DNA of 38,954 nucleotides from Nanobdellota archaeon (GTDB taxonomy: Archaea; Nanobdellota; Nanobdellia; Woesearchaeales; JAHJEM01): positions 1 to 38,954 of the forward strand of contig JAHJEM010000067.1 of assembly GCA_018825425.1 (NCBI GenBank). The letters are read 5' to 3'. Positions 1 through 38,954 of this stretch are shown here, piece by piece. The stretch's first letter is position 1. Every line of letters starts with the position of its first letter. Both the position numbers and the translations under genes were made by a program. The notes below the pieces were generated by a model. The model saw only the letters and a program-made list of their open reading frames with translations. It ran no database searches and was not told the origin of the DNA.

Positions 1-32
1 AAAATAAAAGAAAAATAAAAAAAATACTAAAT
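1..32 (-). terminator. T-rich archaeal-type intrinsic terminator
   Basis: aaaataaaagaaaaataaaaaaaatac on + is a poly-T run on -, directly after the stop of the 33..347 gene. Confidence 0.45.
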
Positions 33-347
33 CTATTTTGCTGGTGCCACATTTGTCAATTCTACTTTGATTCCACCAATCCATTTGGCAACCAGGTTAT
101 AGACAAATGCGAATATTGCGCCTCCTATAAAACCTGCAATTCCGTAGCTGATTGGTAGGATGATTATCATCAATACGCCCACTCCTGCCATCATGCCCGC
201 ACCTGGGCCCATACCTTGGGCACCGAGTGATGCCAACATGGTTCCAAAGATTGCATAGAATATACCAAATAGCAATCCAACTATAGCTCCTATTACTGCC
301 TGAATTAAGGCTGTACTGAGAACATCAAATTTCTTTAATTCTTGCAT
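33..347 (-). CDS. Small hydrophobic Gly/Met-rich membrane protein, uncharacterised
   Basis: ORF of 104 aa with several hydrophobic segments, followed on the minus strand by a T-rich tract. Confidence 0.7.
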   Translation of the reverse strand: MQELKKFDVLSTALIQAVIGAIVGLLFGIFYAIFGTMLASLGAQGMGPGAGMMAGVGVLMIIILPISYGIAGFIGGAIFAFVYNLVAKWIGGIKVELTNVAPAK

Positions 348-382
348 TTTACCACCCCATTTACTGTATTTGATAGAGCCAG

Positions 383-1522
383 TTATAAAAAGCTTTTGTT
401 TTTCAAGAATTCGTCGTAACTTCCCTCAATTCGTATACGAAGACCTGTAGGTGAGAAATGTGTGCGGGAACAAGGGATTTTTTTACTCTTTAAGGCCTTG
501 AATATGGTATCAAACGAGGGGATGTCATTTATTTTCTGCCTCTTGCATAATGTATGGATGTCAAGGAAACCCACTGCATTGAGTTTTGCTTCTTCATGGA
601 GCAGTTTTAGAAATGTCTCCATCTTTTCATCTTCTTCCAATTTGAACATCTTAGCAATTACAGTTGGATCTCCTAGATTACCTAACCACAATGGTCCTGC
701 AACCTGTCCAAAGTACTCAAATTGATCATGCAATTTCATGACTTCATCAACTCTTGCTTTTCCTTTGTCACATCTGAAAAATATTCGCATATAATGCTCC
801 TTAGAATACGAAAATACGGGAATGAGTGCCTTTTCATATTGAGCGCCAATTAACTGGACCTTCCTGATCAATATGCGCAGGCCAACTTCATGCATAATCT
901 CATTGTGCATAGGAATTGCCCAATACTTGCGCTTGCAAGCACCAATATATGTTCCACATAAGGCACTAGTGTCTGTTGCTGTGACAGCCAGAATTCCGTC
1001 CCGTGCCAACCTCATGCAAGCACTATCAAGGAACGGATTTGGAGTGCCAAATGGGTCAATATCAATATAATCAAATCCGGGTGTGCAGAGCATAAATAGG
1101 TTTGCTTCAGTATTACTGAGCACGATTTGTTTATTATATGGCTTGAAAATGGTTAGCATCTCTTTGTTGAGCTCGACCTTCTGTCTAGATTTTAGGAAAT
1201 GGGTGTATGCAGTCTTTTGCTTTTTGATTGCATTGAGTTTTAGGTTGTCAGATACTAGCTTAATAAAACCAGGATTGTTATCATTCATGAAAATATAACT
1301 TATCTGTTCTGGAATCTCTTTTAAGAAACGGATTCCCCTGATACCTGTCCCTGTCAATGGAAGACCTATCTTTAGATTCTTCTTGCCAATTGCTTTTAGC
1401 AATAGAACACTCATATCTCTATTGAATTTCATGACTGGATTGTAGAATACAGGTAGTTTCTTTGATATCTTTTTCTCCTCAGGGACAAGTAACCTTGCAC
1501 TTCCTTCTTTTATCTCTTGCAT
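383..1522 (-). CDS. trm1: tRNA (guanine26-N2)-dimethyltransferase Trm1
   Basis: LTGTGIRGIRFLKE, FDYIDIDPFGTPNPFLDSA and GILAVTATDTSALCG motifs typical of Trm1. Confidence 0.93.
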   Translation of the reverse strand: MQEIKEGSARLLVPEEKKISKKLPVFYNPVMKFNRDMSVLLLKAIGKKNLKIGLPLTGTGIRGIRFLKEIPEQISYIFMNDNNPGFIKLVSDNLKLNAIKKQKTAYTHFLKSRQKVELNKEMLTIFKPYNKQIVLSNTEANLFMLCTPGFDYIDIDPFGTPNPFLDSACMRLARDGILAVTATDTSALCGTYIGACKRKYWAIPMHNEIMHEVGLRILIRKVQLIGAQYEKALIPVFSYSKEHYMRIFFRCDKGKARVDEVMKLHDQFEYFGQVAGPLWLGNLGDPTVIAKMFKLEEDEKMETFLKLLHEEAKLNAVGFLDIHTLCKRQKINDIPSFDTIFKALKSKKIPCSRTHFSPTGLRIRIEGSYDEFLKNKSFL

Positions 1523-1556
1523 ATAGGTCTAGAGCAATCTATTGTTTAAAAGATTT

Positions 1557-1605
1557 GTGAAAACAAAAAGGGAAAAAGAAAAAAATAAAAGAAAATTAAA
1601 GTGAT
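1557..1605 (-). terminator. T-rich terminator for the lipoprotein gene
   Basis: A-rich tract aaaacaaaaagggaaaaagaaaaaaataaaagaaaa on + just past the minus-strand stop. Confidence 0.4.
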
Positions 1606-1611
1606 GCTGTT

Positions 1612-2385
1612 TTATTGTGCTACAGTGGTTTCCACTTCACAATTCCCAGTAACCCAGTCAGCGTCAAAATCCTCAATCTCAAATCTTTTGCCGTCAACCA
1701 CATAGTATTCGGTGGTCATATCTCCACCAGGACTTGGTGGCATCTGATTGTCGATTTTCTCATCAGGACAGAACTGGAGTTTTCCTATACAGTGTTTTCC
1801 ATGAACTGGAGTTGTGGTCTTTGTGTCTTCTGTAGGAACTGCGCATTCTGTAGCCCACATGTACGTGCAGGTTTCATCTGTTGAATCGCATGTTGCACAG
1901 CATGTTCTTGGTTCATCAGCGCAGAATACATCTTTGACAATTCGCATATTGCCTCCAACCATACCATCTTCAATCATACAATCTTCCTCTGCAGTCATCT
2001 CATAAGACCAGCAACATTCGACCATCATTGCGCCATTGCCATAGCTCTCACAGCATTCAAGTGTTTCTACCAATTCATCTGTTGTGTCTGGGGATGGCAA
2101 ATCATCATCTAAATCATCGGCCATATCGTCGTCCATGTTATCATCAGTGTCATCAGCCATATCATCACTCATATCGCCATCTGCATCGCTAGGTTCATCT
2201 GTTCCGTCTTCAGGAAGCACAGGTATATCCTCATCATCAGGCATACCTTGAGTCCCATCATCAACAGAGTCCTCGTCAGACATTCCATCATCAGTTGTTC
2301 CATCATCCATATTATCAGGAACATCTGTAGTGCAACCAACTAAAAACAATCCTATTACTATCAATACTATTATTGCGGTTTTCAT
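1612..2385 (-). CDS. Putative lipoprotein with Asp-rich linker and Cys-rich C-terminal part
   Basis: N-terminal MKTAIIVLIVIGLFLVGC lipobox-like signal; repeated DD/DDM low-complexity segment; many Cys in the C-terminal half. Confidence 0.75.
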   Translation of the reverse strand: MKTAIIVLIVIGLFLVGCTTDVPDNMDDGTTDDGMSDEDSVDDGTQGMPDDEDIPVLPEDGTDEPSDADGDMSDDMADDTDDNMDDDMADDLDDDLPSPDTTDELVETLECCESYGNGAMMVECCWSYEMTAEEDCMIEDGMVGGNMRIVKDVFCADEPRTCCATCDSTDETCTYMWATECAVPTEDTKTTTPVHGKHCIGKLQFCPDEKIDNQMPPSPGGDMTTEYYVVDGKRFEIEDFDADWVTGNCEVETTVAQ

Positions 2386-2404
2386 GGGTTATAGCTATGT
2401 GACA

Positions 2405-2450
2405 TAATATTTAAAGGTTTCGAGGGAAGTTATCAAAAACCTTTAAAAAC
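2405..2450. promoter_or_regulatory. Mirror-symmetric divergent BRE/TATA promoters
   Basis: TTTAAAGGTTT (2410-2420) and AAACCTTTAAA (2437-2447) are perfect reverse complements; each sits about 25 nt from the start codon of its divergent gene. Confidence 0.65.
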
Positions 2451-2471
2451 AACTCACCTTTTACTAACTTT

Positions 2472-4226
2472 ATGTCAAATATAAGAAGTCCAATAGTGTC
2501 TGTACTGGGTCACGTAGACCATGGGAAGTCAAGTATCCTTGACTCAATCAGAGGGAGCAATATCCTGGCCACAGAAGCAGGCGCGATTACCCAAGCTATT
2601 GGTGCAAGTATAATCCCTTTGGATATAGTCAAGAAGAAGTGTGGTCATCTGCTTGAGACCTTAGGTATGAAATTTACCATACCTGGCCTGTTATTCATAG
2701 ATACACCTGGGCACGCAGCCTTTACCTCCTTGAGAAAGCGAGGTGGAAGCCTTGCTGACATTGCCATAGTCGTGATTGATATAAATGAAGGATTCAAGCC
2801 TCAGACTGTTGAGGCAATTGAAATTTTGCGTGCATGTAAGACACCTTTTATAATTGCCGCAAATAAGATAGATCTTCTTCCTGGATATCGAAAAAAGGAT
2901 GACCAATTTCTAAAGGACCTTAGTCAACAGGATCCAAAAGTTCAAGCACTCATGGACACACGTATTTACGAGCTTCTTGGAAAACTGCATGAACAGTTCA
3001 GTCTTGAATGTGACCGTTTTGACAGGGTTGATTTCACTAAACAGATTGCAGTTGTGCCAGTGAGTGCAAAACAGAATGTTGGTATTCCTGAGCTTCTAAT
3101 GGTGCTAACAGGAATGGCCCAGAAATTCCTGGAAAAGAACCTTGATATAGATGTAGACGGTTTTGCATCAGGAACAGTCCTTGAAGTAAAGGAAGTAAAG
3201 GGCATGGGTACAACACTGGACCTGATAATATTTGATGGAACTCTAAAAGTCAATGACATAATAGTTATTGGTGGTGTGGAAGAACCTGTGGTGTCTAAGG
3301 TAAGAGCACTTCTGATGCCTGCTCCTTTGAGTGAGATGAGAGATAAGAAAGCCAAGTACAAACAATGTAAAGAAGTGGTTGCGGCGTGTGGTGTAAAGGT
3401 CAGTGCTCCTGACATAAAAGAAGCAGTTGCAGGTATGCCCCTAAAATCTACATCTAAGGAAAACCTAGAACAGGTAAAAAACCAGATAAGAAAAGAGGTT
3501 GAAGAGGTCATGATTGAGACAGATAAGGATGGTATTGTAATTAAGGGTGATACACTTGGCAGTCTTGAGGCCATGATCAAGCTTCTGCGTGAAAAAGGAG
3601 TGAAAATACGACGCGCAACAGTTGGTGAAATAACCAAAAAAGACATTTCAGATGCAGAATCTGCCTTTGAAAAGGATCCTCTTCAATCGGTCATCCTGGG
3701 TTTTAATATACCTGAAGTAAAATCTACTGAGAGGGTCAAAATCATAATCAGTGATATCATATACAAAATGCTTGAAGATTATATAAAATGGGTTGAGGAC
3801 GAGAAAAAAGTGCTTGAAGCAAAGGAACTGGACAACTTGGTTCGTCCTGGAAAATTAGAGGTCCTAAAGAATTGTACATTTAGGCAGAGCAATCCATGTA
3901 TCATGGGAGTTGAGATACTTGCAGGCGTATTCAAACCAAACACACCTCTTATGAAGCATGGAAAACATATAGGTCATGCAAAGAGCATGCAATGTGACAA
4001 TGAGAGCATTTCGCGCGGTGAAAAAGGAAAACAGTGTGCGCTTTCCATTCCTGAGGCGACAGCAGGCAGGCAGATTGAGGAGCAGGACATCATATATGCA
4101 GATGTTCCTGAAGAGCATTTCAGAAAGATGAAGAAGCTTGCACAGTACTTAAAGGAAGAGGAAAAGCAAGTGCTTCGAGAGATCGCAGAGATACATCGGA
4201 AGGACAAACCCCTTTGGGGAATATAG
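2472..4226 (+). CDS. infB: Translation initiation factor aIF5B (IF-2 family GTPase)
   Basis: GHVDHGKSS P-loop, DTPGHAAF, NKID; archaeal IF5B length and C-terminal domain. Confidence 0.95.
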   Translation: MSNIRSPIVSVLGHVDHGKSSILDSIRGSNILATEAGAITQAIGASIIPLDIVKKKCGHLLETLGMKFTIPGLLFIDTPGHAAFTSLRKRGGSLADIAIVVIDINEGFKPQTVEAIEILRACKTPFIIAANKIDLLPGYRKKDDQFLKDLSQQDPKVQALMDTRIYELLGKLHEQFSLECDRFDRVDFTKQIAVVPVSAKQNVGIPELLMVLTGMAQKFLEKNLDIDVDGFASGTVLEVKEVKGMGTTLDLIIFDGTLKVNDIIVIGGVEEPVVSKVRALLMPAPLSEMRDKKAKYKQCKEVVAACGVKVSAPDIKEAVAGMPLKSTSKENLEQVKNQIRKEVEEVMIETDKDGIVIKGDTLGSLEAMIKLLREKGVKIRRATVGEITKKDISDAESAFEKDPLQSVILGFNIPEVKSTERVKIIISDIIYKMLEDYIKWVEDEKKVLEAKELDNLVRPGKLEVLKNCTFRQSNPCIMGVEILAGVFKPNTPLMKHGKHIGHAKSMQCDNESISRGEKGKQCALSIPEATAGRQIEEQDIIYADVPEEHFRKMKKLAQYLKEEEKQVLREIAEIHRKDKPLWGI

Positions 4227-4297
4227 ATTCAACACTGCTGACGCAGGGTTGGTAAATGTGTTTGGAATTATGAGTCTAAATTAATGAAAAATGTGCA

Positions 4298-4765
4298 ATG
4301 CAAAAACTAAAGATTCTCAACAGCAAGGAAGCAAAAAAAATTTATTCTCAATTAGATGATCAATTCGGTTTCTCAAAGAAATTAGATTGTACTTTTCTTG
4401 TTAATACCAAGCGCAAAGTATATATGGTTTCAAAGGACATAGGAAATATTGATATGGATAATCTTAGAATCGATAGCATTGGTTTGTATTTTGGTACAAT
4501 CTATGACGATGGATTTAGAGTTACAATTGAGGGTTCCCAGATTATAGGGCCAGATTCCACAAAGAACATCTTGAAATTAGAAGAAGAAAATCTCTCTAAT
4601 TACATCAAGGGTATGGATTTGGATATAGAAGATGGTGAATATGGAGCGCCAGGATATTACTTGATAAGCAATGGTAAAGATTTCTTCGGATGTGCAAAAG
4701 TGACAACCAATAAGATCATGAATTTTGTGTCCAAAGCAAGAAGATTAAGGGTTGTCAATGAATAG
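4298..4765 (+). CDS. PUA-domain-like RNA-binding protein
   Basis: 155 aa; C-terminal DIEDGEYGAPGYYLISNGKDFFGCAKV resembles pre-PUA/PUA families. Confidence 0.5.
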   Translation: MQKLKILNSKEAKKIYSQLDDQFGFSKKLDCTFLVNTKRKVYMVSKDIGNIDMDNLRIDSIGLYFGTIYDDGFRVTIEGSQIIGPDSTKNILKLEEENLSNYIKGMDLDIEDGEYGAPGYYLISNGKDFFGCAKVTTNKIMNFVSKARRLRVVNE

Positions 4766-4782
4766 TATCTGATTCTTGTGAT

Positions 4783-5193
4783 TTAATGTGAGTTTGCATA
4801 ACGTCGTTGTCCACCTGACAATGCCTCCTGGAGTCGGGCTTGAAGGTATGCATACGCAGTTGGACCGACAGATTGTCTGGCAGCATCCCTTTCAAGTGGA
4901 GCCATCCTTCCACAGATATTCTCTAGAAGTGTGTTAACAACATCTCTTCCTAATCTCTGACCTCTGTCTAGCAATAGGTACCTTGTTGGTTGGCCTTGAC
5001 TTTGGGTGTCATCATCAATTTCATAGAAAAAGGCTCCAAACTTGGTCAAAAGATGAACCGTCGCATCAATTGTGCCCTCTGCAATGTGGATGTCTGCTAC
5101 AGGATCCAAGTCGGGCCGCGATCTTCTTTGAAATAGTGGTATGACTTTTCTGCCAAGTTTGCTTTTTCCACCATAGTTATCTATGCTTATCAT
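4783..5193 (-). CDS. Small uncharacterised protein, third gene of the RelA/SpoT-like cassette
   Basis: 136 aa ORF; own TATA-like ATTTATAAAT (around 5215-5225) about 25-30 nt upstream of the ATG. Confidence 0.65.
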   Translation of the reverse strand: MISIDNYGGKSKLGRKVIPLFQRRSRPDLDPVADIHIAEGTIDATVHLLTKFGAFFYEIDDDTQSQGQPTRYLLLDRGQRLGRDVVNTLLENICGRMAPLERDAARQSVGPTAYAYLQARLQEALSGGQRRYANSH

Positions 5194-5256
5194 TGTGAAT
5201 TGGAAATGAAATGTGATTTATAAATATTTTCGCTTTAAATATAGGAACACTCTTTA

Positions 5257-6441
5257 TTATAGGAATCTGAATAGGTCATATGGCTTTCTTCCAATAGTTA
5301 ATACTTCCGGACTTCTGTGGAATATATTGTTATTGACTAGCCAGTTACGCACTGCTTTTTCATGTCCGTTAAAATTTCTTTTGTTGTTTCGTACTTTCTT
5401 GAATAGATAGTCTGGATGGGCCAAGGGTGGGGCGTGCTGCAAGTAATGCTCCTCTTCTGTTGTCATCTGAACCTCGATTGCAATCCCGCTAGGCAGCAGA
5501 CCTGGTTGAAGTTCTTCTGTTGTAAAGAAATCATTAATAGTCTGAGCAGTGTATAGTGGTTCAGTGCCTTCAGGAGGTGGAAGGAAAAGATTTCCATCAC
5601 AATCCGGTACTTTTATTGCTTGGTGCTGCAATGCTTGATGCATTCTTGCTTCAAATGGTCTTAGGTTGTTAGGATTTGCGACTTTAATATATTCCATTGC
5701 TGCATTGAATTGTTGTCTTGAATCTTGATTCATGAAACTATCTAGATAATCATATATGCGATGTGCTCTCCAATCCCCTTCTTTCTCACTCTTGGTCACA
5801 ATCATTATCCGATATAAATCCCAGACAGGATCAACAAATCCATCTGGTCCTTGTCCACTCTGTCGTAACTCACATAATCTCTCTGCAATCTTACCTGCTA
5901 GTCTGCTTCCATTCTTTAGATTGGCATTTATCTGATATATGTGGTGGTCAATTCCCCTGAACTCGTTGTTGACCAGTACAATGTCTCTAACTTTGCTGTG
6001 TTGCGCGCAGGGTGGATAATAGAATTTGGGTTGTCCACTTTCTGGATCTACTGCGCCTAGATGACTTGCAATGACTTCACTTTCGTGAATGTAACCAGTA
6101 TTTGTTTGCTGTGCTATGCTGACTACAATAGGGGGAATACAACTATCACAGTATTGATGTGTATGAAGATTGGGTGAAAGATCAACTTGGGGAATTCCGT
6201 TTGATGCTTGTGTAATTGTGGGAAATAGTTGCGATCCCAAATATGAATCAAATAAGAGCTCTCCGTGTTTAATGTCCTCGCGGAAAACAGTTCGTAATTC
6301 TTCAGTTCTATGGCCGTATTTGTCTTCTAGTGCTGCATAGACTTCCTTTTCACTCTTACCGACCAATTCAAGTATGGTTTGCTCTAGCTCACTTGCTTGC
6401 TGTCGTGCCTCTATCCCATTGAATAGGTGTGCAAAAATCAT
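5257..6441 (-). CDS. Divergent RelA/SpoT-like nucleotidyltransferase (ppGpp synthetase-like or toxSAS-like)
   Basis: LKNGSRLAGKIAERL (compare GRxKxxxSIxxKM), DPVWDLYRIMIVTKSE (compare IxDLxGIRIIV), IAIEVQMTTEEEHYLQHAPPLAHPDYLFKK (compare VEIQIRTxxMHxxAExGxAAHWxYK). Confidence 0.5.
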   Translation of the reverse strand: MIFAHLFNGIEARQQASELEQTILELVGKSEKEVYAALEDKYGHRTEELRTVFREDIKHGELLFDSYLGSQLFPTITQASNGIPQVDLSPNLHTHQYCDSCIPPIVVSIAQQTNTGYIHESEVIASHLGAVDPESGQPKFYYPPCAQHSKVRDIVLVNNEFRGIDHHIYQINANLKNGSRLAGKIAERLCELRQSGQGPDGFVDPVWDLYRIMIVTKSEKEGDWRAHRIYDYLDSFMNQDSRQQFNAAMEYIKVANPNNLRPFEARMHQALQHQAIKVPDCDGNLFLPPPEGTEPLYTAQTINDFFTTEELQPGLLPSGIAIEVQMTTEEEHYLQHAPPLAHPDYLFKKVRNNKRNFNGHEKAVRNWLVNNNIFHRSPEVLTIGRKPYDLFRFL

Positions 6442-6443
6442 TA

Positions 6444-7982
6444 TTATTCCAACAGAGAATATCCTCCGATTTCCCTCTCATCATTCATGTATAAATCCAT
6501 AGCTAATAATTCTGCGATAATTCCTTCTTCTAATAGCTTAACAGGTCTTCCTATAGGGAACTTCGGCACTTCATGAATGCCTCGGGGATCTGGTTCTGTG
6601 AATCCTTTTTTCTCTCTGACACCTCTGAGCATCCCATAAATAATCCCATTGAATCTTCTCCAGGGTTCACGTCGGAGAAGCACAGTATCTGTCTCAGGCT
6701 CTCTTGCTTCATCCATTATGCCTGTAATATATGCCATTTTGAGATGAGGAACCAGTGTTTCAAAATAGTCTCTTGGGAAATGAAATTGCTCATCACTGCC
6801 TGCTTGGAGCATATAATTGTTGTTGTTTTCTCGTTCTTCTATTGTAAAATAAAGTGCTGCTCTTCGGACTGGCATTATTGTTTTAGTATAGAATCGTCTA
6901 TCTCTTATCAACCCAAGTCTGTTTGCAACAACCAACTCATTTGCAAAATATGTTTGCTTATAGAGCATTTCAGCTCGTTCTTGGGGAGAGAATGCTCCTT
7001 CGCCTTGAAGCAAGATGTCTGGAAAGTCTATTGCAGAACTTCCCCCATCTAATACCTTATCCAATAGCACTATGTTTTGAGTATTTGTTATCTGTCTTTT
7101 TGATGGGTGTTGTTGTCTGCCTTTTCCTAAATCTTCACTTATAAGAGGACTTAAATACATTAGAGTATCAACTAGTACATCCTGATCAAAGAATCTGGGT
7201 GTATAGCTATCCCATGGAATTCCTGGCGGTCTGGTCAATATTGCGTCTGCTGCAAGGATTGCTTGGACCTTTAGCATAATTGCGCGTTCCGTCGGAACAG
7301 AATTCTGGACCAGTTGATGCCTAAGATCCATCATTGCTCTTAAGAAATAGTATGCAGGATGGTTTCTATCAAAGCCTAAGTGATCTATGGCTATATCATC
7401 TGGTACTGCAATTGCATTTTTTCCTTCTCCTGCATCATGGAGAATTGTGGCAGCTTCAGCAGTAATTCCTAAGATTGGATTGTATTTATCAATATTGTAC
7501 TGCTGCCTGACAATTCCTGCTGCGGCCAGAAGACCTAAAGCATGTTCAACCTCTAATTTCCTACCACCTTTACTTGTGCCTGTTGGTGTGGCTCCTTTAC
7601 GTTTATTCAAACCTTCTCTTTCTATCAATAATTCCAGCAATTGTTTTCTAAGAACAGTCTCATCCCTTCCCAAATTGCGTGTAGGGACAAAGTTTGCCAC
7701 TTCCTGCAATGTCTCAAGAGTATCATTCAAAAGAGTTGGATTGTAGTCTGAATATTTTCTTCTTTGATCGTGTTTATGAGATATTTGTGTATGTGCTTCG
7801 GTTACTAATTTTCTTATTAGATTTTTGCGTCCATTAAGATTAAATGCGGTTCTTACTTGAGAATAAAGTGGTTTCTCATCAGCTCTAACTTCGAATGGAG
7901 GCATTCCTTTGTCTCTGCGATAATCTGCTAGTTCATCATTTAGATGTACAATTATCTGATCAATACTGGAATACTTGAGCAT
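6444..7982 (-). CDS. HD-domain hydrolase-like protein (RelA/SpoT hydrolase-like)
   Basis: VEHALGLLAAAGI...AATILHDAGEGKNA...DDIAIDHLGF...KVQAILAADAI matches the H...HD...D spacing of RSH hydrolase domains; stop is 2 nt from the start of the synthetase-like gene. Confidence 0.5.
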   Translation of the reverse strand: MLKYSSIDQIIVHLNDELADYRRDKGMPPFEVRADEKPLYSQVRTAFNLNGRKNLIRKLVTEAHTQISHKHDQRRKYSDYNPTLLNDTLETLQEVANFVPTRNLGRDETVLRKQLLELLIEREGLNKRKGATPTGTSKGGRKLEVEHALGLLAAAGIVRQQYNIDKYNPILGITAEAATILHDAGEGKNAIAVPDDIAIDHLGFDRNHPAYYFLRAMMDLRHQLVQNSVPTERAIMLKVQAILAADAILTRPPGIPWDSYTPRFFDQDVLVDTLMYLSPLISEDLGKGRQQHPSKRQITNTQNIVLLDKVLDGGSSAIDFPDILLQGEGAFSPQERAEMLYKQTYFANELVVANRLGLIRDRRFYTKTIMPVRRAALYFTIEERENNNNYMLQAGSDEQFHFPRDYFETLVPHLKMAYITGIMDEAREPETDTVLLRREPWRRFNGIIYGMLRGVREKKGFTEPDPRGIHEVPKFPIGRPVKLLEEGIIAELLAMDLYMNDEREIGGYSLLE

Positions 7983-8006
7983 CCTGACGTGGAGGAATGA
8001 ATTGGC

Positions 8007-8035
8007 TTTTTTAAATGTTTAGTAGTGTCACTACT
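8007..8035 (-). promoter_or_regulatory. Promoter of the HD/RelA-like operon: TATA-like ATTTAAAAAA preceded by perfect palindrome AGTAGTG-T-CACTACT
   Basis: Palindrome at 8021-8035 directly upstream of the TATA-like element, about 27-30 nt from the ATG at 7982. Confidence 0.55.
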
Positions 8036-8117
8036 GATTTATGGTCAATTACTGCAGGGTTTTCGGTTTATAAATGATATTGATTGATTTTAACTGGTTT
8101 TAGAAAAAAAGGGGTTG

Positions 8118-8726
8118 CTAGGATGTTTTTTGGGATATATACACTCTAAATCCGCCTTTTTTAGCCACTACATCTACATTCCCGAAAATCTCGTGCATAT
8201 ATTCACCGAGAACCTTACCACCCTTATTGTGTCTGGCAACAAGCTGAAACCATCCCTTCTTTTTCAAATGAGAGAAGGAATCATTAATCATCTTAAAACA
8301 CAATTTTCTGCCAGCAGCATAAGGAGGATTAAGAAGTATGCAATCAAATTCATCAGGAATATTGCTAAAAATGTCTGAAGAAATTACAGTGGTATCAAGC
8401 TTGAGCTTATTTGCATTCTTTTCTGCTAACTCTATTGCCCGTTCGTTGACATCACTCATCCAGACCTCTAGATCTGGACTGATTCGTTTCATAGCAAGAC
8501 CGACAACACCATATCCACATCCAAGATCAAGCAATTTCCATCTTTGCTCAATTTTTGCGTTCTCTATCAGAAGTTTAGTTGCATTGTCCAGTTTGTCTTT
8601 GCCAAAGATTCCAGGTGCACTATACAATTCAAAATAGACCATCTCTCCCTTTCGGTTGAACCGGATAGGAATTTTCTTATTTGCACCTTTAGAACTCTGT
8701 TTTGGAGAATAGTAATGTTCAGTCAT
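8118..8726 (-). CDS. RsmC/MTS-family class I SAM methyltransferase
   Basis: APGIFGKDKLDNATKLLIEN, LDLGCGYGVVGLAM, LNPPYAAGRK motifs. Confidence 0.85.
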   Translation of the reverse strand: MTEHYYSPKQSSKGANKKIPIRFNRKGEMVYFELYSAPGIFGKDKLDNATKLLIENAKIEQRWKLLDLGCGYGVVGLAMKRISPDLEVWMSDVNERAIELAEKNANKLKLDTTVISSDIFSNIPDEFDCILLNPPYAAGRKLCFKMINDSFSHLKKKGWFQLVARHNKGGKVLGEYMHEIFGNVDVVAKKGGFRVYISQKTS

Positions 8727-8747
8727 TATTTACACCTATGTTTACAA

Positions 8748-11276
8748 CTATGGCTTTAATTCTTCGAGCTGTTTCTTAAACTTCAAGACTGTGTTTAACA
8801 CAAAATGTTTCTGGGTCTTTAGAATTTTTGCAGCTTCCTCCAGTACATCACCAGAAAATGTCTCTTGACTGGTGAGTGTAAAACACTCTTTTTGGATTGG
8901 TTTTTTCTTTTTATGTGCTTTGGTGGCCTGCTTCCAATGGCCAAATAGTTCTTTTGCCCTGCCAGGTATCTGATCAGGATTACATTCAAGGATTTTGGCA
9001 ACTTCAGATTCTTGTTTCCCCTTAGTCTGATCGTGTAGAGTGGCTGCATTTCCTGCCACAAATTCAATTCTTATGACACCATCCTGTATTTTGGTGGTAC
9101 GGATTATCTTGATCTGTTTGATGTCACCCGTGACACTCAAGTGAGTGCCTCCGCATGCTTCCACATCAAAGCCGTCTATATTCACAATGCGTAGTCTTTT
9201 TCCAGGTACAGCTCCACCTTGGTAAAGCCTAAATCCATATTCCTTTTCTGCAATATTTCTAGAAACAAATGTTGATATTACAGGTCTGTTATCTTTAACA
9301 ACCTTGTTTGCCAAATCTTCGATTTCATTAACCTGTTTCTCTGTAAGATTATCATAATGTGTGATGTCAAGGCGTGCTTTTTCAGGAGTCTTTGCAGCTC
9401 CTGCCTGCCAAATGTGTTCTCCAAGTACGCGACGAGAAGCTCCATTTAGAATATGGGCTGCCGTGTGATGTTGAGCCAGCTGGTATCTTCTCTGAAGGTC
9501 TATCTTGCACACGACTTTGTCTCCTTTCTTGAAATTGGGCTTGCTTTCGAGCTCATGGAGTACGACATTGCCTTGTTTGAAGACTTGGATAACCTTGATG
9601 CCATTCATCTCTCCAATGTCATGCATCTGACCGCCGCTTGTGGGATAGAATGCGGTCTCATTGAGTGCGACCTTGTTTCCGTCAACAATCTTCTCTACAA
9701 ACCCATTAAAGGCCACAAGATCCCACTTCGTGTAATAGAGGATGCCTGTTTCAGCAACCTCGTCCAGATTGTAAAGTTGCTCCTTCTTGGTCTTGTACTT
9801 GGATTGTTCGTCCTTTTCGTGTTTTTCAGAAATTTTAGCATAGAATCGTTCAGGCAACTTGATATCAATGCCTTGTTTTTTGGCTTGCTTCTGTATTTCT
9901 TCAGGAAGAATACCTTGAGAATCATACAGCTCCAAAAGTTTTGACTCTATCTGTGGGGCCTTACTTGTCCGGACCAGTTTTGAGATGAGCTGAGTATTTC
10001 TTTTCTTGTTTTCATCATGCTTTCGCTTTTCAACAGCCAGGATTTCCTTGACCAGATCAATTTGGGAAGATAGTTCTGGATACTGTGGCTTGAGATAGTG
10101 TGCGTGGAGTTCAATTACCTTGTCAAGGTTCAATTCCCAATCATACTTTTCAATGAATGATTGGATCCTCCTGAATAATACCCTCAGATTATATCCTCCT
10201 CCAACATTGCTTGGAAGAGCTCCATCACTTAATGCATATAGAAGGGTTCGTGTATGGTCTGCAATAGAATATGCTGCAGCAAGAGGGAGCACGTTCTCTT
10301 TTAGCGTGTTTGTATCTACACCAAGGGTCTTAGCAACCTCTGTCCATTGTTTATCCACATCATCAATCTCATCAATATTCAGGGTTCCAGCCAGATGGAC
10401 AAATTTAGAGATGAGTTCCTTATCTTGCTTGATATTAAGTTTTGATAAAAGATACTTCATGACTGTGGGAAATGTAACATCATAAAGAGTTGGACTTCCT
10501 GACAAGAACCATGCGCATCTTTCCTGTCCCATACCCATGTCCAGGACCTTTTGCTTGAGCTCTTTTGGGCCACTAGGTGCACTTTCGAACATCATGTATA
10601 CTTGGTTTCCGATCTCTACTCCGCCAGAGAAAAATTCAAGGCAAGGACCAAAGTTGCCACCGCCAGCCCACGCGTCCTCATGGATGACAAATTCTTCTGG
10701 CTTAAGCTTCATTCCTTGGATATACCAATTGTAATAGTCTTGGAACAGTTCTTCTTGATTGAACTTATCTTTAGGCAGAAATGCGTGTTGGCCAATCATG
10801 GTAAAACCAGTGAGATGGCCTCCTGTAATTCCAACATTATCAGTATCATTGAATCGTATGCAGGTCTGAGGTACCACAAGCTTCTCTGCAGGAGGCTCAA
10901 CCTCTCCAGAAACCACATATGGCTGGAAATCTGCAATGCTTGCAAGTGTGAAGTGCATTGAGGGGTTCCATCGGGCTACTGTGGGATATCTCTTTATGCT
11001 TGTGTAGCCTTGTTTCTTGAATAGTTTCTCAAAGCGACGCCATACCTCAATAAAATCAACATTTTCCCTCTTTTTGCCTATAAATGAGTATCTGCCTTCA
11101 CATTCAGAGTCTCCGCATACCTCTCTTTGCTTAGTAGACCAGAATGCTCTATGACAATTCGTGCATTTAAGGCGTGAGAATCCTAATTCCTCGAGTTTTT
11201 TGACTGGAAAAAAGGTCTTGTATTCCGTTTCCAATCTTTTCTTGAGATTGGCTTTGAGTTCCTTATCAGATGTCAT
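8748..11276 (-). CDS. alaS: Alanyl-tRNA synthetase, archaeal type
   Basis: Archaeal AlaRS N-terminal zinc-binding part, editing-domain HHTAAHILNGA and CGGTHLSVTGDI. Confidence 0.95.
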   Translation of the reverse strand: MTSDKELKANLKKRLETEYKTFFPVKKLEELGFSRLKCTNCHRAFWSTKQREVCGDSECEGRYSFIGKKRENVDFIEVWRRFEKLFKKQGYTSIKRYPTVARWNPSMHFTLASIADFQPYVVSGEVEPPAEKLVVPQTCIRFNDTDNVGITGGHLTGFTMIGQHAFLPKDKFNQEELFQDYYNWYIQGMKLKPEEFVIHEDAWAGGGNFGPCLEFFSGGVEIGNQVYMMFESAPSGPKELKQKVLDMGMGQERCAWFLSGSPTLYDVTFPTVMKYLLSKLNIKQDKELISKFVHLAGTLNIDEIDDVDKQWTEVAKTLGVDTNTLKENVLPLAAAYSIADHTRTLLYALSDGALPSNVGGGYNLRVLFRRIQSFIEKYDWELNLDKVIELHAHYLKPQYPELSSQIDLVKEILAVEKRKHDENKKRNTQLISKLVRTSKAPQIESKLLELYDSQGILPEEIQKQAKKQGIDIKLPERFYAKISEKHEKDEQSKYKTKKEQLYNLDEVAETGILYYTKWDLVAFNGFVEKIVDGNKVALNETAFYPTSGGQMHDIGEMNGIKVIQVFKQGNVVLHELESKPNFKKGDKVVCKIDLQRRYQLAQHHTAAHILNGASRRVLGEHIWQAGAAKTPEKARLDITHYDNLTEKQVNEIEDLANKVVKDNRPVISTFVSRNIAEKEYGFRLYQGGAVPGKRLRIVNIDGFDVEACGGTHLSVTGDIKQIKIIRTTKIQDGVIRIEFVAGNAATLHDQTKGKQESEVAKILECNPDQIPGRAKELFGHWKQATKAHKKKKPIQKECFTLTSQETFSGDVLEEAAKILKTQKHFVLNTVLKFKKQLEELKP

Positions 11277-11342
11277 GAATGTAAAAAGATGTATTATGGT
11301 TATAAATGTTTTGTTGGATTCTGATGTGTTCCACCTAGATAT

Positions 11343-11391
11343 CTCTTAACAACAAAAAAATCAAAGAAAAAGAATCAAAATAAAAAAAGGT
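11343..11391 (-). terminator. T-rich terminator downstream of the pilin-like gene
   Basis: Long A-rich tract on + directly after the minus-strand stop at 11392. Confidence 0.4.
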
Positions 11392-11925
11392 TTACTTATA
11401 AGGTTTGACACTGATTACGCCTTCGACTTTTTTGTTGTAAGCACTTCCACCCTTTTTATAATCAATTATTATAACCAGTTTTGGTCGGTCACTTTCAATG
11501 AGCTCAAGACCTTCACTTTCCAGATCATATATGAATTCTCTTTGTGAATCTGCTTTCCAAGTGGCATCGGGATCTGTTAGGCCACATTCCTTACTTGCAG
11601 CTACACAAGAACAAGCGGTTCCACCAGAGCCAAAGCCCTCACATTCAAGCGTGACTGAATTTACTGTGATAGCATATCCAAACCCATTGGTTAATTGTGC
11701 TCTAATAACACTTTGAGATCCTCCAGCACCTGCATCTTCATCAACGTACGCCACGAAGTCTCCACAGCCTATTCCTGTCCCAAATATGCACTTATCAGGT
11801 AATAGTTTATACGGGTTTATCACTCCAAAGTATGATAATGCACCGATCATGACCAGTATTACCATAAAAGCCCATCCATAGGTTGTTAAGAATTCAAGAG
11901 CAGCTTGTCCTTTAGTGTTTCTCAT
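11392..11925 (-). CDS. Archaeal class III signal peptide (pilin-like) protein
   Basis: N-terminus MRNTKGQAALEFLTTYGWAFMVILVMIGALSYFG. Confidence 0.8.
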   Translation of the reverse strand: MRNTKGQAALEFLTTYGWAFMVILVMIGALSYFGVINPYKLLPDKCIFGTGIGCGDFVAYVDEDAGAGGSQSVIRAQLTNGFGYAITVNSVTLECEGFGSGGTACSCVAASKECGLTDPDATWKADSQREFIYDLESEGLELIESDRPKLVIIIDYKKGGSAYNKKVEGVISVKPYK

Positions 11926-11937
11926 TTTTATTCTACC

Positions 11938-12174
11938 TCATAGTTTCTTGTGATGCCAAAAAAAATCCTCATCCATGCGTACAATTACACCCAATGCTAT
12001 AATCACAAGCAGGCAAAGAGTGAATATCATACCGAACATAAGTGTAATGATGACATCATAATCTGGTTCCCTACCAATAATAAATCGTGCAAAAGCGATT
12101 CCAAACACTATTGTGAGTGAAATTAGCACTGTAAGAATCCATTTATGCTGTCTGTGGGTAATCTTGTCTCCCAT
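11938..12174 (-). CDS. Small membrane protein with two transmembrane segments
   Basis: 78 aa; two hydrophobic helices; located in the pilus operon. Confidence 0.65.
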   Translation of the reverse strand: MGDKITHRQHKWILTVLISLTIVFGIAFARFIIGREPDYDVIITLMFGMIFTLCLLVIIALGVIVRMDEDFFWHHKKL

Positions 12175-12200
12175 ATTGATATCCTCGTATTATCTGATAT

Positions 12201-12331
12201 ATAGCAAAGGCACTAAATTTTCGAACAATTTTAGCCTTTGCTATGGTCCAGAGGAACTAACAATTAATATTGATTACTTTGCACTTGTGCAAAGTTTGAA
12301 AAATCTTTGATTTTTCATTATTTAGTTCCTC
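12201..12331. ncRNA. Candidate structured RNA or composite inverted-repeat element
   Basis: ATAGCAAAGGC/GCCTTTGCTAT (12201-12244); GAGGAACTAA (12251-12260) pairs with TTAGTTCCTC (12322-12331) enclosing CAAT/ATTG, CTTTGCAC-TT-GTGCAAAG and GAAAAATC-TTT-GATTTTTC hairpins. Confidence 0.45.
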
Positions 12332-12350
12332 AGGTATATAAATGTTTTCG

Positions 12351-13382
12351 TCATCCCATTGCAATGCCTGCAAAGGCACTCTGCAGTACTGCAGACATTA
12401 TCAAATAAACTAGTAATGATCCTATTAGGAATGCCGGTATATACTTCAATCCGCCTCTGATACTTCCTTTCTCAATTATGGATATGATCATGGATGAAAA
12501 CACAGCTATTGTACCTATGGCAAGCATTGAAAAGATCCTGAAGTGCTCTGGTTTGATACTTGCCTCACCAAATTTCATTGGGATGGGTGATGCACCCATA
12601 CCTGCACCAGTCAAACTGGACGTAAAACCAATAATTATCCTGAGAAGCTGTGCTGAAAGGGCAAAGAGCCCAGGACTGATCATGGTGACAATAACACCTA
12701 TAAAAATCATGTATGATACAGTGGCTGCTGCCATTTCCGCTTTCAATGCCCTGGTCTTTCTCAAGTTCTCAATTATTTTATCGATTATCTGAGTGATTTT
12801 ACCGCCGCTTTCTATCTCTCCGATCAGAAGATTCATGGATCTTCTAAGAATAGGACTTTCATACTTGTTTGCAAACTCTGTAAGCGCTTCTGTCACGTCA
12901 TTACCAGTCATGACCTTTTTTGAGACAATGGTTATTTCTTTGGCAAGAATTCCGAATTCTGGTTTGATAGCCGTCCATAGGCTCTTCTCGAAACTAAGAC
13001 CGCCTTTAAGATTGGTGCTTACAAGTGTCAGATAATCAGGCAGTCGATCTTCTAATTCTTGGGTTCTTTTGTAGATCTTGATATTGTAATAGAAGTACAT
13101 AATTGCAAAGAGCATAAATGAGATCAATAGTTGAATAAATACCCAACCTAAAAAAGAAAGGATTCCGATGGAGACTGCACTTAGGTTGCTGATCGGGTGA
13201 TAAATAACGAACAGAAACGTCGGTACAGTCAGGACAACTCCAAGAAAAAAGAGGATTCCAAAAGCTTCATAAGGTACTTCCTCAAAGCCAGCCTTAAACA
13301 GATAGTCCCTGATTCTAGGCCTGAACCTCTTAAAAAGAAATGCCTGTCCAATTTTTTCCAAAAAAAGGGTAGCGTTTGTCAT
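12351..13382 (-). CDS. Type II secretion/archaellum FlaJ-like membrane platform protein (copy 1)
   Basis: T2SSF-like segment DYLTLVSTNLKGGLSFEKSLWTAI...IGEIESGGKITQIIDKI with flanking transmembrane helices. Confidence 0.85.
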   Translation of the reverse strand: MTNATLFLEKIGQAFLFKRFRPRIRDYLFKAGFEEVPYEAFGILFFLGVVLTVPTFLFVIYHPISNLSAVSIGILSFLGWVFIQLLISFMLFAIMYFYYNIKIYKRTQELEDRLPDYLTLVSTNLKGGLSFEKSLWTAIKPEFGILAKEITIVSKKVMTGNDVTEALTEFANKYESPILRRSMNLLIGEIESGGKITQIIDKIIENLRKTRALKAEMAAATVSYMIFIGVIVTMISPGLFALSAQLLRIIIGFTSSLTGAGMGASPIPMKFGEASIKPEHFRIFSMLAIGTIAVFSSMIISIIEKGSIRGGLKYIPAFLIGSLLVYLIMSAVLQSAFAGIAMG

Positions 13383-14188
13383 ATGTTCACATCAGGTCTG
13401 ATCATTTTGAATGCTGAGATAAATATTAACTGAACTAGTGCAAGGAAGAAGACAATGATCATGAAGGCACCGAGTGGCATAGCTAGGCTGACAAGACTTG
13501 CAACTACAATAAATATGGTGACGCCTAGTGACGGAACCACAATTGCAATGAGCATATAGAACAATGTCATGCTGTTGAGCTTCTTTCCATATCTCTTGAT
13601 CTCAATAAGTTGCTCTTCTGCAATCTCGTCAAGTATGCTGCTCAGAAAATTGCTTACATCAATTCCTATCTTCAATGCGTTGGTTATCTGAAAAAGAATT
13701 TTCCTGAATTTTTGAGAAGGTGTATAATATGATTCCATCTCTAACGCCTGTTCTAAGGGTGTTCCCAATTCGATTTCTCTTACGATTTCTTTGAAGTACT
13801 TGTTGGCAACACCATAACTCTTTGAAGCCTCCACAAGTGCATTAATCAAAGGTTCTCCTGTATTTAGCTTAATCAGCAAGAATCGGCCGGCAAACAATAC
13901 TTCCCTGTCAATATCCTTCTCTCTTCTTCGAATCACTACCTGTACTTGCCTCATGAAAAGTGAGAAGAAAGCAAAAAAGAAAATTATGATGGTGACAACT
14001 ATCATTATGATTCCAATTCCCATTTTTGATAGTACAAAGAATGCAAAGATGCCCATTCCAATTGACATGAATAGAGCTGCTTGAAATTTTTGTTTCACAT
14101 ACTCTACTGGAGTCTGGTTAATATGTGCAATTCTAAGATCCTTTTTCAGTTCTGGAAATCGCGATGCTAATTGCTCATAAAAACTCAT
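13379..14188 (-). CDS. FlaJ/TadC-like membrane platform protein (copy 2)
   Basis: LLIKLNTGEPLINALVEASKSYG...EIELGTPLEQALEM; overlaps the next gene by 4 nt. Confidence 0.82.
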   Translation of the reverse strand: MSFYEQLASRFPELKKDLRIAHINQTPVEYVKQKFQAALFMSIGMGIFAFFVLSKMGIGIIMIVVTIIIFFFAFFSLFMRQVQVVIRRREKDIDREVLFAGRFLLIKLNTGEPLINALVEASKSYGVANKYFKEIVREIELGTPLEQALEMESYYTPSQKFRKILFQITNALKIGIDVSNFLSSILDEIAEEQLIEIKRYGKKLNSMTLFYMLIAIVVPSLGVTIFIVVASLVSLAMPLGAFMIIVFFLALVQLIFISAFKMIRPDVNI

Positions 14189-14239
14189 TGTAATTTAATG
14201 GATTAACCACCCTCACCTCTTTTATTAATAATTCCGACA

Positions 14240-15697
14240 TTATTCAAGTTTTAAATGTCCCATGTAATACTTACTCAGGACAAGTCCAATCTCATTGACA
14301 TTTTCAATCCTCTCTTTGACCAACCATTTCAGGATCCTGATTTTCTGTCTCAGGTCAAGCTCAATTTCCGCTCTTGAAAGGCCAGTATATAGTTCAAGTC
14401 TATCGATCATGGTTGTTGACTCATTAACTTTTTCGAGTACGTCCTCATGAATGTTTAGCTGGAGAAGGATGCTAGGATCCCCATTTGGAAGTATTTCTGC
14501 GACCTGTAGAGTTCTTCTTTTATTTGTTCTTCTGTTCCTGTTCTGGACAATGACCAGAGATAGAGAGGATATCATAGGTTTTGGAATATCAATAGGAGGG
14601 TTAGTAAGTCTTGTCACAACCTCACTTGCATTATTGGCGTGGATTGTTGCGTAAACACTGTGACCTGTATGCATAGCTTCAAGCAATACTTGGGCTTCTC
14701 TCTGTCTTCTGATCTCACCTACCATGATCCTGTCTGGTCTCATCCTCAGGGTGTTTACCAGTAGGTCAAGCATGCATACTCCGCCTTTTCCTTCAGGATT
14801 TGGCAGTCTGGTTTCCAGTGGAACCCAGTGCAGTGTTTTTGGAAGTGTTAGCTCTCTTGTATCCTCAATACTAATTATTCTTTGATTCGGAGGAAAGAAG
14901 TTACTGATTACATTAAGCATGGATGTCTTACCGGCTCCAGTACCTCCTGCAATTAGAATTGACAGTTCGTTTTGGATTGCAAGCCAAATAAGTGCTGCAG
15001 CATCAACACTTATGGTGCCGAATCGTATGAACCTAGAAATGGTCCAGGGGTCTTCAGCGAACTTTCTTATTGTGATGGTATTTCCAAAATTTGAGATGGG
15101 CATAAGAGTCGCATTTACCCTGTCTCCTGACTTGAGGTGTGCATCCATAAGAGGGTTAAGGGTTGTAATCTCTTTTCCGACGTCTCTACCGATTATGGTT
15201 GCAAAGTGCCTGATTCTTGCCTCAGAGAAAATTCTGATATTGGTTGTGAGCCAACCAAATTTCTTATGATATACCCATACAGGCTCCTTTGAATTGTTGA
15301 TGACAATCTCTTCTAGGTCAGGATCCCTAAGAAGGATCTCAATCTTACCCAGACCCAGGTTTTCTTCGCTAATATAGTTAATCAGCATATTTCTGGTTTT
15401 TTCATTGCAGCCAGGAAAGTATTTTGTAACAAGCTCTCCTATCTCTCTTCTGAACTTCTCTCTGATGTTCTCATTTCTTGTATCCTCACTTGCCTCAATG
15501 TCGTTGAGGTTAGCTCTTGAAATGAAGTCTTGTCTGATCTTTTCAAGTATGATCTTGGTAGTGTCAGAGATGTTGGTGATGGAAACGATATAGTCTGGAA
15601 CTGGTTTATCGTCTCTGCTCACCACTCTAACTTCGATTATGATGTTATTCATATTCAAAGTGTACTTATCTACAATATTTTTATTCACGACTGCCAT
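14240..15697 (-). CDS. GspE/FlaI/VirB11-type secretion ATPase
   Basis: Walker A GGTGAGKTS, DPDLEEIVIN, RPDRIMVGEIRRQREAQVLLEAMHTGHSVYATIHAN. Confidence 0.93.
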   Translation of the reverse strand: MAVVNKNIVDKYTLNMNNIIIEVRVVSRDDKPVPDYIVSITNISDTTKIILEKIRQDFISRANLNDIEASEDTRNENIREKFRREIGELVTKYFPGCNEKTRNMLINYISEENLGLGKIEILLRDPDLEEIVINNSKEPVWVYHKKFGWLTTNIRIFSEARIRHFATIIGRDVGKEITTLNPLMDAHLKSGDRVNATLMPISNFGNTITIRKFAEDPWTISRFIRFGTISVDAAALIWLAIQNELSILIAGGTGAGKTSMLNVISNFFPPNQRIISIEDTRELTLPKTLHWVPLETRLPNPEGKGGVCMLDLLVNTLRMRPDRIMVGEIRRQREAQVLLEAMHTGHSVYATIHANNASEVVTRLTNPPIDIPKPMISSLSLVIVQNRNRRTNKRRTLQVAEILPNGDPSILLQLNIHEDVLEKVNESTTMIDRLELYTGLSRAEIELDLRQKIRILKWLVKERIENVNEIGLVLSKYYMGHLKLE

Positions 15698-17573
15698 TTT
15701 TTGCCTCTCTTAGCCGTATCTTGGCTGCTATATTGTCAGGGTCTTTCTCCAGGATTTGACGAAAAATCTCTGCAGCTTTGTTATGTCTGTGGTTATAAAG
15801 CAAGAAAACTCCTCTCAGATACATATCTGTAGTTTCTGAATCCTGAGCCTTCTCTTCGCTTGCCTTTTGAATGTTTTTCTCTTTGGTTTGCACATGCTTA
15901 GACTCATACTCTTTGAGTTTTCTTTCATAATTCCTAATTACGTCAGAACAATAATGTCTTTGCTCCTCATTATTAATATGTATTGTTAAGTCTTTAGCTC
16001 TTTTCAGATATTCTCTTGCATCATCGAATTGGGAGTTTATTGTGGCTGTTCTGATAGCGTGTAGTTCTTGTTTCAGGTCATTTAGCACTCTTTGTGGTGA
16101 TTTGCCTATAGGTGCCTTCTCAACGAATTTTATCTGATTAAAGAGTTCCACTAATTCATGCTGGATTTTTTTCTTTGGTTCTCCGTTTGGGAATGCGTTG
16201 AATGCACCTCTTATATGTCTGTATTCTTTTTTTGCGCCCAATATGTCGTGGGCTAGCAGTCTAACATTCACTTTTACCATGCTTTGCTTGATAATCTCAA
16301 GCATTCGAATCTCTGTTTGATTATGATGTTGGGTCCTCAGTAACTGTAGTTTTTCTTTGTTTAGCTGAAGCTCTTTCATACTTTTTACTTCAGTATCAAT
16401 CATCTCTCCTTCTTGTGTAACTTGATTCTTTTTGTTTTTTATATCTTCTGCTTCAGTTTCAAGTAAATGTTTATGTTCAGCAGCAAGCCTCTCTCTTTGA
16501 AAAGCTAGTTCATCAATACCATTCTGGATCTTAAGGTCTGTTTTAGCGAGATCATCTTCCATCATTTGCTTTTTTCTCTGTTCCAGAAGCATATCGTGTT
16601 CTGCTTCCATCTCTACCTGCTTTCGCAAGTCATCTTGTGAAATGGACTGGGCCTCTCTTTTTTGCATAAGTTCTGTAGTGATAGTGTTAACCATATCTCT
16701 TAAGGTGTCGTTTGATACTTGTGTGGTTTGAGTCTGTAGAGGTGTAGCTTGTGGTGTTTGTTGCACAATAACTTGGGGGGGTGATTGTACTATTTGAGGA
16801 AGAGGAGGTAAGGTTTGAGGTTGTCCAGGGATTGCTTGGACAGTTTGTGGAGGTGCTGCTTGAACAACTTGAGGTTGTGCTTGTACTGTTCCTCCTTGCA
16901 GCACTGGTTGTGCTTGGCTCGGAGCTGCGTTGACCTGTTGAAATACAGGTTGCATTATTTCTCTTTCGACAATTACCTGCTGGCGTGCTCCTCCAAATAT
17001 CTTGGACAATTCCTTGGATTCTTCCATAGGAATATCATTTGCGATCTGCTCAGCAACAGATCTGATAAAATCCGCTTGCAAGTGTCCTTTTTTGTCATCT
17101 TTGCCTGTGTCAGTTCTCAGAAGATTTTGACCCTCTTCTGCAGCAGGCGTTTTATGTTTACTTTCTTGCTCTTTTTCCAATGCAGACAGTATCTTATCAG
17201 GCATAGTTGGGCTATCAAAATAGTGTTGCTGGCCATGATAATCAAGTTCTAAGGAAAGTGAATTCTTAAGGCCATGTTCCTTGATATAATTCTGTAATAG
17301 AATGAATAATTCCTTTAATATGGCATAAATTTTCTTACGAGCAGGATCCTTGAATGCTGTACGATTATATCCTCCTCTGACTGAATCAAAGATATCTTTA
17401 GCAGATGGGAGGTTGTGAGTCATTAGTTGATCATTTAATTCCTTGGCATAATCTCTATCGATGTCAAATATGCTCATCTCGTCATCCCGGACTCCTTTTA
17501 TTGATATATCCTTTTCCTGTTCGACTCTGAGGAATTCTGCAATATCCTGTTTAATGAATTTATCTAGTTCCAT
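15681..17573 (-). CDS. Coiled-coil protein with Pro/Gln-rich linker and C-terminal TPR-like motif
   Basis: PQVVQAAPPQTVQAIPGQPQTLPPLPQ linker; long charged helices; TTDMYLRGVFLLYNHRHNKAAEIFRQILEKDPDN TPR-like. Confidence 0.7.
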   Translation of the reverse strand: MELDKFIKQDIAEFLRVEQEKDISIKGVRDDEMSIFDIDRDYAKELNDQLMTHNLPSAKDIFDSVRGGYNRTAFKDPARKKIYAILKELFILLQNYIKEHGLKNSLSLELDYHGQQHYFDSPTMPDKILSALEKEQESKHKTPAAEEGQNLLRTDTGKDDKKGHLQADFIRSVAEQIANDIPMEESKELSKIFGGARQQVIVEREIMQPVFQQVNAAPSQAQPVLQGGTVQAQPQVVQAAPPQTVQAIPGQPQTLPPLPQIVQSPPQVIVQQTPQATPLQTQTTQVSNDTLRDMVNTITTELMQKREAQSISQDDLRKQVEMEAEHDMLLEQRKKQMMEDDLAKTDLKIQNGIDELAFQRERLAAEHKHLLETEAEDIKNKKNQVTQEGEMIDTEVKSMKELQLNKEKLQLLRTQHHNQTEIRMLEIIKQSMVKVNVRLLAHDILGAKKEYRHIRGAFNAFPNGEPKKKIQHELVELFNQIKFVEKAPIGKSPQRVLNDLKQELHAIRTATINSQFDDAREYLKRAKDLTIHINNEEQRHYCSDVIRNYERKLKEYESKHVQTKEKNIQKASEEKAQDSETTDMYLRGVFLLYNHRHNKAAEIFRQILEKDPDNIAAKIRLREAKNGSRE

Positions 17574-18129
17574 TTACTACCTGTGCCATATATTTTTTCC
17601 ACAACTCTTCTCCATGAGGGAGATTTTTCTTTCTGGTTTCCATTAAGAAAAATTCTTTATTAGCTTCAAGTTTTTTCACAATATGTTGGTTCCAGTATTC
17701 AGGTATTTTTGTAGGTGGAATCTTGTTCTTTGTCGCCCTTTCTTCAAATTCCTTCTTGAAGACAATAAAATTAATCTGTTTGTCCACGGTCTTCGTTGCT
17801 TTTGGACCTTCTTTTGGCTTGTTCAGATAGATGTATGGTGTAGTAAAACTGTATTCAATTCCCAACACCTTTTCTTCAACCAGAAAATCAATCCAAGAAC
17901 GAAGCACACCCTTACCAACATGTAATCTTTTTGCAGTCTCTTCAACAGAAAGTCTCGGAAAACGCTCCAATAATTGCAGCAAATCATCTACACCTGTTGT
18001 TATAGTCTCTTCATCACCTGCTGGTTGAGTTGGAGTCTTGATTGGCTTGTTAGATTTCTTAGTTTCTGGAGCTTTCGCAGGTGATTTTTCTGGGGTTTTC
18101 TCACTTCCCTTTTTTGTAAATATACCCAT
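17560..18129 (-). CDS. Winged-helix-like protein encoded in the pilus operon
   Basis: LLQLLERFPRLSVEETAKRLHVGKGVLRSWIDFLVEEKVLGIEYSFTTPYIYLN reads as a wHTH; start placed at MGIFTKKG (18129) rather than 18144. Confidence 0.6.
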   Translation of the reverse strand: MGIFTKKGSEKTPEKSPAKAPETKKSNKPIKTPTQPAGDEETITTGVDDLLQLLERFPRLSVEETAKRLHVGKGVLRSWIDFLVEEKVLGIEYSFTTPYIYLNKPKEGPKATKTVDKQINFIVFKKEFEERATKNKIPPTKIPEYWNQHIVKKLEANKEFFLMETRKKNLPHGEELWKKYMAQVVNGTR

Positions 18130-18192
18130 AACTACCTCAATCAATGGATGGAAGAAGTAGCTTTATAAACTTTTTTTATTATTATCGAGTGG

Positions 18193-19881
18193 TTAGGGGG
18201 TTGGTGGACAGGTTGAAATCCTGTAATTGCCGAGGCCTAGCCTTCCACTATTCTGCCAATCAATTACCAATGCATTTTCTATTCCAACAAAAGGTCCGGC
18301 GGGGTCTGGATCACAGTCTCCTGGACCAGGGTCTGGAATTTGACAATATCCATGTTCATCAAGGAAGTCCATATCATCATCAGTTATCTGATTAGTACCT
18401 GCGAGGTCATCACGAATCTTGGAGTTGTTAATGTAATAGATATCGTGACAATTAGTTGTGGTACCATTAAAGTAGATCCAATCAATACTGGAATTGCTGT
18501 TGGAATCAACATCATCTAGCAATCTTTCAGATATTATGGTCTCAAAACCAAAAGCTGCTGGAACAGACACATTAGTCCAATTCATCAGTCTTTGCAAATA
18601 GTTTGGAGCATAGTCATCGTTTCTCCAATATTGCTTTTCCCTGGAAAGGTTTGCAATATTGCTTATATTATATTCATATTCTGGTATGTTAGAAAGATTG
18701 ATGATAAAATCAGCGTCATCATAACATGTAGGGCATGTAAAAGTTAGTCGACTCTGCCAAGCCAATGGCTCAGGAAGACCATTGATATTCACATAAGATA
18801 CTAGCGTTTGAAAATTATCGTATTGGCTGAACCCATCATCCATGAAAATAACAACATCACTCTCCAGTTTTACAACCCATGTAGAATCCATTTTAATTCG
18901 GATATCCAATACACTTACATTGGTTTCAACTTGCATTTCCTCATGTGTGACATTAAACATCTTGTCAAGGTAGTAATTCACACTATTTTTGTTGTAGAGA
19001 TCAGGATCCCGATATTTAATAGTTTGAGTCAAATTAATTAGATTGGGTAGTGTTGGACCGTAAATCGCGATTTTATCATCCTCATCTGTGACTTGAATTT
19101 CAATATCTGTACCTTCAACCCGCACATTCATAAAATAAATTGTATCTTGAAGTATTGTATTTTTATGCTGAAACTCCAAAACAACATCGCCAACGTATCC
19201 ATCATCAACAAGTGCATATGCTGTGTCAACAAGAAAAATGGTCCTATTACATTTACGATTGTAGATATCAACAAATAGGTGACCATCATCATGATCGGGT
19301 AGAAAATTATCTACATTTAATGTAACGCTATCTAGTGTGTAAGCCTTAACATCTGGTGTCTTGAACTCCTGAAGAGCACCCCAGATTACCTCATCACCTC
19401 CTGCGTCCACTGTTGTTGAATTCAGTCGAAACATGCGCGTTGAACCAGAATCAACCTTCAATATTTCCTCCGCTTCATCGCTAGTCAAAGTAAACATCAA
19501 ATCCACTTCATCCGCGACAGCAGGGTCCCCCCAAACAGTGGGTAAATTGTTGAATGCGCTAATTTCGCCGTCCAGAAGCAAATCAGCATATGTGCATTTC
19601 AAATCAACGAAGTCAATCATTGCATTATTAGGATTTTGTGCAAGAAATTCTGTTAATCCATAAAATGAGTGCCATCCCGCAATACTCATGGATTCCACAT
19701 AATACTCATCTATTATCTCTCCATAATTAAGCAGCCTATTAAGTTTCATATTTGTAAGCTTGAGTTTAGAATCATATGGTGTTCGTATCTCTGTTGTGTA
19801 CAAGAGGACAAACATACCTGCAAGAAGCAATGCAATCAGGGTAAAGAGTATTCCCTTCTTACCATTCAGTCCTACGACCAA
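18193..19881 (-). CDS. Exported/membrane-anchored protein with pilin-like N-terminus
   Basis: NGKKGILFTLIALLLAGMFVLLYTTEI N-terminal hydrophobic segment; large extracellular-type domain; overlaps the upstream gene. Confidence 0.65.
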   Translation of the reverse strand: MVVGLNGKKGILFTLIALLLAGMFVLLYTTEIRTPYDSKLKLTNMKLNRLLNYGEIIDEYYVESMSIAGWHSFYGLTEFLAQNPNNAMIDFVDLKCTYADLLLDGEISAFNNLPTVWGDPAVADEVDLMFTLTSDEAEEILKVDSGSTRMFRLNSTTVDAGGDEVIWGALQEFKTPDVKAYTLDSVTLNVDNFLPDHDDGHLFVDIYNRKCNRTIFLVDTAYALVDDGYVGDVVLEFQHKNTILQDTIYFMNVRVEGTDIEIQVTDEDDKIAIYGPTLPNLINLTQTIKYRDPDLYNKNSVNYYLDKMFNVTHEEMQVETNVSVLDIRIKMDSTWVVKLESDVVIFMDDGFSQYDNFQTLVSYVNINGLPEPLAWQSRLTFTCPTCYDDADFIINLSNIPEYEYNISNIANLSREKQYWRNDDYAPNYLQRLMNWTNVSVPAAFGFETIISERLLDDVDSNSNSSIDWIYFNGTTTNCHDIYYINNSKIRDDLAGTNQITDDDMDFLDEHGYCQIPDPGPGDCDPDPAGPFVGIENALVIDWQNSGRLGLGNYRISTCPPTP

Positions 19882-20444
19882 ATTGTCACCTCTGTTACCA
19901 TAGGTCCGACTATGTCTCTACCATTTCGGTAGAATGTAATTCGTTTTGCTGAAAGAACCAGATGAGAACTCTCTTTTGAATTCCTTCTGTCCTCGTCATT
20001 TTCAGGACGCATATAGACTTTGTAATAAAAAAAGGCAGGATTAGTTGCAGAGTAGTCATAGATGGAATAATTTATACTATACTGATTTGGAATTAGACCT
20101 TTGGTCATGTTTTCTACATATTTTCTAGTAAAATATGGTTCAGCAGGAGCAGGTAAATCATCAGGATACTCTGTCTTCAAAAAGGCAATGACCTGAAGCA
20201 AGGTCATTGAACTGTCTGTAATGATTGGATTATTTCTATTAACAAGGTACTGTTTAGCACTTCCACTCGTATCTCTTAATTCTGTTGTGGCTAGAAAGTT
20301 CATGTACGATTCAGCCAAAAGAAAGGATGATTCAGGTGGAGGAGTATTTATTCTTGAGGAAAATATGATAACCAATGTCAAAACAAGTATTGCGCTTGCT
20401 ATGAATACATCCAGAACGAAAAAATAGCTGGCTCTCTTGCTCAT
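19872..20444 (-). CDS. Minor pilin-like membrane-anchored protein
   Basis: N-terminal RASYFFVLDVFIASAILVLTLVIIFSSRI hydrophobic segment. Confidence 0.6.
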   Translation of the reverse strand: MSKRASYFFVLDVFIASAILVLTLVIIFSSRINTPPPESSFLLAESYMNFLATTELRDTSGSAKQYLVNRNNPIITDSSMTLLQVIAFLKTEYPDDLPAPAEPYFTRKYVENMTKGLIPNQYSINYSIYDYSATNPAFFYYKVYMRPENDEDRRNSKESSHLVLSAKRITFYRNGRDIVGPMVTEVTIWS

Positions 20445-20454
20445 AATGAAGTAC

Positions 20455-21336
20455 CTACCAGACTGCTATAACTAATACTGCAGCACGCCCATTGTAGATG
20501 ACAGGAATTTCTGTCTGTAGAAGATTTGGCATCTCACCTCTAGGTTGTGCAGGAGGCCGAGATTCAACAGATGATCCATCTCCTCTACAGCATTCTACAA
20601 CTGTGGTGTCGGTATCTGTCTGCTCATAGATCACAGATTCTCCGAACCGTCGTTGATGACAAAGAATATCAATTCCGGGAAAACCTGTTGCTGGATCTGT
20701 ATTGAATTCACAACCATTTATTCCTTCACAATCCATATTGCATCTGCCAAAGTAGTCTGCGCAATTTTCATCACAGCTCGCATTTGGTAAATAGAAATCG
20801 AATTCTGTATTGTCTCCTGCAGTCAGGATTGTTTCGTTTATGTATGTATCATAACCAATCTTTGATGCGCTGATTGCTACCCAGCCTGTGGGCACACCTT
20901 CAAGTATGTAAGAACCATCTGGCTCAGTTATTGTTTCTGCAGATGGAACTGTTGGGTTTTGCGGTACTACAGTGACCTTTGCTCTGTCAATACCTCCACA
21001 AATTCCTGGAGGGCATATATCGCTGGCCTCATACACAAAGCCGTATATTGTTGCATTGCAGTCTGGATCATTACATCGTGAACAGTTTCCGATTTCAGGT
21101 TCTGTTCCATTCTTGAATAGTTCTGGACAGACTCCATCTGCTGCTCCGCATTTGTAGCATTCTCCACAAATCTCTGCAGCACCAAATCCTGCATCACTGC
21201 TTAAAAGGAATTGATTATAGCAAAGATCAAGATCATTTTCAGGATCGCATGGTGCACTGATTGCAAAATAAGACGTAATTCCAATTATTGCAATTACTAA
21301 GAATATGAACCCAATGACCTCACGCCCCTTTTTCAT
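20455..21336 (-). CDS. Cys-rich secreted protein with carboxypeptidase-regulatory-like (beta-sandwich) domain
   Basis: KVTVVPQNPTVPSAETITEPDGSYILEGVPTGWVAISASKIGYDTYINETI; start placed at MKKGREVIGFIFL because a TATA-like CTTTAAATATAA lies about 25-30 nt upstream. Confidence 0.7.
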   Translation of the reverse strand: MKKGREVIGFIFLVIAIIGITSYFAISAPCDPENDLDLCYNQFLLSSDAGFGAAEICGECYKCGAADGVCPELFKNGTEPEIGNCSRCNDPDCNATIYGFVYEASDICPPGICGGIDRAKVTVVPQNPTVPSAETITEPDGSYILEGVPTGWVAISASKIGYDTYINETILTAGDNTEFDFYLPNASCDENCADYFGRCNMDCEGINGCEFNTDPATGFPGIDILCHQRRFGESVIYEQTDTDTTVVECCRGDGSSVESRPPAQPRGEMPNLLQTEIPVIYNGRAAVLVIAVW

Positions 21337-21492
21337 ATAGCCTTTAAACATATTACTTATATTTAAAGTTTGTGGAAACCAAGGTGGTGGTTGGACCTCA
21401 GTATGACTAATAGCCTTGTTCCTTGCAATACCTATATGCAATAACCCAAACATTTTAATATACACCTAAAATAATCGGATTTGGTGATAATC

Positions 21493-22764
21493 ATGCCTAA
21501 ATTTTCATTTTATGAAAACAGTCAGAAGGTTCTTGACCAAGCTTTTAAGCAACTTAATATCAGCGAGGATGTCGTGAATGTTCTCACAGCCCCTGAAAGG
21601 GTTATTGAATTCAGTATCCCTGTGCGTATGGATAATGGAAAGATACAAGTATTTACTGCATATAGAAGTCAATATAATAGTGCAAGAGGCCCGACTAAAG
21701 GTGGTATTCGATACCATCCAAGTGTTACTTTGGATGAAGTCAAGGCATTGAGCTTTCTTATGACCTTTAAATGTGCTGTGGCAAACCTTCCGCTAGGAGG
21801 AGGTAAGGGTGGAGTTATTGTTGATTCTAAGAAACTGAGCAAAGGAGAAAAAGAGAGATTAAGTCGTGGATATGTCCGAGGTATTTTTGACTTTGTGGGC
21901 CCGACTAAAGATATTCCTGCTCCAGATATGTACACTGATTCACAGACCATGGCTTGGATGAGTGATGAGTATAATACCATAGCAAGAGGGCAACATCCTG
22001 GATTCATTACAGGAAAACCATTATCCATAGGTGGAAGCGAGGGCAGAGATGATAGCACTGCCAAAGGTGCATACTATATTATTATGGATATGTTAAGAGA
22101 ATTCAAACTTGATGCAACAAAACAAAAAGTTGCAATTCAGGGTTTTGGAAATGCGGGCATCAATCTTGCAAAGATGCTCATGAAAGAAGGCATGTTGATT
22201 GTGGCTCTGTCAGATTCTAAAGGTGGAGTGTGTGACATGAAAGGTATTGATGTTGAACATGCGATAAAGACCAAGCAAGAGAAAGGAAGGATTGCTGAAG
22301 TACATGTCGAACCTGATAAGAAGTATGGCAAAAGTTGTAAACATATTACAAATGAACAGCTTTTGGAACTTGAGGTTGATTTCCTAGTTCCTGCAGCGCT
22401 TGAAAATCAGATCAATGAATCCAATGCCAAAAAGATTAAAGCAAAATATATTGTGGAATTGGCTAATGGTCCTGTAACATATGATGCAGACCAGATTCTG
22501 GAGAAAAAAGGTATTCAATTGATACCTGATGTGCTTGCTAATGCTGGCGGTGTGACTGTGTCATATTTTGAATGGGTCCAGAATAGATATGGACAGTACT
22601 GGACACGTGAAGAGGTATATTCTAAGCTTAAGGAGATCATGAATAAAGAGTTCAAGAACCTGCTGAAGGTTGCTAAGAAACACAAGGTAAGTTTTAGAAC
22701 TGCAATATATATGATTGCCATTGAAAGAGTGGCTGAGGCTGTTCGAGCTAAGATAACTGGTTAA
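21493..22764 (+). CDS. gdhA: Glutamate dehydrogenase (Glu/Leu/Phe/Val dehydrogenase family)
   Basis: KGGIRYHPSVTLDEVKALSFLMTFKCAVANLPLGGGKGGV, PAPDMYTDSQTMAWMSDEY, GFGNAG; ATG at 21493 has an SD-like GGTGAT. Confidence 0.95.
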   Translation: MPKFSFYENSQKVLDQAFKQLNISEDVVNVLTAPERVIEFSIPVRMDNGKIQVFTAYRSQYNSARGPTKGGIRYHPSVTLDEVKALSFLMTFKCAVANLPLGGGKGGVIVDSKKLSKGEKERLSRGYVRGIFDFVGPTKDIPAPDMYTDSQTMAWMSDEYNTIARGQHPGFITGKPLSIGGSEGRDDSTAKGAYYIIMDMLREFKLDATKQKVAIQGFGNAGINLAKMLMKEGMLIVALSDSKGGVCDMKGIDVEHAIKTKQEKGRIAEVHVEPDKKYGKSCKHITNEQLLELEVDFLVPAALENQINESNAKKIKAKYIVELANGPVTYDADQILEKKGIQLIPDVLANAGGVTVSYFEWVQNRYGQYWTREEVYSKLKEIMNKEFKNLLKVAKKHKVSFRTAIYMIAIERVAEAVRAKITG

Positions 22765-23246
22765 TGGTGATCATTTCTATGAAATATTCCATAGTAGAGT
22801 CCATTGACGAGCCAAGGCTTGCCTTCATTCTCTAGTGGAAGATTGCTGCAATAGATACCTGTGTAAGGATTTTTTCTCCCTGCTCGTCTGACTTTGGCAA
22901 CTTTTAGGTCAATGTATAGTGGTTGTCTGTTATCATCATTTAAAAAAGTAGACAATTCAATTCCAGTAGAGTTTTCCCAGACCTGATTCAAGATTCCTGC
23001 ACTGCGTATCATGGCCATGGTTTCGGGAGTCAGAGACTTTTCCAAAGGCAAGAATTTGCATCCTCTGGGAATGAGTAATTTTTTTGGCATGTATAGAACT
23101 GACTTACCGGGTCTTAAGCGCCATGCATCTTCCTCTGCCAACAACATCTCTATTGAGCCCACGCTAAGATTATTTATTATTTTCCTAGCATATAAACTTT
23201 TGTTGTCCCCAATCCTGAGTTTTAATGGGCAAAAGTTTAAAAACAA
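22761..23246 (-). CDS. Uncharacterised protein
   Basis: 161 aa ORF convergent with gdhA; the true start may be the internal ATG at 23147. Confidence 0.5.
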   Translation of the reverse strand: MFLNFCPLKLRIGDNKSLYARKIINNLSVGSIEMLLAEEDAWRLRPGKSVLYMPKKLLIPRGCKFLPLEKSLTPETMAMIRSAGILNQVWENSTGIELSTFLNDDNRQPLYIDLKVAKVRRAGRKNPYTGIYCSNLPLENEGKPWLVNGLYYGIFHRNDHH

Positions 23247-23266
23247 CGTATGATTCTATTGCAATT

Positions 23267-23419
23267 ATGAAATGTTCCGTCTGTGGTAAGAATGTGGATC
23301 AGACCTTCTTGAAGAAGCTTGTAGGTACTTATGTCAAGGACAAGAAATCCAAGAAGAAGCCAGTGTGTAAAGTCTGCCAGAAAACCATGACAATGGAGCA
23401 GATAAAGGAAAAGCTTTAA
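23267..23419 (+). CDS. Small zinc-ribbon protein
   Basis: MKCSVCGKNVDQTFLKK...PVCKVCQKT, two CxxC knuckles; TATA-like GTTTAAAAAC about 30 nt upstream argues against the 23225 start. Confidence 0.75.
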   Translation: MKCSVCGKNVDQTFLKKLVGTYVKDKKSKKKPVCKVCQKTMTMEQIKEKL

Positions 23420-23447
23420 GAAGCAATTATTTCTTCAATACAAGTAT

Positions 23448-23680
23448 GCCTCTGTAGCATACACGCCAAATCATTAAGATTTGTCGGTCGCTACATCGGC
23501 TCCTTTCAGTCGCCTCTGTAGCATACTCATCGAAACCTCCAGTTTCGCTGGTCGCTCCAGAGTCTCACTGACGTTCGCCTCTGTAGCATAGCGGTTATGC
23601 GAAGCTGACCTCAGCTTGTACGGAACCGGGTAGGGTATCCTCATTATGTTCGGAACCCTACGCACTATAGAAGTTTATCA
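23448..23680 (+). repeat. Array of three partial tRNA-Thr 5'-end copies (GCCTCTGTAGCATA), each followed by a hairpin
   Basis: GCCTCTGTAGCATA begins at 23448, 23512 and 23577, identical to the first 14 nt of the tRNA at 23702; hairpins CAAATC/GATTTG, CGAAAC/GTTTCG, AAGCTG/CAGCTT follow. Confidence 0.75.
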
Positions 23681-23701
23681 AAAGAAAACAATTGGCAAAA
23701 T

Positions 23702-23820
23702 GCCTCTGTAGCATAGCGGCTAATGCGTCTGCCTCGTATTGGAAACAGGTTTCCAATCCTTTGGAAAACAAGTTTCCCAAAGTAAGCAGAAGATCGGGAG
23801 TTCAATTCTCCCCAGAGGCT
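23702..23820 (+). tRNA. tRNA-Thr(CGT) with a ~46-nt anticodon-loop intron (about 23739-23784)
   Basis: Acceptor GCCTCTG/CAGAGGC, D-stem GCAT/ATGC, anticodon stem TCTGC/GCAGA, loop CTCGTA-intron-A, T-arm GGGAG TTCAATT CTCCC; CCA not encoded. Confidence 0.9.
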
Positions 23821-23821
23821 T

Positions 23822-24193
23822 TTACAAGAAATCAACCTCATCACTTGTCACAGTGATTTCCTTCTTGGTCTCTTTTTCTGCTTTGTAATGTCTCTTCTTT
23901 GGCATACTGACTTGCTTTGGCTTTTCAGAAGACTCTCCTGGTTTAAATCCTGGATTCATTTCCCTTGCCTTTCGCATATTAACTATACCGCAGTTCTCGC
24001 AAACAAAGAATGGGCCGAATTTTCCATTTTTTAGGTCAAGCCAGCATCCACAGGCGCATTTCAATTCTGGAAATTGTTCTTTCTTATGATCGATGCACAC
24101 AGGTATTCCTTGAGAATTCTCAGTCAAAGCACGTTTTTCACAGAAAGGACATGTATCTGTCTTTGATTGTCCGTAAATCTTAGGAATCCTCAT
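23822..24193 (-). CDS. Zinc-finger protein with multiple CxxC motifs
   Basis: CPFCEKRALT, CACGCWLDLKNGKFGPFFVCENCG. Confidence 0.75.
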   Translation of the reverse strand: MRIPKIYGQSKTDTCPFCEKRALTENSQGIPVCIDHKKEQFPELKCACGCWLDLKNGKFGPFFVCENCGIVNMRKAREMNPGFKPGESSEKPKQVSMPKKRHYKAEKETKKEITVTSDEVDFL

Positions 24194-24252
24194 AGAACTA
24201 TTTGGTTTTGGACTTCTATTTAAGTTTTTTGTAAGAACTCAAATAAAACTTT

Positions 24253-24468
24253 CTACATTCCTAAAAACTTCATTACTTCAAATGCCATGAATGCTGGCCA
24301 CACGATTGCCTTTATAAATCCCCAAACACCATTCCAGAAACCTGTTGCTGTAGAGATGTAGTAGATAGCAGCACCTACAAATCCCAATCCGTAGATTGCA
24401 CTGGATGAACAGCATTGGCAACCTTTTGAGTTGCAACTCATGTCCTTTTTCTTGGTTTTTTTTGCCAT
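24253..24468 (-). CDS. Small membrane protein
   Basis: 71 aa, Cys-rich N-terminus and two hydrophobic helices. Confidence 0.6.
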   Translation of the reverse strand: MAKKTKKKDMSCNSKGCQCCSSSAIYGLGFVGAAIYYISTATGFWNGVWGFIKAIVWPAFMAFEVMKFLGM

Positions 24469-24510
24469 TTTGTTATGCTTGTTGATTTCCTTTAATTAAT
24501 TTATCGCTTT

Positions 24511-25455
24511 TTACTGATAAATCAGCCTTATTGCACTGTGAATTATCAAAAGAACATTCTTGAATCTGCCAAACGCTTCATGTACGTTTGCAGCGGTGTG
24601 TGATTCCTGATACTTATTGATCTTGTCCATGACTTGATTCTTTTCTGTTGCGACCTTATAAGCAGACTCAGTATCCTTGTTATAGTAGGTTTTCATGGCA
24701 TTCAAATAGATCTTTTCTACATCCATTGCGACTTCATATAATTCTGAAAGGTTTTTTGGACAATCTTGATAAAGCAGTCTTACTATTCGCTTGATTTCAT
24801 CTGCCATTCGCTCCATGTATTGCGCTAGTTCATAGAAGTTGAAATATTCGAGATCTGTCCCTTCTTTTTTCATGTGTGGATCTGTCATGGCATTTTTTAC
24901 AGCCCGCATAATGACAAAAGTCAATCTGTTAACATCTAGGTCTCTTGCTATTATGTTCTCGGATAATTCTTTGTCAAAATCATTTTTCTTAAGACAACTC
25001 AGTAAATCCTTGAACATTGATCTTATGATGTTGTCATTCTTTCTGATAAGACTAGCAATTGAGATATCATGCATGTTCAAGTAATCCATTGCAACAATCA
25101 TGTTAGCTGTCTGCTCAATAACTTCTAAGGCCATGAGATTCTGTATCATAGCACGAATTTCCTTTGCAATCTCGTTGGTATCATATAGAACCATGATTTT
25201 CTTGTAGTTATTGATGTAGCAAGAGATGATTTTTCTTTGGATGGTCTCAATTTTTTCATTTCTTGCATCCAAAGTTATGGATTTTTCTTCAGAATCTCCT
25301 GCTTGCTTCTGCGGAGAAAGAATGATTTGATTTGAAGTCTTTAACAAGTATATCAAGCTCCCTTTTTCTAGTCGGTTCTGGATTATCCAGTTTTTTGGCA
25401 GTGAAATTACAAAAGAATTGTTGCCAAATTTGATTAATTTGCGATATTCCATCAA
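24511..25455 (-). CDS. AbrB/SpoVT-domain plus PhoU-like regulator
   Basis: N-terminal YRKLIKFGNNSFVISLPKNWIIQNRLEKGSLIYLL AbrB-like; helical PhoU-like remainder. Confidence 0.85.
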   Translation of the reverse strand: MMEYRKLIKFGNNSFVISLPKNWIIQNRLEKGSLIYLLKTSNQIILSPQKQAGDSEEKSITLDARNEKIETIQRKIISCYINNYKKIMVLYDTNEIAKEIRAMIQNLMALEVIEQTANMIVAMDYLNMHDISIASLIRKNDNIIRSMFKDLLSCLKKNDFDKELSENIIARDLDVNRLTFVIMRAVKNAMTDPHMKKEGTDLEYFNFYELAQYMERMADEIKRIVRLLYQDCPKNLSELYEVAMDVEKIYLNAMKTYYNKDTESAYKVATEKNQVMDKINKYQESHTAANVHEAFGRFKNVLLIIHSAIRLIYQ

Positions 25456-25600
25456 TATCCCTCGGAATTATTGCTCCTTTTTCCGGAACATTTACAAATA
25501 AGCATATACGTTATATATGCTATATATGGTATATGGATTAAGTATATATTAATAAAGGTATTCCTTTTTTTTAGTTTAGAGGTGAAATGGGGGTGTTCAA

Positions 25601-25750
25601 ATGGAAGAAGAATTTTTTTTTGAGGATGAGGAATTCATCGATGACACTGATATATATAACGGTGATGAAGTTGAGCGAGAACTTGAGGATAATATGATAT
25701 CTGCCTGGGAAGCCGCTTTTCAAAGAGGTTATAACGAAGCACTAGATTAA
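25601..25750 (+). CDS. 49-aa acidic small protein
   Basis: MEEEFFFEDEEFIDDTDIYNGDEVERELEDNMISAWEAAFQRGYNEALD, with GAGGTGA upstream; below the ORF-track length cutoff. Confidence 0.55.
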   Translation: MEEEFFFEDEEFIDDTDIYNGDEVERELEDNMISAWEAAFQRGYNEALD

Positions 25751-25775
25751 TTTAATGCTCTTGAGCCGAAGGATG

Positions 25776-25799
25776 GGGAGGCCGCAATGGCGGTTTCCC
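25776..25799 (+). terminator. GC-rich hairpin followed by a pyrimidine/T-rich tract; terminator or small structured RNA
   Basis: GGGAGGCCGC-AATG-GCGGTTTCCC (10 bp including two GU pairs) then TGCTCTTTCTTTT. Confidence 0.45.
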
Positions 25800-25878
25800 T
25801 GCTCTTTCTTTTGGATAAAAAGAATACTAATTACAAATATGTTATCAAATACTAATAAAAAGAAATACAAAAAAATAA

Positions 25879-26250
25879 TTATTCAACAGTCTCTTCTTCT
25901 GGAGTCTCGTCAGATGGCTTTTCCTTTGCTGGTTTGTCTTTGGCAGGTTTGGCTCCTGCAGCATCGCCACCAGAAATAACTTCGAGATTTCCTCTTTTAC
26001 CTGCAGACATCTGGATACTGCCTTGATATTCTGCAGCCCATCCGCCAGTAATCTTGATTGTATCTCCTTCTTTAACCTTGTCAATGTCTTGGTTCCATAG
26101 AGTTACTGTGACTGTTCCTGTTGCGTCTTCGCCAGTGCAATTGCATACTTTCAAGAATCCGCCTCTTACTTCTCTAGGCTCTTCTTTCTTAGTTATCTTT
26201 AGTGTTATCTCATCTACAGCAGTTTTGTCCTTCAAATCTGTTACATTCAT
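25879..26250 (-). CDS. OB-fold nucleic-acid-binding (RPA-like) protein
   Basis: GTVTVTLWNQDIDKVKEGDTIKITGGWAAEYQGSIQMSAGKRGNLEVI OB-fold signature. Confidence 0.8.
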   Translation of the reverse strand: MNVTDLKDKTAVDEITLKITKKEEPREVRGGFLKVCNCTGEDATGTVTVTLWNQDIDKVKEGDTIKITGGWAAEYQGSIQMSAGKRGNLEVISGGDAAGAKPAKDKPAKEKPSDETPEEETVE

Positions 26251-26583
26251 TTTTTCACCATATATTATTTATTAATCAAGTAGATTTTGAGGGGTTTTTA
26301 AAAAGGTTGCGGTTGAATCTGGCTCAATTGCATTGTTGCTTCAGGAAATATTTCGGGCAAATGCTGTTTATTCGGAATTAATCCTTAAAAAAATGTAATT
26401 ATGCCGGGAAAATTCACGGTAATATTATAGTATTCTCTGAATTATTTTCTGTGGTATTGGAGCATACAACATAGCTTTAAATAAAAAATTTCCATTATAA
26501 CCAATAGATTTCCGGTTTGGGAATCTGACAGTTAATTGGAATGTTAAGGACATAGCTTTAGCTATAAAATATGATTTAGGGGA

Positions 26584-27618
26584 ATGATGAAAATGGATGA
26601 AAAAATGGACGAGCCAAAGAAACGTGTGTTGAGTGGAATGAGGCCTACTGGCCGATTGCATATAGGTCATATAGAATCTGTTCTACGGAACTGGATTAAC
26701 TTACAAAAGGATCATGATTGTTTCTATTTTGTGGCAGATTGGCATGCATTGACTACAGATCCTAGCACAAAAGACATTGAGTACAATAGTATTGAGATGG
26801 TTAAAGATTGGTTGGCTTTTGGCGTTGATCCAAAGCAGAGCACAGTGTTTTTGCAGAGTCAAGTTCCAGAGCATACTGAACTCAGTCTGATATTTTCAAT
26901 GCTAACTAATATCGGAAGACTAGAAAGGGTGCCTTCATTCAAAGCACAGCTGAGTTATCTTGCCAATGGCAATGAGGCTAAAGCAGATGAATTACGTGGA
27001 ACAATATCTCAAGGTTTTCTTGGCTATCCTGTTTTGCAGGCAGCAGACATATTAATCTACAAGACAGATGTTGTGCCTGTGGGTGAGGATCAGGTTCCGC
27101 ACATCGAACTGACAAGAGAGATTGCAAGATCATTCAATACCCAATATGGAGGTGTGTTTGTACTGCCTGAAGTAAAGCTATCCTATATCCCAAAGATTCT
27201 TGGAACTGATGGCCAGAAGATGAGCAAAAGCTATGGCAACACAATTTCCCCAGAGGACTCAAGGGAAGACATTGCAGGCAAGGTCAGGAAGATGGTGACA
27301 GATACTAACAGGAAAAGCAAGACTGATCCTGGTGATCCAAATGCTTGCAGTGTATATGATCTTCATCTGATATATCAAGAAGATGAATCGATTGAGATAG
27401 GCCGTAAATGCAGAAATGGAGAAGTAGGATGTTTTGATTGTAAAAGCATGCTTACAGGTCCTATGACAGACATTTATGCTGCATTCAGAGAAAGACGACC
27501 TCATATATTGGATGAAGACGTCAAACGTGTGTTGAGAGAAGGTTCAGAAAGAGCTCGAGAGGTTGCATCAGCAACACTTCAGGAAGTCAGACATATGATG
27601 ATGTTAGACTATCTTTGA
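26584..27618 (+). CDS. trpS: Tryptophanyl-tRNA synthetase, bacterial type
   Basis: SGMRPTGRLHIGHIESVLRNW, DGQKMSKSYGNTI; cysteine pattern C-x20-C-x6-C-x2-C. Confidence 0.93.
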   Translation: MMKMDEKMDEPKKRVLSGMRPTGRLHIGHIESVLRNWINLQKDHDCFYFVADWHALTTDPSTKDIEYNSIEMVKDWLAFGVDPKQSTVFLQSQVPEHTELSLIFSMLTNIGRLERVPSFKAQLSYLANGNEAKADELRGTISQGFLGYPVLQAADILIYKTDVVPVGEDQVPHIELTREIARSFNTQYGGVFVLPEVKLSYIPKILGTDGQKMSKSYGNTISPEDSREDIAGKVRKMVTDTNRKSKTDPGDPNACSVYDLHLIYQEDESIEIGRKCRNGEVGCFDCKSMLTGPMTDIYAAFRERRPHILDEDVKRVLREGSERAREVASATLQEVRHMMMLDYL

Positions 27619-27686
27619 GATAACACTTTGAACTAACTTGAAATGTAGATTGAATTTAAGATAGCGAGAGCTATGTGGAGGAAAAA

Positions 27687-29345
27687 ATGCAAGAGAAACA
27701 ACAAGACAATAATTGGGATTTGGAAACTCCGAGAACTGCCCTGGTTGACAAGAGAACCCGCAGAATTACAAGGATACCTGGGCTTACCGATGCGCAAATT
27801 CAAAATGAGTTGGATATCGCATTTGCCAAGAACACTGTAAGATATGGGGATCCAGAAAATGTCATGGCTGCAAAGCCAGGTACTGAACTAGATGAGTATG
27901 CCTTTCTCTTGGCAGCAGAATACATCCAGAAATATAATCCTAATCATATTGATCCAAAGATGTTCCCAGGCAGCTATGAGCTTGAACGTGAAGTGATAGG
28001 TATGTTTGCAGATCTTCTCAGGCATCCTGACCCTGATAATGCTCTAGGATTTTTCACAGGGGGAGGCACAGCATCTATTGCACAGACTCTCTGGACTTTT
28101 CGAAATAAATTCTATTGTGATTTGGAGTCAGTTGTCACAGGCAAAGACATGACTGAGGTCCTAGTTGCGCCTTTGATCAGAAGAAAAGGAATCAGAAACC
28201 TCTACACTGAACTTGGAAGTAAGGTGAGCCAAAACCATGATGGAGTTGTGCTCGCACCACTTGATATTCACTTTGCTCTTGATAAATCCGTGGATTTTGC
28301 AGGTATGGGGACTGAATCGGGCATTGTCAGATATGATCTTGATGAGAATTTTGATGCAGATATTGATAGCATAGCGCGCACAGCACAGAAAGTCTATGCT
28401 AGTGGAAGAGAGATACTTGCGCTATATGCTGTAGCAGGGGACGTCGGAAAGGGTAGGTTTGCAGACTGTGCAAAGATTGAGGAAGTGTTAAGAGACATGG
28501 AATCAAAATCATTCCCTGCCCTTAAACATAGGCCAAGGGGAAGACCATACCAGACTCCGATAGTTGTAGATGCAGCACAACAATTCATGACAGCATTACT
28601 TCGCGGCGATGAGGATACACCGCATATTCCAGATTGGGACTTTGCAGTTGATGGTGTCCAAGCTTTACTGATAGATCTTCATAAGACAGATATGGCCACC
28701 TATGGATCAAGTATTCTCTTCTATAGGAGTGATGTGACTAAAGCAGATGGACTTGATCTGGCGAACTACACCCAGAACAATGCGCCTTATCTTCATCACG
28801 AAGGTGATCTTGGAATTGATGCAGATACACGGGTCACAGATGCTCTGATCAAGACTTGTCCGACTTTTGAAACCAGCCGTGGAGCTTTAGGTGCTGTTTC
28901 CACATGGATATATATGAACAAATATGGAATGCCTCGACTTTTTGAGGGTCAGAAGAGAGTAGTTGAGAATGTTGAGTACATATCTAAGAAATTGTCAGAG
29001 CCAGACTCTCCATATGAGCTAATGTGTCAACCTCAAAGTGGAATTGTATCATTTAGAGTCAAGGGTAATATTCCTGAATTGAATAAGACAGTATACGATG
29101 TAATCAATGGGGCAGCAAATCCACAGTTTACCATAAGCCACGCAGACCATCTTGGGATAAGAACTGAAGAGCAGATGAGAGAGTATGAACAGAGGAAATC
29201 TCAGTTGAATAAGGGTGAGAAACTCAATGGTCATGACGGTTTGTATGTTCAGGTCATGCCACATATGAGCCATGATCAAGCTCAAACATTAGTGGATGTA
29301 TTGTATCATGTAGGAAAAGAAAGTGTCAGAAGAAAAGCAGCATAG
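27687..29345 (+). CDS. PLP-dependent group II amino acid decarboxylase / S1P-lyase-like enzyme
   Basis: FFTGGGTASIAQTLW, VDAAQQFMTALL, LLIDLHKTDMATYGSSILFYRSD (candidate PLP lysine); SD GGAGG before the ATG at 27687. Confidence 0.85.
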   Translation: MQEKQQDNNWDLETPRTALVDKRTRRITRIPGLTDAQIQNELDIAFAKNTVRYGDPENVMAAKPGTELDEYAFLLAAEYIQKYNPNHIDPKMFPGSYELEREVIGMFADLLRHPDPDNALGFFTGGGTASIAQTLWTFRNKFYCDLESVVTGKDMTEVLVAPLIRRKGIRNLYTELGSKVSQNHDGVVLAPLDIHFALDKSVDFAGMGTESGIVRYDLDENFDADIDSIARTAQKVYASGREILALYAVAGDVGKGRFADCAKIEEVLRDMESKSFPALKHRPRGRPYQTPIVVDAAQQFMTALLRGDEDTPHIPDWDFAVDGVQALLIDLHKTDMATYGSSILFYRSDVTKADGLDLANYTQNNAPYLHHEGDLGIDADTRVTDALIKTCPTFETSRGALGAVSTWIYMNKYGMPRLFEGQKRVVENVEYISKKLSEPDSPYELMCQPQSGIVSFRVKGNIPELNKTVYDVINGAANPQFTISHADHLGIRTEEQMREYEQRKSQLNKGEKLNGHDGLYVQVMPHMSHDQAQTLVDVLYHVGKESVRRKAA

Positions 29346-29904
29346 GATAGAGAAACATAGACCAAAGTGTGAAGCATTTGCCCACATAGTCCGGCCCATT
29401 TTCCAAACCTATCATACTGAACCATATACATTGTATGATTTTTGCTGTGGAAATGGTCTTACGAGCAGGTATGTTGCAGATTCGCTTGCAGAAAGTATTG
29501 TGCTTGTGGACATAGCAGATATTGGAATGCGCAAGATGATCCAAGGTAAGTTGCCGAATCCAATTTATGTGCAGGCAAGCATAATAGATGTCGAGGTGCA
29601 AGGCAATGCGGCGGTTGTGGCAGTGCATGCATGCGGTGGTTTGACAGACAGAGTATTGGAAAAAGCAGTAGAGGCAAAGGTTCCATTCGGAATCATGCCG
29701 TGCTGTTATAGGTTGGGAATTGCAGAGTATGACTTGGCCCTGCCGCCTGACGCACGGAAGCAACTGTACAAGAATCAACAGGACTATTATGATACCAGAA
29801 GGATACAGTTTGCGATAGAAAATGGATTTGAAGCAAGAATAGAGAGGATTGACAGCAGGATCTCTCCCATGAACAATGTTTTGGTTGGGATTCCAAGGAG
29901 GTAA
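29323..29904 (+). CDS. SAM-methyltransferase-like protein
   Basis: YDFCCGNGLTSRYVAD motif I; VAVHACGGLTDRVLEKA...MPCCYRL resembling the Methyltransf_32/METTL25-type group; overlaps the upstream gene. Confidence 0.7.
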   Translation: MSEEKQHRIEKHRPKCEAFAHIVRPIFQTYHTEPYTLYDFCCGNGLTSRYVADSLAESIVLVDIADIGMRKMIQGKLPNPIYVQASIIDVEVQGNAAVVAVHACGGLTDRVLEKAVEAKVPFGIMPCCYRLGIAEYDLALPPDARKQLYKNQQDYYDTRRIQFAIENGFEARIERIDSRISPMNNVLVGIPRR

Positions 29905-29906
29905 AA

Positions 29907-31046
29907 ATGAAAGAAGACAAACATATATTATTGGATTTATTGGGGCATGACACCCAGAACTCAAACAGACAGGGTTTTGCGAGTACAAATCAAGCACTGA
30001 ATAGTGTTGCAGAGATTTTAAGCTATGCAGGTGTCAAAGTAGAGTTCCAGGATTATACTGTTGATTCAGGTAACGGTCAACAGGTTGCAAGAAAGAATCT
30101 TGTGGCCAAGCTTGAGGAGAATGCAGAATTACCAACAGTTGGATTGCAAGGACATATTGATACTGTTCCGTTTGGTGACTATGGGGGAAATCCATTAGGG
30201 GAGAAAGAAGGTGGACGAATCTATGGTCGAGGTGCAGTTGATATGAAAGCAAGCCTTGCGAGCATGATCTATGTCATGATGCGAGCACCAGGCATGGCTA
30301 ATTTGGCAGTGAATCCTAGATTGATCATCACGTCTGATGAAGAGGCACATTCATTTGCAGGGATTAAAAGATTTTTAGAAGACAATCCTCCTATTGACTT
30401 TGCAATCTGCGGAGAGCCTACTGGCATGCAGGTTGTAGACAGGGGCAAAGGTGCAATCAGTGCAGTAATTGATGTTTTCGGCAAATCAGGACATGGAAGT
30501 AGGCCTTATCAAGGAGAGAATGCAATTGTAAAAGCTCTTCCACTCCTAAATGATCTGGCAGCATTGAGTTCAGGGATACGATATGTTACCAATCCAGATT
30601 TTGAATCCTCTGATTCGTATTCGCACAGGAGTTCAATGAACATTGGACGGATTCAGGCTGGTGAAACGGTAAATGTCATACCTGCGCAACTGAGAATTGA
30701 GTTGGAGATGCGATGTGTTCAACCCTCAGATAAGTATCTTGCTCTTTTGGAAGAGACTATGGCACCACATCGTGATCTAGTGGGTGCTTACAATGTTGTT
30801 TTTGCCCACGATCCGATGCGAGTTCAGTTGGATAAAGATAGTCCACTATGTGGGAAAGTGTTGATGCTTTCAAATGAAAGTGGAGTTTTTAATGGATTCA
30901 GCGAAGCAGTTCTCTTGAATGACACAGGTATACCTACAATTGTCTATGGTGTTTGTGACAGCAGGATGTGCCACTCAAGTCAGGAATATGTAGATATAGC
31001 AGACCTAAAAGCGTACACACAGAAACTTACTGATTTCATAAGCTAA
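29907..31046 (+). CDS. M20-family metallopeptidase (ArgE/DapE/ACY1-like deacylase)
   Basis: GLQGHIDTVPFGD, YGRGAVDMKASLASMI, ITSDEEAHSFAG, ICGEPTG, GHGSRPYQGENAI. Confidence 0.92.
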   Translation: MKEDKHILLDLLGHDTQNSNRQGFASTNQALNSVAEILSYAGVKVEFQDYTVDSGNGQQVARKNLVAKLEENAELPTVGLQGHIDTVPFGDYGGNPLGEKEGGRIYGRGAVDMKASLASMIYVMMRAPGMANLAVNPRLIITSDEEAHSFAGIKRFLEDNPPIDFAICGEPTGMQVVDRGKGAISAVIDVFGKSGHGSRPYQGENAIVKALPLLNDLAALSSGIRYVTNPDFESSDSYSHRSSMNIGRIQAGETVNVIPAQLRIELEMRCVQPSDKYLALLEETMAPHRDLVGAYNVVFAHDPMRVQLDKDSPLCGKVLMLSNESGVFNGFSEAVLLNDTGIPTIVYGVCDSRMCHSSQEYVDIADLKAYTQKLTDFIS

Positions 31047-31295
31047 AAATTGAATAAATGCATTCGTAAAAATTCCGGAAAATAAAGGAAAATTATTTAA
31101 ATGACGTGAGAGTTGAAGATGATATGCGAAAAGCAAATGCGAGTGGTTGCCCGTGGCAAAAGCATTGAGTTCTTCTTAGATATAGCAATACACAAAATTA
31201 GTCAATTAATTCAAATTATTGATAAGTTGTTTTTTGATTCTAGGTATAGCTATATCTTTACAAGATTCTGGCGTTGTTAATCTACATTTTTCTTA

Positions 31296-31340
31296 AATTT
31301 AGGTCTAAATTCAATACAGGTTTTGCCTGAAATATAATAT
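31296..31340 (+). promoter_or_regulatory. Palindrome AATTTAG-GT-CTAAATT upstream of a TATA-like AAATATAATATC
   Basis: Perfect palindrome at 31296-31311, about 20 nt upstream of the TATA-like element preceding the dikinase-like gene. Confidence 0.4.
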
Positions 31341-31360
31341 CAATATTATTTGGAAAATAC

Positions 31361-33478
31361 TTGGAAAAAATGATACCGCAACAACTAATGACAGAAACAC
31401 ACTTGGATCAGCTGTCTCTTGGTGGAAAAGGGTTTCACCTTGAGCTACTTCGTAGAGGAGGATTTAATATTCCAAGGACATATAATGGACAAAACTACTC
31501 TTCAATACAAGAATCAGGCCCTTTTGTTGTCAGGAGTAGTTCTGCACTAGAGGATTCTGTAGATCAAACTGCAGCTGGACAATATACCACGCTAAAAGGT
31601 GTGCTTTATGAAAATTTGGAGGAAGCTATTGCAAAAGTAAGGAGCTTTTATGATCAAGGTGATGTTGTTATTCAACCAGATCTTACTCATAGGATGCAAT
31701 TCTCAGGGGTTGCTTATTCAAATCTAAATGGAAAAACATTGCTTTGCATGGGACGACACAATCAGGTCCAGGATATTGTTGAAGGGGTTGATTCTGAGAC
31801 AGAGGTATACATTAAGGGTGATGAAGTCAAATTATTGGGAAGACCCCTTAATCCAGATGTGATATCAAAGGTGAACACGAATGTTCTTGAGGTAGAGAAT
31901 TATTTTGGAAGACCTATGGACATAGAGTTTGCCATAATTGATGATGAAGTTGTGGTTTTGCAAGCACGTCCTCTTCCAAATCTTAGCGATGAGGCATTAA
32001 GAGAACATGAAAGACGACAACTGGGGTGTTTATTCCAGAATCAGGAGGATATCGGACTAGATGAAAAAATTCTTGGTGTGGGTAATTATCGAGAGATTCT
32101 GGGGGATGACAAAGCCACTCTTTTGAGTGCAAGCATATTTAATTATTGTTTTGCAGGAGATGGGGTCTCAAAGTTAGGTGGTGTCCAACTTGGGAGAAAT
32201 GAACTCGGGTATGATGTTGGTACAGAGATTTTTCCATGGGTTTGCATGGTAGGAGGAAATCTGTACTATAATTTTGCTGGTGATGCCCTTCAATTCAGGC
32301 CCAAAGGGATTGATCTTGAACAGATGGTTAAGGTAGTAAATGACGTGTATTTTCCTCAAGTGCGAGCTAAGGTTGACTTACTAAATTATTCTGAGTTGAG
32401 ACTCTATGTGCAGTTCCCAGATCAAGCAGAAGAAATTGGTCTGGATCCAGAACCGTTCAGAGAGCTTGCCAGAAAAAATCTTGAGAGTATTGCATCAATT
32501 GACATCCCGACAGAGGCTCCTAGAAAAAAAATTGCAGAGATCAGATCAACTGCCAAAGAGTGTTACCTGGATATATTAGCTGCTTCAGATGATATTAGAA
32601 CAGGTAGTGCAAAGGAGTATGTCAAGGCTGCAAGATTGGCATTTTTTGCTCTAGAAAACATGAGGATGAATTTAGAACTTCTGCAAATTGAGATGCCTGA
32701 AGAATATGTCCGACTATCTGAACTGTTTGGCAGTGCTGACCCTTCTGGTTTGAGGGATGCTATTGCATATGATGAGAGTATTTCTTCTTTTGAGCTTCCT
32801 GATACTGAGGAGTATAGATATGTTGGATCATTTGAACTCACTCTGCCAAGAGGTGTACCTCCTGATAGGAAATTCAAGAAAGGAAAACCTTTGCAAGGTT
32901 TGCAGGAAGAAGTTGATCAGTTGCGCCAGGTTCTTGGATATCGTGAAAAAGTGAAATTTGAATTGTTCAAGGAATATGATTATTTAGGGCAGCTTGTGAA
33001 TCAGTACGGTGAACTTACCGGTCTTGGAGATGATGTTTTTCATCTGGATCTTGATGAATTGGCTTTGGCATACGAAGAGCCTACCTTGGCAAAATATCGC
33101 ATTGGGATCAAGCATGATGTCTCAGAGAGAAAATTGTTTGGGGACCCATTATTTGAAAAAGACTTGAACAGTGATGAGATCAAAACATATGAGCAAAGGC
33201 CTCAATTGATATTTGGCAGATTACCAGAGGAGACTCACGTACGTGTTGGAGAAAATGCATATATAGTCAATTCTGTTGATCAGACAGTTGAGATACCTGA
33301 GAGTGCTAAGGTTGTTTTTGTTCCTGAGAATATTAGACCTGGATCACATTTGTTTACAGTGTTGTCTGACTATGGTGTGCCTGTGATTAGCGTGCCTAGG
33401 GATGAACTTGCAAAACTTGATAAAGATGAGATTTACTTAAGGAGGGAGAATGGCTATGTCACAATCGATCACGAATAA
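31361..33478 (+). CDS. PEP-synthase/PPDK-like phosphotransferase with rifampin-phosphotransferase-like layout
   Basis: PFVVRSSSALEDS ATP-grasp start, DIEFAIIDDEVVVLQARPL; C-terminal compact swivel-like GSHLFTVLSDYGVPVISV...DEIYLRRENGYVTID; start either TTG 31361 or ATG 31370. Confidence 0.8.
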   Translation: MEKMIPQQLMTETHLDQLSLGGKGFHLELLRRGGFNIPRTYNGQNYSSIQESGPFVVRSSSALEDSVDQTAAGQYTTLKGVLYENLEEAIAKVRSFYDQGDVVIQPDLTHRMQFSGVAYSNLNGKTLLCMGRHNQVQDIVEGVDSETEVYIKGDEVKLLGRPLNPDVISKVNTNVLEVENYFGRPMDIEFAIIDDEVVVLQARPLPNLSDEALREHERRQLGCLFQNQEDIGLDEKILGVGNYREILGDDKATLLSASIFNYCFAGDGVSKLGGVQLGRNELGYDVGTEIFPWVCMVGGNLYYNFAGDALQFRPKGIDLEQMVKVVNDVYFPQVRAKVDLLNYSELRLYVQFPDQAEEIGLDPEPFRELARKNLESIASIDIPTEAPRKKIAEIRSTAKECYLDILAASDDIRTGSAKEYVKAARLAFFALENMRMNLELLQIEMPEEYVRLSELFGSADPSGLRDAIAYDESISSFELPDTEEYRYVGSFELTLPRGVPPDRKFKKGKPLQGLQEEVDQLRQVLGYREKVKFELFKEYDYLGQLVNQYGELTGLGDDVFHLDLDELALAYEEPTLAKYRIGIKHDVSERKLFGDPLFEKDLNSDEIKTYEQRPQLIFGRLPEETHVRVGENAYIVNSVDQTVEIPESAKVVFVPENIRPGSHLFTVLSDYGVPVISVPRDELAKLDKDEIYLRRENGYVTIDHE

Positions 33479-34028
33479 GTCTATCTTGAATAAATCGATC
33501 ATGATAAGGCACGGAAGCGGTATTAAGAACTGGGATGATATGGATTACTCAGAACTCATTCGATTGATCAGGCAGGAAAAAGATCTTGAGCTAGACCTAG
33601 CGTGTCTTAAATCAATTAATTTTGATATACTTCGGAATCTAGAGCCTGAATTAGTGATATGTTCGCCTATGACGCGTACCTTGGAAACTGCAAAATTCAT
33701 TGCAAAAGAATTGGGTTTGGAATATCAGATAGATAATAGTCTTCAGGAAATTCACTTTGAAGATTTACCTAAGAGCAAATATGAAAATGGGCCAAAGCAA
33801 ATGATAGATTATCTATTTGAAAAATCATTGCTTCACAAAAATACCTTTGATTGTAAGAAAGTACAAGGCAATGTAATAATTGTTACCCATAGTTTTCTTA
33901 TGCGCCTGATTTACGCTGATCTTTTCAACGTTGATGTCTCGACCCTGAAAGATGATTTGAGATTTAAGACATATTTAGCAGGATTTGCATTGGGTGATGG
34001 CAAAGGTGTGTTTTTGAGAAAAAAATAA
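33450..34028 (+). CDS. Histidine phosphatase (phosphoglycerate-mutase-like) family protein
   Basis: IMIRHGSG (RHG), SPMTRTLETAKFIAKELG, NVIIVTHSFLMRLI; overlaps the dikinase-like gene by 29 nt. Confidence 0.87.
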   Translation: MAMSQSITNKSILNKSIMIRHGSGIKNWDDMDYSELIRLIRQEKDLELDLACLKSINFDILRNLEPELVICSPMTRTLETAKFIAKELGLEYQIDNSLQEIHFEDLPKSKYENGPKQMIDYLFEKSLLHKNTFDCKKVQGNVIIVTHSFLMRLIYADLFNVDVSTLKDDLRFKTYLAGFALGDGKGVFLRKK

Positions 34029-34044
34029 CCAAAACTTGACCTTA

Positions 34045-34674
34045 TTAAAATTTTAATACGTCCATAACATTCCCTAAATCCTTCTCCTCTATAACAAATA
34101 TAGTATCTGTCCAGCAGCTCATGGTTTCAACTATATTGATCTCCTTATCACCAAACAAGCTATATAGATAGGCCATGACTCCTGGCACATTTTCCAAATC
34201 AGCAGAACTTTTTACTGTGACTTCAATGAGGTTCTCATTTATTCGTATTATCTTGTTCTTGAAGGTTTGCTTTACTCTGCCTAAGAATTCTTGGCTTGTG
34301 ATGACTGTTATGGCATTTACGCCCTCTATTACGCGAAAGAGTTCGTTTTTTGCTTTTACTTCCTTGTTCAGACTCAATAGATTGTTGAAAAATATGTTCT
34401 TTTCAACTACAGCAACAGCTACTTTGTTCTTGATTTCTAGATTTGAATTCTTGAGGATCTGGCGTACCTGATTCTCAGCACCTGGTTTTTTGCGTAGCTT
34501 GTCACCATATCTCCTGCAGGCAATGAGAACTGCATCAAAATGCTTTGCTGGAATCTTGACTTCCTTACATATCTGTCTCGATAGTGCAGAGTAGTTGATT
34601 AACCCAGTTCTCAAGCAATCCTTTGTGCCTTTTGATCCTGAGAGGTATTCCTCAACTGCCCTTTGTATGTTCAT
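34045..34674 (-). CDS. ACT-domain-like regulator, divergent from argGH
   Basis: NLIEVTVKSSADLENVPGVMAYLYSLFGDKEINIVETMSCWTDTIFVIEEKD is ACT-like; start moved to MNIQRAVEEY because a TATA-like TTTAAATA (about 34697-34705) overlaps the 34695 start region. Confidence 0.65.
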   Translation of the reverse strand: MNIQRAVEEYLSGSKGTKDCLRTGLINYSALSRQICKEVKIPAKHFDAVLIACRRYGDKLRKKPGAENQVRQILKNSNLEIKNKVAVAVVEKNIFFNNLLSLNKEVKAKNELFRVIEGVNAITVITSQEFLGRVKQTFKNKIIRINENLIEVTVKSSADLENVPGVMAYLYSLFGDKEINIVETMSCWTDTIFVIEEKDLGNVMDVLKF

Positions 34675-34716
34675 GTGGTATAGCAATGTATCCATGTATT
34701 TAAATGTTTTGTTTCA

Positions 34717-34738
34717 GACATAATTGTATGATTATGTC
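34717..34738. promoter_or_regulatory. Perfect operator-like palindrome GACATAAT-TGTATG-ATTATGTC
   Basis: 8-bp perfect inverted repeat in the divergent intergenic region between the ACT-domain gene and argG. Confidence 0.6.
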
Positions 34739-34793
34739 CTTTTTTAGACGATAATATTTTAAATCAAACCGATTCAACAGGGTTTGAGTTAAA

Positions 34794-34865
34794 ATGAATA
34801 CCTACCAACTATACCTAACAACTGCATCTCTGGTGCAGATTTCTTGTACAGTTAGAAGACGGTAG
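34794..34865 (+). CDS. Putative arginine leader peptide MNTYQLYLTTASLVQISCTVRRR
   Basis: ATG at 34794; AGA-AGA-CGG-TAG at 34854-34865; TATA-like ATAATATTTTAAAT about 34751-34764 would place the TSS just upstream. Confidence 0.6.
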   Translation: MNTYQLYLTTASLVQISCTVRRR

Positions 34866-34936
34866 ATGTAATTCAGTGGCCCACTACTTTTCTTTATGAA
34901 AAAAACAAATTAGTTAAAAATTGAGAGGTAAACAAA

Positions 34937-36199
34937 ATGAAAACACAAAATGAACAAAACAAGAAAAAAATTATCCTCGCGTACAGCGGGGGACTGGATA
35001 CTTCAGTCATATTGAAGTGGATGGTGAACAAAGGATATGATGTCATTGCCTATGTGGCTGATGTTGGACAGCCAGATGATTTTGAGGCAATAAAGAAGAA
35101 GGCTCTCAAGACTGGTGCTAGTAAGGTCTATGTTGAAGACCTTAAACAAGAATTTGTAGAGAAATACATATTTCCTGCAATACAAGCCAATGCCGTGTAC
35201 GAAGGCAGATACTTGCTCGGAACAAGTTTGGCAAGGCCCCTCATTGCCCAGAAGCAGATTGAAATAGCTCACAAAGAAGGAGCTAAGATTGTGTCCCATG
35301 GATCCACTGGAAAAGGAAATGACCAAGTGCGTTTTGAATTGACATATTATGCTATTGATCCAGATATAATTGTATTTGCGCCTTGGAAAGAACAGGAATG
35401 GTTGAATGAATTCAAGGGCCGAACTGATATGCTTGACTATGCAGAGAAGAATGGAATCAATGTTGATCAATCCAAGAAAAAACCTTACAGCGAGGATGCA
35501 AATCTACTTCATATCAGTCATGAAGCGGGAATCCTAGAGGATCCAAAACATCCAGGAGGAGATGAGATACTCAAGTACTGTAAAAGTCTGAAAGATGCAC
35601 CGGATAAGGAGACATTTCTTGAAATCCATTTCAAAGATGGCATTCCGGTTAAGGTTGTCAATACTGCAGACAAGGTCACTAAGACAGAACCATTAGAATT
35701 GTTTACATACATGAACGAACTTGGTTGCGAGAATGGAATTGGTGTTGTTGACATGGTTGAGAATCGTTTTGTTGGTCTGAAAAGCCGTGGAATATATGAG
35801 ACTCCAGGAGCAACTATATTATATGCGGCTCATCAAGACATTGAAGGCATTGCAATGGATCGTGAGGTCATGAGGTTACGTGATATGCTCAGCCCTAAAT
35901 TCGCAGAGATCGTTTACTATGGCTTCTGGTTTTCACCAGAGATGGACTTCATGATGAGTGCAATTCAGAAAAGCCAGGAGATGATTGACGGAATCGTTTA
36001 CTTGTCCTTGTACAAGGGAAATGTAAAGATCCTTGGAAGGGAGAGCCCAAGTAGTCTGTATGACCAAGACCTTGCAAGCATGGACATAGAAGGTGGTTTT
36101 AATCAAAAGGATTCCGAAGGATTCATAAAGATTAATGCAGTACGTCTGAAAGCAAATAAGGCAATCCTAGATAAACACGGGAAAAAATATTTTGATTGA
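34937..36199 (+). CDS. argG: Argininosuccinate synthase
   Basis: [52 protein letters not shown]. Confidence 0.96.
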
Positions 36200-36241
36200 A
36201 TTTTATTTTTTTTTTAAGAATAAGGTAAATTGGAGGACAAA

Positions 36242-37429
36242 ATGAAGCTTTGGGAAAAGGATTTTAATCCTAACTCGGAAATTGAAGATTTTACTGTCGG
36301 AGAAGACTACTTGCTAGATCAAAAGCTAATCAAGTATGATGTTATGGTCAACCTTGCACATGCAAAAATGCTTGGCAAGATTGGAATTCTAAAAGTAGAA
36401 GAGGTCGATAAGATATTGAAGGTGCTCGATGAAATCAAAAGTCTGGATGAGAAAGGAGAATTCAAGATATCAAAACAGCAAGAGGATGTTCATACTGCAA
36501 TCGAAGAATTCCTAATAGAGAAACTCGGTGATCTCGGTAAAAAAATTCATACAGCAAGATCACGTAATGATCAGGTCATGACAGATATCCTGCTCTATTG
36601 CAAGGATGAGCTCAAGCAATCAAATCAAACCATCAACCAACTCATCACATTGCTGAAAGCGTTTTGCAAAGAGCACACAGGCATTCCTATGCCTGGCTAC
36701 ACACACATGCAAAAAGCAATGCCCTATTCTGTTGACAAATGGATGGGTGCATTTATTGAAATGCTCAATGATGATTTGAATGCTATAGACTTTGCACAGA
36801 CCGCAATCGACAAGTGTCCTTTAGGAAGCGCCGCTGGATATGGTGTCCCAGAAAATACTATCAAACTTGATATAAAGATGACATCAGACCTACTTGGTTT
36901 TGCGAAACCATTTGATAATCCGTTATACGTTCAGAACAGCCGTGGGAAATACGAGCAAATTGTCCTTTTTGCTCTAAACCAAGCCATGATGACTATGAAC
37001 AAGCTTGCAACAGACTTATTGTTATTCACAACAAGCGAATTTAACTTTTTTTCTCTGCCAGATGAACTATGTACAGGTAGTTCAATCATGCCCCAGAAGA
37101 AAAACTATGACGTACTTGAGCTTGTCAAGGGAAAGACAAAACTTGTTCAGGCCAAGATGAATGAAATATCTTTGCTCTCTTCAAATCTGCCATCTGGATA
37201 CAACCGTGACATGCAGTTGGCAAAAGAGCCGCTAATTCAAGGAATCGATATTTCAAAATCAGTGCTAAAGATCATGATACTTTCGATCAAAAATCTCAAG
37301 CCAAACAAGACAAGCCTAGAAAAAGCCATGACATCTGAACTCTACGCCACAGAAAAAGCCCTGAAACTGGTCAAGAAAGGTATGCCTTTTCGTGAGGCCT
37401 ATAAGGCGGTTTCTAAAGATTTGAAGTGA
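36242..37429 (+). CDS. argH: Argininosuccinate lyase
   Basis: HTARSRNDQVMTD, GYTHMQKAMPYS, GSSIMPQKKNYDVLELVKGK; ATG at 36242 with SD GGAGG. Confidence 0.95.
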   Translation: MKLWEKDFNPNSEIEDFTVGEDYLLDQKLIKYDVMVNLAHAKMLGKIGILKVEEVDKILKVLDEIKSLDEKGEFKISKQQEDVHTAIEEFLIEKLGDLGKKIHTARSRNDQVMTDILLYCKDELKQSNQTINQLITLLKAFCKEHTGIPMPGYTHMQKAMPYSVDKWMGAFIEMLNDDLNAIDFAQTAIDKCPLGSAAGYGVPENTIKLDIKMTSDLLGFAKPFDNPLYVQNSRGKYEQIVLFALNQAMMTMNKLATDLLLFTTSEFNFFSLPDELCTGSSIMPQKKNYDVLELVKGKTKLVQAKMNEISLLSSNLPSGYNRDMQLAKEPLIQGIDISKSVLKIMILSIKNLKPNKTSLEKAMTSELYATEKALKLVKKGMPFREAYKAVSKDLK

Positions 37430-37443
37430 TTGCTTGATTCCAT

Positions 37444-37460
37444 AAAATATTCCATATTTT
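37444..37460 (+). terminator. Short perfect hairpin AAAATAT-TCC-ATATTTT after argH
   Basis: 7-bp perfect inverted repeat 15 nt past the argH stop. Confidence 0.3.
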
Positions 37461-37521
37461 GGGCATTAAAATGCAATATGGCGTCTCAAACCTCTGAAAT
37501 CTGCTGTCTCAGCCCCTCTAG

Positions 37522-38954
<1,433 letters not shown>

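Follow-up and report, generated by a model that had tools for sequence, protein, structure and literature searches.

The argGH genes of a woesearchaeal archaeon (Nanobdellota) are likely to be preceded by an arginine-responsive leader-peptide attenuator. Cells of this organism probably sense arginine shortage by means of a stalling ribosome, since twelve related archaea have leaders arranged in this way. The DNA analysed, referred to here as the window, is a stretch of 38,954 nt (contig JAHJEM010000067.1). Here a conserved operator and its TATA box are followed by a 23-codon upstream ORF (uORF) as the first reading frame and then by argGH (Table 1). An earlier note on this DNA had described a 23-codon ORF opening at 34794, ending in Arg-Arg-Arg and lying about 70 nt before argG. 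These features are confirmed: AGA AGA CGG is followed directly by TAG (34863-34865), and 71 nt separate this stop codon from the argG ATG (34937). Similarly, the identities of argG and argH are established by NCBIfam scores above the curated cut-offs, and the TATA-like element, previously placed at about 34751-34764, is located at the 3' part of that interval. Transcription of argGH would start about 25 nt past the TATA element, i.e. 4-10 nt 5' of the uORF ATG. A search of positions 34000-37700 with the Rfam covariance models returned no family at E <= 1.

Table 1. Features of the argGH leader region and its surroundings in the window (stop codons are omitted from the peptide).
Feature	Position	Strand	Evidence
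Divergent gene for an ACT-domain protein (NYSALSR in its N-terminal region), putative regulator at the operator	34045-34695	-	ACT_7 E 1.4e-5, just below cut-off
Operator TGTTTTGTTTCAGACATAATTGTATGATTATGTCCTTTTTTAGACGATA	34705-34753	+	0 mismatches to order-wide pattern; found at argG and further arg genes across the order
TATA-like element TTTTAAAT	34757-34764	+	Sequence; same place after the operator in relatives
Leader-peptide ORF MNTYQLYLTTASLVQISCTVRRR	34794-34865	+	Counterparts in 12 other leaders
Putative sensing codons AGA AGA CGG (Arg-Arg-Arg), adjoining TAG	34854-34862	+	Conserved Arg tail; Arg by frame 32/0/2
TTCAGTGG, variant of the TTCATTG motif (TTCAGTG in the window)	34872-34879	+	Four relatives have TTCATTG 4-6 nt past the uORF stop
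T-run TTTTCTTT (T4CT3), candidate hairpin-less archaeal terminator/attenuation site	34888-34895	+	Recurrence in relatives
argG Shine-Dalgarno site GAGAGGT	34923-34929	+	Site in 13/13 leader-type vs 4/41 leaderless genes
argG, argininosuccinate synthase	34937-36199	+	TIGR00032 483 bits; NF001770 548 bits
argH, argininosuccinate lyase (listed start TTG)	36230-37429	+	TIGR00838 329 bits

Searches for argG covered 362 genomes of the order to which the window belongs as well as a sample drawn from the whole class, and the upstream regions were read (genomes, contigs and loci are denoted G, C and L below). The class-wide search yielded few further argG-bearing genomes, and a search of named relatives only one distant bacterial argG. 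A recurrent layout was found in relatives, consisting of a divergent ACT-domain gene, a conserved operator of about 50 bp that ends at the TATA box, and argG. With a threshold of 11 bits, a 50-nt weight matrix built from 26 argG sites detected 52 sites in the collected loci (1.15 Mb) and none in the reversed sequence; matches to the operator pattern across the order were also clearly above the reversed control. A divergent ORF resembling an ACT-domain protein is present at 38 of 72 operator sites, and in the window the palindromic operator and the divergent NYSALSR protein look like an uncharacterised arginine regulator. In most operator genes the coding ATG follows the operator by about 27-39 nt without a Shine-Dalgarno (SD) site, and most of their mRNAs are thus probably leaderless.

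Operator sites also occur 5' of argH (G053), argF (G142), an amino acid kinase gene (G165), an amino acid kinase/NAT-domain gene (G241) and LysW-led operons (G142, G147). In addition, an unassigned family of about 250 residues with the motif EAGHIYTN (L237, L240, L243, L244, L251, L253) stands at operator sites of G194, G199, G048, G255, G322 and G351; its member in G199 gave no Pfam match. On the opposite strand, the ACT-domain regulator is preceded by a conserved ORF of about 35-50 codons (L..YFDI......IL..F; L041, L059, L061, L023).

At a minority of operator sites, the ATG in the usual gene-start place opens a short ORF instead, with the main gene further on. Twelve such operator-TATA promoters of the same order, besides that of the window, start with an Arg-tailed short ORF, eight of them in argG operons and four before other genes. 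Conservation of the ORF and its Arg codons had been predicted before any relative was seen, and clustered Arg codons do end 13 leaders, window included. The peptides of the argG operons are ...SCTVRRR (window), ...SCLTRRQ (G014), MKIAIIITVCRRK (G046), ...LRYRRG (G147), ...SRFRRC (G146), MEKQRMERRRSLRARF (G329), MKAKTLPKDMELFLRRR (G259), MKMSLKFRDSRTKYR (G144) and MKTKSGTCAFYIRSRR (G141). An order-wide operator search added MKNIDIMQFTRTRRSF (G197), ...IISIIRRQ (G199), ...FLVIRR (G194) and MAIRENNMVSRRPSSRRE (G140). These four stand before genes of unassigned role, which encode a radical SAM protein, two proteins of the 250-residue family and a membrane protein. The tails of the 12 relatives read RRQ, RRK, RYRRG, RFRRC, FLRRR, RSRR, RRRSLRARF, RTKYR, SRRPSSRRE, IIRRQ, VIRR and RTRRSF up to the stop codon. 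Downstream genes belong to the arginine pathway in the window (argG, argH) and in the eight relatives with argG operons.

An automatic scan listed 21 distinct first uORFs of at least eight codons at operator-linked promoters, a leader preceded by two sites being counted once; the leader of G046 is not among them because its operator is too weak. Two or more Arg within the last six codons were found in 12 of the 21, compared with 6.75% of 9321 short control ORFs (binomial P 1.5e-9, a value made somewhat optimistic by kinship among the leaders), and with 3.7% in shuffled leaders; the other nine have no Arg tail. Pooled over the 13 ORFs, the final 18 nt hold 32 Arg codons in the coding frame and 0 and 2 in the other two frames. 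The tails draw on both the AGR and the CGN boxes (AGA, AGG, CGG, CGA, CGC). This frame bias, together with the mixed codons, points to arginine, and not the nucleotides, as the target of selection.

Three other explanations of the tails can be weighed against these figures. A purine-rich nucleotide signal (AGAAGG-like), for example a ribosome- or protein-binding site that reads as Arg by chance, would fit the 26 of 32 tail Arg codons that are AGA or AGG, as well as AGAAGACGGTAG, which the window and G259 share exactly. However, G329 uses CGC CGT CGT, CGG and CGA, G144 spreads its AGG codons by the frame, the distance of the tail start from the stop varies and the other frames are nearly devoid of Arg, all of which makes such a signal extremely unlikely. 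It is also very unlikely that the uORF is a by-product of the leader, with chance Arg tails and with regulation by the operator and ACT-domain regulator only. The operator alone is indeed widespread, and 43 of 74 operator sites have no uORF at all, but chance would then have to account for the tail and frame statistics above and for the T-run (P 3e-6) and SD contrast (P 2e-9) described below. Judged by conservation, the window uORF is more than a chance feature, and a leader with sensing codons is well supported by the sequence comparisons.

The third explanation concerns what is sensed. The fungal arginine attenuator peptide, encoded by the arg-2/CPA1 uORF, is a conserved arrest peptide that acts in high arginine, and arrest peptides depend on their own sequence. 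The fungal system resembles the present one in having an arginine-responsive uORF upstream of an arginine-pathway gene (the response here being presumed), and a nascent peptide that sensed free arginine and stalled the ribosome in times of plenty would likewise repress argG. In contrast to the fungal case, a conserved arrest-peptide sequence was not found here: outside the Arg tail the peptides are mostly unrelated among the 13, apart from ISC shared by the window and G014. The conserved part is the Arg codons, as sensing of tRNA charge predicts. This suggests starvation sensing, and arginine-induced arrest has accordingly little probability, even though arginine would be the metabolite sensed and the uORF does lie 5' of arg genes.

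Downstream of the uORF stop, a run of four to eight T occurs within 7-27 nt in 12 of the 13 leaders. The run reaches at least four T in each of the nine argG-operon leaders (control 24.5%, P 3e-6) and six or more in four of these (P 4e-4). Among the four leaders found later (G197, G199, G194, G140), three carry T4, T5 or T7, and G194 has TTT only; the run is modest in the window (T4CT3) and likewise in G329. The end of the T-run lies 26-46 nt from the first tail Arg codon in all 13 leaders. Further, the motif TTCATTG stands 4-6 nt past the stop in four of the nine argG-operon leaders (control 0.3%; P 1e-8, or 1e-6 with a one-genus pair counted once) and is absent from the later four; with the variant TTCA(T/G)TG, it precedes the T-run in five leaders (window, L002, L023, L041, L057). 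The main gene has an SD site in all 13 leader-type cases, compared with 4 of 41 genes that directly follow the operator (Fisher P 2e-9). The uORF ATG occupies the place where leaderless genes start, and the main gene has its own ribosome site where the uORF took over that start.

The earlier note had also read two hairpins followed by a T-rich stretch as a terminator-like arrangement. The first, CTGCATC-TCT-GGTGCAG, does exist as a 7-bp stem (34822-34838). The second, AGTGG-C-CCACT, would need a 1-nt loop as written, and at most 4 bp with a 3-nt loop can form. The terminator arrangement itself is not upheld: the window leader folds no better than its shuffles (z -0.47), for which reason the hairpin part of that observation carries no weight alone, and z lies between -0.8 and +1.4 in 11 of the 13 leaders. 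Among the 13, weak hairpins differ from case to case, and no stable or recurrent pair of alternative terminator/antiterminator hairpins precedes the T-run. A hairpin terminator with an antiterminator is thus not supported. By run length, the T-run is instead a candidate archaeal U-tract terminator (at least four U, with no hairpin needed) in 12 of the 13 leaders.

The same sensing codons could also serve translational control, in which a stalled ribosome alters folding or the local supply of ribosomes and opens the argG SD site without premature termination. The SD sites at all main genes would suit this, TACTTTTC (34885-34892) of the window can pair with GAGAGGTA around the SD, and mycobacterial leaderless uORFs with the sensed Cys residues at their end provide a precedent (PMC4633059). 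Nevertheless, the folding of the window leader is like that of shuffles and 11 of the 13 leaders lie near z 0, the SD-sequestering helix was considered in the window only, and translational control would not account for a T-run that recurs at an almost constant distance. Such control is therefore unlikely.

The leader is not fixed among close argG relatives, since two of the closest (L021, L022; 80%) are without it and a third (L020; argG 81%) has only MRNMIVVG as uORF, with no Arg tail. Placed on the argG tree, the leader changes state eight times, at least six of them forced by well-supported branches; the nine argG leaders are therefore not one inherited copy. Within the genus of the window, no second copy with an upstream region was found, G001 having no argG match and the contig G000:C110 starting inside argG. 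This 2.5-kb contig of the same assembly holds a second argG fragment (L016), 79% identical to the first, and probably derives from another strain or species.

A search of the 362 genomes independent of the operator (RR-x-stop, TTCATTG and T-run) recovered the argG leaders of G014, G146, G147 and G259 again and no other convincing leader among the hits read. Nearly all other hits checked lack a short ATG-started ORF; one (L282) is the end of a long gene and a candidate in G262 is antisense to a gene. A reading frame for MTLRRYMKNAM 5' of LysW in G147 runs into the following gene and was not counted. In G147, G146 and G145 (L023, L041, L093), a protein of about 47-50 residues (MIIQDIDKDMVQIL..., MILKNKPDKDMAITL..., MKTEDLDLDLLKIL...) is encoded between the operator or leader and argG. 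The argG upstream region of G247 (L038) has no Arg uORF and contains two long hairpins, AGCAAAGGACA/TGTCCTTTGCT and TAGGAAAAGACAT/ATGTCTTTTCCTA, possibly representing another kind of attenuator.

The arginine-attenuator reading of the earlier note is thus supported by conservation in relatives, while its stalling and termination steps remain conditional. The attenuator proposed here builds on the conserved position, Arg tail, reading frame, T-run and SD site and on a gene for the termination factor FttA/aCPSF1, which is encoded in the genome of the window (853 bits). Together with archaeal-type promoters and gene content, FttA marks the order as archaeal. Transcription in archaea terminates at U-tracts (four U or more) that need no hairpin and are bound by this factor, although the leaders carry shorter tracts than the paired ones for which binding is best in M. 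maripaludis (PMC8716108). The FttA terminator takes up about 36 nt of the RNA that trails the polymerase, and it has been proposed that FttA and a coupled ribosome exclude each other (PMC11616081). In the proposed sequence of events, the argGH transcript would start a few nucleotides before 34794 and a ribosome would initiate on the uORF as on a leaderless mRNA. With plentiful charged Arg-tRNA, it would pass AGA AGA CGG, terminate at TAG and depart, leaving the RNA behind the polymerase free, so that termination could occur at the bare U-tract about 25 nt further on, by FttA/aCPSF1 or intrinsically. Under arginine shortage, the ribosome would stall on the Arg codons, 26-46 nt behind the end of the U-tract and close to the polymerase, and would exclude FttA or otherwise stop the polymerase from terminating. 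The argGH genes would then be transcribed, giving a response whose expected sign is induction by shortage, and the read-through RNA would be translated from the SD site of argG itself. Of the conserved parts, only the TTCATTG motif has no role in this model, which is the simplest to include all the others. We lean slightly towards its full form: a hairpin-free archaeal attenuator in which a leaderless uORF tests the charge of Arg-tRNA and arginine operons are expressed according to how a stalled ribosome and FttA compete at a bare U-tract, in at least seven families of one order, with several gains or losses.

Leader-peptide attenuation of amino acid genes is a textbook bacterial mechanism. 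The bacterial trp, his, ilv and leu attenuators also combine a short leader ORF rich in the codons of their own pathway with a termination signal before the operon (PMC1262725, PMC4046918). Here, in contrast, promoter and polymerase are archaeal, the uORF is nearly leaderless, the Arg codons adjoin the stop and a U-tract takes the place of terminator and antiterminator hairpins; as modelled, the archaeal leader works like its bacterial counterparts minus one defining feature of the classical system, the alternative hairpins. The nearest described arrangement is that of the leaderless, Cys-tailed uORFs in front of mycobacterial cys genes (PMC4633059, PMC1262725). These uORFs likewise stand at the extreme 5' end, carry the sensed residue at the C-terminus near the stop, lack a conserved hairpin and are suggested to involve factor-dependent termination. 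They differ in being bacterial, in sensing cysteine and in the suggested use of Rho, compared with arginine, a U-tract and probably FttA in the archaeal leaders. Archaeal U-tract/FttA terminators share the U4 to U8 tract without an upstream hairpin; they have been described at transcript ends and inside operons (PMC8716108, PMC11616081), and their gating by a leader peptide was not found in the open-access literature. Similarly, full-text searches of open-access literature, which leaves out most subscription journals, found no archaeal leader-peptide attenuator; an older paper may have been missed.

If the model is true, archaea use the coupling of transcription and translation for gene control, and these leaders would allow the proposal that ribosome and FttA exclude each other to be tested in a natural system. 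It would also mean that an attenuator can be reduced to a uORF and a U-tract and is then invisible to searches based on RNA structure. The signature, an Arg-tailed first uORF followed by a T-run and an SD site, lends itself to searches in further archaea and, in adapted form, to other amino acids.
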